From NCBI GenBank assembly GCA_024699235.1, contig JAILPY010000115.1:1-47027 (forward strand): a stretch of DNA of 47,027 nucleotides, read 5' to 3'. Of this stretch, positions 1 through 47,027 are shown in pieces. The notes beneath the pieces were generated by a model. The model did no database searches, had not been told where the DNA came from, and saw nothing but the letters and a program-made list of their open reading frames with translations. The first letter of the stretch is position 1, and every line of letters starts with the position of its first letter. The DNA comes from Treponema sp. (GTDB taxonomy: Bacteria; Spirochaetota; Spirochaetia; Treponematales; Treponemataceae). Made by a program: the position numbers and the translations under genes.

Positions 1-5
1 GCGGA

Positions 6-25
6 ATGTGTCAATATAGTTGTCG
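6..25 (+). repeat. left terminal inverted repeat of the IS
   Basis: Perfect 20-base match to the reverse complement of 1574-1593. The conserved end is TGTGTCAATATAGTTGTCG, and the outermost A/T pair may be fortuitous. Confidence 0.9.
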
Positions 26-43
26 CCCATAGGAGGGGCAACT

Positions 44-535
44 ATGAAATATACAAAGACATTTAGAGAATCGGTTTTAAGAAAAGTACTGCCACCTGAG
101 AACAGAAGCGTAAGTTCCGTTTCGAAAGAAATGGGTGTTGCAGTCGTAACAATCAATAGCTGGCTAGCGAAGCTGAAAAATGGTACACTGACGCTTGAAG
201 AAGACGGAGCGGCAGGCAGCAGAAACGCAAATGAAAAACTTAACCTGCTATTGGAGTACCAGAAAGTCACAGCCGAAAATGAAGGCGAATGGTTGAGGCA
301 AAATGGGCTCCACAGCGAACATCTGACATTATTCAAACAGGAGCTAAGCGAAATTGTGGCAAACAAATCAGACGAAAAAGACAAGAGAATCAAGGAACTG
401 GAGAAAAAGCTGAAAGAAGCAGAAAAGGAGATTCTCCGTAAAAATGATGCCCTTGCAGAAATGGCGGCCATTATGATGCTAAAAAAAAAGCTCGACTCGA
501 AATATCATGGAATTACGGACGAGGATGCAAAATAG
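44..535 (+). CDS. IS3-family transposase OrfA (helix-turn-helix and leucine zipper)
   Basis: OrfA binds the IS ends. The N-terminus carries a helix-turn-helix of the IS3/IS911 type, with SVSSVSKEMGVAVVTINSWL at about residues 23-42. The C-terminal third is a charged coiled coil (KDKRIKELEKKLKEAEKEI), the leucine-zipper segment IS3 proteins use to multimerise. Start 44 is chosen over an upstream in-frame ATG at 20 because AGGAGGGG at 31-38 is a strong ribosome site just before it. At 163 residues it is longer than the usual ~100. Its end overlaps the OrfB frame through the A9G run at 481-490. Confidence 0.85.
   Translation: MKYTKTFRESVLRKVLPPENRSVSSVSKEMGVAVVTINSWLAKLKNGTLTLEEDGAAGSRNANEKLNLLLEYQKVTAENEGEWLRQNGLHSEHLTLFKQELSEIVANKSDEKDKRIKELEKKLKEAEKEILRKNDALAEMAAIMMLKKKLDSKYHGITDEDAK
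484..490 (+). promoter_or_regulatory. programmed -1 ribosomal frameshift site (A AAA AAG)
   Basis: A run of nine A followed by G lies where OrfA and OrfB overlap. In the OrfA frame it reads A AAA AAG, the standard IS3 slippery heptamer. OrfB lies in the -1 frame and lacks its own start codon. I did not identify a convincing downstream stem-loop or pseudoknot. Confidence 0.8.
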
Positions 536-1557
536 CGGAAGAAGAAAAAAAGGAAATCCTCGATTTTTGTAATTTCTATACAAGTCTCGGAATCGTAAAA
601 CTTTCCGAGCTTGCAAAATTCATTCAGATTTCAGAACGCACAATTCAGAGGTGGAACAAAGACGGCACGAAAGACGGCAGAAAAGGAGCCAAAAAATCTA
701 TTCCGCGGAAACTTACGGAAGAAGAACGTGAAGAAATCTATGCAACATGCTGCTCACAAAGGTTCAAGGACTCAAATCCGCATGAAATCTACCATATTTT
801 ACTTGATGAAGGCAAATATTTAGCCAGCGAAAGCTCATTCTACAGAATTCTACGTGAAAAGAATGCAATAACCCACAGAACTGACACAAAAGAAGGAATC
901 TCAAAGACAAAACCAGAGGAACGAATCGCAACAGCACCGAATCAGGTATGGATGTGGGATATTACCTGGTTAAAAACTCCCATAACCGGAATCTGGTATT
1001 ACGCATATGTAATCATCGACCTTTACGACCGGAGTGTAATCAGCTGGGCCGTTCACGAAAATGAAGGTGACGAGCATTCTGCCCGGCTTTTCAGGGATGC
1101 CTGCAGGAAACAAGGATGCTCACCTCAATTTGTACATTCCGACAACGGGAATCCGATGAAAGGCGTGACTCTCGTCGGCCTTTTTTATCATCTTGGAATC
1201 GTACCGAGCTATTCACGGCCGAGAGTAAGCGACGACAATCCGTTTATCGAATCATTTTTCAAAACACTCAAATATAAAGCCGGCTACCCGAAATATTTCG
1301 ACTCAATTGACCATGCCCGCTCCTGGCTGGCAGATTTTATCGACTGGTACAACCACCACCACTGGCATTCAGGGATGCAATACATTACACCGATGCAGAA
1401 ACGAAAAGGTATGCATTACCATATTTTTGAAGCAAGAAACAGAACTCTTATTACCGCAAAAGAAAAATTCCCAAGCCGATGGGGCAAACGAACTACCAGA
1501 AAATTCAATGTCAAAGAACAGGAAATCTTGAATCCGAGGATCAAGAAATCAGCATGA
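490..1557 (+). CDS. IS3-family transposase OrfB (DDE integrase domain), made by -1 frameshift
   Basis: This frame is open without a stop from the A9G run to 1557 but has no ATG before 952, which is already inside the catalytic domain. Expression should therefore need a -1 slip at A-AAA-AAG (484-490), giving an OrfAB fusion of about 504 residues. An N-terminal helix-turn-helix (KLSELAKFIQISERTIQRW) precedes the rve/DDE core. The first D is in WDITW, the second in HSDNG and the E in NPFIESFF, with 35 residues between the second D and the E, the DD(35)E spacing of IS3 elements. Annotation from the ATG at 952 would miss about 154 residues. Confidence 0.85.
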   Translation, partial: ARLEISWNYGRGCKIAEEEKKEILDFCNFYTSLGIVKLSELAKFIQISERTIQRWNKDGTKDGRKGAKKSIPRKLTEEEREEIYATCCSQRFKDSNPHEIYHILLDEGKYLASESSFYRILREKNAITHRTDTKEGISKTKPEERIATAPNQVWMWDITWLKTPITGIWYYAYVIIDLYDRSVISWAVHENEGDEHSARLFRDACRKQGCSPQFVHSDNGNPMKGVTLVGLFYHLGIVPSYSRPRVSDDNPFIESFFKTLKYKAGYPKYFDSIDHARSWLADFIDWYNHHHWHSGMQYITPMQKRKGMHYHIFEARNRTLITAKEKFPSRWGKRTTRKFNVKEQEILNPRIKKSA

Positions 1558-1573
1558 TTTTTCAAAAATCACC

Positions 1574-1593
1574 CGACAACTATATTGACACAT
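1574..1593 (-). repeat. right terminal inverted repeat of the IS
   Basis: Perfect inverted copy of 6-25. It begins 16 bases after the OrfB stop codon at 1555-1557, as expected for a compact IS3 element. Confidence 0.9.
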
Positions 1594-1689
1594 AGGGTTT
1601 CTGCACCTGCTGAAGAAATGGTAAGCGATAATGGAGAAATGCTAGCTGTCCTGATACATAACGGGCTGTTTGGAATAAGATGGTATTAG
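1594..1689 (+). pseudogene. 3' remnant of a membrane-protein gene cut by the IS; paralogue of the gene at 44993-45763
   Basis: Starting at the IS edge, the frame ending in the TAG at 1687-1689 translates to a peptide finishing VLIHNGLFGIRWY. The intact gene at 44993-45763 has GLSIHDGCLGIRWY near its end, so 8 of the last 11 residues agree. With one gap the upstream part also aligns (RVSAPAEEMVSDNGE against QVSKSFYNKVKKGD). The remnant stops right after WY, while the paralogue continues for 12 residues. The rest of the gene would lie left of the IS, outside the window, if it still exists. Confidence 0.7.
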
Positions 1690-1959
1690 AGCATAATTTA
1701 TCAAGCCTAGGAGTTGCAAAACGATTCGATGCATTCAAAAGCAAGGATTTGACAGTGTTCTAAATTCTTAATAGAAAATCTGTAAAGTCATTCACGCTTT
1801 ATCAATGAATGGAAGCTTTCCAGGCAGGCAATATCCCATGGATAATGTTTCTTTGAATGGCTTGCTGTTCTTTTTTATTCTGGCATTGCAACAGGGCTTG
1901 CCGCAGATGTCTGGGCTGTAGATTAGTGATTTGTGTAAATAGCGTAAGATTGCAACCTG

Positions 1960-2040
1960 TGCTATAATATCCGCATGGAAGAAAGATTTTTGCCAATCAG
2001 CTATTCAGAGGTTTGCCGTGAGTGGAAAAGCGAAGCATGA
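1960..2040 (+). pseudogene. promoter plus short truncated ORF (21 codons) in a decayed intergenic zone
   Basis: TGCTATAAT at 1960-1968 is a good extended -10 element, and an ATG follows six bases after it at 1975. The frame runs MEERFLPISYSEVCREWKSEA and stops at 2038-2040. The arrangement is the same leaderless layout seen for several intact genes here, so this is probably the 5' end of a gene that has lost its body. I recognise no family. The rest of 1690-1959 and 2041-2110 holds no convincing ORF; a 27-codon frame at 1680-1763 has no ribosome site. Confidence 0.3.
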
Positions 2041-2110
2041 CGTTTGCTAGTGTTCTCAAGTGACGGCAAGGGAAGCCTAGGCTTGAAGACCGCATGATTT
2101 TTTCCATTTT

Positions 2111-2139
2111 TTGAACTTTTTGTAAATTTTCTATTATAT
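2111..2139 (+). promoter_or_regulatory. sigma-70-type promoter for the 73-residue gene
   Basis: TTGAAC at 2111-2116 and TTATAT at 2134-2139 are 17 bases apart. An AAGGAG ribosome site at 2148-2153 and ATG at 2161 follow. Confidence 0.5.
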
Positions 2140-2160
2140 CATTAGAAAAGGAGTAACAAT

Positions 2161-2382
2161 ATGAACAAAGAATTTGAAGAACTCAGAAAGAAGAGAATCG
2201 GGGACGTAGAACTTTTAGATGACGGAACGGGATTGGACGTTGGACCGTATGAAATCGACTCTCCCTATACCGATGTCATCAGGGTGTACGGCGGCGTTCT
2301 GTACAGGACAATGACTAAAGACAAAAAGTCTGTGCACACTGTGTTTGTGCCATTTGACCAAAACAAAGCAGAAGAAAAATAA
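2161..2382 (+). CDS. small protein of unknown function (73 residues)
   Basis: I do not recognise a family. The protein is soluble and acidic, with a charged N-terminus (MNKEFEELRKKRIGDVELL) and a short central segment suggestive of beta strands (VIRVYGGVLYRTM). It has no signal peptide and no cysteines. The case for a real gene is its control region: a plausible promoter, AAGGAG at 2148-2153 with seven-base spacing to the ATG, and compact length. It stands alone between the decayed zone and the next pair of genes. Confidence 0.55.
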   Translation: MNKEFEELRKKRIGDVELLDDGTGLDVGPYEIDSPYTDVIRVYGGVLYRTMTKDKKSVHTVFVPFDQNKAEEK

Positions 2383-2421
2383 CCTGGCTGACTTTAGGTG
2401 CAAAGTAGAACTATAACATGA

Positions 2422-2766
2422 GTGCAGGTTATGGTTATTTTAGAATTGAATTCTGCACAGGCTTACGGCTTTCGTCCGTGCAAGCTGCGCATTAATGCTG
2501 CGGGTGTGCGGTGTGATTTATGGGCTTGTAGCAGCAGATTATTATATATCGTTTTGAAAAATAAACTAGTTTTTCTTGTGTTTATTCTATCAGGATTTTC
2601 ATGCCGTAGCCTTGGATATATAGCCGGCGGAATGCTTGAAAAAGCTTTTGAGAAAATGACAGAAGTAGTTCCCGACAAAAGCATTGCTGTCTGTGAAAGG
2701 GGAAAGGCTGATATAAATGTCCAAAGTGAAAAAATAAAGGAACTGAAGAGGATGGAATTCCAATGA
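2422..2766 (+). CDS. possible small lipoprotein; real start uncertain
   Basis: The stop codon overlaps the start of the HD gene as ATGA at 2763-2766, which suggests translational coupling and supports the 3' part being coding. That part has a hydrophobic stretch with a lipobox-like end (LVFLVFILSGFSC) followed by GYIAGGMLEKAFEKM. If this is a lipoprotein signal, translation may begin at the TTG at 2554, giving about 70 residues, rather than at the GTG at 2422, whose encoded N-terminus looks random. No clear ribosome site precedes either start. No family recognised. Confidence 0.35.
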   Translation: MQVMVILELNSAQAYGFRPCKLRINAAGVRCDLWACSSRLLYIVLKNKLVFLVFILSGFSCRSLGYIAGGMLEKAFEKMTEVVPDKSIAVCERGKADINVQSEKIKELKRMEFQ

Positions 2767-3260
2767 ATTCATCAGAAAAACGAAAATTAATTCTTAACTG
2801 TATCCATGACTGCGAGAAAAACGGCAGGTTCTTGCAAGAAAAAATGTTTCTTCAGCATGGAAAAGTTTCAGTATATAGGCACAGCATTAATGTAGCTCTT
2901 CTTTGTCTTGATATAACAAACAGATTTAATTTTAGAATAGACTGTAAAAGCCTTGTTCGCGGAGCGTTATTGCATGACTATTTTTTATATGACTGGCATA
3001 CGCATAAAAGTTTTTTTTGCAGCCATGGCTTTACGCATCCGTTTATTGCTTTAAAGAATGCTGAAGAAGATTTTGTACTTACTCAGTGTGAAAAAGATAT
3101 TATCGTTCATCATATGTTTCCGTTAGTTCCGTTTCCACCACTTTCTCTAGAGGGGTGGGTTGTTTGTGCAGCAGATAAAATATGTGCTGTGTCTGAAACT
3201 GTGCATGCAATGAAGCTGTCTTTGAAAAATTTGTTTGCGCAGCAAAAAGAAGAAAAATAA
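2763..3260 (+). CDS. HD-domain phosphohydrolase
   Basis: A 165-residue single-domain protein of the HD superfamily, cytosolic metal-dependent phosphohydrolases. The conserved pattern is visible: H in YRHSINVALLCLDI, the HD doublet in RGALLHDYFLYDWH, a histidine pair in DIIVHHMF and a final D in CAADKICAV. It ends in a basic tail. AGAGGA about nine bases before the ATG is the ribosome site, inside the end of the preceding ORF. The substrate cannot be told from sequence. It resembles stand-alone HD proteins found in Clostridia and spirochaetes. Confidence 0.75.
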   Translation: MNSSEKRKLILNCIHDCEKNGRFLQEKMFLQHGKVSVYRHSINVALLCLDITNRFNFRIDCKSLVRGALLHDYFLYDWHTHKSFFCSHGFTHPFIALKNAEEDFVLTQCEKDIIVHHMFPLVPFPPLSLEGWVVCAADKICAVSETVHAMKLSLKNLFAQQKEEK

Positions 3261-3355
3261 GTAATTTTTAGAATAATTTTCTAGAATCACTTTTGGCACT
3301 GAATAACAGAAGTCAAGATAGGCAAGTTGTGGGTGTGTCATTTTGCTAGGACTGA

Positions 3356-3454
3356 CGCAATGTCTTTAATCGCGATTTTGCAAAAAATAATTTGTATGGG
3401 ATGCTTTATGCAGGTAAGCATTCAAAAGATAAGTTAGAAGTATTAAAAAAGTAA
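3356..3454 (+). pseudogene. possible 3' gene remnant (32 codons without a start)
   Basis: The 303-base gap 3261-3563 holds one frame that reads like coding sequence up to TAA 3452-3454: NLYGMLYAGKHSKDKLEVLKK, preceded by RNVFNRDFAK and a TGA. It has no start codon and no ribosome site. It may be a leftover C-terminus, or chance. The rest of the gap holds only the promoter below. Confidence 0.2.
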
Positions 3455-3490
3455 GGAATTGTCAGACTTCTTTTTTAAACTATTTAAAAC

Positions 3491-3519
3491 TTTACAACGC
3501 ACTTTTCCCGTGATAGAAT
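3491..3519 (+). promoter_or_regulatory. promoter of the carboxylate-transport genes
   Basis: TTTACA at 3491-3496 and TAGAAT at 3514-3519 are 17 bases apart, with a TGn extension before the -10. The leader carries AAGGAG before the ATG at 3564. Confidence 0.6.
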
Positions 3520-3563
3520 TTTCAACATAAAATATAAATATTTGTGTAAGGAGAAAATCGTCT

Positions 3564-4940
3564 ATGGAAAAGAAAAAAACGTACATGCTGTTCAACATGC
3601 CTTGGTACTATTTTGCGGTATTTGGTGCTTTGGTTCTGCTTGCAACGTACTTTGGAGTTCTGCCGGAAGGCATGGCAGGATGCTTTGCCTTTATGATTGT
3701 TGTTGGTACAATTCTCTTTGAAATAGGCGAACATGCACCAATTATCCGTTCATATCTTGGCGGAGGTGCAATTGTAGTCCTGTTTGGCGTAGCCCTTCTT
3801 AATTACTTTAACCTTCTTCCAGCTGCAACAAAGCTTGCTGACGGTACGACTCAGTACAATATGTTTGCCCATTTGGACCTGGTTGGCAATATACGTAAAT
3901 TTTTCCGTCCTACAGGTGCATTCCTTGATTTTTATATTGCAGCTCTTATTACCGGTTCTATTCTTGGCATGAACCGCAAGCTTCTCATAAAGGCTGCTGC
4001 TAGGTATTTTCCTGCGATTCTTGGTGCTGTCATAGTTTCTTTTGGCCTTACAACTCTTGTAGGAACTCTTATGGGATTTGGTACTGTAAAGTCTCTGCTT
4101 TTGATCGCCCTTCCTATTATGGGCGGAGGCATGGGAGCTGGTGCTGTCCCTCTTTCAAAGATTTTTGAAAGTGCAGGAACAATGACTGCTTCTGAGGCTA
4201 TTTCTATAATGACGCCTGCTGTTGCTATTGGAAATGCCATTTCTATTGTTATTGCCGGTATTTTGAGTAAAGTCCTGAAGGGTAATATGAATGGAAAGGG
4301 ACAGCTGATGCAGGCTGGAGTTACAGATCCTTCAGAACTTGCAATAAGTCCTGAAATGCAGAAGAAACGTGATGCTGTAAATGTTGGCAAGATGGGTGTA
4401 GGCCTTCTTGTTTCCTGTTCATTCTTTGCTTTTGGATACATTGTAGCAAAATGCTGGAATATGCTTGTTCCTGCAGTTAGCATTCATGCCTATGCATGGA
4501 TGATTATTACAGTAGCTATATGTAAGATCTTTAACCTTCTTCCTGAAGACATTGAGATTGCATGTTACCAGTGGTTCCAGTTTATCATGAAGAATCTGAC
4601 TACTACTCTTCTGTTTGGCATTGGCTTGTGTTACCTTGATTTGAATACTGTCATAAAGAGCTTTAGCGTAACGTACCTGGTTCTTTGTCTTGTTGCATGT
4701 GGAGGTGCTTTTGTCGGTGCAGCATTTATAGGTCATCTTGTAGGATTCTATCCTCTTGAAGCTGGCATTACGGCAGGCCTGTGTATGGCAAATATGGGTG
4801 GAACTGGAGATGTTGCTGTTCTTTCTGCTGCAGACCGCATGGAGCTTATGCCTTTTGCACAGATTTCTTCTCGACTAGGAGGTGCTATAATTCTTGTCAT
4901 AGGATCTCTGATGCTTTCTGTAATGGGGGCTCTGCTTTAA
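3564..4940 (+). CDS. 2-hydroxycarboxylate transporter family symporter (citrate/malate type)
   Basis: An inner-membrane cation:carboxylate symporter of the 2HCT family (CitS/CimH/MaeN/CitP), 458 residues, the usual length. The protein is strongly hydrophobic with about 11 membrane segments and shows the two internally related halves. The first half contains the re-entrant loop motif PIMGGGMGAGAVPLS near residue 190; the second contains MANMGGTGDVAVLS near residue 410. Both glycine-rich GGxG loops are diagnostic for the family and sit at the substrate path. Substrate is probably citrate or malate, with Na+ or H+ coupling undecided. An AEC permease follows three bases later, so the two should be co-transcribed. 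Confidence 0.85.
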   Translation: MEKKKTYMLFNMPWYYFAVFGALVLLATYFGVLPEGMAGCFAFMIVVGTILFEIGEHAPIIRSYLGGGAIVVLFGVALLNYFNLLPAATKLADGTTQYNMFAHLDLVGNIRKFFRPTGAFLDFYIAALITGSILGMNRKLLIKAAARYFPAILGAVIVSFGLTTLVGTLMGFGTVKSLLLIALPIMGGGMGAGAVPLSKIFESAGTMTASEAISIMTPAVAIGNAISIVIAGILSKVLKGNMNGKGQLMQAGVTDPSELAISPEMQKKRDAVNVGKMGVGLLVSCSFFAFGYIVAKCWNMLVPAVSIHAYAWMIITVAICKIFNLLPEDIEIACYQWFQFIMKNLTTTLLFGIGLCYLDLNTVIKSFSVTYLVLCLVACGGAFVGAAFIGHLVGFYPLEAGITAGLCMANMGGTGDVAVLSAADRMELMPFAQISSRLGGAIILVIGSLMLSVMGALL

Positions 4941-4943
4941 ATT

Positions 4944-5882
4944 ATGGAAAGCTTTTGGATTGCCTTTTATGCAGTTATTCCTTTCCTTCTTTACATGTCA
5001 TTCGGTGCATTTGTACGGAAGGTAGGCTGGGCAGAAGAATCGTTTTTGAATAAACTGAATACTCTTGTTTTTAAAGCGTTTTTTCCTTTGCTGATGTTTA
5101 AGAACATTTACTGGATGGATGCTGCTTTTGAAGTAAACGTTCCGTTTGTATTGTTTGCTGTCATAAGCGTTCTTGCTGTTATTGTTCTTCTGATGCTGAT
5201 TGTTCCTCTTGTCATAAAAGGTAATCCGCAGAGAGGTGTCATAGTGCAGGCCATTTACAGAAGTAATCTTGCACTGTTTGCCATACCTCTGGCAGAAAAT
5301 ATTTACGGCAGTGGAAGCAGCCTGCTGGCTACTATGCTGGTTGCTTTCATTATCCCGATTTATAATGTATGTGCGGTTATTGTGCTGGAATATTTCAGCG
5401 GCGCGTCTTCAAACAAGCTGAATCTGATAAAGAAAATATGTACAAATCCGCTTATTCTTGGCATTGTAGCAGGTGCCGTATTTTATTTTCTGCACGTTCC
5501 GATTCCTTCGTTTATTGCAAAGCCTTTTAAAGTGTGTGCAGACATGGCAACTCCTTTGGCATTGTTTGCCCTTGGAGGAACTCTCAGGTTCACGGCTGTA
5601 AAGGGAAATGCACGCATTTTATTCTGTACGCTGATTGTAAAAATGGTTTTACTGCCGCTTATTGTATTTGCAATTTCTATGCTGTTTCCTTTTTCGCCGG
5701 TGGAAAGGTTTATGCTTCTTATAGTATTTGCAACCCCGACGGCTGTAAGTTCTTACCCTATGGCACAGAACATGGGTGGTGACGGACCTCTTGCAGGACA
5801 GTTAGTTGTATTTACTACGACTCTTTCTATTTTTACGCTCTTCCTGTTTATTTTTGTACTTAGGTTCTTGGGATTGATTTGA
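4944..5882 (+). CDS. AEC-family transporter (auxin efflux carrier/malate permease type)
   Basis: A 312-residue integral membrane protein with about ten hydrophobic segments in the five-plus-five arrangement of the AEC family. Typical features are GAFVRKVGW with a following NTLVFKAFFPLLMF in the first half, and PLALFALGGTLRF and FATPTAVSSYPMAQNMGGD in the second. Bacterial members carry malate, malonate or other organic acids. It begins three bases after the 2HCT gene and has no strong ribosome site of its own, consistent with coupling. A joint role in organic-acid uptake or exchange is inferred from this pairing. Confidence 0.8.
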   Translation: MESFWIAFYAVIPFLLYMSFGAFVRKVGWAEESFLNKLNTLVFKAFFPLLMFKNIYWMDAAFEVNVPFVLFAVISVLAVIVLLMLIVPLVIKGNPQRGVIVQAIYRSNLALFAIPLAENIYGSGSSLLATMLVAFIIPIYNVCAVIVLEYFSGASSNKLNLIKKICTNPLILGIVAGAVFYFLHVPIPSFIAKPFKVCADMATPLALFALGGTLRFTAVKGNARILFCTLIVKMVLLPLIVFAISMLFPFSPVERFMLLIVFATPTAVSSYPMAQNMGGDGPLAGQLVVFTTTLSIFTLFLFIFVLRFLGLI

Positions 5883-5905
5883 CTTTTTAACTGGATTTTT
5901 TCGTC

Positions 5906-5934
5906 TTGCATATATCCTTAAAACATTGTAGTAT
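5906..5934 (+). promoter_or_regulatory. promoter of ilvB
   Basis: TTGCAT at 5906-5911 and TAGTAT at 5929-5934 are 17 bases apart. No leader peptide, T-box or attenuator is evident in the short 5' leader. Confidence 0.6.
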
Positions 5935-5973
5935 TGTTAAAATTATTGACTTTGTATATAGAAGGAAATTGCA

Positions 5974-7668
5974 ATGAAAATATCCGGTTCACGTGTTGTT
6001 GTTGAGTGTCTTGTAGAGCAGGGTGTGGATACCATTTTCGGTTATCCTGGCGGAGCTATTCTTAATGTCTATGACGAACTTTATAAGAATTCAGACCGTA
6101 TCACTCATATTCTTACTGCCCATGAACAAGGTGCTTCCCATGCTGCAGACGGATATGCACGCTCAACTGGAAAAGTTGGCGTTGTGTTTGCAACTAGCGG
6201 TCCTGGTGCAACTAACCTTGTTACAGGTATCGCTACAGCCTATATGGATTCAAGTCCTATAGTTGCCATTACATGTAATGTTCCGACTTCACTCATCGGA
6301 CGCGATTCATTCCAGGAAATTGACATTACTGGCGTTACGATGCCGATTACAAAGCACAATTTTATGGTTCATGATGTAAAAGATCTTGCAGATACGATAA
6401 GAAAGGCTTTCTTTATTGCAAAAAGCGGCCGTCCAGGGCCTGTCCTTATTGATATTCCTAAAGAAGTTACTGCTGCAGAAGTTGAATTTGAGCCTAAGCC
6501 TGTTGCTGAAGAATCACGAGAGGAATTTAATAAGTTTACAGATGAAGAACTTAAGGCTGCTGCTGATATTATTAACAGTTCTGAGCGTCCTGTAATTTAT
6601 GCTGGCGGCGGCATTAATATGAGCGACGCAAGCAAGGAACTTTTGGAATTTGCAGAAAAAGCTGATATTCCTGTTTCAGAAAGCCTTATGGCTCGCGACG
6701 CTTTCCCTGCAAGTCATCCTTTGTGTACATGGATGGTTGGTATGCATGGAACAAAGGCCAGTAACATGGCAATAACGGAAAGTGATCTTGTCATTGCTCT
6801 TGGTTCCCGTTTTAGTGACCGTGTAATATCTGATTCTTCACGTTTTGCTGCTAACAGTAAAGTATTTCATATTGACATTGATCCTGCTGAAATTAATAAG
6901 AATATTCCTACTGCAGGTTCTCTTGTAGGTGATGTAAAATCTATACTTCAGAAGCTTTTGCCTTTGATTGAAAATAAAAAGCGTACTGACTGGGTGAATA
7001 AGATTCAGGAGTGGAAAAAAGAATATCCTGAATGTTATGATGTAAATCCAAAAGATTCCATAAACCCTAAGTTCATCTGTGAATGCATTCATAAGGTTGC
7101 AGGCGATGATGCCTTTATTACTACAGAAGTAGGACAGCATCAGATGTGGGTGGCTCAGTTCTATCCGTTTGCAAAGCCTCGTACATTCATTACATCCGGA
7201 GGTCTTGGTACTATGGGCTTCGGAACTGGGGCTGCAATGGGAATACAGTTTGCACATCCTAAGGCTCATGTAGTGCATATTGCTGGTGACGGTTCTTTCC
7301 GCATGAACTGTAATGAACTTGCTACAATCCAGCATTATAACCTTCCAATTATCATTGTTGTAGTTAATAACGGTACGCTCGGTAATGTCCGCATGTGGCA
7401 GAAACTGTTCTACGGAAAGCGTTACAGCCAGACTACTCTTGATTTTGGTCCTGACTGGGTAAAACTTGCTCAGGCTTATGGCATAGACGGTTACAGGGCT
7501 TGCAATTCTGATGAGTTTTCAAAGGTTTTTGAAGCTGCGTTTAAGAGCGGAAAGCCAGCCGTAATTGATGCTAAAGTTGACATTGATGAGATGGTTTTGC
7601 CTATGGTACCAGGTGGAAAGCCTATTTATAATCAGATAATGAGTGTAAGCAAGGAAATTCAAAGTTAG
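5974..7668 (+). CDS. ilvB: acetolactate synthase, catalytic (large) subunit
   Basis: A thiamine-diphosphate enzyme joining two pyruvates into 2-acetolactate, or pyruvate plus 2-oxobutyrate, for branched-chain amino acids. At 564 residues it has the normal three-domain length. The N-terminal PYR domain has FGYPGGAIL and the catalytic glutamate in AHEQGA. The C-terminal PP domain has the diphosphate/Mg motif GDGSFRMNCNELAT running to VVVNNGTLGNVRMWQ. GAAGGA eight bases before the ATG is the ribosome site. No regulatory subunit gene (ilvN) or decarboxylase gene (budA) is adjacent. It may serve biosynthesis with an ilvN elsewhere or work alone; the carboxylate transporters upstream leave a fermentative role open. 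Confidence 0.9.
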   Translation: MKISGSRVVVECLVEQGVDTIFGYPGGAILNVYDELYKNSDRITHILTAHEQGASHAADGYARSTGKVGVVFATSGPGATNLVTGIATAYMDSSPIVAITCNVPTSLIGRDSFQEIDITGVTMPITKHNFMVHDVKDLADTIRKAFFIAKSGRPGPVLIDIPKEVTAAEVEFEPKPVAEESREEFNKFTDEELKAAADIINSSERPVIYAGGGINMSDASKELLEFAEKADIPVSESLMARDAFPASHPLCTWMVGMHGTKASNMAITESDLVIALGSRFSDRVISDSSRFAANSKVFHIDIDPAEINKNIPTAGSLVGDVKSILQKLLPLIENKKRTDWVNKIQEWKKEYPECYDVNPKDSINPKFICECIHKVAGDDAFITTEVGQHQMWVAQFYPFAKPRTFITSGGLGTMGFGTGAAMGIQFAHPKAHVVHIAGDGSFRMNCNELATIQHYNLPIIIVVVNNGTLGNVRMWQKLFYGKRYSQTTLDFGPDWVKLAQAYGIDGYRACNSDEFSKVFEAAFKSGKPAVIDAKVDIDEMVLPMVPGGKPIYNQIMSVSKEIQS

Positions 7669-7759
7669 TCATGTATAATTAAAGATTGTGCTTTCTTTTT
7701 TATAGGAAAAGGGGTATACTTATTTTATTGTATTATATTAACTTTAAATGGAGTGTGTG

Positions 7760-8137
7760 ATGGCTACAGATATTCATGAATCTGGTGAAGATTACCTTGA
7801 GGCTATTCTTGTCTTGCAGAAGAAAAATGGTGCTGCCCGTTCTGTTGATGTTGCAAAGCATCTAAAAGTTTCAAAACCTAGCGTTAGTCGTGCTATGTCT
7901 GTCCTTGAAGAAACTGGATATGTTACTGTAGGTGACACAAGTTTCTTGCAGTTGACTGCAAAAGGAAAGGCAAAGGCTAATGAAATATACAGCCGTCATG
8001 TCCTGCTTACTCAATTCTTGCAGAAAATTACAGGCGTTGATGCTGAGCAGGCAGAAGAAAATGCCTGCCGCATAGAGCATGATATTGATTCTGATGTAAA
8101 AAAAGGTATTGAACGCTGGATGAAGGAAAATTCATAA
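7760..8137 (+). CDS. DtxR/MntR-family metal-dependent transcriptional regulator
   Basis: A cytosolic metal-sensing repressor of 125 residues. A winged helix fills the first ~65 residues (HESGEDYLEAIL, then recognition helix SKPSVSRAMSVL), followed by the dimerisation/metal domain; there is no C-terminal SH3-like domain, as in MntR. Visible ligands are D11 and E14 in EDYLE, the H in SRHVLL and the C, E and H of ACRIEHDID. Start 7760 is preferred over 7748 because GGAG at 7750-7753 serves it. TATACT at 7715-7720 is a likely -10. It ends two bases before argH. Confidence 0.85.
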   Translation: MATDIHESGEDYLEAILVLQKKNGAARSVDVAKHLKVSKPSVSRAMSVLEETGYVTVGDTSFLQLTAKGKAKANEIYSRHVLLTQFLQKITGVDAEQAEENACRIEHDIDSDVKKGIERWMKENS

Positions 8138-8139
8138 TT

Positions 8140-9588
8140 ATGGAAAAACAGTCTACAGAGCATGGAGCTCTAACTGGAGATAACCACAAGGCATTGTGGA
8201 GTGGCCGTTTTGCAGAAGGTCCTGATGCCGCTGCCGTTGAGTTTGAAACATCAATTTATGTTGATGAGCGAATGGCTCTGGATGATATTCATGGATCAAT
8301 AGCCCATGCTTCTATGCTTGGTGAACAGGGCATTATAAGTAAGGATGAGTCTGTACAGATTGTTACTGGACTTAAGCAGATAGAAAAGGATCTTGAAAAT
8401 GGTTCCCTTTCTATTGATTACAGTGCTGAAGACATTCATTCTTTTATAGAAGCAACCCTTACTGACCGTATAGGTGAAGCAGGTAAAAAGCTTCATACAG
8501 GACGCAGCCGCAATGATCAGATTGCTCTTGATGAGCGTCTGTATCTTAGGCGTGTCATACCGCTTCTTCAAGATGAAATCATTACATTAATAGAAGCTCT
8601 TGTTTCTATTGCAAAAAATCATACTCATACGCTTTTAACTGGCTATACCCACATGCAGCATGCTCAGCCTGGAACTCTTGCACAGCATCTGCTTGCATGG
8701 GCTTTTATGCTGGAGCGCGACTGGAGTCGTCTTGAAGGTTCTTTAGACCGCATAAGCAAATCTCCTTTAGGCAGCGGCGCCCTGCAGGGCAGTACGCTTC
8801 CTTTGAACCGAGAGGCTGTTGCAGAAGCTCTTGGATTTGACGGAGTGACTGATAATTCTTTGGACAGTGTTTCTGACCGTGATTACTGCATTGAATTTAC
8901 TTCAGACTTTTCTATGCTTCAGGCTCATTTGAGCCGTATGTGTGAAGAAATTGTCCTGTGGTCTACGACTGAATTTCATTTTGTCGATTTGAGTGAAAAG
9001 TGGTCTACTGGAAGTTCCATTATGCCTCAAAAGAAAAATCCTGATTTTGCAGAATTGATTCGCGGAAGGACTGGAAAAGTCTATGGAGACCTGATAAATC
9101 TCCTTACAATGGTAAAGGGACTTCCTTTGGCCTATGACCGCGATATGCAGGAAGATAAGGAACCTTTGTTTGATGCTCTTGATACTGTTGAAGCAAATCT
9201 AAAAGTTTTTACGGCTATGGTTTCTTCTGCCAGATGGAATGTTCCTGCAATGGCGGAAAGTTGCGAAGGCGGCTTTGCAAATGCTACAGATGTGGCTGAA
9301 TATCTTGTTCGTAAAGGAATGCCTTTTAGAACTGCTCACGGAGTGGCTGCTTCTGCTGTTCGTCATGCGATTGATGCCGGATTGTCTAGAATAGAAGACC
9401 TTGATATTGGTGTTTTGAAAGAATGTTCTCCTCTCATTGAAAATGATATATATGACAAGATTACGCCTGCCGCATGCATGGAAAATAGAAAGACGACTGG
9501 AGGACCTTCACCATATTGCACAGATGTGCAGATTAAAAAGTTAATGGATTTTTGTTCCAAGCATAGATTTTCTGGACAAAAAAATTAG
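8140..9588 (+). CDS. argH: argininosuccinate lyase
   Basis: Splits argininosuccinate into arginine and fumarate, the last step of arginine synthesis. The 482-residue protein belongs to the fumarase/aspartase superfamily. It has LWSGRF near the N-terminus, TGRSRNDQIA, the catalytic-histidine region TGYTHMQHAQP and the signature GSSIMPQKKNPD. An N-terminal extension of about 18 residues precedes the conserved start. Its start follows the regulator's stop by two bases and the transporter lipoprotein gene begins 12 bases after it, so the five genes appear to form one operon. No argG is nearby. Confidence 0.93.
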   Translation: MEKQSTEHGALTGDNHKALWSGRFAEGPDAAAVEFETSIYVDERMALDDIHGSIAHASMLGEQGIISKDESVQIVTGLKQIEKDLENGSLSIDYSAEDIHSFIEATLTDRIGEAGKKLHTGRSRNDQIALDERLYLRRVIPLLQDEIITLIEALVSIAKNHTHTLLTGYTHMQHAQPGTLAQHLLAWAFMLERDWSRLEGSLDRISKSPLGSGALQGSTLPLNREAVAEALGFDGVTDNSLDSVSDRDYCIEFTSDFSMLQAHLSRMCEEIVLWSTTEFHFVDLSEKWSTGSSIMPQKKNPDFAELIRGRTGKVYGDLINLLTMVKGLPLAYDRDMQEDKEPLFDALDTVEANLKVFTAMVSSARWNVPAMAESCEGGFANATDVAEYLVRKGMPFRTAHGVAASAVRHAIDAGLSRIEDLDIGVLKECSPLIENDIYDKITPAACMENRKTTGGPSPYCTDVQIKKLMDFCSKHRFSGQKN

Positions 9589-9600
9589 GAGTAAAATTGT

Positions 9601-10389
9601 ATGAAATCTAAACAGTTAGTATCTGTCGCTGTTGCTGCATTAGTTGCCGTAACAGGTCTTGTTTCTTGTTCAAAGAATAAATCTTCAGAAAAGACAACCT
9701 TTATTCTTGGTCTTGATGATTCTTTCCCTCCTTTGGGTTTTAGGGATGAAAATAATGCTATTGTTGGATATGACATTGATCTTGCAGCAGAAGTTGCAAA
9801 GCGCATGAATAAGGAACTTGTATGCCAGCCTATAGATTGGGCAGCAAAAGAACAGGAACTTAATACAAAGAAAATAGACTGTATATGGAATGGCTTTACA
9901 ATGACTGAAGAGCGTAAGGCTGCAATGGCTTTTACAAGGCCTTACCTTGATAATGCTCAGGTTGTGGTTGTCCGTTCAGACAGTGGAATAAAGACACTTT
10001 CTGGGTTGGAAGGAAAGGTTATTGGCGTTCAGGCAGGTTCTTCTGCAGAAGATGCAATCAATGATAATCCTTCTTTTAAGAATTCCTTAAAATCTGTAGT
10101 TGAATTTAAAGAGAATATTACAGCCCTTAACGATCTTGAAATTAAGAATGTTGACGGTGTCGTTATGGATCAAGTTGTTGCAAATTACAGCATAAAGCAG
10201 ACTGGTCGTCCTTATATTGTTCTTTCTGAAGGCCTTGCAAATGAAGAATACGGCATCGCATTCCGTAAGGATGATGTTGAATTGCGTGATAGGGTTCAGC
10301 TTATACTTGAAGAAATGGATAAAGACGGTACTGTTGCTAAGATTTCAAACAAGTGGTTTGGAACTAATCTGTCTGTAATAGGAAGATAA
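9601..10389 (+). CDS. amino-acid ABC transporter, substrate-binding lipoprotein
   Basis: A periplasmic binding protein of the polar amino-acid family (SBP_bac_3), 262 residues. A lipoprotein signal with lipobox LVSC places the lipidated cysteine at residue 23. The mature part has the usual opening (FILGLDDSFPPLGFRDENN, then GYDIDLAAEVAKRM) and the hinge-side GLEGKVIGVQAGSSAEDAI. GGAG before the ATG is the ribosome site. Permease and ATPase genes follow directly. The position after argH suggests arginine or a related cationic substrate, but ligand residues do not settle it. Confidence 0.88.
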   Translation: MKSKQLVSVAVAALVAVTGLVSCSKNKSSEKTTFILGLDDSFPPLGFRDENNAIVGYDIDLAAEVAKRMNKELVCQPIDWAAKEQELNTKKIDCIWNGFTMTEERKAAMAFTRPYLDNAQVVVVRSDSGIKTLSGLEGKVIGVQAGSSAEDAINDNPSFKNSLKSVVEFKENITALNDLEIKNVDGVVMDQVVANYSIKQTGRPYIVLSEGLANEEYGIAFRKDDVELRDRVQLILEEMDKDGTVAKISNKWFGTNLSVIGR

Positions 10390-10391
10390 CA

Positions 10392-11027
10392 GTGAGCAAG
10401 CTGCTTGTCGCGATGCTTAGAAGTACGGGCGTAACTCTTGAAGTGTTTGCCCTTACTTTGATATTTTCTCTCCCTCTTGCACTGGTGATTATGTTTGGAC
10501 GTATGTCCAAGATAAAAATAGTTGCAAAGGTTGTAGATGTTTTTCTCCTTGTAATACGCGGCACTCCGCTTATGCTTCAGCTTATTTTTGTTTATTTTGC
10601 GCCTCCAACCTTGTTTAAATGGGGGTTCGGGCGCTTTACTGCAGCAATTATTGCCATGGTCATAAATTATGCAGCCTATTTTGCTGAAATCTACCGTGGT
10701 GGCATTCAGTCGATTCCTGTCGGTCAGTATGAGGCTGCAAAAGTTCTTGGATTTACAAAAGTTCAGACATTTATGCGCATAATTATGCCTCAGGTAATAA
10801 AGCGTATTCTTCCGGCTATGGGAAATGAAGTCATTACTCTTGTAAAGGATACTGCCCTTGTACAGGTTTTAGGCGTTGCAGAGCTGTTTCATGTTGCTCA
10901 GACACAGAGCGGTCGTCTTGTTAGTGTTACGCCTCTTTTTCTGGCAGGAGTCTTTTATTTTATAATGAACTGGGGCGTCTCAAAGTTCTTTGATGTTGCG
11001 GAGAAAAAACTTGACTACTACAAATGA
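10392..11027 (+). CDS. amino-acid ABC transporter, permease
   Basis: An inner-membrane permease of the HisM/GlnP family, 211 residues, with about five membrane helices. The EAA loop that contacts the ATPase is clear: [17 protein letters not shown] followed by [26 protein letters not shown] before it is also typical. The start is GTG at 10392, two bases after the lipoprotein stop. Its last bases overlap the ATPase gene. With only one permease gene present, the transporter is probably a homodimeric channel. Confidence 0.9.
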
Positions 11028-11772
11028 AATAATACGTGTTGACCGTCTCAGTAAAAGATTCGGAACCCTTGAAGTAATTAAAAACATTTCTTTTTCTGTT
11101 CATAAAGGTGAAGTTCTTGGCATCATTGGGCCTAGCGGAAGCGGAAAGTCTACATTGTTGAGGTGCATCTGTCAGCTTGAAACTGTTTCAGGAGGTTCTG
11201 TTTCAATCTGTGGAAAAAATATGGTGAATGACGGCGTTTATTCTGACAAAAATACGCTCCGCAGCATTGGTCTTGATGTCGGACTTGTATTTCAGAATTT
11301 TAACTTGTTTCCTCATTTTACAGTCCTCCGTAATATTACAGAAGCTCAACGCATTGTTCTTGGAAAAGGAATTGAGGAAGCTGCTGGCGTTGCAATGGAA
11401 CTTTTGAAAAAGATGGGACTTGAATCTAAGGCTGACAGCTATCCGTGTCAGCTTTCTGGAGGACAGCAGCAGCGCGTAAGCATTGCACGTGCACTTGCCC
11501 TTCATCCTCAGGTACTGTTTTTTGATGAGCCAACTTCCGCACTGGATCCTGAGCTTACTGGAGAAATTCTTGCTGTTATACGTGATCTTGCCAAAGAAAA
11601 GATGACCATGGTTGTTGTAACTCATGAGATGTCCTTCGCAAGGGATACAAGTGACAGTATTCTGTTTATGGATGGTGGCGTTATTGTTGAGCAGGGAAAT
11701 CCTTCTGACGTAATAAATTCACCGAAGGAAGAGCGTACAAAAGCATTCTTGAGACGTTTCCTGGAAGAATAA
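11011..11772 (+). CDS. amino-acid ABC transporter, ATP-binding protein
   Basis: The cytosolic ATPase of the transporter (GlnQ/HisP type), about 253 residues. Walker A is GPSGSGKST, the Q-loop lies in [13 protein letters not shown], the signature is [15 protein letters not shown], Walker B is [14 protein letters not shown] and the switch histidine is in VVVTHEM. I place the start at the TTG at 11011 because GGAG at 11000-11003 lies seven bases before it. An upstream TTG/ATG pair at 10990-10995 would add seven residues but lacks a ribosome site. The gene overlaps the permease gene by 17 bases. It is the last of the operon. Confidence 0.9.
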
Positions 11773-11840
11773 TATAAAAATCAAATCAAAAAAAGTTAAG
11801 TTTTGTTTATTAAAAGCTGTTCGAAAACGCCTCTTCTACA

Positions 11841-11869
11841 TTGACTAAATCCATATTTTACAATATCAT
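11841..11869 (+). promoter_or_regulatory. promoter of the rpsP operon
   Basis: TTGACT at 11841-11846 and TATCAT at 11864-11869 are 17 bases apart. The leader to the rpsP start is then about 95 bases. Confidence 0.6.
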
Positions 11870-11935
11870 AATTGCTCATGCTAGACTAGGGATATTTCTA
11901 AGCGTTGCCTAGAACTAGATGGCATATTTACTTTA

Positions 11936-11954
11936 AGGCTAATTATTTTAGCCT
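11936..11954 (+). promoter_or_regulatory. hairpin touching the rpsP ribosome binding site
   Basis: AGGCTAA and TTAGCCT form a perfect seven-pair stem around a five-base loop. The next bases are the Shine-Dalgarno ACGGAGGA (11955-11962). A structure this close could modulate initiation on rpsP. No match to a named ribosomal leader was recognised. Confidence 0.4.
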
Positions 11955-11969
11955 ACGGAGGACAATCAA

Positions 11970-12236
11970 GTGGTAAAAATCAGACTTAAGAAGTTTGGTA
12001 CTAAGAAGCGCCCAGATTATCGTATTGTTATTCAGGATGCCCGCAAGCCTCGTGATGGTGTTACAGTTGAAGAAATTGGACAGTATCACCCAATCGCTGC
12101 AGAAGGCAATCAGGTTTGCTTTAACGAAGAGCGTGCAAAGTACTGGCTTAGTGTTGGTGCTCAGCCAACAGACATTGTAAGAAAAATCTTCAATTCAAAG
12201 GGTCTTTCAGTAACTGGAAAATCTCTTGCCAAATAA
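11970..12236 (+). CDS. rpsP: ribosomal protein bS16
   Basis: A small-subunit ribosomal protein of 88 residues. It opens with the family pattern VKIRLKKFGTKKRPDYRIVI, followed by GQYHP and YWLSVGAQPTDIVR. The start is GTG at 11970, eight bases after a strong GGAGGA. It leads the rpsP-khpA-rimM-trmD-rplS cluster, a widely conserved gene order. Confidence 0.95.
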   Translation: MVKIRLKKFGTKKRPDYRIVIQDARKPRDGVTVEEIGQYHPIAAEGNQVCFNEERAKYWLSVGAQPTDIVRKIFNSKGLSVTGKSLAK

Positions 12237-12258
12237 GTATCAGGGGGAGCAATAGGGA

Positions 12259-12492
12259 ATGGAAAAAGACCTGATTGAATATATCGCAAAATCATTGGTC
12301 GATGATCCCGATGCAGTCTCTGTGACGGAAGCCGAAGGTGAGCGCGGACCTGTTCTTCAGTTAAGCGTATCCCAGGGTGATATTGGTAAAGTAATTGGCA
12401 AGTACGGTCGTATTGCAAAAGCTCTGCGTACTGTTTTGAGCGCGTATGCCAGCAAAGATGGTAAGCGTTACAGCCTTGAAATTCTGGACTGA
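12259..12492 (+). CDS. khpA: KH-domain RNA-binding protein KhpA
   Basis: A 77-residue single KH-domain protein that binds RNA, usually paired with KhpB/Jag. The KH signature loop GKVIGKYGRIAKALRTVL is complete, preceded by VTEAEGERGPVLQLSV. GGGGGAG lies upstream of the ATG. Its stop overlaps the rimM start by one base (TGATG), so the two are translationally coupled. The position between rpsP and rimM is conserved in many bacteria. Confidence 0.92.
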   Translation: MEKDLIEYIAKSLVDDPDAVSVTEAEGERGPVLQLSVSQGDIGKVIGKYGRIAKALRTVLSAYASKDGKRYSLEILD

Positions 12493-13073
12493 TGGCATCG
12501 TTGATGGTAGAACAGTTTGTAGTTGGGATTGTTCGTGGTACTCATGGTATTACGGGTGAATTTAAAGTAGAAAGTACTTCTGGCGAGTATGCGCATTTTG
12601 CGGATATGGAAGAAGTAACTTTAACAGATGGTACTGAATCAAAACTTTTTAGGGTTGAGTATACTCAGGAAGCTAGCAGTACTCTGTATATGAAATTAGA
12701 GGGAATAAGCACGCCTGAAGCTGCTGCAAAGTATAACAGGTGGCAGATCGTAGTTCCCCGCAAATACGCCCATCAGTTGCAGGAAGGTGAGTGGTATATT
12801 GAGGACTTGAAAGGGTGCTCAGTATGGTATAAAGAGGCGACAACGGAGAATACCGTTGGAATTGTCACAGACGTAAAGGAAGGCGGATCAGGTTATCTCG
12901 TTGAGATTTTGCTGTCCGAGAGTTGTCCTCTTCTTGGCAATGACGTCAAGTTTACAAAAAACGGAGCAATCCGTACTGTATATGTGCCTTTTGTAGATCA
13001 GTTTATAAATAAGGCAGGTATTGACGTAAAAAGCAAGAAGATGCAGCTGATGCACCTCTGGATTCTGGAGTAA
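12492..13073 (+). CDS. rimM: 16S rRNA processing protein RimM
   Basis: An assembly factor for the 30S head that binds uS19, 193 residues. The N-terminal RimM barrel is recognisable by FVVGIVRGTHGITGEFKV, and the linker and PRC-like C-terminal domain by EGEWYIEDLKGCSVW, then VPFVDQFI with a final LWILE. The start overlaps the khpA stop; an in-frame ATG at 12504 is a possible alternative. The C-terminal domain is somewhat longer than usual. Confidence 0.9.
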   Translation: MASLMVEQFVVGIVRGTHGITGEFKVESTSGEYAHFADMEEVTLTDGTESKLFRVEYTQEASSTLYMKLEGISTPEAAAKYNRWQIVVPRKYAHQLQEGEWYIEDLKGCSVWYKEATTENTVGIVTDVKEGGSGYLVEILLSESCPLLGNDVKFTKNGAIRTVYVPFVDQFINKAGIDVKSKKMQLMHLWILE

Positions 13074-13077
13074 TTCC

Positions 13078-13917
13078 ATGAAATTTACTGTGCTGACCTT
13101 GTTTCCTGAGATTCCGCGTGCTTTTTTTGAAAATTCGATCATGGCAAAAGCGGTTGAACGGGGAATTATTGCCTACGATTTAGTGAATATCAGGGATTTT
13201 GCCTTTGATCGACACAAAACTTGTGATGACGCTCCTTATGGCGGAGGTGCAGGGCAGTTATTGCTTCCTGAACCTTTAGGTCGGGCTTTGGATAGTGTAG
13301 AGGCTTACAGAAAGACGAAGCATGTTATTTATGTTACGCCTAGCGGTAAGCAGTTTTCTCAGAAAAAAGCTCGGCAGTTAAGCACGAAAGATGAAATTGT
13401 CTTAATCTGCGGAAGATACGAAGGTATCGACCAGCGGATAATAGATTACTATGTGGATGAAGAAATCTCTATTGGAGATTATGTTATGTCTAGCGGTGAA
13501 GTTGCAGCAACGGTTATTATTGATGCTGTATACAGACTCGTAGAGGATGTAATAACACAGGAATCTTTGGATGAGGAAAGCTTTTCGGGCAGTCTTTTGG
13601 AATATCCTCAGTATACAAGGCCAAGTGTATACAGGGGCATGAAAGTACCAGAGGTTCTTACCAATGGTAATCATGAAGAAATCCGAAAGTGGCGACTTAG
13701 AAAGAGCCTTCAGAAGACTATGATGAACAGGCCTGATTTGATTCAGTCTGCGAGAATGACGGGTACTCTTTCTGATGAAGCAGAAAAAATGATCGAAGAA
13801 CTTGCGGATTTCACGACATACAAGAATAACCGCAAGCAAAGCCGTATGCTAAGGTCTGTCCAGGAACGACTGCGACGAAAAGAGGCTAAGGCAGAAGGCG
13901 CTGAACAGGAGAATTAA
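13078..13917 (+). CDS. trmD: tRNA (guanine-37-N1)-methyltransferase
   Basis: Methylates G37 of tRNAs with G36 to prevent frameshifting. The SPOUT trefoil-knot enzyme shows [63 protein letters not shown] and [12 protein letters not shown], all family signatures. At 279 residues it exceeds the usual ~240-250 by a charged C-terminal tail ([14 protein letters not shown]). It lies four bases after rimM and one base before rplS. Confidence 0.95.
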
Positions 13918-13918
13918 G

Positions 13919-14398
13919 ATGGATATTATCAATACCATTGAAGAAAGACAGAAGAAAGCTAATGCTGAAAACTTCAAAGTTGGTGATACAGTAAAGGTTC
14001 ACTTTGAAATTGTTGAAGGAAAGACAAAGCGCATTCAGATTTTTGAAGGACTTGTACTCTGCTTTAAGAATACAGGAATCCGCAAGACTTTTACAGTCCG
14101 TAAGGAAAGTTATGGAGTTGGCGTAGAACGTGTTTTCCCACTCCACAGTCCACGTGTCATAAAGGTTGAACTTGTTCGCCCAGGTAAGGTTCGCCGTGCA
14201 AAGATTTACTATGTACGCGACAAGATTGGTAAGGCTGCTAAGATTAAGGAACTTATTGGACCTAAGGCTCAGGCTCAGTTTGCAGCTAACCGTGCAGCAT
14301 ACCAGGCTGCTGATGTAGCAGAAGCTAAGCTTAAGGCTGAATTGAAGGCAGCAAATGCATCAGCTAGTGCAAACAAGGATGCTAAGAAGAAGAAATAA
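13919..14398 (+). CDS. rplS: ribosomal protein bL19 with C-terminal extension
   Basis: A large-subunit protein at the inter-subunit bridge. The core is typical: [20 protein letters not shown], then [15 protein letters not shown] and [21 protein letters not shown]. At 159 residues it is about 40 longer than the standard ~115-120. The extra tail is rich in Ala and Lys ([15 protein letters not shown]) and probably disordered. It is the last gene of the cluster and is followed by a clear terminator. Confidence 0.95.
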
Positions 14399-14416
14399 TT
14401 TCTGATTCTTTTACAG

Positions 14417-14441
14417 GCCCTTCTTTATGAAGGGTCTTTTT
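14417..14441 (+). terminator. rho-independent terminator after rplS
   Basis: CCCTTC (14418-14423) and GAAGGG (14429-14434) pair around a five-base loop, followed by TCTTTTTA. Confidence 0.85.
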
Positions 14442-14475
14442 ATTTGCATTTCAATACTCGACAAAATCAAGGTTG

Positions 14476-14484
14476 TGATATACT
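14476..14484 (+). promoter_or_regulatory. extended -10 element abutting the start of the 100-residue gene
   Basis: TGATATACT (TGn plus TATACT) lies nine bases before ATG 14494. There is no Shine-Dalgarno, so the mRNA may be leaderless or nearly so. Confidence 0.5.
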
Positions 14485-14493
14485 ATAAGTAAT

Positions 14494-14796
14494 ATGAGTC
14501 AAAGTTCTGCAAAAAGAAAAATCGAATGTTCTTCCATCCAGTTGGGAGTGTGTTTTAGTGCTCCTGTCTATTTTGATGATGGGGAAAATATGTTTCTTTC
14601 TGCAAAAAATCCTGTAAAAAAGTATCATATAAACGCTATACAGCGCTGGGAAATCCCATTTCTGCTGACGGATGGATACATTCTTTCTGATAAGGAAGTT
14701 GCTTCTATTGCAGATGAGAAGGCAAAGGCTGCAGATGTTTCTGCACAAATGGAAGATATTGATGCCTCCTTCTTTGGAATCACAGAGGATGATTAA
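14494..14796 (+). CDS. conserved-looking protein of unknown function (100 residues)
   Basis: I do not recognise a family. A basic N-terminus is followed by a beta-rich segment (GVCFSAPVYFDDGENMFLSAK) and an acidic alpha-helical end (MEDIDASFFGITEDD). The segment SAPVYFDDG resembles the short domain found before HD-GYP domains, but this is weak. No signal peptide. The ATG has no ribosome site and a -10 element directly upstream. The 3' end overlaps yraN by eight bases, suggesting coupling. Confidence 0.65.
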   Translation: MSQSSAKRKIECSSIQLGVCFSAPVYFDDGENMFLSAKNPVKKYHINAIQRWEIPFLLTDGYILSDKEVASIADEKAKAADVSAQMEDIDASFFGITEDD

Positions 14797-15160
14797 GGCT
14801 TCTCTCTCTACTCATGAAAAAGGTGTGATGGGAGAGGACAGGGCTGTAAAATATCTTTCAGATCATGGGTACTCTATAATAGACCGAAATTTCCGTACTC
14901 GAAGCGGAGAAATTGATATAATCGCACAAAAAGACAGTTATTTAGTATTTGTGGAAGTCAAATCTTTGCCTCATGGAGACATTGATACCCTTGCTTCTGA
15001 ATTAGGTAAAAGAAAGCAGCAAAAGATAATTAAAACATCTAAATATTATCTGCAAAATCATCGACAATATAAATATCAGTACATTAGGTTTGATGTTCTA
15101 GCTTTGGATGTCGCGGGACTTGAACCTGTATATCATATAATAAATGCTTTTTCGGAGTAA
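14789..15160 (+). CDS. YraN/UPF0102 nuclease-like protein
   Basis: A 123-residue protein of the UPF0102 family, which has an endonuclease-like (Holliday-resolvase) fold. The signature is complete: GEDRAVKYLSDHGYSIIDRN, then SGEIDIIAQKDSYLVFVEVKS, with D and ExK in the usual metal-site positions. I chose ATG 14789 because the family begins a few residues before the GExxA motif; longer frames upstream only shadow the preceding gene. Its presence near rplS and trmD is common. Its biological role is not settled. Confidence 0.88.
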   Translation: MIKASLSTHEKGVMGEDRAVKYLSDHGYSIIDRNFRTRSGEIDIIAQKDSYLVFVEVKSLPHGDIDTLASELGKRKQQKIIKTSKYYLQNHRQYKYQYIRFDVLALDVAGLEPVYHIINAFSE

Positions 15161-15169
15161 GAAAAAAAT

Positions 15170-15349
15170 ATGCCGATAAAAAAAATTATTGATCCTCATA
15201 AAATCGTTCCGCCGCGCATCAAGGAGCTACAGGAAAAGATTAATGATAAGGATTATGTCGATAACGCTGTAGAGAGAATAGCGTCAGTTATTAGTCGCCA
15301 TATAGCAGAAAATCAAAGTTTTGCAGAAAAGACCTTTGTAATGCGATGA
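15170..15349 (+). CDS. short unknown protein (59 residues)
   Basis: A compact ORF starting nine bases after yraN, with CGGAG upstream. It reads MPIKKIIDPHKIVPPRIKEL and then a long amphipathic helix around DYVDNAVERIASVISRHI. The regular hydrophobic spacing and tight placement argue for a real gene, too short for many gene finders. No family recognised. Confidence 0.5.
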   Translation: MPIKKIIDPHKIVPPRIKELQEKINDKDYVDNAVERIASVISRHIAENQSFAEKTFVMR

Positions 15350-15407
15350 CAATATATTTTTATAAACAGGTAGAAAATTTATTGTTATTTGAATATACTT
15401 GTAATGT

Positions 15408-15905
15408 ATGAGTAGAGACAGACGTTCAAAGAAAAGAAACGGCAATAATTGGAAAAATAATTATTCTAATGAAAATTCCCGTAATGGTGGAAAGCGCAAT
15501 GATGTAAAAAATCATGGCGTAAGAAAAACTGTTTCGGCGTATGCGGTTTCTCCTGATCAGATACGTGCTGATGAAGAAGCTATAACTGCGTTTAAGTCTT
15601 CAAATAGGCCTATATGTGAACATTGTGGTCTTCCTATTGCAGACTTGGCAACTGCTGTAGAAGATAAAAAAAGTGGAAATCCTATCCATTTTGATTGTGC
15701 TGTGAAGATTTTAGCTGAAGAAGAAAATCTGGCAGAAGGCGACAGGATTACATATATTGGACAAGGGCGCTTTGGAGTTCTTTATTTTGCGAATCCCCAT
15801 GATATGAAACATTTTACTATAAAAAAGATTATTGAGTGGGAAGACAAGGATAAGAAACCTGAGTGGCGTGACCAAATGGCTGATCTGTATAGTCATGTTA
15901 AGTAA
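15408..15905 (+). CDS. putative zinc-binding protein of unknown function (165 residues)
   Basis: The first ~45 residues are basic and asparagine-rich and probably disordered. A central CEHCGLPI and a later HFDC form a CxxC...HxxC set able to hold one zinc ion, as in small zinc ribbons or treble clefs. The C-terminal part (YIGQGRFGVLYF, then KIIEWEDKDKKPEW) looks folded. The basic tail plus zinc site would fit nucleic-acid binding, but this is inference. TATACT at 15394-15399 lies eight bases before the ATG and there is no ribosome site. Confidence 0.65.
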   Translation: MSRDRRSKKRNGNNWKNNYSNENSRNGGKRNDVKNHGVRKTVSAYAVSPDQIRADEEAITAFKSSNRPICEHCGLPIADLATAVEDKKSGNPIHFDCAVKILAEEENLAEGDRITYIGQGRFGVLYFANPHDMKHFTIKKIIEWEDKDKKPEWRDQMADLYSHVK

Positions 15906-15910
15906 ACCTG

Positions 15911-15939
15911 TTGCAAAAAAAATAAAAATAGTATAGGAT
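15911..15939 (+). promoter_or_regulatory. tRNA-Leu promoter
   Basis: TTGCAA (15911-15916) and TAGGAT (15934-15939) are 17 bases apart, 12 bases before the tRNA 5' end. Confidence 0.55.
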
Positions 15940-15951
15940 ATGGATACATAC

Positions 15952-16038
15952 GCCAGGATGGTGGAATTGGTAGACACAAGGGACTTAAAATCCCTCGACA
16001 GTTAAACCGTCGTGCCGGTTCGATTCCGGTTCCTGGCA
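15952..16038 (+). tRNA. tRNA-Leu (anticodon UAA)
   Basis: Acceptor arms GCCAGGA (15952-15958) and TCCTGGC (16031-16037) pair fully. The anticodon loop CTTAAAA gives UAA. A long variable arm (CGAC...GTCG) is typical of a class II leucine tRNA, and the T arm GGTTCGATTCC is standard. The terminal CCA is not encoded. Confidence 0.95.
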
Positions 16039-16041
16039 TGT

Positions 16042-16078
16042 AAAGCTTTCTGTTTCAGATGATGCAGAAAGCTTTTTT
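16042..16078 (+). terminator. terminator between tRNA-Leu and the convergent methyltransferase gene
   Basis: AAAGCTTTCTG (16042-16052) and CAGAAAGCTTT (16065-16075) form an 11-pair stem followed by a T run. Its right arm runs up to the stop codon of the convergent gene. Confidence 0.85.
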
Positions 16079-16880
16079 ATTTTACTCCGTATAGAAGGCC
16101 TGTTCCGCCCAGCATCCATGGAGTGCAGATAAAGCGGGGAATAAATCCACATACCTTTTCTACATTACGCATGTAGTGAATCTCTGTAATTCCTGAGTTT
16201 TTTAGCTCTTCAATAAAATTATCCATTTCCTTATAGTATCTGGGATTTGAAAACTTATCCTGAAATGCAAAGGACCCGCCTCTTTTTAGAATACGCAATG
16301 CCTCTTTTATGAGCAGCTTTCTGTCATCAACGGAATGTTCCTTGTAGAAGGCAAAGTTACTTATGCTTGCATCAAAGGTTTCATCTGAAAATGCTAGCTG
16401 TGCGATGTCTCCGTGAATGAATTGGATTCTGTTTGTAACGCCCTCTGCCGTTGCATTTGTATCGCAGGCGTTTTTTCCGTATTCCCATCTTTTACCCCAG
16501 GAATCAACTCCTGTAACTGATGCTTCTTCATATCGTTTTGCACATTGTATGCTTACGGCCCCGGAACTGCATCCTATATCCAATATTGAGCCTTTTCCAT
16601 TCCAGAATATATGGTCTATTAGAAAAAGCTGTGTTTTTTCTAGTAACTTTCCTCCATTAAAAGAAAGTCTTTTTATGCAGATTTTTGTATAGATTAAAAA
16701 AATCATAAAAAAAGCTAATAAGGAAAGGCCTGTGTATAGGATACAATTATTTTTTAGCACGAAAAAAAGACTTCCTGTCAGGATTGCAATGAGCATGCAG
16801 ATTATAGTCAGTTTATTTATTCCTGATGAAGTTCCCCTGCTTTCATAATTTGTATTCGTATTTGATAATAGAGATTTCAT
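16077..16880 (-). CDS. membrane-anchored SAM-dependent methyltransferase
   Basis: A class I methyltransferase of about 267 residues. Two hydrophobic helices near residues 20-65 (ICMLIAILTGSLFFVL and GLSLLAFFMIFLIY) anchor it in the membrane. The cytosolic domain has motif I ILDIGCSSGAVSIQCA, an acidic residue in VTGVDSWG, and FDASISNFAFY followed by EALRILKRGGSFAFQD. The start at 16880 is used because GGGAAG precedes it; an earlier in-frame ATG at 16916 has none. The substrate is unknown. It is convergent with tRNA-Leu. Confidence 0.8.
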   Translation of the reverse strand: MKSLLSNTNTNYESRGTSSGINKLTIICMLIAILTGSLFFVLKNNCILYTGLSLLAFFMIFLIYTKICIKRLSFNGGKLLEKTQLFLIDHIFWNGKGSILDIGCSSGAVSIQCAKRYEEASVTGVDSWGKRWEYGKNACDTNATAEGVTNRIQFIHGDIAQLAFSDETFDASISNFAFYKEHSVDDRKLLIKEALRILKRGGSFAFQDKFSNPRYYKEMDNFIEELKNSGITEIHYMRNVEKVCGFIPRFICTPWMLGGTGLLYGVK

Positions 16881-16937
16881 GCTTCCCTTATAACATTTTT
16901 GAAGAAAGATATGCAAGTCCTATATTCATGTTATGTC

Positions 16938-19145
16938 TTATTGGGTCATAAGTTCTTCTAGTTTCTTGGCTGCATCCTGAGTTCTCTGAGCCAGAGCTTC
17001 AAGCGATTCTACAGTTTCGGATAGAATTTCTGTATGTGATGAAATGTTTGAGCTGGCTTCATTTACAGCTGCAGAAGCCCTGAACAGTTCCTCCATGTTT
17101 CCCATGACCTGGCTGGCAAATGAACTTTGATTGGACACTTCATTTTTCATGCGCATGGCAGAAACAGAAAGATTTTCAGATTCTTTAGATACAGCCTTTC
17201 CTGCTTCTCTTTGCTCTTCCATTCCTTCTGCTGCTATTGATACCTTTTCTGCACTTTCTGTTGCTCCACTTTTTATTTTGTCCAGCGTTGAATTTACTTT
17301 GTCTGTAAGCTCTACGCCACCGTCAATAGAGTGAATTACAGATGTTATTATTTCTCCAATTTTAGCAGACCAGCTGGCACTTTTAGCAGCAAGGCTTTTT
17401 ATTTCATGGGCAATAACGGCAAATCCCTTTCCTGCTTCTCCTGAATGCGCTGCCTCAATAGAAGCATTCATTGAAAGCAAATCTGTCTGTTGTGCAAAAT
17501 CATCAAGAGTTGTAACGACTGACAGAATTTCATTTGAAGAATTCTGGATGCTCTTCATAAGTTCAAAGAGCTTTTTCATATCCTGATTTCCCATGTTAGT
17601 AATGGAACTTAGTGAAGATGTAAATTTTGCCGCATTTGATAAGCCTTCACTTACAGTTTCAATGCCGTCCATAACTTGTTTTGTTCCCTGTGCAGATTTT
17701 TCTATGCTTGCAGATGAAATGTCAAATTCATCTTTCATGCGGCATAGAAATTCAGTAAGTGCCTTTACAGCACTTGCTGTTTCTTCTCTGATTCTTGTCT
17801 GTTCCTTTAAGGCATTATTTATGACGGCAACTTTTTCCCTTGATTGGAATGTTGCTTCTGAAACATCTTCTACAGAGCGTTCTAGTTCATTTGCAATCTG
17901 TGTCGTTTCTTTTACCATTTGTTTTGCTGTATTGAATATTTCGCTCAGTCGGTCTCTCTGAACTGCTGTTTCTTCTGCAAGCGTAACAATTTTCTTTTGG
18001 TCTTTTGAGCTGTGTATGCTTAGCGTGAGGAAAATTGAAAGGTTTATGATAAAGAATGCAATTCCCTGCAGCCACATGAATGGTATTTTGCCAATGACCA
18101 TATAAAAGACGTCATAGAGAGACAGCAAGCTTGCAACAGTAAGGCCTATAAGCATGTATAATGCGTGTTCCTGCTTTTTTCGGAATGCTTCGATTGAGAT
18201 TGCAAAACCGTAGATGATGACAAGTACAAGGGGTATTAGGTATATCATGAATAAAAGGTCTTGCATGTCATTGCTATTTATGCTGGAAAGATATATTCCA
18301 AATGTGAAAAGGTCAAAAATAATAGCTCCGATAAGCATAAGTTTCAGTTTTCTTCCCCTGAAGAAACTGTTTAGGAAAAGTGAAATAAAGCTAAGGCTTA
18401 CCGGAAGACAGGCTCTTGCAAGTACTCTATGCAGTGTGTAAGGAATAAATATGTTTTCTGCACCTAGGTCATAAAAATAAAAGCTGATGAATAACAGTGT
18501 TAGAGAAAAAAACAGGTACGTTAAATCTTTTGTATTTCCTAAGAAGAGGAAGATGGAATAAGCCATTATAAAAAGGCAGATTATTGTTATGAATATAAAT
18601 ATTTTTTCAGAAAAAATGTTGTGGATATGTGTTGTGAAATATGCCTGCGCTTCATTATCTAATGCAACTCCTACAAATTTAAGGTTGCCTGCTGTTCCCT
18701 GTATTTTTAATCCTATGCATGTATGATTGTCTGTGATGCAGTTCTGAGGAATGAGAATTTCACTCATCCTTCCTGTACGTATGCATATATCAGGCTTCAT
18801 CCTTCCTACAGTGCCTATGTATGTACCGTTGGCATATACTTCCATTGCAGCAGTTACTCTGTCTATTTCTAGCCATACTCGTCCATTACGAAGTTCCTGC
18901 GGAATTTCTATGGTTTTACGGACAAAAATGTATTGGGAATCATTTGAAAAATGAATTGTATTTATTAAGGACTCGCAGTCATTCCATTGGCTGTCATCAA
19001 AATTTGTCAGTTCCCAGCCATTGATTAGACTGCCTTCCTTTATTTTCCAGTCTGAGGAGCAATCAATTGAAATTTTTTTTTCATAAGAACAGGATGAAAA
19101 GAATCCTGCCAGGATGACAATAAGAGGAATGATAAACTTTTTCAT
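16938..19145 (-). CDS. methyl-accepting chemotaxis protein with 7TM (7TMR-DISM) sensor
   Basis: A 735-residue chemoreceptor. Residues 1-19 form a signal with a lipobox-like end (GFFSSC). Residues ~20-190 look like an extracytoplasmic beta-sandwich of the DISM type (WLEIDRVTAAMEVYANGTYIG). Seven hydrophobic helices follow (~195-395), then a coiled-coil signalling domain without an obvious HAMP. The CheA/CheW contact hairpin is clear: DDFAQQTDLLSMNASIEAA, then GKGFAVIAHEIKSLAAKS. The start at 19145 has GGAGAG upstream. The ligand may be a carbohydrate, by family analogy only. Confidence 0.85.
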   Translation of the reverse strand: MKKFIIPLIVILAGFFSSCSYEKKISIDCSSDWKIKEGSLINGWELTNFDDSQWNDCESLINTIHFSNDSQYIFVRKTIEIPQELRNGRVWLEIDRVTAAMEVYANGTYIGTVGRMKPDICIRTGRMSEILIPQNCITDNHTCIGLKIQGTAGNLKFVGVALDNEAQAYFTTHIHNIFSEKIFIFITIICLFIMAYSIFLFLGNTKDLTYLFFSLTLLFISFYFYDLGAENIFIPYTLHRVLARACLPVSLSFISLFLNSFFRGRKLKLMLIGAIIFDLFTFGIYLSSINSNDMQDLLFMIYLIPLVLVIIYGFAISIEAFRKKQEHALYMLIGLTVASLLSLYDVFYMVIGKIPFMWLQGIAFFIINLSIFLTLSIHSSKDQKKIVTLAEETAVQRDRLSEIFNTAKQMVKETTQIANELERSVEDVSEATFQSREKVAVINNALKEQTRIREETASAVKALTEFLCRMKDEFDISSASIEKSAQGTKQVMDGIETVSEGLSNAAKFTSSLSSITNMGNQDMKKLFELMKSIQNSSNEILSVVTTLDDFAQQTDLLSMNASIEAAHSGEAGKGFAVIAHEIKSLAAKSASWSAKIGEIITSVIHSIDGGVELTDKVNSTLDKIKSGATESAEKVSIAAEGMEEQREAGKAVSKESENLSVSAMRMKNEVSNQSSFASQVMGNMEELFRASAAVNEASSNISSHTEILSETVESLEALAQRTQDAAKKLEELMTQ

Positions 19146-19163
19146 ATAACTCTCCATAATCAC

Positions 19164-19222
19164 ATTTTACAAGGAATGTTATTGATTTAATTGTCTGCAG
19201 ATATTGTTTTTCCTTGTAAAAT
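19164..19222. promoter_or_regulatory. 13-bp inverted repeat in the divergent control region
   Basis: ATTTTACAAGGAA (19164-19176) and its exact reverse complement (19210-19222) are separated by 33 bases. Read outward, each arm is TTCCTTGTAAAAT and ends in a -10-like TAAAAT, one pointing toward the chemoreceptor gene and one toward the gene at 19344. This could be a symmetric divergent promoter or a paired operator. A large hairpin in the leader is the alternative. Confidence 0.45.
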
Positions 19223-19306
19223 AGATAAATATAATGATTTGACTATACAGTTAAATTTAAAATTTATCAATATAAAGCAATAGGTGTCGGATTAATTTGT
19301 TTTTAT

Positions 19307-19335
19307 TTGCATAAGATATTCTTTTGCGGTAAAAT
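19307..19335 (+). promoter_or_regulatory. promoter directly before the secreted-protein gene
   Basis: TTGCAT (19307-19312) and TAAAAT (19330-19335) are 17 bases apart. The first ATG (19344) is only eight bases downstream. Confidence 0.6.
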
Positions 19336-19343
19336 GAGTTCAT

Positions 19344-20108
19344 ATGTTGCATGTGGATGCTTGTATGAACAGATGCCGGTTTTATGTTTTTTTTCTCATT
19401 CTTTGCATTATGTTCACTATGCCTATATTCTCAGATTCACTGTCGATGAATTTTAATGAAAATCTGAGCGATTCTGACAGGGCAAGTCTTTTATCTGGTG
19501 AAATGGTTATCAGGGCTTGTCCTTCTGCTAAGAAAATGTGCGGGCAGGGAACTTCAGGTGTCATACAGGAAGTCTTGGATGACGTATGTTCATTTAAGCC
19601 AAATTATATTGCCGAAGTTGTAAAGATTTACCCTATAGTAGAAAATGATGATTTTATTGCAAAATTTGAATCAATGATGACTGATATACCATCAGACTTT
19701 ACTATTCCTTATTATTCTGATGAAGCAAAAAAGGATATGAAGCTTTCTTTGACCTATAAAAATCTTTCTACAGCAGTTACAGGTTTGTCTACAACTGCAA
19801 ATTCTGATTTTACTATGGCTCCGTTCGGACTTATAAATACTGAAATTCATACAGACCGTTCTGACAGTACTTATAGGTACAGCCTTACAAATACAAATAA
19901 GATAAAATATAAAGACTTTATTACCTGCGTTAGCAAAGGGAACATGAAACTTTCTCTGGCCTTGCTGAAGAGTGATGATTATTGGATTGTATACGGATTC
20001 GTTGCCGCCGATGCACCTAGCATATTTTTTTTACGAAAAAAGGTTGAAGCTGCTATAGTTGAGCGAGCACAGGCTTTCTGTTCTTACTTTTTTACCCAGT
20101 TAGATTAA
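19344..20108 (+). CDS. secreted protein of unknown function (254 residues)
   Basis: An N-terminal signal peptide (FYVFFLILCIMFTMPIFS) indicates export; no lipobox is evident. The mature part is mixed alpha/beta with no motif I can name. It includes PYYSDEAKKDMKLSLTYKNL and ends in a helix. The start is uncertain. ATG 19344 would make a leaderless mRNA given the -10 box at 19330-19335, while ATG 19365 gives a shorter signal peptide and a leader of about 23 bases with weak GTGGA. It resembles secreted proteins confined to spirochaetes, but no family is claimed. Confidence 0.65.
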   Translation: MLHVDACMNRCRFYVFFLILCIMFTMPIFSDSLSMNFNENLSDSDRASLLSGEMVIRACPSAKKMCGQGTSGVIQEVLDDVCSFKPNYIAEVVKIYPIVENDDFIAKFESMMTDIPSDFTIPYYSDEAKKDMKLSLTYKNLSTAVTGLSTTANSDFTMAPFGLINTEIHTDRSDSTYRYSLTNTNKIKYKDFITCVSKGNMKLSLALLKSDDYWIVYGFVAADAPSIFFLRKKVEAAIVERAQAFCSYFFTQLD

Positions 20109-20129
20109 TTTTAACTGGGTAATGGTTTA

Positions 20130-20203
20130 TGACCCACGCGGGAATCGAACTCGCAACCTACAGCTTAGGAGGCTGTCACTCTATCCAATTGAGCTAGTGG
20201 ATC
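20130..20203 (-). tRNA. tRNA-Arg (anticodon CCU)
   Basis: On the minus strand the acceptor arms GATCCAC and GTGGGTC pair with one G-U. The anticodon loop CTCCTAA, inside ACAGC/GCTGT, gives CCU for AGG codons. D arm and T arm (GAGTTCGATTC) are standard and CCA is not encoded. It lies just downstream of efp on the same strand. Confidence 0.95.
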
Positions 20204-20246
20204 AAATATAAATTACAGGACAGTTATGCTGCCCTGCTTTATGCAA

Positions 20247-20819
20247 TTATTTATCTTTTGCGCGTTCTACGAATGAACCGTCGCGCGTATCAATTACAAT
20301 GCGGTCATCTGTATTGCAGAATAAAGGAACTCTTACTTCTACACCTGTATCAAGTGTTGCAGGCTTCAATGATTTTCCAGAAGTATCGCCCTTTACGCCA
20401 GGCTCACAGTAAGTGATTGTTCTTGTGATGTTTACAGGAAGTTCAACGCCAACTGCCTTTCCTTCATAGAATGTAACCATAATATCATAGTCATCATCAG
20501 GAGAAATGAATCCACCTTTTTCACCAAGATCGTCTTTTTCAAGAAGAATCTCGTCGTATGTTGTCTGATCCATGAAGTGGAATGTATTGCCATCGATATA
20601 AGAAAGTCTTACATTCTTTTCGTCAAGTTCTACATCTTCAAACTTTTCACCTGCATCAACACCGAGATCCTGTGTGCTACCTGTAAGGATATTCTTTACA
20701 CGGAGATTTACAGTAATGCCTGCACGACCACCCTTCTGACCAAGGAGCTTCTGAACCATAAATGGTGAGCCTTCGTACATGAATACTGAGCCTACTCTAA
20801 TTTCATTTGTTGATATCAT
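20247..20819 (-). CDS. efp: elongation factor P with arginine at the modification site
   Basis: EF-P rescues ribosomes stalled on proline runs. The 190-residue protein has the usual three OB-like domains. Aligned to the E. coli loop PGKGQAF, the tip residue here is Arg32 (GGRAG) instead of lysine, the form modified by EarP-dependent rhamnosylation. The conserved LRVKNILTG follows the loop. AGGAAG lies eight bases upstream of the ATG and the gene has its own promoter inside the end of earP. The adjacent earP makes the modification route explicit. Confidence 0.95.
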   Translation of the reverse strand: MISTNEIRVGSVFMYEGSPFMVQKLLGQKGGRAGITVNLRVKNILTGSTQDLGVDAGEKFEDVELDEKNVRLSYIDGNTFHFMDQTTYDEILLEKDDLGEKGGFISPDDDYDIMVTFYEGKAVGVELPVNITRTITYCEPGVKGDTSGKSLKPATLDTGVEVRVPLFCNTDDRIVIDTRDGSFVERAKDK

Positions 20820-20852
20820 ATCTCTATCTTCCTACTAAAAAAGTGTACGCAT

Positions 20853-20881
20853 ATTATATAAATAATCGATTAAAATTGCAA
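20853..20881 (-). promoter_or_regulatory. efp promoter
   Basis: On the minus strand TTGCAA (20881-20876) and TATAAT (20858-20853) are 17 bases apart, near-consensus, overlapping the last codons of earP. efp can thus be made in excess of earP. Confidence 0.65.
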
Positions 20882-22084
20882 CCGCTTAATGTAATCAAGC
20901 AGGTTTTCTGCCATATTTCCGTTTTTTAGCAGCATTTCTGAAAACTCCTTGAAGTTCTTTTTCAAAATTTCCATCTTGCAGAAGTATTGCGTATAAGGTA
21001 TGCCTTCTGGCAGTGATATGTCCTCCATTGAGTCTAGGACATCCTGCGCTTCTTTTCCAACAGCTGCATCAGGCCTTATGTTAAAGCCAATCATGCATTT
21101 TTGTATGATATTAAAGTCTTCCTGTGAAAAAAAAGGCTTTAGGCGTTTAAGAAGTGCATCCGCCTTTACCAGCTGAAAGCTTTCGTCCTGCTCATATGCA
21201 TGCCATAGAAAAGGTATTCCGCACAGACATGCTCTTGCAAAAGAGTCTTCGCCTCTGATTATTGCAAAATCAGCACAGCATATTAATGAATCCCATGCAG
21301 TCTGGGGCATGTATTGCAATGCTACTGCATGTATGGGACATCCTGCTTCCTTTATTGCCGTCATAAAAGGCGTCAGGCTTAGCCCCGGAGCTGCAAGCAC
21401 GCAAATATCTTTATGGCATAAATCCTTTGCCTTAGAAAGAGACTTGATGATGGGCGTGAAATCCTGCTTGTAAGTAAACAGGACAGTACATAATGTATCT
21501 TTGCTGCTTAACTGTGAAAATGCCTGCTGGCTTAAGAAGGGCTTTACATTCTGTAAGGCCCAGTCTCTGCTTTTAAGGCTTTGCATGAATGGAGGGTCTA
21601 GAATCAGACCTCCGGTTTTGCTTGTAAAGCCTGGCATGAAGTTTCTTTTTTTTACGTATGTAGAACGCGTTGCACTTTTTAATAAATGAAATCCGTCTGC
21701 CCATTCTTCTGCAGTTAAATATTCTACATTTACGATGTGAATTATTTCTTTAGTAACGTTACGTTCTGGGCTGAACAGTATGTTTTCAAGCCATTCTGGA
21801 CGTATGCACTGGAAGCACTGGAGTATGATGCGCGGATGGTTTTTACAGAAAAATTCAGTGCAAGTCTCTGCATTATTCCAGTCAAGGACAGTCCAGCCAT
21901 TATATTTCTGCAATGCCTGATTTCTGTCTATTCCTGGAGCCATCTGGGCAAAAGATGCAAGGTTGCTTACAACCAGCGTAAGGTGCAGTTCTGGAGATAG
22001 GGCGGAAAGAGCCCTTGAAAGCCTGTACACTACGCCTATGTCTCCATAATTATCTACAACATCACATAAAAGAGTTACATCCAT
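20870..22084 (-). CDS. earP: EF-P arginine rhamnosyltransferase EarP
   Basis: Transfers rhamnose from dTDP-rhamnose to Arg32 of EF-P. This is a 404-residue GT-B protein of the EarP (DUF2331) family. The N-terminal signature CDVVDNYGDIGVVYRLSR carries D11 and D15, matching the two essential aspartates of characterised EarP. The C-terminal domain has IIRGEDSFARA (R277, E279), the nucleotide-sugar site, followed by PFLWHAYEQDE. It lies directly upstream of efp, the usual pairing. TATAAT sits six bases before the ATG with TTGATA 18 bases further up and no ribosome site. The rhamnose-synthesis genes must lie elsewhere. Confidence 0.92.
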   Translation of the reverse strand: MDVTLLCDVVDNYGDIGVVYRLSRALSALSPELHLTLVVSNLASFAQMAPGIDRNQALQKYNGWTVLDWNNAETCTEFFCKNHPRIILQCFQCIRPEWLENILFSPERNVTKEIIHIVNVEYLTAEEWADGFHLLKSATRSTYVKKRNFMPGFTSKTGGLILDPPFMQSLKSRDWALQNVKPFLSQQAFSQLSSKDTLCTVLFTYKQDFTPIIKSLSKAKDLCHKDICVLAAPGLSLTPFMTAIKEAGCPIHAVALQYMPQTAWDSLICCADFAIIRGEDSFARACLCGIPFLWHAYEQDESFQLVKADALLKRLKPFFSQEDFNIIQKCMIGFNIRPDAAVGKEAQDVLDSMEDISLPEGIPYTQYFCKMEILKKNFKEFSEMLLKNGNMAENLLDYIKRLQF

Positions 22085-22090
22085 AGGGCA

Positions 22091-22120
22091 ATTATATAGT
22101 TTTTTCTGCTATTTTATCAA
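22091..22120 (-). promoter_or_regulatory. earP promoter abutting the start codon
   Basis: On the minus strand TTGATA, an 18-base spacer and TATAAT (22096-22091); the ATG at 22084 follows after six bases, so transcription should begin on or next to the start codon. Confidence 0.6.
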
Positions 22121-22173
22121 TTTGTATGTTCAAAATGAAAGCCTGCATGGAATTGCATTCGGTAGAGGATTTT

Positions 22174-23742
22174 ATGAATATATATAGTTTTTCGCCTTTT
22201 GGTTATGAAGGTTCGCTTGTGAGCGTAGAAGTTGATTTGCGAAGGGGCATTCCTGCTGTTGATATAGTTGGGCTTGCCGATGGAGCAGTAAAGGAGTCAA
22301 GGGAGCGCATGAGGAGCGCTATCAGGAACAGTGGACTGGAGTTTCCTCCAGAACGGGTTCTTATAAGTCTTTCTCCTGCAGACTTAAAGAAAGAGGGTGC
22401 AGGATTTGATCTGGCGGTTGCCATTGCCGTTTTGTCGGCAAAGGAAGAAATTGACCAAGAATATAATTTTTCAGCCGGTGACATCCTCGTTATGGGAGAA
22501 CTGGAACTGAACGGAAATGTTCGTCCTGTAAAGGGGGTTCATGCAGCTGTGAGTACGGCTTATGCAGGCGGAATAAGGATGTGTATTGTTCCCTCTGCGA
22601 ATGCGGATGAGGCCCGTGAAGTAAACTGCATGAAAGTATTCGGAGCCGGAAATTTGCTTGAAGCTTTTAAGGCTTTGAAATGTGAAGAAGTTTTTACAGA
22701 AAAAAAAAGTAATTATAAAGATAGTCTTGATGAAGATGATTCTGAAAGCATCGTTGTTGTTAACGGCATAAAGTTCCCAGCCGTTTCTGAAGAATATGAA
22801 TATTCAAAAGTGAATGATCAAGAATTTTTTATACGAGGATTGCAGATTGCCGCTGCAGGGGGTCATAATCTTCTTGCCTTTGGACCTCCTGGCTGTGGCA
22901 AGAGTTTGTGCCTGCAGAAGTTCCCTGCTTTAATGCCTATGCTTACAAAAGAAGAAAGCCAGCCTGTTACTAGAATATATTCTATTGCAGGCTTGCTTTC
23001 TCCTAAGCATTCCTCAATCAGGAATGCTCCGTTCAGGCAGCCTCATCAGACAGCTTCTATTGAAGGAATATGTGGAGGGGGCCCACGCTGCACTCCTGGA
23101 GAAATTTCTCTTGCTCATAATGGAGTTCTGTTCCTGGATGAAGCTGCAGAATTCAGAAGTTCCGTACTGCAAATGCTTAGGGTTCCGCTCGAAAGCGGCA
23201 GCATTACTTTAAGTCGTGCAGGCCGCACTACTATATTCCCTGCAAGATTTCAGCTTCTTATGGCAACAAATCCTTGTCCTTGCGGTTATTATGGTTTTAG
23301 TGAAAAGATATGTTTGTGTTCTGCTCATTCTGTAGAGCAATATTGGAAAAAGTTTTCAGCACCACTTTTAGATAGAATTGATATTAGGATTCAGGTACAG
23401 AAAAAAAAGAATGGTTTCAGGCCTCTTTCTACGGAAGAACTTCGCGTCGGAATAGCAAATGCAACGCTTATTCAGAGAAAGAGGTCTGGAAAGAAAAATG
23501 CATATTTGACTTCTGTAGAAATCAGTGCCTTCTGTAAATGTTCGGAAAAAGCCAGTCTGGTTCTGGATGCAGCTTGCGAAAAATATTCCTTTTCTCCAAG
23601 AGGCGTATCCAGCTGCCTTAAACTTGCAAGAACTATTGCTGATATGGAATGCAAGCAGATTATAGATGAAAAGTCAATGATTGAAGCTGTTTCTTACCGC
23701 TCTGTTTCCGGCGGAATGGAATCTGGATTTGGAATGCTTTAG
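22174..23742 (+). CDS. YifB/ComM-type Mg-chelatase-like AAA+ ATPase
   Basis: A cytosolic AAA+ protein of about 522 residues. The N-terminal Lon-like fold shows GLADGAVKESRERMRSA and SPADLKKEGAGFDLAVAIAV. The Mg-chelatase-type ATPase has Walker A GPPGCGKS, Walker B LFLDEAAEF, ATNPCPCGY and the C-terminal helical domain (YSFSPRGVSSCLKLART). ComM members promote branch migration in natural transformation; the role here is inferred. The start at 22174 is chosen because GAGG lies just before it and the family begins with the MNIYSFSPFGYEG pattern; an in-frame ATG at 22126 lacks a ribosome site. Confidence 0.88.
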   Translation: MNIYSFSPFGYEGSLVSVEVDLRRGIPAVDIVGLADGAVKESRERMRSAIRNSGLEFPPERVLISLSPADLKKEGAGFDLAVAIAVLSAKEEIDQEYNFSAGDILVMGELELNGNVRPVKGVHAAVSTAYAGGIRMCIVPSANADEAREVNCMKVFGAGNLLEAFKALKCEEVFTEKKSNYKDSLDEDDSESIVVVNGIKFPAVSEEYEYSKVNDQEFFIRGLQIAAAGGHNLLAFGPPGCGKSLCLQKFPALMPMLTKEESQPVTRIYSIAGLLSPKHSSIRNAPFRQPHQTASIEGICGGGPRCTPGEISLAHNGVLFLDEAAEFRSSVLQMLRVPLESGSITLSRAGRTTIFPARFQLLMATNPCPCGYYGFSEKICLCSAHSVEQYWKKFSAPLLDRIDIRIQVQKKKNGFRPLSTEELRVGIANATLIQRKRSGKKNAYLTSVEISAFCKCSEKASLVLDAACEKYSFSPRGVSSCLKLARTIADMECKQIIDEKSMIEAVSYRSVSGGMESGFGML

Positions 23743-23762
23743 GATATGCTTTAAAATAAAAA

Positions 23763-23845
23763 TACCGGCTCTGAGACTTGAACTCAGACACGCTCGCGCG
23801 CAAAAGATTTTGAGTCTTTCGTGTCTACCATTCCACCAAGCCGGC
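23763..23845 (-). tRNA. tRNA-Leu (anticodon CAA)
   Basis: On the minus strand the acceptor GCCGGCT pairs with AGCCGGT with a terminal G-U. The anticodon loop CTCAAAA gives CAA. The long GC-rich variable arm and T arm (GAGTTCAAGTC) confirm a leucine class II tRNA. CCA is not encoded. Confidence 0.93.
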
Positions 23846-23936
23846 AATATGTGGGTTAGTATAGCAAATTGTAATTTGTTTATCAAGAGGTAGCGCGAAA
23901 TAAATTTTAGCAAGCAGTTTTTCTGAGGTTTATGAA

Positions 23937-25829
23937 ATGAATGAAGTCCGATATAATTGGCTTATGTCAGCAATGAAAGATATGTCAGTCCAGCAGTCAT
24001 TTATTTTTAATGTTAATCCAGAAAGTTTACATACGGCTGAGCCGGAAAAAATTCTTAAAGATGTTTTTGGCTATGATACATTCAGGCCTTTGCAGAAAGA
24101 AGTCATTCAGAATGTTCTTGACGGTAGGGATACTCTAGCCGTAATGCCGACCGGAGGCGGAAAATCTTTATGCTATGAAATTCCTGCTTTATTGATGGAT
24201 GGGCTGACGGTTGTCGTATCTCCTCTGATTGCACTTATGCAGGATCAGGTAGCTCAGCTTGAAGCTGTTGGAGTTCCTGCTGTATTTTTAAATTCATCCC
24301 TTGATTGGGATTCCTATGTAAGCGCCTGTGACAGAATAGTTTGCGGAGAAATCCGCCTACTGTATGTTTCTCCGGAAGGCTTGAATACAGAACGGATTCG
24401 TAATGTCCTGCATTCTTCAAATGTTTGCGTTCGGTGCATTACTATAGACGAAGCCCATTGCATAAGTGAATGGGGGCACGATTTCCGGCCTGACTATATG
24501 GAAATTGCTTCTGTACGGGAGCAGTTTCCTCAGGCCGTATGCCTTGCCCTTACTGCCACAGCAACGAAGGCCGTCCGCGATGATATTATCATGCAGCTTA
24601 AAATGGAAAATCCTGCCGTCCTTATAGCAAGCTTTAACAGGCCTAATCTTTTTCTGGAAGTTAAGATGAAAGCAAATCCTTCTGGCCAGGTTGAGTCTTT
24701 TCTAAATGAGCATAAGGATGAAAGCGGCATAATCTATTGCTTTTCCAGAAAACAGGTAGATGAACTGACCTCCCTTCTAAAATCCCGCGGATTCAATGCA
24801 GAAAGCTATCATGCCGGTCTTTCAGATGCTCAGCGTTATGAACATCAGCGGAATTTCATTAATGGTAAAGTTGAGATCATGGTGGCAACCGTTGCATTTG
24901 GCATGGGCATTAATAAGCCTGATGTTCGCTTCGTAATTCATTATGACATGCCTAAGTCTGTTGAGCAGTATTATCAGGAAATAGGGCGTGCGGGGCGTGA
25001 CGGGCTTCCTTCCCATGCCCTTCTGCTGTATTCTCTTGGCGACTTGCATAAAATACGTTTTTTCTTTACGGAAAAGGATAACCCTGCACAGGCCGAAAGG
25101 CTTTTACGGGGAATGATACGATATGCAGAGTGCAGGTCCTGCAGGAGAAAAGCCCTGCTTTCTTATTTTGGAGAAGTTTATGACGGCAAGCTGCCTGACA
25201 GTTGCTGCTGTGATGTATGCGCTGCAGGTCCCTTGCCGTTAGCTGACGTAACGATTCTTGCGCAGAAATTCATGTCGTGCATTTTAAGGACAAAAGAAAG
25301 GTATGGAGCGTCTTATGTCATTGATGTCTTGCTGGGAGCCAGAACTTCAAGGCTTCTTGAAAATGGACATGATTCATTGACTACTTTCGGCATAGGAAAG
25401 GAACTGACAAGAGAAAACTGGTTTGAGCTTAGTTCCACCCTTGCAAGCGAAGGTTATATTGAAAAGACAGATGATTATGGCATCTTATATTTAACTGAAT
25501 ATGGCAGAAAGGTTCTTTTTGAACGAGCGGAAATCAAGTTGCCTATTGAGTTTAAGAAACATGCATTAAAAAAATCTGCAGGCATAAAAACTTTGTCTTC
25601 GTCTGGATATGACAAGGATCTTGCCATGAAGATAAAGGCATGGCGGCGCAGAAAGGCAGATGAAGAAAATGTTGCCCCTTATGTTATTTTTGGCGACAGG
25701 ACTCTTATAGAAATAGCAAAGGCAAAGCCCCATAATATAGAAGAATTTATGCAGTGCTATGGAATAGGGCAGGCTAAGGCTCATAAGTACGGTCCTGCAA
25801 TCATACAGATTGTAGATTCCTCTTCTTAA
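23937..25829 (+). CDS. recQ: ATP-dependent DNA helicase RecQ
   Basis: A 3'-5' helicase of 630 residues for recombination and fork repair. Helicase motifs are complete: FRPLQKEVI (motif 0), MPTGGGKSLCYEIPAL (I), IDEAHCISEWGHDFRPDY (II plus the RecQ aromatic loop), LALTATAT (III), ATVAFGMGINKPDVRFVIH (V) and YYQEIGRAGRDG (VI). Four zinc cysteines (CRSCRRKALLSYFGE, CCDVC), the RQC winged helix and a C-terminal HRDC domain (VIFGDRTLIEIAKAKP) follow. A non-conserved extension of ~35 residues precedes motif 0. GAGG lies eight bases before ATG 23937. Confidence 0.93.
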   Translation: MNEVRYNWLMSAMKDMSVQQSFIFNVNPESLHTAEPEKILKDVFGYDTFRPLQKEVIQNVLDGRDTLAVMPTGGGKSLCYEIPALLMDGLTVVVSPLIALMQDQVAQLEAVGVPAVFLNSSLDWDSYVSACDRIVCGEIRLLYVSPEGLNTERIRNVLHSSNVCVRCITIDEAHCISEWGHDFRPDYMEIASVREQFPQAVCLALTATATKAVRDDIIMQLKMENPAVLIASFNRPNLFLEVKMKANPSGQVESFLNEHKDESGIIYCFSRKQVDELTSLLKSRGFNAESYHAGLSDAQRYEHQRNFINGKVEIMVATVAFGMGINKPDVRFVIHYDMPKSVEQYYQEIGRAGRDGLPSHALLLYSLGDLHKIRFFFTEKDNPAQAERLLRGMIRYAECRSCRRKALLSYFGEVYDGKLPDSCCCDVCAAGPLPLADVTILAQKFMSCILRTKERYGASYVIDVLLGARTSRLLENGHDSLTTFGIGKELTRENWFELSSTLASEGYIEKTDDYGILYLTEYGRKVLFERAEIKLPIEFKKHALKKSAGIKTLSSSGYDKDLAMKIKAWRRRKADEENVAPYVIFGDRTLIEIAKAKPHNIEEFMQCYGIGQAKAHKYGPAIIQIVDSSS

Positions 25830-25853
25830 AAATTGATATAAAATATCCTTCCC

Positions 25854-26010
25854 GGTTTTGCGACGCAACTCTATACGGTTTTGCGGCACAACTCTATACG
25901 GTTTTGCGGCGCAACTCTATACGGTTTTGCGACACAACTCTATACGGTTTTGCGGCGCAACTCTATATGGTTTTGCGACACAAATCTCTATGGTTTTTCT
26001 GCACAATTCT
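25854..26010 (+). repeat. 23-bp tandem repeat array (six full copies plus one degenerate)
   Basis: Units begin at 25854, 25877, 25900, 25923, 25946 and 25969, and a seventh diverged unit starts at 25992. Each runs GGTTTTGCG-R-C-R-CAACTCTATAC, with two purine positions that vary. The core TTGCG-R-CGCAA is a perfect dyad in copies 1, 3 and 5, and one or two positions differ in 2, 4 and 6. The 23-base period is not a multiple of three and every frame is an artefact of the repeat, so it is non-coding. There are no unique spacers, so it is not a CRISPR array. Confidence 0.95.
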
Positions 26011-26048
26011 TTAATTTCTCAAGATTTGTATTTTTTGTACGAATTTTT

Positions 26049-26092
26049 GGAAAAATAACATTTTTCTAAAGTTTGTGCAAAAATAATTTGAC
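26049..26092 (+). repeat. 44-bp direct repeat, left copy
   Basis: Identical over 44 bases to 28070-28113. It starts GGAAAAATAACATTTTTC and ends AATAATTTGAC. Contains the small palindrome AAAAAT-AAC-ATTTTT. In this copy the terminal TTGAC is not followed by a -10 element. Confidence 0.95.
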
Positions 26093-26093
26093 C

Positions 26094-26123
26094 ATTCATC
26101 CCAAAAATTCGACATTTATCCCA
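26094..26123 (+). promoter_or_regulatory. pair of 10-bp direct repeats at 20-bp spacing upstream of a promoter
   Basis: ATTCATCCCA (26094-26103) and ATTTATCCCA (26114-26123) recur at 20 bases, about two helical turns, immediately before the -35 box. This suggests binding of a regulator to one face of the DNA. Confidence 0.35.
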
Positions 26124-26129
26124 CTTTTG

Positions 26130-26157
26130 TTGACATTAAAAAATTATGAAATAGAAT
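26130..26157 (+). promoter_or_regulatory. promoter of the surface-lipoprotein gene
   Basis: TTGACA (26130-26135) and TAGAAT (26152-26157) are 16 bases apart. Confidence 0.6.
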
Positions 26158-26240
26158 GAAAACTGAAAATATGTAAAAGCAGACAAATGGAAATAAAGTT
26201 TGTCGTTTTTGAGAGTGTTTATAAAAAAGTGAGAATGCAT

Positions 26241-27992
26241 ATGAATAAGTTATTAAAGAATTTTTTTTATGGATTTGTACTCCTTGCCTTTATCATTACG
26301 GTTTGCCCTTTTCTCGTTTCATGTGCTGGCGGTGCTGGAGGAGGAAGTTCTGAAAGTGATTCCTCTGCTTTGTGCGTGCAGATGCCTTCAACGCGTTCCG
26401 TTCAGTACGATTTTTCTGATGTAGAAATTTTTACGGTAACAATAAGATCTTCTGTATATGATGAAACAAAGTCCTGCGGACAGGGTGAAACGCTGTTTTT
26501 TTCAGACGTCCCTGTAGGACACTATGAAATAACGGCCTTGGGTAAAAAATCAGACGGAACAGTGACAGCGAGTGGAACTGCTACTGTCGATGTTGAGTCA
26601 GGCGTAACAAAAAGCGTTTCTGTAAGGATTGTCAGGCTGAACCACCACACAGTATCCTTCCTTAATGAGGACGGTTCTGTCTATTCTAGCCAGGAGGTTT
26701 CAGATGGATACTGTGCAACGCAGCCTGATAATCCTGAATTTGCTGGTCATGACTTCTCTTTCTGGACTGTTGTAGAGTCAGCCGCTTCCACTGTCGATGG
26801 ATCGGCTTCTCCTTTCAGCTTTAATACAGAAATAACTGCTGATATAATGCTTAAACCTGTGTGTGATGTTATAACATATACCATTACATACGTATCAGTA
26901 CCAAAGGCTGTTGCCTCGGATACGTTTACCGTGGCAGGGCGTGAGACGTTGCCTTCTCCTTCAAAGTCAGGACTGACGTTTGTAGGTTGGTATGAGGACG
27001 AGGAATTTACAGGTTCCAAGATTGAGTCAATTCCAGAAGGAACGACAGGAAACATGACCCTTTATGCAAAGTGGACTGTAAAGGTCACGTTTAATGCGCT
27101 TAACAATAATTCTACAGAACGGAATGTAGTTTATGGAGGAACAGTTGCACAGTCTTCAGAACCTACAAAGAGCAATTATGCGTTTGTAGGATGGTACAAG
27201 GGCTCTATGGGAACAGGCAATGCCGTTACGTATGAATCCGAATCCTATGACTTTGACACTCCTGTTACTTCAAGTTTTACTCTGTATGCAAAATGGCTTT
27301 ACTCAAATGCCAGTTTTACGGGAACAGTGGCAGAATTCCTTGCAACAGAATTCTGTCCTAATACTTCTCCTGATAGTTCTTATTCAGTAACGATAACCTC
27401 TGCTACAGCTGATCAGATTGCAAATATTGCAAGAGCTATAGGAAACTCTTCAGATTCCAATTATAAGGGAGTGTACATAACTCTTGATCTGTCAGGTTGT
27501 GGTGCAACAGAAATACCTTACGGAGCTTTCTGGAGTGGCACGTATGCTGGTACAGGTATTGCTACATACCTTACGGGCATTGTCCTGCCGAGTGGATTGG
27601 AATCTATAGGATCTAATGCATTTAATGGCTGTAGTGGCATTACGGGAAGAATTACTATTCCAAGCAATGTTAGAGAAATGGGAGATGACGTCTTTAATTC
27701 CTGTACAGGAATTACCGAAGTTACCATAGAAGATGGTGTAACGAAAATAGGTACGTACGCATTTAAAGGGTGTACAGGTATTTCAAGTCCTGTTACTATT
27801 CCTGATACTGTAACGGAAATTTATGCTGGGTCATTTTATGAATGTACTTATATACCTTCCATAAGCGTAACCGGAAAATGGGATAAATATTGGTATGATG
27901 ATATGGACAACAAACGAGCTGAGTCTATCGATCTTACTAGGGATTTGCTTGTGGTTGAGAGTGGTTACCGTTATTTCCGTAATCAAGAATAA
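26241..27992 (+). CDS. surface lipoprotein with InlB-type repeats and BspA-like leucine-rich repeats
   Basis: A 583-residue exported lipoprotein; lipobox LVSC puts the lipidated cysteine at residue 28, followed by a glycine/serine linker. A beta-sandwich-like region (~40-150) precedes Listeria-Bacteroides (InlB B-type) repeats, each ending in GWY...LYAKW (TFVGWYEDEEF...MTLYAKW, AFVGWYKGS...FTLYAKW). The last ~170 residues are BspA/LRR_5-type leucine-rich repeats (LESIGSNAFNGCSGIT, TKIGTYAFKGCTGIS). Such proteins bind host or plant surfaces in oral and gut treponemes. The start at 26241 follows GAGA; 26235 is an alternative. A strong terminator follows, so the gene is a self-contained unit between 44-bp repeats. 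Confidence 0.85.
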   Translation: MNKLLKNFFYGFVLLAFIITVCPFLVSCAGGAGGGSSESDSSALCVQMPSTRSVQYDFSDVEIFTVTIRSSVYDETKSCGQGETLFFSDVPVGHYEITALGKKSDGTVTASGTATVDVESGVTKSVSVRIVRLNHHTVSFLNEDGSVYSSQEVSDGYCATQPDNPEFAGHDFSFWTVVESAASTVDGSASPFSFNTEITADIMLKPVCDVITYTITYVSVPKAVASDTFTVAGRETLPSPSKSGLTFVGWYEDEEFTGSKIESIPEGTTGNMTLYAKWTVKVTFNALNNNSTERNVVYGGTVAQSSEPTKSNYAFVGWYKGSMGTGNAVTYESESYDFDTPVTSSFTLYAKWLYSNASFTGTVAEFLATEFCPNTSPDSSYSVTITSATADQIANIARAIGNSSDSNYKGVYITLDLSGCGATEIPYGAFWSGTYAGTGIATYLTGIVLPSGLESIGSNAFNGCSGITGRITIPSNVREMGDDVFNSCTGITEVTIEDGVTKIGTYAFKGCTGISSPVTIPDTVTEIYAGSFYECTYIPSISVTGKWDKYWYDDMDNKRAESIDLTRDLLVVESGYRYFRNQE

Positions 27993-28023
27993 ATAAGTTT
28001 TACTCTGTTTTAAATCATTCTGT

Positions 28024-28051
28024 AAAAAACCGCCGGGCAGGCGGTTTTTTT
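28024..28051 (+). terminator. terminator after the surface-lipoprotein gene
   Basis: CCGCC (28030-28034) and GGCGG (28040-28044) pair around GGGCA, flanked by an A run and a T run that extend the stem. Confidence 0.9.
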
Positions 28052-28069
28052 ATGCTGTTCTTTACTGCA

Positions 28070-28113
28070 GGAAAAATAACATTTTTCTAAAGTTTGTGCA
28101 AAAATAATTTGAC
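28070..28113 (+). repeat. 44-bp direct repeat, right copy, forming the upstream part of the xylB promoter
   Basis: Identical to 26049-26092. Its last bases supply most of the -35 box TTGACG, and its A/T-rich body sits where an UP element would be. Confidence 0.95.
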
Positions 28114-28136
28114 GAATTGTAAATATTTTGTATAAT
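28109..28136 (+). promoter_or_regulatory. xylB operon promoter
   Basis: TTGACG (28109-28114) and a consensus TATAAT (28131-28136) are 16 bases apart. Confidence 0.75.
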
Positions 28137-28145
28137 AGTACTGAT

Positions 28146-28161
28146 AGGCAATCGGTTGCCT
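28146..28161. promoter_or_regulatory. LacI-type operator dyad at the xylB transcription start
   Basis: AGGCAA-TCGG-TTGCCT is a perfect six-base dyad with a central CG, the layout of LacI/GalR-family operators. It starts about nine bases past the -10 box, where a bound repressor would block initiation. A small 5' hairpin is the alternative reading. Confidence 0.5.
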
Positions 28162-28206
28162 GTTGCTTATGTTTGAGAGTAACTTCTAATAGAGAGGATA
28201 TAAGAA

Positions 28207-29730
28207 ATGGCATATCTCATCGGCGTTGATTTGGGAACAAGTGGTACAAAAACTGTAATTTTTGACGAACAGGGAAATCCTTTGGCATCAAAGACTATTG
28301 AATACCCTATGTATCAGCCTCATAACGGCTGGGCAGAACAGGATCCTTTAGACTGGTATCATGCAGCTTGCGGCAGTATGAAAGATGTCGTTGCAAAGAG
28401 TGGCGTTAATCCTAAGGACATCAAGGGAATTGGCATTAGCGGCCAGATGCACGGCCTTGTAATGCTTGATAAAGACGGAAACGTCCTTCGCAAGAGCATT
28501 ATATGGTGCGACCAGCGTACTGCAAGAGAATGTGAAGAAATAACTTCAAAAGTCGGTGCCCAGCGCCTTATTGAAATTACTGCTAATCCTGCCCTTACAG
28601 GCTTTACTGCAAGTAAGATTATGTGGGTAAAGAACAACGAGCCTGATGTGTATGCAAAATGCGCTCATATCCTTCTTCCTAAAGATTATGTCCGCTATAT
28701 GCTTACGGGCGAGTTTGCAACGGAAGTCAGCGATGCAAGCGGAATGCAGCTCCTTGACGTTCCTAACCGCTGTTGGTCTGATGAAGTATTGACAAAGCTT
28801 GATATTGATAAATCACTTCTTGCAAAGGTTTATGAATCTCCAGAAGTGACAGGAAAGGTAACGAAGAAGGCGTCCGAGCTTACAGGTGTACCAGAGGGAA
28901 CTCCTGTTGTTGGCGGTGCAGGCGATAACGCAGCAGCTGCTGTAGGAACTGGTACCGTAGAAGATGGCATTGCATTTACTACAATTGGAACAAGCGGAGT
29001 TGTTTTTGCACATACAAGCAAAGTCAGCATCGATCCTAAAGGCCGCGTCCATACATTCTGCTGTGCCGTTCCTGGTGCATGGCATGTAATGGGCGTTACG
29101 CAGGCTGCAGGACTTTCCCTGAAATGGTTCAGGGACAATTTCTGTCACGACGAAATGATTGCTGCTGACGGAATGGGCAAAGATCCTTACTTTATCATGG
29201 ATAAGCAGGCTGAGCGCATCCCTATCGGTGCAGACAGGCTTTTGTACCTGCCATACCTTATGGGCGAAAGAACCCCTCATCTTGATCCTGACTGTCGCGG
29301 CGTATTCTTTGGTCTTTCTGCAATGCACACAAGGCAGCATTTGCTTAGGGCCGTAATGGAAGGCGTTACTTACAGCCAGCGCGATTCTATTGAAGTATTG
29401 CGCAGCATGGGCGTAAAGATTAATGACATGCTTGCTTGCGGCGGCGGCGGTTCAAGTTCTTTGTGGCGTCAGATGCTTGCTGATGTTTATAACTGTCCTG
29501 TAAAGACTGTTGTAAGTAAAGAAGGCCCTGCACTTGGTGTTGCAATTCTTGCTGGCGTTGGTACAGGAATTTATAAGAGCGTAGCTGAAGGATGTCATGC
29601 AGTTATCAAGACTAATGAACCTCAGAAGCCTATAAAGGAAAACAGTGCGCAGTATGAAAAATTCTATAAGCTGTACACTCAGCTGTATCCTGCATTGAAA
29701 GACTGCTATAAAAATCTGGCAACTGTGTAA
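28207..29730 (+). CDS. xylB: xylulokinase
   Basis: Phosphorylates D-xylulose to D-xylulose 5-phosphate with ATP, feeding the pentose-phosphate route. It is a 507-residue FGGY-family kinase. The N-terminal ATP-binding phosphate loop is GVDLGTSGTKTVIFDEQG; GWAEQDPLDWY and GISGQMHGLVMLD are xylulokinase features. The C-terminal domain has TIGTSGVVFAH, MEGVTYSQRDSIEVL and the family block ACGGGGSSSLWRQMLADVY. AGAGAGGA precedes the ATG. It is first in an operon with a DUF4867 gene and a FucI-like isomerase gene. Related ketoses such as ribulose or fuculose are possible substrates. Confidence 0.9.
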   Translation: MAYLIGVDLGTSGTKTVIFDEQGNPLASKTIEYPMYQPHNGWAEQDPLDWYHAACGSMKDVVAKSGVNPKDIKGIGISGQMHGLVMLDKDGNVLRKSIIWCDQRTARECEEITSKVGAQRLIEITANPALTGFTASKIMWVKNNEPDVYAKCAHILLPKDYVRYMLTGEFATEVSDASGMQLLDVPNRCWSDEVLTKLDIDKSLLAKVYESPEVTGKVTKKASELTGVPEGTPVVGGAGDNAAAAVGTGTVEDGIAFTTIGTSGVVFAHTSKVSIDPKGRVHTFCCAVPGAWHVMGVTQAAGLSLKWFRDNFCHDEMIAADGMGKDPYFIMDKQAERIPIGADRLLYLPYLMGERTPHLDPDCRGVFFGLSAMHTRQHLLRAVMEGVTYSQRDSIEVLRSMGVKINDMLACGGGGSSSLWRQMLADVYNCPVKTVVSKEGPALGVAILAGVGTGIYKSVAEGCHAVIKTNEPQKPIKENSAQYEKFYKLYTQLYPALKDCYKNLATV

Positions 29731-29754
29731 TTATTGATATAAAGGTGGCTGTGT

Positions 29755-30408
29755 ATGAAATTAAAGATTAAAAGCGTTTTTTCCGAGCGCTTCTCTAAAT
29801 ACGGAAAAGTCCTGAAAGGCTATGACGTAAAGGCTTTGCTTGATACATTGGAAAGTTCAACGCCAATGCCTGCTGACAGTACTGTATACGAGCCTGGAGC
29901 AAAGCAGCTGGAGTCTCTTCCTGTGGCAAAGGATTTCAGCCTGAATGCGTATGGCGGTATGCCTGTCCAGGTTGGATACTGCAATGGTTTCAATACAAAA
30001 TTGAATTGTCTTGAATATCATAGGGGCAGTGAGCTGAATATTCCTTCACGCGATGCAATCCTTTTGCTTGCTTCCATCCAGGATGTAAAGAACGGAAGGA
30101 TCAATTCTAAGGCTGTAGAAGCATTCCGTGTTCCTGCAGGTACTGTAGTGCAGGTATACGAAACTACCCTGCACTATGCTCCTTGCTGTGACGTACGGGG
30201 CAGTGAAGTTTCTGAAGGCTTTAGGGTAATCATTGTCCTTCCAAAGGATACAAATACAGAAAAACCAGAAATTACCATACATGATGCAGAGGATAAGCTC
30301 CTCTGGGCAAAAAATAAGTGGCTTATTGCCCATCCTGCTTCTGCAGAAGCAAAGCAGGGTGCTTATGTTGGAATTACTGGTGAAAATATTGATTTGGCTA
30401 AGATATAG
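29755..30408 (+). CDS. DUF4867-family cupin-like protein
   Basis: A 217-residue cytosolic protein that I place in DUF4867, a family commonly beside fucose/arabinose isomerase-like genes. Candidate metal ligands are in LEYHRGSELNIPSRDAILLL (E, H and D) and in ETTLHYAPC (E and H), a spacing that fits a cupin barrel. It lies 24 bases after xylB with AAAGGTGG as ribosome site, and 56 bases before the isomerase gene. Its reaction is not known to me. A mutarotase-like or isomerase-like step on the same sugar would fit the context. Confidence 0.7.
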   Translation: MKLKIKSVFSERFSKYGKVLKGYDVKALLDTLESSTPMPADSTVYEPGAKQLESLPVAKDFSLNAYGGMPVQVGYCNGFNTKLNCLEYHRGSELNIPSRDAILLLASIQDVKNGRINSKAVEAFRVPAGTVVQVYETTLHYAPCCDVRGSEVSEGFRVIIVLPKDTNTEKPEITIHDAEDKLLWAKNKWLIAHPASAEAKQGAYVGITGENIDLAKI

Positions 30409-30464
30409 CATAAGATTATGCTTGCATAGCGATTATGCTATTTTAGATATGTAAGGAGAATACC

Positions 30465-31973
30465 ATGGAAAAGATGACAAATATTCCAGACGTTAAACTT
30501 GGAATTATTGCGGTTAGTAGAGACTGTTTTATAATCTCTCTTTCTGAAAAAAGGCGCGCTGCTGTTGTAAAGGCATTTGGAAATAAAGGAAGCCTTTATG
30601 AAGCAAAGACAACTGTAGAAAATGAAAAGGATATGCTTAAGGCTGTTGAGGAAGTTAAGAATGCTGGCTGCAATGCCCTTGTCGTATTCCTTGGCAACTT
30701 TGGTCCGGAAACTCCTGAAACCGAAATCGCACAGCATTTTGATGGTCCTTGCATGTTTGTTGCTGCAGCAGAAGAGACCGGCAAAGATATGATTAACGGT
30801 CGCGGTGATGCTTATTGTGGAATGCTCAACTGTTCTTACAACCTCAATCTCCGCCATCTTAAGGGAATCATTCCTGAATATCCAGTTGGAACGGCAGATG
30901 ATATTGCTCAGATGATCGCAGAGTTTATTCCTGTTGCAAGAGCAATCATTGGATTGAAGAACCTTAAGGTCATTACATTCGGCCCTCGTCCACAGGATTT
31001 CTTTGCATGTAATGCCCCTATAAAGGGATTGTACGATATCGGCGTTGAAATTGAAGAAAACTCAGAGCTTGATCTTCTTATTTCTTATCGTGAACATAAA
31101 GATGACAAGCGTATTGATGATGTAGTAAAAGATATGGCAGCAGAGCTTGGCATGGAAGGAAACAACTACCCAGAAATGCTCCCACGCATGGCACAGTTTG
31201 AACTGACTTTGCTTGACTGGGCTGAAGGCCATAAAGGCAGCAAAGAGTATGTTGTATTTGCTGACAAGTGTTGGCCTGCATTCCCTAAGGAATTCGGCTT
31301 TGAGCCTTGCTATGTAAACAGCCGCCTTGCTTCACGTGGAATTCCTGTAGCCTGTGAAGTAGATATTTATGGTGCTTTGTCTGAGTATATTGGAACATGC
31401 GTATCTGGCGAAAGCGTAACATTGCTTGATATCAACAACTCTGTGCCTCAGGATATTTACGATTCAGAAATCAAGGGTAAGTTCTCTTATCCTTATGTCC
31501 TTAATGATACATTCATGGCATTCCACTGTGGAAATACTCCATTCTGCCGTCTTGCAAAGAGTTCAAAGCCTGGGGTAAAATACCAGCTTATACAGCATCG
31601 TCTGCTTGAACCTAAGGATTCAAAGCCAGACTTTACAAGAGGTACTCTTGAAGGAGACCTTGCAGCAAGCAAGATTACATTCTTCCGCGTACAGGCTCGC
31701 CCAGACGGAAAGCTTCAGTCTTACATTGCTCAGGGAGAAATCCTGCCTGTTGCAACACGCTCATTTGGCGGCATAGGCGTATTTGCTATTCCTGAGATGG
31801 GACGTTTCTATCGTCATGTCCTTATCAGCAAGCAGTATCCTCACCATGGTGCTGTTGCATTCAGTCATGTTGGAAAGGCCTTGTATACATTGTTCAGCTA
31901 TCTTGGAATAGAAGACATTGCATACAATCAGCCTAAGGGAGTCCTTTATAAGGACGAAAATCCTTTTAATTAA
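30465..31973 (+). CDS. L-fucose/L-arabinose isomerase-family protein
   Basis: A 502-residue protein of the fucose/arabinose isomerase superfamily (COG2407-like), which converts aldoses to ketoses with Mn2+. Typical stretches are VVFLGNFGPETPETEIAQHF near the N-terminus, KVITFGPRPQDFFACNAPI, and the C-terminal LDINNSVPQD with FHCGNTPFC and AFSHVGKALYTLFSYLGI. Conserved E, D and H in the last parts likely hold the metal. AAGGAG precedes the ATG. Together with xylB it gives an isomerase-kinase pair. Which aldose it acts on cannot be read from sequence. Confidence 0.8.
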   Translation: MEKMTNIPDVKLGIIAVSRDCFIISLSEKRRAAVVKAFGNKGSLYEAKTTVENEKDMLKAVEEVKNAGCNALVVFLGNFGPETPETEIAQHFDGPCMFVAAAEETGKDMINGRGDAYCGMLNCSYNLNLRHLKGIIPEYPVGTADDIAQMIAEFIPVARAIIGLKNLKVITFGPRPQDFFACNAPIKGLYDIGVEIEENSELDLLISYREHKDDKRIDDVVKDMAAELGMEGNNYPEMLPRMAQFELTLLDWAEGHKGSKEYVVFADKCWPAFPKEFGFEPCYVNSRLASRGIPVACEVDIYGALSEYIGTCVSGESVTLLDINNSVPQDIYDSEIKGKFSYPYVLNDTFMAFHCGNTPFCRLAKSSKPGVKYQLIQHRLLEPKDSKPDFTRGTLEGDLAASKITFFRVQARPDGKLQSYIAQGEILPVATRSFGGIGVFAIPEMGRFYRHVLISKQYPHHGAVAFSHVGKALYTLFSYLGIEDIAYNQPKGVLYKDENPFN

Positions 31974-32010
31974 TTCTTGCATTCAGATTTTGTCTGAATA
32001 AATTCCTTTA

Positions 32011-32041
32011 ACGGCAGGCTGCAGTACAGTCTGCCGTTTTT
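32011..32041 (+). terminator. terminator of the xylB operon
   Basis: ACGGCAG (32011-32017) and CTGCCGT (32031-32037) pair, followed by TTTTTATTTT. A separate perfect hairpin (ATTCAGA...TCTGAAT, 31981-31999) lies just before it. Confidence 0.85.
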
Positions 32042-32064
32042 ATTTTAGGCATTGCTGTTAGGGA

Positions 32065-32094
32065 TTGACATATATAAGATCTATAAAGTATATT
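32065..32094 (+). promoter_or_regulatory. promoter abutting the outer-membrane protein gene
   Basis: TTGACA (32065-32070) and TATATT (32089-32094) are 18 bases apart, and ATG 32101 follows after six bases with no ribosome site. Confidence 0.65.
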
Positions 32095-32100
32095 TTCTTA

Positions 32101-33237
32101 ATGTCCTATATATATAGAAACGTCATATTTGTTATATTGGTTTTAATCATTGATTTTATTATCTCTACAGGTACAGCATTTGCAGCATCTAATGAAACAA
32201 GCGTTATTGTTGGCGTAACCCCCCGTGAAAAGGAAGCGAATAAAGATCCCGTATTTGGTGGAGGATATCTAGAATTTGATTCAACCATGGAAAATGATTA
32301 TGTAACCATGTCTGGCAAATTGTACTGGCGCTTTAGCAGTGCATCCAACAGTGATGAAGAAAGTCATAAAATTGATGTAAAAAAGGCAAATATAAAAATA
32401 AGGCCGTTTGGTACTGTCTTGCTTGAAGTTGCTTTGGGCAAGCTGTACTCCTATGCATTGCCAGGTTCTTTTTTCCAGTTAAGCGAAATATATACGGGGG
32501 CTTCTCGATGGGGTAAAACTGGTGTAGGAGTTAAATTTGAATATGCAGGCTTTTCTGCAGGCCTTGCTGTTCCTGTTTCTGAAAGTTACGAAACTTTTAA
32601 AGATTCCAGAGGTCTTCATGGAGGAGGAGTTTTTGACTTATCGTCAATAGCTCCTTCTGTTCCTGTAAAGATTGGAGGTACCGTCTGCTATGATTTTGTT
32701 GCCGCAACAAAGAAAAAGCCTGAAGAACATGATTGGAGCACTACGGTTTCTATTCTATGGGCTCCTAAATTTAATGGTTTATTAAAGGCCCTCTCTATAT
32801 ATGCGTCATATTCTGATAATTCGACTCCTTATGTCGCTAACAGCACATTTAAAAAGGTCTCTAATTATAGTAAAGTCGGTAAGGCAGATTTTGCTTCCCT
32901 TAGCATAAAGGCGTCTGTTGGCATAGTAAAGCTTACATTGGAAAGTGAATTTGGACGTTCAGTTGAAAGCGATTATATTCCTTTGTATGTAGGAATGCAG
33001 GCACTTGTTCCTATTGTAGAACATTTAGTCTTTAAGCCTAGGGTATATTACTATGCAGCCATAAGTACAGAGGATGAAGATTTATCTCGCGTAACTTATG
33101 AACTGTATCCACGCATAGCATTCAATATGAACAGGCATACAGTTTCTGCAGGAGCAGACTTTTCTTATATAGAAATAAAAACAGATGAATTTGAATGGGA
33201 ATGGAGCATTCCTTTATATTACGAATGTAGCTTTTAG
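32101..33237 (+). CDS. putative outer-membrane beta-barrel protein
   Basis: An exported protein of 378 residues. The signal peptide (VIFVILVLIIDFIISTGTAFAA) ends with an AFA cleavage motif. The mature part is rich in alternating hydrophobic/polar segments with many Y and G residues and ends with phenylalanine (IPLYYECSF), features of outer-membrane barrels. Periodic strand-like runs (GKLYWRFSS, KFEYAGFSAGLAV, IKASVGIVKLTLESEF) support this. No family can be named. The start at 32101 is the only ATG that gives the signal peptide; a TTG at 32065 is really the -35 box. Confidence 0.7.
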   Translation: MSYIYRNVIFVILVLIIDFIISTGTAFAASNETSVIVGVTPREKEANKDPVFGGGYLEFDSTMENDYVTMSGKLYWRFSSASNSDEESHKIDVKKANIKIRPFGTVLLEVALGKLYSYALPGSFFQLSEIYTGASRWGKTGVGVKFEYAGFSAGLAVPVSESYETFKDSRGLHGGGVFDLSSIAPSVPVKIGGTVCYDFVAATKKKPEEHDWSTTVSILWAPKFNGLLKALSIYASYSDNSTPYVANSTFKKVSNYSKVGKADFASLSIKASVGIVKLTLESEFGRSVESDYIPLYVGMQALVPIVEHLVFKPRVYYYAAISTEDEDLSRVTYELYPRIAFNMNRHTVSAGADFSYIEIKTDEFEWEWSIPLYYECSF

Positions 33238-33263
33238 AATGCTCCATTAGCTTATATTGAATG

Positions 33264-34580
33264 TCAGCTGAAGAGCTTTCTGCATTCAAGGTAGAAACGC
33301 TTTTCGCTGGCTTCTCCCATGCTAAAGCTTTTTCGTGGCAATGGCCCCCTGCTGTTTATAGTTGCAAAGAATGAGTCTTTTGCAACAGGAGGCAGCAAGA
33401 TTGATACGGTCCGATTTTCTTTGCTGTCTTGGGCTCCCAACCTGAATACTTCATCGCTTCCATGAATATAGTCAATTGAAGCATCTTTCTTGCAGCATTC
33501 AATGTATTTGTCAAGGACTGGCTGAAGCCTGCTTACTGCAAGTTCTTTTATAGAAGTTTCAAGTAATGTAAATTTGTCTTTGCCGTCTTCTGTCTTTGAT
33601 ACGAATCCAAATGAAGCTGTAGAATTTTTTACTTTTGCATCAAGTTCTTCTGCTGATGAACACGAATAAATAGTTCCGCCTATGGTTCCCTGTACATAAG
33701 AGGCCAGGGCATCTGCATCTGTATTAAACAGTACTCTATGAATAGGCTCAAATGTAAGTCCTTCGTCATAAATGTTTACGATTTCGACAAGGGCATACCT
33801 TACAGGAGAATCTGTAAGTCCTGTTTCTGCCTTGTATTCATCCCATACAGCCTTTGCTGTTGCCAGAGAGTGATTGCCGTCTCCTACTGCAAACATAAAA
33901 GTGCTTCCGTCTGAAGCTGTATTGTCTTTCTTTAAGTCTTCAAGCGCTGAATGCACTTTGTTCAGTTCTTCCTCTGAACTTACAGCCCATCCTGTTATGT
34001 GTCCGGCATTAAGCATTAAGTCACTGTCGTAAACAGGTGAATTTTTCTTAGCCATCTCTCCTGTTTTTTCAACTAGAGAGTGCTTTGGGTCATTTACCAA
34101 GAGCATAATATGAGGACTTTCCAAAGGTGCATTTTTTCGGATTTCCTTACGCGGAGGAATCCTGCTTTCTATTGTTGCTTCTGTTGCTCGAATCAAAGCT
34201 TTTGACATCGGCTTCCATTCATAAGAATCAAGGTCAACGGCAACAACAAGTCCCTTGCGGATTCTTCCATAGCCGGTCTTTCTTTCTACATAGATAAATT
34301 CATCTTTTGCATCATCAAAAATGCCTTCCGCAATATAATCATTCATAGTCTTGCGAATATTTTTAATGCGCTCTGTTCTATCAGGGCTTGCAAGATATAC
34401 TTCAGGCAGTATGAGATTTAGGGTGGAAGGCTTGCTGCCTGCGCAGTCTGATGCACGTTCCCAGTATGAGACGTCTTGTGTATACTGATCGCATGCAATT
34501 ACACTCCAAACTGACATATCCTTATTTTTAGGCAATAGGATTTCTGGAACTTTTATACCAAACTCTGTAAAACTTTTCAT
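33264..34580 (-). CDS. DUF1015-family protein
   Basis: A 438-residue cytosolic protein of the DUF1015 (PF06245) family. The hallmark GDGNHSLATAKAVWDEY is near residue 235, preceded by the N-terminal block VIACDQYTQDVSYWE and LNLILPEVYLA. The family has a fold related to ParB/SerK-like proteins, but I know no proven reaction for this branch. The ATG at 34580 has TGATACACT seven bases upstream and no ribosome site. It is divergent from rpoN and convergent with the barrel protein gene. Confidence 0.8.
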   Translation of the reverse strand: MKSFTEFGIKVPEILLPKNKDMSVWSVIACDQYTQDVSYWERASDCAGSKPSTLNLILPEVYLASPDRTERIKNIRKTMNDYIAEGIFDDAKDEFIYVERKTGYGRIRKGLVVAVDLDSYEWKPMSKALIRATEATIESRIPPRKEIRKNAPLESPHIMLLVNDPKHSLVEKTGEMAKKNSPVYDSDLMLNAGHITGWAVSSEEELNKVHSALEDLKKDNTASDGSTFMFAVGDGNHSLATAKAVWDEYKAETGLTDSPVRYALVEIVNIYDEGLTFEPIHRVLFNTDADALASYVQGTIGGTIYSCSSAEELDAKVKNSTASFGFVSKTEDGKDKFTLLETSIKELAVSRLQPVLDKYIECCKKDASIDYIHGSDEVFRLGAQDSKENRTVSILLPPVAKDSFFATINSRGPLPRKSFSMGEASEKRFYLECRKLFS

Positions 34581-34587
34581 AGAAAAG

Positions 34588-34620
34588 AGTGTATCAGTAA
34601 AAAGTTTTTTGTGCTATAGT
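34588..34620. promoter_or_regulatory. compact divergent promoter region of DUF1015 and rpoN
   Basis: Only 46 bases separate the two start codons. Leftward, an extended -10 TGATACACT (TACACT at 34593-34588) is seven bases from its ATG. Rightward, TGCTATAGT (34612-34620) is six bases from ATG 34627. Neither gene has a Shine-Dalgarno. Confidence 0.5.
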
Positions 34621-34626
34621 AAATTA

Positions 34627-36039
34627 ATGTCAGCTATGGATTTCCATCAAAAACAGCAGCAGTCTCAGATTCAGGGAATGAATCAGCAGCAGATTCAATC
34701 TCTTTCTATATTGGCATTAGGAAGCGATGACCTGCAAAAGGCTGTATATGAAGAAGCTGAAAAAAATCCTGCACTTATAGTAAGGAATGCCGGCAGAAAA
34801 AATGAGCGCATTTCCAGCGTAAGAGTTGGAAGCGTAGGTGTATCAGGAGTTCAGGCCAGTGAAAATTATCAGAATGCATTGGAAGCAAAGGCTGATATGA
34901 GGCAGTCTTTGCAGGATACTCTTCTTGAGCAGCTGCACATGCAGTCCCTTCCTTCTGAAGCCCAGGTATTAGGTGAAAGGCTTATAGGCAATCTTGATTC
35001 CAGAGGGTATCATATTCTGGCTCCAATATCCCTTCTTGATAAAAATAATGCAGTTCAGACAGAATCTTTGCTTTTTAAATGCATGACAATGATTCAGCGC
35101 TTTGAGCCTGTCGGTACATGTGTAAAAAATATGGAAGAAAGCCTTGCCGTTCAGGCTTCAGTGCGTAAGGACTGTCCTCCTGTTGCAAGGTTTATACTTG
35201 ACGGACATTTTGATTTTCTTAATCCTCCTCAGTCAGATAAAATACTGAAAAAAATAAAGGCCTATCAAAAAGAAAGGAAATCTCTGTTTGGACTTCAGGA
35301 ACCGGAAATTTTCCTTGATATGAATGTAACAGAACCTGATGTACAGGCGGCCCTTGATTTTATACGAACTCTTGATCCTTATCCCGCACGCAATTATACA
35401 AGTCAAGACGTACAGTACATACACAGTGACGTTACCGTAGTAAAGCTTGAAGAGCCTCAGAAAGAAGACTTTGACAGGGGAATCATTACCGTAAAGGATG
35501 CAAGCTGGAAGGTGAGCCTTGCAGAAGACTCTTCTTTTGACTTGGAAATTAACCCTGCTTATTCCAGGTATGCAGAACGAGGAACTGAAGGGGACAATTC
35601 TGTTATTATGGAAGGAATAAAGAATGCAATGAACTTTATTTCTGCTGTAAAAATGCGCCAGAGTTCTGTTTTGCGTGCATGCTGCTTTATTGTAAAGCGC
35701 CAGCATGAATTTTTTAGCAAGGGCCCAGGGCATTTAGTGCCTCTTAAGCAGCAGGACATTGCAAATATTCTTGGGGTTCATGAAAGTACAGTATCAAGAA
35801 TGGCAAACAGTAAATATATAGAATGTGAATGGGGGTTGTTTGATATAAAATATTTCTTTGTAAATGCAGTGTCAGAAGATTTCAGCAGGGATAAGGTAAT
35901 CAAAGAAATTCAGTCTATATTAGAGGAGCATAAAGAAGATAAGAAAAAGCTCAGTGACCAAAAAATAAGCGATATCTTGAAGGAACGCGGCATTAATATT
36001 GCCCGCAGAACCGTTGCAAAATATCGCTCCAGCATATAG
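34627..36039 (+). CDS. rpoN: RNA polymerase sigma-54 factor
   Basis: The alternative sigma factor that directs polymerase to -24/-12 promoters and needs AAA+ activators. About 470 residues. Region I is Q-rich (QQQQSQ-type runs and LSILALGSDDLQKAVYEEAEKNPAL). The core-binding region follows, then the helix-turn-helix LKQQDIANILGVHESTVSRM and the C-terminal RpoN box ARRTVAKYR, which is diagnostic. Start 34627 is used; ATG 34636 is possible. No ribosome site is present. The hpf gene lies convergently just downstream, echoing the common rpoN-hpf linkage. Confidence 0.93.
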   Translation: MSAMDFHQKQQQSQIQGMNQQQIQSLSILALGSDDLQKAVYEEAEKNPALIVRNAGRKNERISSVRVGSVGVSGVQASENYQNALEAKADMRQSLQDTLLEQLHMQSLPSEAQVLGERLIGNLDSRGYHILAPISLLDKNNAVQTESLLFKCMTMIQRFEPVGTCVKNMEESLAVQASVRKDCPPVARFILDGHFDFLNPPQSDKILKKIKAYQKERKSLFGLQEPEIFLDMNVTEPDVQAALDFIRTLDPYPARNYTSQDVQYIHSDVTVVKLEEPQKEDFDRGIITVKDASWKVSLAEDSSFDLEINPAYSRYAERGTEGDNSVIMEGIKNAMNFISAVKMRQSSVLRACCFIVKRQHEFFSKGPGHLVPLKQQDIANILGVHESTVSRMANSKYIECEWGLFDIKYFFVNAVSEDFSRDKVIKEIQSILEEHKEDKKKLSDQKISDILKERGINIARRTVAKYRSSI

Positions 36040-36068
36040 ATAACCTAACGGTTACTTCTTAAAATTTA

Positions 36069-36359
36069 TTATTTCTTTTCCTGAATCTTATCCTTTTCCT
36101 TCTTTACTTTCTGGTCAAGCACATCCATAAGCTTGTTAAGAGCAGCAGCAAAGTCAAAGTCGTCACTTGTAACGTGAGCGTTTGCTCCCCAGCGGAAATT
36201 TACGGTCGTATCAAAGTAATATTTTTTATCTTCCTTAACGTGCATGATAAGGTCTACGATTAAGTTATCTGCATAGTCAATGCGCTTTAATTTCTGATTT
36301 ATCAGGTCTGACTGATCGCGTTCGAGCGTAAATCCCTGTGCTGAAATTGATTTTGTCAT
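36069..36359 (-). CDS. hpf: ribosome hibernation-promoting factor, short form
   Basis: Binds the 30S decoding site of idle ribosomes. The 96-residue protein has the beta-alpha-beta-beta-beta-alpha layout: ISAQGFTLERDQSDLINQKL, then a strand pair (YYFDTTVNFRWGANAHVTSDD) and DFAAALNKLMDVLDQKVKKEKDK. It lacks the C-terminal dimerisation domain of long HPF, so it is of the short type. AGGAG sits upstream of the ATG. It is convergent with rpoN over 29 bases. Confidence 0.88.
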   Translation of the reverse strand: MTKSISAQGFTLERDQSDLINQKLKRIDYADNLIVDLIMHVKEDKKYYFDTTVNFRWGANAHVTSDDFDFAAALNKLMDVLDQKVKKEKDKIQEKK

Positions 36360-36483
36360 ATTGTATTTTCTCCTATAATTATTTAAGATTTAAGAAATGC
36401 TGGCAAACTGCCGTTCTTTATATTAAGTATACAACGCATTACCAGAAAAATCAAATCTTTTATAGATAGATAAGGTCTTTATC

Positions 36484-37227
36484 ATGAAAAAAAGAGCCTT
36501 GCTTGCTTTTGCTATATTATTGGTTAGTTTATTTCCTCTGTTTGCTGCTTCCGACCCTCGAAAGAAAGATCATTACTACGATTATAAGGTTCCAGACGTT
36601 ACGTTCAACATTTCCGCCGGCATGAATTCAGGTTCTGGCTTTGAGCCTTATACATTTATGGTGCAGCCTTACGTTCAGCTGGATACAACATATTTTCAGC
36701 TGTATACTGGCGTTCAGATGTCGGGTGATATATTTCATGCTACTGCAGGAGGCGTGTTCTGGCCTTTTCGCCTCAGGAGAATGCGCTTTGGCGCTGGAAT
36801 GGTATACCATTTCAGCTATTTTGATGACATAAGTTTGTGCCATGACCTTCTGTTTAATTTTCATTATGAATTAAGGCCAGCTTATTGGTTTGGCTTTAAA
36901 ATGAATTTGGGGTATTTTCATAAGGCCCGCAGGATATTTGCCGTGGCAGATTATATAGGTTACATTACGAACAAAAGCACTGACTTTTCTTTTGAAACTG
37001 ACTTTTTCCTTCCTGCAAAGATAACGTTATATACCCGCATGAGTTCTTATGAAATGTTCAGGTATATGGTATTCTGCGCTCCCTCATTTACGTTTGGCGT
37101 AAGCAAGACTGTAGGAAAAAGGCTGGACATTACATTTGAAACTACATCAAGATATATTGATTTCTTTACTGCATCCGCAAGGTATGACGATACCGAGATG
37201 CGCTTTATATTAGGATTGCATTTATGA
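36484..37227 (+). CDS. putative outer-membrane protein of unknown family (247 residues)
   Basis: A signal peptide (ALLAFAILLVSLFPLFAA) is followed by a tyrosine/phenylalanine-rich protein with regular strand-like segments (YVQLDTTYFQLYTGVQMSG, RFGAGMVYHFSYFDD, LLFNFHYELRPAYWFGFKM). It ends in MRFILGLHL. This looks like an 8-12 stranded barrel, but no family is recognised. AAGG precedes the ATG by about eight bases. Its stop overlaps the start of the phosphoesterase gene as ATGA, so the pair is translated together. Confidence 0.65.
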   Translation: MKKRALLAFAILLVSLFPLFAASDPRKKDHYYDYKVPDVTFNISAGMNSGSGFEPYTFMVQPYVQLDTTYFQLYTGVQMSGDIFHATAGGVFWPFRLRRMRFGAGMVYHFSYFDDISLCHDLLFNFHYELRPAYWFGFKMNLGYFHKARRIFAVADYIGYITNKSTDFSFETDFFLPAKITLYTRMSSYEMFRYMVFCAPSFTFGVSKTVGKRLDITFETTSRYIDFFTASARYDDTEMRFILGLHL

Positions 37228-38084
37228 TTTTAAAAAGATTCCTGTCACTTATTTTTATTCCTGTTTCTCTAAGTTTTTTTTCATGCAGTTATGGCTTTCA
37301 GAAATTTCTTGACCATGGAGAGTCTGTAGAAGAGCGTCTTTGCGATCTGACCGACATTACTGCGGCATCTGTAAGCGGTTCTCCTTATTCTTTCCTTATC
37401 ATTACTGACGTGCATTTTGGCAACTCAAAGTCTAGGCGTGATGATGATTTTATTAATGTCCTTCAGTCTAAGATTAATGATGGGACTATAAGTCCTGCAC
37501 CGTCTTTTGCCGTATGCCTTGGAGACATTGCTGATCATGGAAAGCGCAGTGAATATGAGCAGTATAATAATTTTGCATCTAGGATTGAGGGCATTATAGG
37601 CGGAAAAGTTTACAATGTCGTAGGAAATCATGATCTGTATAATAACGGCTGGGATGAGTATGAGGAATTGATATATCCTTATGTGAATTTTTACCGATTT
37701 TCTATAGGCAGCATCAGCTATTATTTTCTTGATACGGGTTCCGGCTCTATGGGAAAACCTCAATTTAATAGTTTTAAATCGGCTATGGCAAATGATTCTA
37801 ACTATAAGATTGTATGCACCCATTATCCTGCGTATGGAACCTCTGACTTTTTTGCAAGCTATTATTCCCTTCAGAATACTCTGGAAGCCGACCAAGTTCT
37901 TACGTTACTAAAGGAATCCAATGTCATTGCCTATCTTTCAGGGCACATGCATGCTGAGCATCATACCAATTTTGGTTCATTTACGGAATATGTAGTTCCT
38001 GCCTTCCTTTCTAATGAAAAGTTTGCAGTCATGACTGTAAATGAAAGCAGTCACTCAGCGTCATACGAAAGTTACGGCTATTAG
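37224..38084 (+). CDS. secreted metallophosphoesterase lipoprotein
   Basis: A calcineurin-like phosphoesterase of 286 residues, lipidated at about Cys21 (SLSFFSC). All metal motifs are visible: DVHFG (DxH), CLGDIADHG (GD), VVGNHDLY (GNHD), the single H in VCTHYPAYG and the final GHMHAEHH (GHxH). It should act on the periplasmic or cell-surface side on a phosphoester, unidentified. The start overlaps the preceding barrel gene by four bases, implying a shared task at the envelope. Confidence 0.85.
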   Translation: MILKRFLSLIFIPVSLSFFSCSYGFQKFLDHGESVEERLCDLTDITAASVSGSPYSFLIITDVHFGNSKSRRDDDFINVLQSKINDGTISPAPSFAVCLGDIADHGKRSEYEQYNNFASRIEGIIGGKVYNVVGNHDLYNNGWDEYEELIYPYVNFYRFSIGSISYYFLDTGSGSMGKPQFNSFKSAMANDSNYKIVCTHYPAYGTSDFFASYYSLQNTLEADQVLTLLKESNVIAYLSGHMHAEHHTNFGSFTEYVVPAFLSNEKFAVMTVNESSHSASYESYGY

Positions 38085-38136
38085 CTTTTATTCATTCAGA
38101 TTAAAAAAATGCCTTTAGCCAAAAGCATAAAAACAT

Positions 38137-38165
38137 TTGCCGTCTATAAATAAATTCAGTATATT
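38137..38165 (+). promoter_or_regulatory. htpG promoter
   Basis: TTGCCG (38137-38142) and TATATT (38160-38165) are 17 bases apart; AAAGGAG follows before the ATG at 38198. No CIRCE element is present. Confidence 0.55.
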
Positions 38166-38197
38166 ACAGGGTATCTATAAAGGAGTTTTTAGCAGTT

Positions 38198-40168
38198 ATG
38201 GCAACATATCAGTTTCAAACAGAAGTTAATCAGCTTCTGAAATTAATTATTCATTCCATGTATTCAAATAAAGACATATTCCTTAGGGAAATCGTCTCCA
38301 ATGCTTCAGATGCACTTGATAAGCTGAAGTATCTTACTGTATCAGAAGATGCCTATAAGAATATTGTTTTTGACCCTCGCATTGATATTACTTTTGATGA
38401 TGCAAAGAATGTACTGACCGTTCAGGATAACGGTATCGGTATGGATGAAAAAGACCTGACTGACAACCTTGGCACTATTGCACGTTCAGGAACTAAGGCT
38501 TTTATAGAAAAGCTTTCTCAGAGCGGATCTAACAATTCTGATTTAATTGGACAGTTTGGAGTTGGATTCTACAGCGCCTTCATGGCAGCATCAAGGATTG
38601 ACGTTTATACCCGTAAGGCCGGTGGGGACGGAAAAGTATGGCATTGGAATTCTGACGGTACGAATTCCTATGAAATAGAGGAACTTGATTCCGGTAAGGC
38701 TGCATATTCACTGTATGGCTTTGATAAGGCAGAGCTGACCGGTTCTGCAATAGAAATTCATCTTAATGATGACAGCAAGGACTATGCAAGCCGATGGAAG
38801 ATTGATGATCTTATAAAAAAATATTCTAACCACATTGCATTCCCTATTTATCTCCATTATACGCAGACAAAGTATGATAAGGAAGGAAAGGCTGACGGTT
38901 CTGAAAGCAAGACAGAGCAGATTAACAGTGCAAGCGCCCTGTGGCGCAAGAGCAAGAGCGAGCTGAAGAAAGAAGATTATAATGAGTTCTACAAAACATT
39001 CTCTCATGATGGAACTGACCCTCTTCTGCATCTTCATACTCATGCGGAAGGTACCATTGAGTATACTACATTGTTTTATGTACCTCAGGTTGCCCCATTT
39101 GACATGTACAATGCCGATTACAAGAGCGGCTTAAAGCTTTATGTAAAGAGAGTCTTCATTACTGATGATGACAGGGAACTTCTTCCTTCTTACCTGCGTT
39201 TTGTACGCGGTGTCATAGATTCAGAAGACCTTCCTCTTAACGTAAGCCGTGAAATTCTTCAGCAGAACCGTATCCTTGATACAATCAAGACTCAGTCTGT
39301 AAAAAAGCTTCTCGCAGAATTCAAGAAGATTGGCCAGGATGCAGATAAGGCCCGCAAGAGTGAAAAGCCTACGGATGATGAAAAGGCTGTAATTGAAAAG
39401 TGGAACAAATTCGTAAAGTCTTACAACCGTCCTATGAAGGAAGGCTTATATTCAGACTTTGCAAATAGGGATGAAATAGCAGAAATAGTACGCTTTAAGA
39501 GTACTGATGCAAGCGGTACAGGCGATGATAACTGGACAAGTTTTGCCGACTATGTACAGAGAATGCAGAGCGGACAGAAGGCAATCTATTATATAACAGG
39601 TTCTGATGAAAAGAATCTCCGTGCTTCACCTCTCCTTGAAGCATATAAAAAGAAGAACTTTGAAGTTTTGATTATGCCTGATGACATTGATGATATTGTT
39701 ATTCCTGGCTATGGCAAGTATAAGGACTTTGAGCTTAAGGCCGTTAACCGTGCAGGCAGCGATGAAGAACTTGGAGTAGATAAGGACGAGGCAAAAAAGA
39801 AGGAAGAGGCATTTAAGCCTGTACAGGAAAAGATAAAGAAGGCTTTGGGAGAGCGTGTAAAAGATGTTGTATTAAGTAAGCGTCTTTCTGACAGTCCTTG
39901 CTGCATTGTTATTGATGAAAACGATCCTTCCATCCAGATGGAACGCATGATGAGGGCAATGGGACAGGGTAATGGAAATCTTGTAAAGCCTATCCTTGAA
40001 ATAAATGGCGACCATGCTCTGGTAAAGAAACTTGAAGGTCCTGTTACAGATGATTTTGTAAAGCAGGTAAGTGAAGTTCTTCTTGACCAGGCTTTGCTTG
40101 TAAGTGGCGCTGAAATAAATGATCCTACAGAATTTGTAAAGGCTGTAAATGGACTTTTAACAAGATAA
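38198..40168 (+). CDS. htpG: chaperone protein HtpG (Hsp90)
   Basis: The cytosolic Hsp90 chaperone, 656 residues. The GHKL ATPase domain shows KDIFLREIVSNASDALDKL, DNGIGMDEKDL, the lid GTIARSGTKAF and QFGVGFYSAFMAA. The middle domain has LYVKRVFITDD, then LPLNVSREILQQNRIL with the catalytic-loop arginine. The C-terminal dimerisation domain ends the chain. A charged, lysine-rich segment around residue 520 is typical. AAGGAG lies upstream. The gene is monocistronic, with its own promoter and terminator. Confidence 0.95.
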   Translation: MATYQFQTEVNQLLKLIIHSMYSNKDIFLREIVSNASDALDKLKYLTVSEDAYKNIVFDPRIDITFDDAKNVLTVQDNGIGMDEKDLTDNLGTIARSGTKAFIEKLSQSGSNNSDLIGQFGVGFYSAFMAASRIDVYTRKAGGDGKVWHWNSDGTNSYEIEELDSGKAAYSLYGFDKAELTGSAIEIHLNDDSKDYASRWKIDDLIKKYSNHIAFPIYLHYTQTKYDKEGKADGSESKTEQINSASALWRKSKSELKKEDYNEFYKTFSHDGTDPLLHLHTHAEGTIEYTTLFYVPQVAPFDMYNADYKSGLKLYVKRVFITDDDRELLPSYLRFVRGVIDSEDLPLNVSREILQQNRILDTIKTQSVKKLLAEFKKIGQDADKARKSEKPTDDEKAVIEKWNKFVKSYNRPMKEGLYSDFANRDEIAEIVRFKSTDASGTGDDNWTSFADYVQRMQSGQKAIYYITGSDEKNLRASPLLEAYKKKNFEVLIMPDDIDDIVIPGYGKYKDFELKAVNRAGSDEELGVDKDEAKKKEEAFKPVQEKIKKALGERVKDVVLSKRLSDSPCCIVIDENDPSIQMERMMRAMGQGNGNLVKPILEINGDHALVKKLEGPVTDDFVKQVSEVLLDQALLVSGAEINDPTEFVKAVNGLLTR

Positions 40169-40200
40169 AATAGCTTTTTCCTGTTATAGAATCTATATGG

Positions 40201-40240
40201 AGAGGCATGATGAATTGTATGTTCATCATGCCTCTTTTTG
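40201..40240 (+). terminator. terminator after htpG
   Basis: AGAGGCATGATGAA (40201-40214) pairs with TTCATCATGCCTCT (40222-40235), a 14-pair stem followed by TTTT. Confidence 0.92.
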
Positions 40241-40269
40241 TTGTGTTTTAAAATAAAAAATGTTAGTAT
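40241..40269 (+). promoter_or_regulatory. promoter of the small lipoprotein gene
   Basis: TTGTGT (40241-40246), 17-base spacer, TAGTAT (40264-40269) with a TGn extension. ATG 40279 follows after nine bases with no ribosome site. Confidence 0.6.
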
Positions 40270-40278
40270 TTATGATAT

Positions 40279-40647
40279 ATGAAAAGATTTTCGTTATTCT
40301 TTCTTTTCCTATTGTCATTATTTTTTCTTTCCGTCTGGTCTTGCAAAGACACTGCAGACATATTATTTGACACTCCTGACATAGAATCAGCAGAATTTGA
40401 AAATGGCAACTATAGAAAGATACTCGTAAAGTTTGAATTTGCTCCCCGTAACAATCATCTGAAGGTAGAGCTGTATGATTCATCTGACGTAAGGTTATGG
40501 GTTCAGGAGTTTTATGCAGACAGTACTGGCAGCAGCAATAAATTAAGGATTACACTTTCATCAGAAGTTTCCTCTGGATATAAGGTAAAAGTTTCTCCGG
40601 CAGATGACAATTATGACGTAAAGGGGTATTGCTGGTTAAGTCGGTGA
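40279..40647 (+). CDS. small lipoprotein of unknown function (122 residues)
   Basis: A very hydrophobic signal (FLFLLSLFFLSVW) ends at a lipobox-like SVWSC with the cysteine at residue 22. The mature ~100 residues have strand-like segments (YRKILVKFEFAP, HLKVELYDSSDVRLWVQEFY, SGYKVKVSPADD) and could form a small beta-sandwich of the fibronectin-like type. No family is recognised. It stands alone between the htpG terminator and the GH120 promoter. Confidence 0.65.
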   Translation: MKRFSLFFLFLLSLFFLSVWSCKDTADILFDTPDIESAEFENGNYRKILVKFEFAPRNNHLKVELYDSSDVRLWVQEFYADSTGSSNKLRITLSSEVSSGYKVKVSPADDNYDVKGYCWLSR

Positions 40648-40718
40648 CAGTACTGCTTTAATCATAGTGCGGCATTAAGTTATAGTTAATTGTTATGTTT
40701 AATATTCCCGTTTTTATA

Positions 40719-40746
40719 TTGACTTTAATAAAATCTAATATATATT
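40719..40746 (+). promoter_or_regulatory. promoter of the GH120 gene
   Basis: TTGACT (40719-40724) and TATATT (40741-40746) are 16 bases apart; AGGAGG at 40782-40787 precedes the ATG by nine bases. Confidence 0.65.
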
Positions 40747-40796
40747 AAAGAAGTGAACCATATTAGTTCTAGATAGATGTCAGGAGGCATTAGGTC

Positions 40797-42812
40797 ATGC
40801 AGTTGTACGTTGATGCAAAAGTTAAGAAAAGTGGAAATGGATCAAAAGATTATCCTTTTAAGAGAATCTCGGATGCTGCTAAAATTGCAAAGCCAGGAGA
40901 TGAGGTTCTTGTAGGACCTGGCATATACAGGGAGTACGTAGATCCTGCAAATGCCGGAACTGAAGATGCTAGAATTACATACCGTTCTGTAAAAATGAAG
41001 GAAGCGGTAATTACAGGAAGTGAGGCTGTAAGTAACTGGACAAAGCATTCTGGCAATGTATGGAAGGCTAATATTCCTAATGGCCTTTTTGGCAATTATA
41101 ATCCCTATACTACATTAGTAAGCGGAGACTGGTTTATTGCGACCTATATAGCTCATACCGGTGATGTTTTCTTAAACGGAAAGTCTATGTATGAAGTTAC
41201 ATCTATGGATGCCGTAGAAAATCCTGTAATATATGAAAAGTCCTGGGATCCTGATTTTACCGTCTATACATGGTATACGGAACAGAATAAGGAAAATGAC
41301 GAAACTGTTATTTATGCAAATTTCCAGGGTAAGAATCCTAATAAGGAAAATGTAGAAATTACTGTTCGTGAAAATTGCTTTTACCCGTCTAAGGAAGGTG
41401 TAGGCTATATTACATTAAGCGGATTTACAGTAAAGCAGGCTGCAACTCAGTGGGCCCCTCCTACAGCATATCAGGAAGGAATGATAGGACCTCACTGGTC
41501 AAAAGGATGGATTATTGAAGACTGTGAGGTAAGTGATTCAAAATGCAGCGGCATTTCTCTTGGAAAGTACCTTCAGCCTAACAATGACAACAAGTGGTCT
41601 AAGTGGAAGTTTAAGGACGGCACTCAGACAGAACGTGATAATATATGTCAGGCACAGAATGAGGGCTGGACAAAAGAAAGGATCGGCTCTCATATAATTC
41701 GCCGCTGTGACATTCATGACTGCGGGCAGACTGGCATTGTAGGTCACTTAGGCGGCGTATTTTCTATTATAGAAGATAATCATATACATCACATCAATAA
41801 TAAGCAGAATCTTGCAGGTGCAGAAATAGGCGGAATAAAAATGCATGCTGCCATAGATGTAGTTATACGCAGAAATCACATTCATAACTGTACTAGGGGA
41901 CTTTGGCTTGACTGGCAGGCTCAGGGTACCCGTGTAAGCCAGAATCTGTTCCATGATAACTGTCTTCCTTTTGAAGCTAATGCAAATCCAAAGAATATAG
42001 ACGGATTAGGGGAAGATATTTTTATTGAAGTTTCTCACGGTCCTACATTGCTTGATAACAATATTCTGCTGTCTGATCATTCCGTAAAGCTTGCAACTCA
42101 GGGCGTTGCTCTTGTACATAACCTTATAGCAGGATCCTTTACTGCTGTTGGCAGGGGAGTCCTTAACGGGGCACTTACTAAGCAGTCTCCCCGCTATACT
42201 CCATACCATGTCCCTCACAGAACAGAGGTTGCCGGCTTTATGACTATACTTCATGGAGACATGCGTTTTTATAACAATATCTTTGTTCAGAAAGAAAAAA
42301 GGGCAGGCATGGAAGAAATTCATCAGATAATGAAAGATTCTGAATGGTCTGACGGAAACCTTACATGCGGTACTGTACCTTATGACTCTTATCCAACTTA
42401 TGAAGAATGGGAAAAGCAGTTTGAAGGATACTGCGGCATGGGGTCAGAACCTAGTGACCGTTATTATAATCCTTTGCCTGTTTGGGCTGCAGGAAATGTA
42501 TATTTTAATGGGGCCCTTCCTATGAAAAAGGAGAAGGATGCTGTCATAAGCGACGTTGCTGCTACTCTTAATCTTGTTGAAAAGGATGGTACGTATACGC
42601 TGAAGACTAACATATTCAGTCTTCTTAAAGGCATTGATTGCCGTATGGTTTCTACAGAGGTTCTTGGAATGGCATTTGAAAGCGAACAGAAATTTGAGAA
42701 TCCTGATGGAAGTCCTATAGTCTTTGACTGTGATTTTTATGGAAATCACCGTGAGGTTAATCCAAAGGCAGGTCCTTTTGAAAGTAATGCAAAGACATTC
42801 ACTGTTGCATAA
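40797..42812 (+). CDS. GH120-family beta-xylosidase, cytosolic
   Basis: Releases xylose from short xylo-oligosaccharides. The 671-residue right-handed beta-helix protein matches Thermoanaerobacterium XylC, the GH120 prototype, along its length as I recall that sequence: TWAPPTA-like QWAPPTAYQEGMIGP, WSKGWIIEDCEVSD, GSHIIRRCDIHDCGQTGIVG, LWLDWQAQGTRVSQNLF and IFIEVSHGP. Asp372 (LWLDW) corresponds to the nucleophile and Glu411 (IEVSHG) to the acid/base. About 16 extra residues lie between the two compared with XylC. No signal peptide, so substrates must be imported. Own promoter and terminator. Confidence 0.88.
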   Translation: MQLYVDAKVKKSGNGSKDYPFKRISDAAKIAKPGDEVLVGPGIYREYVDPANAGTEDARITYRSVKMKEAVITGSEAVSNWTKHSGNVWKANIPNGLFGNYNPYTTLVSGDWFIATYIAHTGDVFLNGKSMYEVTSMDAVENPVIYEKSWDPDFTVYTWYTEQNKENDETVIYANFQGKNPNKENVEITVRENCFYPSKEGVGYITLSGFTVKQAATQWAPPTAYQEGMIGPHWSKGWIIEDCEVSDSKCSGISLGKYLQPNNDNKWSKWKFKDGTQTERDNICQAQNEGWTKERIGSHIIRRCDIHDCGQTGIVGHLGGVFSIIEDNHIHHINNKQNLAGAEIGGIKMHAAIDVVIRRNHIHNCTRGLWLDWQAQGTRVSQNLFHDNCLPFEANANPKNIDGLGEDIFIEVSHGPTLLDNNILLSDHSVKLATQGVALVHNLIAGSFTAVGRGVLNGALTKQSPRYTPYHVPHRTEVAGFMTILHGDMRFYNNIFVQKEKRAGMEEIHQIMKDSEWSDGNLTCGTVPYDSYPTYEEWEKQFEGYCGMGSEPSDRYYNPLPVWAAGNVYFNGALPMKKEKDAVISDVAATLNLVEKDGTYTLKTNIFSLLKGIDCRMVSTEVLGMAFESEQKFENPDGSPIVFDCDFYGNHREVNPKAGPFESNAKTFTVA

Positions 42813-42838
42813 AATCTTTTGATTTACTGGTAACAGAT

Positions 42839-42890
42839 GGCGTAATAAGGTATAATTGATGCAATTCAATTCCTTATTGCGCCTTTTTTA
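42839..42890 (+). terminator. terminator after the GH120 gene
   Basis: A 12-pair stem (GGCGTAATAAGG at 42839-42850 with CCTTATTGCGCC at 42872-42883, one T-G wobble) is followed by a run of T. Confidence 0.85.
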
Positions 42891-42902
42891 TTTGGAGAAA
42901 AT

Positions 42903-44480
42903 ATGATTTATAAATATGATTCGCAGTTAAAAGAAAAGTATTGCAAAAGAATTATTTTGTATTATGTGCTGTTTTTTGTAGGAATAATGGCATTTTTAGT
43001 CGGCATTAATGTTTTTATCCGTTATTTGCTTAGCGTTGATGATGTTTTATTGCCTTTTCGTATGTATGAATTTATTGCTGTGGCAGTTATCATTATTTTT
43101 GGAGTCGGGTATAGAATGTCTGTCCGTTATTATGATGACGCAGAAATTGAAGTGACGGATGAGTTTATACAATATAGGCTTCCATCAAAAAAAGTTCTGT
43201 CATGCATTCCTTTTAGTGAAATCTCATATATCTTAAAATTTTCAAATATTATAGACAGTAACCGTCTTAGGGTTGTTGGCAAAAAGCAGAAAGCGCTTAC
43301 AGTTTCTTCATATATTGCAGGCTTTGAAGAAATAAAAGAAAGGTTACAGGCTGTAAGGCCTGACATAAAAATTTCTTCTTCTACTCCTTATAAGGCTGTC
43401 TGGCATATTTTTTCCTTTGCGACTACGGCCTTATTTTTTGTCGGACTTTTTGTCTTTAGGCCTCTTATTATTGTAAGCCTTGTTATGTACGTCTGTTATT
43501 TAGCGCTTAAGGCTTCCTTTGTTTTAAGGAGTGAAGTTACAGAGACTGCAAAAAAAATTACTGTTTTCACATATATTGCCTATGGAATTATTTTTGCACT
43601 TATAAGCGCCTTTCTTCTTTTTGGCGACGTAAAGAAATCCGTTTTTAGAAAAGTCCCCGGAGAATTCCGCTTGCAGTGCTGGATTCTGACAGAAGTTAAT
43701 AAATATGACGATAAAGGCAACTGCATTTATCACACAGATTTTGATTATGATGAATATGAGTATAAGTATGACGGTGAAGGCCGAAGGATATACATGAAAG
43801 ACAAAAAGTCAGGACTGGAAGAATGGTCTGAATATGATGAAAAGACAGGCCTTATTGCTCATACTTGGGATTCTGAAGGCTGGGAAACTTTTACCGAATA
43901 TAATTCAGAGGGAAAGGAAACTCATTATAAGACATCGGACGGCTTTGAGTCTTGGACTTCTTATGAAGGCAATGCTGTAAAATTTATGAATAGCAGCAAG
44001 TATGAAAAATTAAAAGAATATGACGATGAGGGAAATCTTATTCATTACTGCACTTATGATGAAGGAGTCTGTAAGACCGAATACTGGTCCGAATATAAAG
44101 GCAAGAATGAAGTTCACCGCAGGTATTCAGATGGAAAGCAGGTTTGGTATCAGTATGATGGCAGGGGAAACGCTATATATGTCAGATGGCTGAGCGGTGA
44201 TGAATATTTATATGAATATGATGAGAACGGAAATAACATTCATTATATATATAACTTTATAAATACAGAAACAGGAAAGTCTGAAAAAAAGGATGAGTCT
44301 TGGTATGAATATAACAGTCATAATGATGAGGTCCGGTATGAATCGTCAGACAGTGACTTTGTATATTTGTATGATTATGTTTATGATGAAAATGGATTAA
44401 TGCTTAAAAAGCTATATACGAAAGTAAAAAAAGAGGCTGATGGTGGAAAGCAGACAGGTGAATTTGAAGGAAATATCTGA
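42903..44480 (+). CDS. membrane protein with PH-like domain and YD-like repeat tail
   Basis: A 525-residue protein I cannot place in a named family. Two hydrophobic helices (~17-39, ~53-72) flank a beta-rich segment (~75-155; EIEVTDEFIQYRLPSKKVL, IPFSEISYILKF) that looks like a bacterial PH domain. Three more helices (~166-240) follow. The last ~260 residues are about 11 tandem repeats of roughly 19-30 residues built on YDxxGNxIxY with W/Y-rich strands (YDDEGNLIHY, YDGRGNAIYV, YDENGNNIHY). With five helices the tail would be outside the cytoplasm if the N-terminus is inside. TGGAG precedes the ATG. Confidence 0.75.
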   Translation: MIYKYDSQLKEKYCKRIILYYVLFFVGIMAFLVGINVFIRYLLSVDDVLLPFRMYEFIAVAVIIIFGVGYRMSVRYYDDAEIEVTDEFIQYRLPSKKVLSCIPFSEISYILKFSNIIDSNRLRVVGKKQKALTVSSYIAGFEEIKERLQAVRPDIKISSSTPYKAVWHIFSFATTALFFVGLFVFRPLIIVSLVMYVCYLALKASFVLRSEVTETAKKITVFTYIAYGIIFALISAFLLFGDVKKSVFRKVPGEFRLQCWILTEVNKYDDKGNCIYHTDFDYDEYEYKYDGEGRRIYMKDKKSGLEEWSEYDEKTGLIAHTWDSEGWETFTEYNSEGKETHYKTSDGFESWTSYEGNAVKFMNSSKYEKLKEYDDEGNLIHYCTYDEGVCKTEYWSEYKGKNEVHRRYSDGKQVWYQYDGRGNAIYVRWLSGDEYLYEYDENGNNIHYIYNFINTETGKSEKKDESWYEYNSHNDEVRYESSDSDFVYLYDYVYDENGLMLKKLYTKVKKEADGGKQTGEFEGNI

Positions 44481-45012
44481 ACAGGTTAGCAAAGCTGTTG
44501 ACGAACTTTTACAGGCTCATCCTGTAAAAAAGGGTGGAATTCTTGTCATAGGATGTTCTTCTAGTGAAATAGGGGGCGGTCTTATAGGGCATGCTTCTAA
44601 TGCTGACATTGGAAAAGCTGTGTTTGGTGGAGCATGGAAGGCTTGCCGCCAATATGGACTGTACCTTGCCGCTCAGTGCTGCGAGCATCTGAACAGGGCT
44701 CTTGTTATTCCTCAGGAATGTGCCGAGAAATATGGCTATGAGCAGGTTATGGTTGTCCCTTGGCTCAAGGGAGGCGGATCTTTTGCTACAGCTGCCTATT
44801 ATGGATTTGAGGACCCTTGCGTTGTAGAGAGCATACAGGCTGATGCCGGAATTGACATAGGCAGTACTTTGATAGGCATGCACTTGAAGAGGGTTGCCGT
44901 TCCTTTCCGTCTGTCAGACAGTCATATCGGCAATGCCTATGTTACGGCTGCATATACTCGTCCTAAGCTTATAGGAGGAGAGCGGGCAAGGTATGCAGCA
45001 GAAATTCGATAG
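44440..45012 (+). CDS. DUF436/TIGR01440-family protein (YwlG-like)
   Basis: A 190-residue cytosolic protein of the DUF436 family, whose function is not known to me. Characteristic blocks are GILVIGCSSSEIGGGLIGHAS, LAAQCCEHLNRALVI, VVPWLKGGGSFATAA, GIDIGSTLIGMHLKRVAVP and HIGNAYVTAAYTRPKLIGGERA. The start at 44440 overlaps the preceding gene by 41 bases; GTG 44458 (NLKEISEQ) would match the family's usual length better. The end overlaps the next gene by 20 bases, giving a three-gene operon. Confidence 0.85.
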   Translation: MVESRQVNLKEISEQVSKAVDELLQAHPVKKGGILVIGCSSSEIGGGLIGHASNADIGKAVFGGAWKACRQYGLYLAAQCCEHLNRALVIPQECAEKYGYEQVMVVPWLKGGGSFATAAYYGFEDPCVVESIQADAGIDIGSTLIGMHLKRVAVPFRLSDSHIGNAYVTAAYTRPKLIGGERARYAAEIR

Positions 45013-45763
45013 CTCCATGGACGGAAAAGAATCTAAAGACGGTTTCCTTGCATGCCTGAGCGCTTGCGATAAGGTTGCAATGCTTGTTACTGCATTCCCC
45101 TTTGCATTGGGCGTTCTAACTGTCCTTGCGTGGAAAAGCCTTCATCCGGCATTGGTATCGGCAATCCTTTTGTATCCTATTATTGTGCTGCCTGTCATTT
45201 TTATGTCGGACGGAAAGATAAAGTTCATTCATGAAAAGGATTCTGCAGATCCAGATATATCAATCGGAATGATTGCAATTTTCATTCTTCAGATTATTAT
45301 TGCTGACAGATACAGCACTTTTTATACGAAGCAATTCTTTTTGTGGTGCGCGGGATATGCTGCATCATACGTATTGATTGCCTTCATATTGTTTTTCAAG
45401 GAAATTTTTCATGTGCAGCTTGGGCTTTTCGTATGCGTTTTCGCCTTTTTCCTCTCTGTAAATTCTGTCAAGATTATTAATGGCCTGTATGACTTTTCAG
45501 AACCAAAAGAGGCTGTGGTATGCGTCACTGGATTCATGTCATCGTCGGCAGGAAGGCACGGCCATTATTATTATCTGAAAATTGAGCCGCATGCAGATGA
45601 CAATTCCGATTCCTGCTGTATTCCTGAAAAAATACAGGTTAGCAAAAGTTTTTATAATAAAGTTAAAAAAGGGGATGCTGTAGGGCTTAGCATTCATGAC
45701 GGCTGCCTTGGCATTCGATGGTATACGTATAGAATAAAGCATATCTGGAAAGGAAAATCATAA
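44993..45763 (+). CDS. four-helix membrane protein of unknown function, intact paralogue of the IS-cut gene
   Basis: A 256-residue protein with about four membrane helices in the first two thirds (AMLVTAFPFALGVLTVLAW, VSAILLYPIIVLPVIF, IGMIAIFILQIIIA, YVLIAFILFF with VCVFAFFLSV). A soluble C-terminal domain follows (~175-256; VVCVTGFMSSSAGRHGHYYY, then KKGDAVGLSIHDGCLGIRWY). That end may be a small beta-barrel. No family is recognised. Its C-terminus matches the gene fragment next to the IS at 1594-1689, so at least two copies once existed in this genome region. It overlaps the DUF436 gene by 20 bases. Confidence 0.7.
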   Translation: MQQKFDSSMDGKESKDGFLACLSACDKVAMLVTAFPFALGVLTVLAWKSLHPALVSAILLYPIIVLPVIFMSDGKIKFIHEKDSADPDISIGMIAIFILQIIIADRYSTFYTKQFFLWCAGYAASYVLIAFILFFKEIFHVQLGLFVCVFAFFLSVNSVKIINGLYDFSEPKEAVVCVTGFMSSSAGRHGHYYYLKIEPHADDNSDSCCIPEKIQVSKSFYNKVKKGDAVGLSIHDGCLGIRWYTYRIKHIWKGKS

Positions 45764-45769
45764 AAAATC

Positions 45770-45798
45770 TTGTTATTAAATTTAATACATTCTATAAT
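45770..45798 (+). promoter_or_regulatory. promoter of the PnrA-like lipoprotein gene
   Basis: TTGTTA (45770-45775) and consensus TATAAT (45793-45798) are 17 bases apart, with GGAG before ATG 45822. Confidence 0.7.
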
Positions 45799-45821
45799 GG
45801 TTTTATATAGGAGTATTGAAA

Positions 45822-46994
45822 ATGAAAAAGATTTTTGCTTGTGTTTTGGCTGCAGCTGCAGCATTTGCACTGATTTCATGCAGTAAAAAAGATGCACCTG
45901 TAGCAAGTGCGTCTTCTGAGGGAGCTTCTGCAGGCGCAGCAGCTACTCTCCGCGTTGCTATGGTAACTGATTATGGTGACATTACAGACCAGTCTTTTAA
46001 TCAGACTACATATGCAGCCTGTAAGGAATTTGCTGCAGAAAACAGTCTTGAATTCAAGTATTATAAGCCATCTGGAGACTCAACAGAAGCTCGTGTTTCT
46101 TCAATTAATGCTGCAATTCAGGATGACTACAATGTTCTTGTTCTTCCTGGCTTTGCTTTTGCAGAAGCTCTTGTAAAGACTGTTGATGACAATCCTGAAG
46201 TAACATTTATTGCTCTTGACGTAAGTGAATTTGATGTTGTTTCTGCTGCTGATGGCATGGGAAAGAGTAACTGGAAGCTCCCTTCAAATGCATTCTGTGC
46301 TGTATATGCAGAAGAGATACCTGGATTCTTTGCTGGTTATGCAGCTGTAAAAGAAGGCTATAAGCATCTCGGATTCCTTGGCGGTATGTCTGTTCCTGCT
46401 GTTATCCGCTATGGATACGGATTCGTTCAGGGTGCAGAAAAAGCTGCTGTTGAAATGGGAATTGCTAAGGACGTAACTATTGAATATGTATACGGCGGTC
46501 AGTTCTATGGCGATCAGACAATTACTGCTGCAATGGATACATGGTACCAGCAGCGTGGCGTTGAAGTTGTATTTGCTTGCGGAGGTGGAATCTGGACTTC
46601 AGCATGTGAAGCAGCCGCAAAGGTAAAAGGCAAGGTAATCGGCGTAGACGTAGACCAGACAGAACTTATCAATGCTTACGGTGCTGGCATGTGCGTAACT
46701 TCAGCAATGAAAGGACTTGGTGCTACTGTAAAGGCTGTACTTAAGAGCATCATGGATAATTCTTGGTCTCAGTATTCTGGAAAGATTTCTTCACTCGGCC
46801 TTGTTTCTGCAACAGATTTGAATGCAAACTTTGTTCAGCTGCCAACTGATACATGGGTTATGAAGAATTTCTCTGTTGATGATTACAAGGCTCTTGTAGC
46901 AGATGTATTCAACGGAAAAGTTTCTGTTTCTAACAGCACAGATTCAGAACCTGCCCATACTCTTACTTTGAATATTTATCCAAACCTTAAATAA
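45822..46994 (+). CDS. BMP-family nucleoside-binding lipoprotein (PnrA/TmpC-like)
   Basis: A periplasmic binding lipoprotein of about 390 residues; the lipidated cysteine is residue 20 (FALISC). After a Ser/Ala-rich linker comes the BMP (Bmp/Med/PnrA) fold: VAMVTDYGDITDQSFNQTTY, then VLVLPGFAFAEAL, a hinge around GFFAGYAAVKEGYKHLGFLGG and VVFACGGGIWTSACEAA. Treponema pallidum PnrA binds purine nucleosides through an Asp and aromatic residues, here plausibly in the TDYGDI/QSF segments. The start at 45822 has GGAG eight bases upstream. The permease and ATPase partners are expected beyond the right edge. Confidence 0.85.
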   Translation: MKKIFACVLAAAAAFALISCSKKDAPVASASSEGASAGAAATLRVAMVTDYGDITDQSFNQTTYAACKEFAAENSLEFKYYKPSGDSTEARVSSINAAIQDDYNVLVLPGFAFAEALVKTVDDNPEVTFIALDVSEFDVVSAADGMGKSNWKLPSNAFCAVYAEEIPGFFAGYAAVKEGYKHLGFLGGMSVPAVIRYGYGFVQGAEKAAVEMGIAKDVTIEYVYGGQFYGDQTITAAMDTWYQQRGVEVVFACGGGIWTSACEAAAKVKGKVIGVDVDQTELINAYGAGMCVTSAMKGLGATVKAVLKSIMDNSWSQYSGKISSLGLVSATDLNANFVQLPTDTWVMKNFSVDDYKALVADVFNGKVSVSNSTDSEPAHTLTLNIYPNLK

Positions 46995-47027
46995 TATATT
47001 CTGTCTTTAGGATAAATTAATGCGGAC

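Follow-up and report, generated by a model that had tools for sequence, protein, structure and literature searches.

A surface-lipoprotein gene between 44-bp direct repeats beside xylB in Treponema: a probable insertion with long target duplication

Organisation of the recQ-xylB interval

The window analysed here, a 47,027-nucleotide stretch of Treponema sp. DNA, is contig C166 of a draft metagenome-assembled genome of 2.8 Mb in 210 contigs (G000). Between recQ and an intact xylB it carries a surface lipoprotein gene enclosed by two copies of a 44-bp sequence, the 44-mer (Table 1). The DNA between the copies (26093-28069, 1977 bp) runs from promoter to terminator and encodes a lipoprotein whose length is 583-601 aa according to the start codon chosen. 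No recombinase or transposase ORF was found in this insert, and the inverted-repeat pairs detected within 25000-29500 do not bound it, so that it does not have the build of a transposon or insertion sequence. The initial annotation had described a gene with its own promoter and terminator between identical direct repeats, the right copy forming part of a working xylB promoter and the left copy ending in the same TTGAC with no -10 behind it. All of these points were borne out.

Table 1. Features of the recQ-xylB interval (window coordinates).
Feature	Position	Strand	Remarks
recQ, left neighbour	23937..25829	+	Pfam DEAD, Helicase_C, RecQ_Zn_bind, RQC, HRDC
23-bp tandem array, 6.9 copies	25853..26010	no strand	between recQ and left 44-mer
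Left 44-mer (duplicate)	26049..26092	+	ends TTTGAC, no -10 after it; away from xylB, absent in relatives
LytTR-type site, box 1 (ACCATTCAT)	26091..26099	+	first two bases belong to left 44-mer
LytTR-type site, box 2 (GACATTTAT)	26111..26119	+	11 bp past box 1, 10 bp ahead of -35
Lipoprotein promoter, TTGACA-16-TAGAAT	26130..26157	+	
Surface lipoprotein gene	26241..27992	+	ORF open from 26187; signal peptide, VSCAGG lipobox, three Flg_new, LRR_5
Intrinsic terminator hairpin of lipoprotein gene	28024..28050	+	-15.7 kcal/mol
Right 44-mer (native)	28070..28113	+	contains TTGAC of xylB -35; single copy, same place, in L042 and L043
xylB promoter, TTGACG-16-TATAAT	28109..28136	+	TTGACG 28109-28114, 16 bp spacer, TATAAT 28131-28136; conserved in L042 and L043
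xylB (xylulokinase), intact	28207..29730	+	TIGR01312 XylB, 575 bits (cut-off 380)

Two further features were observed on either side. The tandem array behind recQ is of the GCGRCRCAACTCTATACGGTTTT type; like arrays occur on contigs C145, C188 and C118 of the same genome and diverged relatives of it in G060 and G059, the genomes of two related species. A palindrome in the xylB leader, TAGGCAATCGGTTGCCT (28142-28165), is nearly identical at the two related xylB loci, L042 and L043, and resembles an operator of the LacI-family kind.

The 44-mer is confined to this locus and to xylB of two relatives

The two copies are identical at 44/44 bases and their starts lie 2021 bp apart. No exact direct repeat in the window is longer, and every other one that reaches 20 bp falls within the 23-bp tandem array, which leaves the 44-mer as the sole non-tandem case. 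With up to three mismatches allowed, the 44-mer matched twice in the whole genome (reversed control, 0), which rejects a dispersed repeat. The initial annotation had named many unrelated copies as an observation that would speak against a cassette, and had suggested looking for further cassettes with this 44-mer at their ends; neither was found in the genome, these two copies being the total.

Relatives were Treponema metagenome-assembled genomes found by way of xylB, and all three genomes compared are draft assemblies. G059 and G090 were counted as one genome, as were G060 and G061, since their contig coordinates agree; L042 lies in G090 and L043 in G061. A pattern covering 32 bases of the 44-mer, searched with up to three mismatches in 196 genomes of the genus, occurred in three of them: twice in the window genome, once each in G090 and G061, and in none of the other 193. 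Both single copies lie directly upstream of the xylB -35, in the same place as the right copy of the window. The xylB promoter is near-identical to that of the window, the leader differs, and the alignment with the window, followed from xylB leftwards, ends at the left boundary of the right 44-mer or a little way into it. No lipoprotein gene is present at the xylB edge in L042 or L043; the gene upstream of xylB is a PDDEXK_2 gene in L043 and an ORF with no Pfam match in L042. As both close relatives hold one copy at xylB and no lipoprotein there, the right copy of the window is taken as native and the left copy as the duplicate.

The 44-mer could in principle be a dispersed or convergent regulatory element, that is, a binding site common to two promoters, and its AT-richness, its position upstream of a -35 and its conservation before xylB in three species would suit such a role. 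However, a binding site of this kind would hardly be identical at every base and limited to two copies in the genome even with three mismatches, nor absent everywhere else in the relatives, and we consider this explanation extremely improbable.

A more distant species (L048, with the matching locus L036) has the order recQ, a gene that reads as MarR-like, xylB, with neither lipoprotein nor 44-mer. The recQ-xylB order is therefore older than the insert. Against an insertion stands that an exact empty site, with recQ, one 44-mer and xylB in succession, was not found. In both G059 and G060 recQ and xylB lie on separate contigs; the right flank is joined to the single copy in both relatives, and the left flank is rearranged. 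A likeness of the left flank to the region upstream of xylB in the relatives appeared suggestive against plain shuffles (5/300) and was dropped after dinucleotide shuffles, 37/500 and 236/500 of which scored as high when anchored at the 44-mer.

The lipoprotein has no orthologue in the close relatives

A search with the N-terminal 207 aa of the lipoprotein gave matches at 29 places, spread over all three genomes (the window genome and the two relatives). Weak or partial matches were excluded and 21 of the 29 were taken into a tree, 17 of these 21 also being used in an alignment. The window lipoprotein sits on a long separate branch (0.67 changes per column), and among these 21 members from three genomes it has no orthologue in either relative. 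The situation that the initial annotation had set against an insertion, in which the relatives possess the gene and lack the repeats, was not encountered. Among the matches listed, every one that scored better than 1e-30 against the family profile came from the three genomes; weaker matches occur elsewhere, with 93 of 192 genomes having any match at 1e-8. Both the family and its LytTR-type site (see below) are specific to the three-species group.

This specificity bears on whether the locus might be an assembly artefact, fragments of two strains having been joined through an overlap of 44 bp. Two points would suit such an error: the genome is a draft in 210 contigs, and 44 bp is shorter than a read. 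Against this, two false junctions would be required, both on a 44-mer absent elsewhere, and the cargo belongs to a family and carries a site specific to the group. An artefact is very unlikely.

A different history would make the lipoprotein an old resident between recQ and xylB, in front of which 44 bp of the xylB edge were copied later by template switching or gene conversion. In G060, the sister species, recQ is indeed followed at a distance of about 1.1 kb by a family lipoprotein gene, and the end of that contig has 16 nt in common with the start of the xylB contig. However, that lipoprotein is the orthologue of a gene on C29 of G059 (100/98 support) and not of the window gene, it has neither LytTR-type site nor 44-mer, and the 16-nt overlap is weak and lies within a multicopy repeat, for which reason it was not relied upon. 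We regard a resident gene as unlikely. A non-orthologous family lipoprotein behind recQ in G060 is compatible with turnover of such genes, and is no proof of it.

Repeat-flanked genes elsewhere in the group

For 82 ORFs of at least 280 aa in the fetched stretches of the three genomes, the longest exact repeat shared by the 900-bp flanks was determined. It measured 8-14 bp for 80 of them, and the two outliers were the window lipoprotein gene (44 bp) and a second lipoprotein of the family, on C223 of G060 (41 bp). Genes with short flanks (<900 bp, or <250 bp), G060:C238 included, were left out of the flank tests. With inexact matching and 3-kb flanks, repeats were found at 3/17 family genes and at 3/86 others, figures in which two of the three family genes represent one tsaD locus in two species and one of the three others also lies at that tsaD locus. 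In other species of the genus (40 stretches), the counts were 2/37 for family genes and 5/99 for others, and these matches look like tandem paralogues or arrays, judging by their positions. Most family genes thus have no such repeats, there is no general enrichment, and the idea that direct repeats mark the lipoprotein family as a whole finds no support in the counts from beyond the three-species group.

At the second outlier (L237:151-3385), the lipoprotein gene has an intact tsaD on one side and, on the other, a 387-bp duplicate of the tsaD 3' end at 84% identity. In G059:C48, two remnants of the tsaD fragment precede the orthologue of this lipoprotein, one of them beginning at the same boundary, and the intact tsaD is found beyond a gene whose G060 counterpart carries an AlbA_2 domain. 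Identity to G059 is 94% over the G060 fragment and the AlbA_2 gene next to it; in G060 itself the intact tsaD contains a diverged patch (70-83%) beside the duplicated part. The locus has undergone rearrangement, and two histories can produce its layout: acquisition from a diverged donor, and an old tandem duplication that was later rearranged. A third locus has unrelated cargo: in G059:C3:16424-17716, a 430-aa gene lies between 69-bp copies at 97% identity, the upstream one reading as the 3' end of a neighbouring gene. The 430-aa product itself reads as ATPase-like. A PDDEXK_2 gene in G059:C4 with 74-bp flanks at 84% was set aside, the repeat being multicopy.

Repeat length therefore differs between the three loci (44, 69 and 387 bp), unlike a fixed attachment site or target site duplication. 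This weighs upon a further explanation, that of an active site-specific element, non-autonomous and served by an integrase in trans, with the 44-mers as its attachment sites. Exact repeats around a promoter-to-terminator unit that leaves its neighbour intact are what such an element would produce. The repeats at the other loci differ in sequence as well as length, though, the 44-mer has no further copies in the genome, the insert has no recombinase, and a 30-base piece had no exact match in viral contigs, which likewise rejects a phage-borne copy of the 44-mer. A site-specific element is highly improbable here.

A probable insertion with long target duplication

We consider it likely that a single gene was inserted and that 44 bp at the edge of the xylB promoter were duplicated in the process, as an insertion with long target duplication. 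This kind of insertion was reportedly described by Nobusato, Uchiyama, Ohashi and Kobayashi in 2000 for restriction-modification genes of Helicobacter pylori. The window gene has long direct repeats on both sides (44 bp, 100% identity), the repeat is single in the uninserted relatives G059/G090 and G060/G061, and repeat length varies between loci as given above. The same arrangement, in which a gene has at its two ends long direct repeats that vary in length and occur singly in an uninserted relative, is treated as a pattern of gene mobility for the H. pylori genes in two papers (PMC1643837, PMC3031569). The present case differs in its cargo, a surface lipoprotein in place of a restriction-modification gene, and in that no empty site was seen at strain level, the comparison covering one genome per species. 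A limited search for literature linking long target duplication with spirochetes found none on this subject, the one match concerning Haloferax. The finding is a known type of scar, and a novel instance of it with a surface lipoprotein as cargo.

In the proposed sequence of steps, the lipoprotein cassette would have entered the recQ-xylB interval right at the upstream border of the xylB promoter, and 44 bp of this border would have been duplicated. The left copy would thereby have lost its -10, and now just precedes the LytTR-type site and promoter of the lipoprotein; xylB still has a full promoter because it kept the copy joined to its -10. The likely mechanism would be recombination in which the incoming DNA brought with it the edge of the neighbouring gene. 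This would account for both the duplicated edge and the intact neighbour, and the route may have been a circle entering by one crossover within the 44 bp, or a homology-assisted insertion. In homology-facilitated illegitimate recombination (illegitimate recombination assisted by homology), as outlined in PMC2884548, a homologous edge of the incoming DNA pairs and the other end is joined illegitimately; there, the process accounts for replaced segments, and its extension to a directly duplicated edge is our own suggestion.

We infer a single event and an outside origin of the DNA, and suppose that the insert could leave by recombination between the copies. A RecA threshold near 30 bp is given for E. 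coli in the same paper (PMC2884548), so that repeats of 44 bp might in principle be long enough for the cassette to be lost. The initial annotation had proposed an insertion with duplication of the promoter edge, and a cassette that may be lost or swapped. The insertion stands as the best reading, given single-copy relatives with no lipoprotein at that place and a second family lipoprotein of like layout; loss and swapping are kept here as possibilities.

Such a single-gene insertion leaves a datable scar and a working neighbour.

A LytTR-type site and a possible surface-protein regulon

The insert starts with ACCATTCAT, 11 bp, GACATTTAT, 10 bp and TTGACA, with the first two bases supplied by the 44-mer. 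According to PMC6193735, LytTR sites consist of a pair of 9-bp direct repeats separated by 11-13 bp, and the distance from the site to the -35 is strongly biased to 10 bp. The geometry of the window site (11 and 10 bp) is like that of the sites of Streptococcus mutans LRS and Treponema denticola AtcR. The 29-bp pattern of the site, with the boxes ACCRTTCAT and GACRTTYAT, had 22 occurrences at up to three mismatches, in three of 196 genomes (seven in G000, 13 in G090 and two in G061; reversed controls, 0). Box spacing was set by the search pattern, and TTG or TAG stood exactly 10 bp downstream of the site in 18/22. Taking the longest ORF starting within 450 bp as the gene after the site, some sites being near contig ends, we read a family-type lipoprotein gene downstream of 15/22, a PnrA-like operon downstream of 2/22, and other or unclear genes downstream of 5/22. 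Of the 22 stretches, three that held no stop codon were left out.

LytTR genes number two in G000, one in G059 and one in G060. In G000 (C21:14694-16655) and in G059 (C44:13749-15730), the site separates two divergent units, a REC-LytTR gene on one side and on the other an operon that starts with a PnrA-like lipoprotein gene (Pfam Bmp in G000) and in G000 continues with a gene for a hybrid histidine kinase. Linkage of the site to the REC-LytTR gene suggests LytTR regulation of the site-bearing lipoprotein genes, and the regulator encoded at these two loci is probably the controller of the lipoprotein regulon. The present system differs from known LytTR sites in its box sequences and in a regulator gene that adjoins a PnrA-like and hybrid histidine kinase operon. 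A 2025 paper (PMC12070737) describes AtcR as the sole spirochete protein of the LytTR kind; three more Treponema genomes have LytTR genes here.

It is a speculative and distinctly unlikely extension that surface-lipoprotein genes of this group are self-sufficient cassettes, each comprising LytTR-type site, promoter, gene and terminator, which integrate beside housekeeping genes by duplicating an edge and excise by means of it. If it were true, the surface proteins would form a rotating set that is under one regulator wherever a member lands. The site ties the inserted gene to a putative regulon of surface lipoproteins, and it is this regulon that a single 29-bp pattern could predict. Borrelia changes its surface through gene conversion from silent cassettes; were cassettes exchanged between strains, gut treponemes would change theirs in a different manner.

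A minor variation of the site was seen on G061:C133 (L205), where a partial third ATTCATCCC box lies ahead of the -35.
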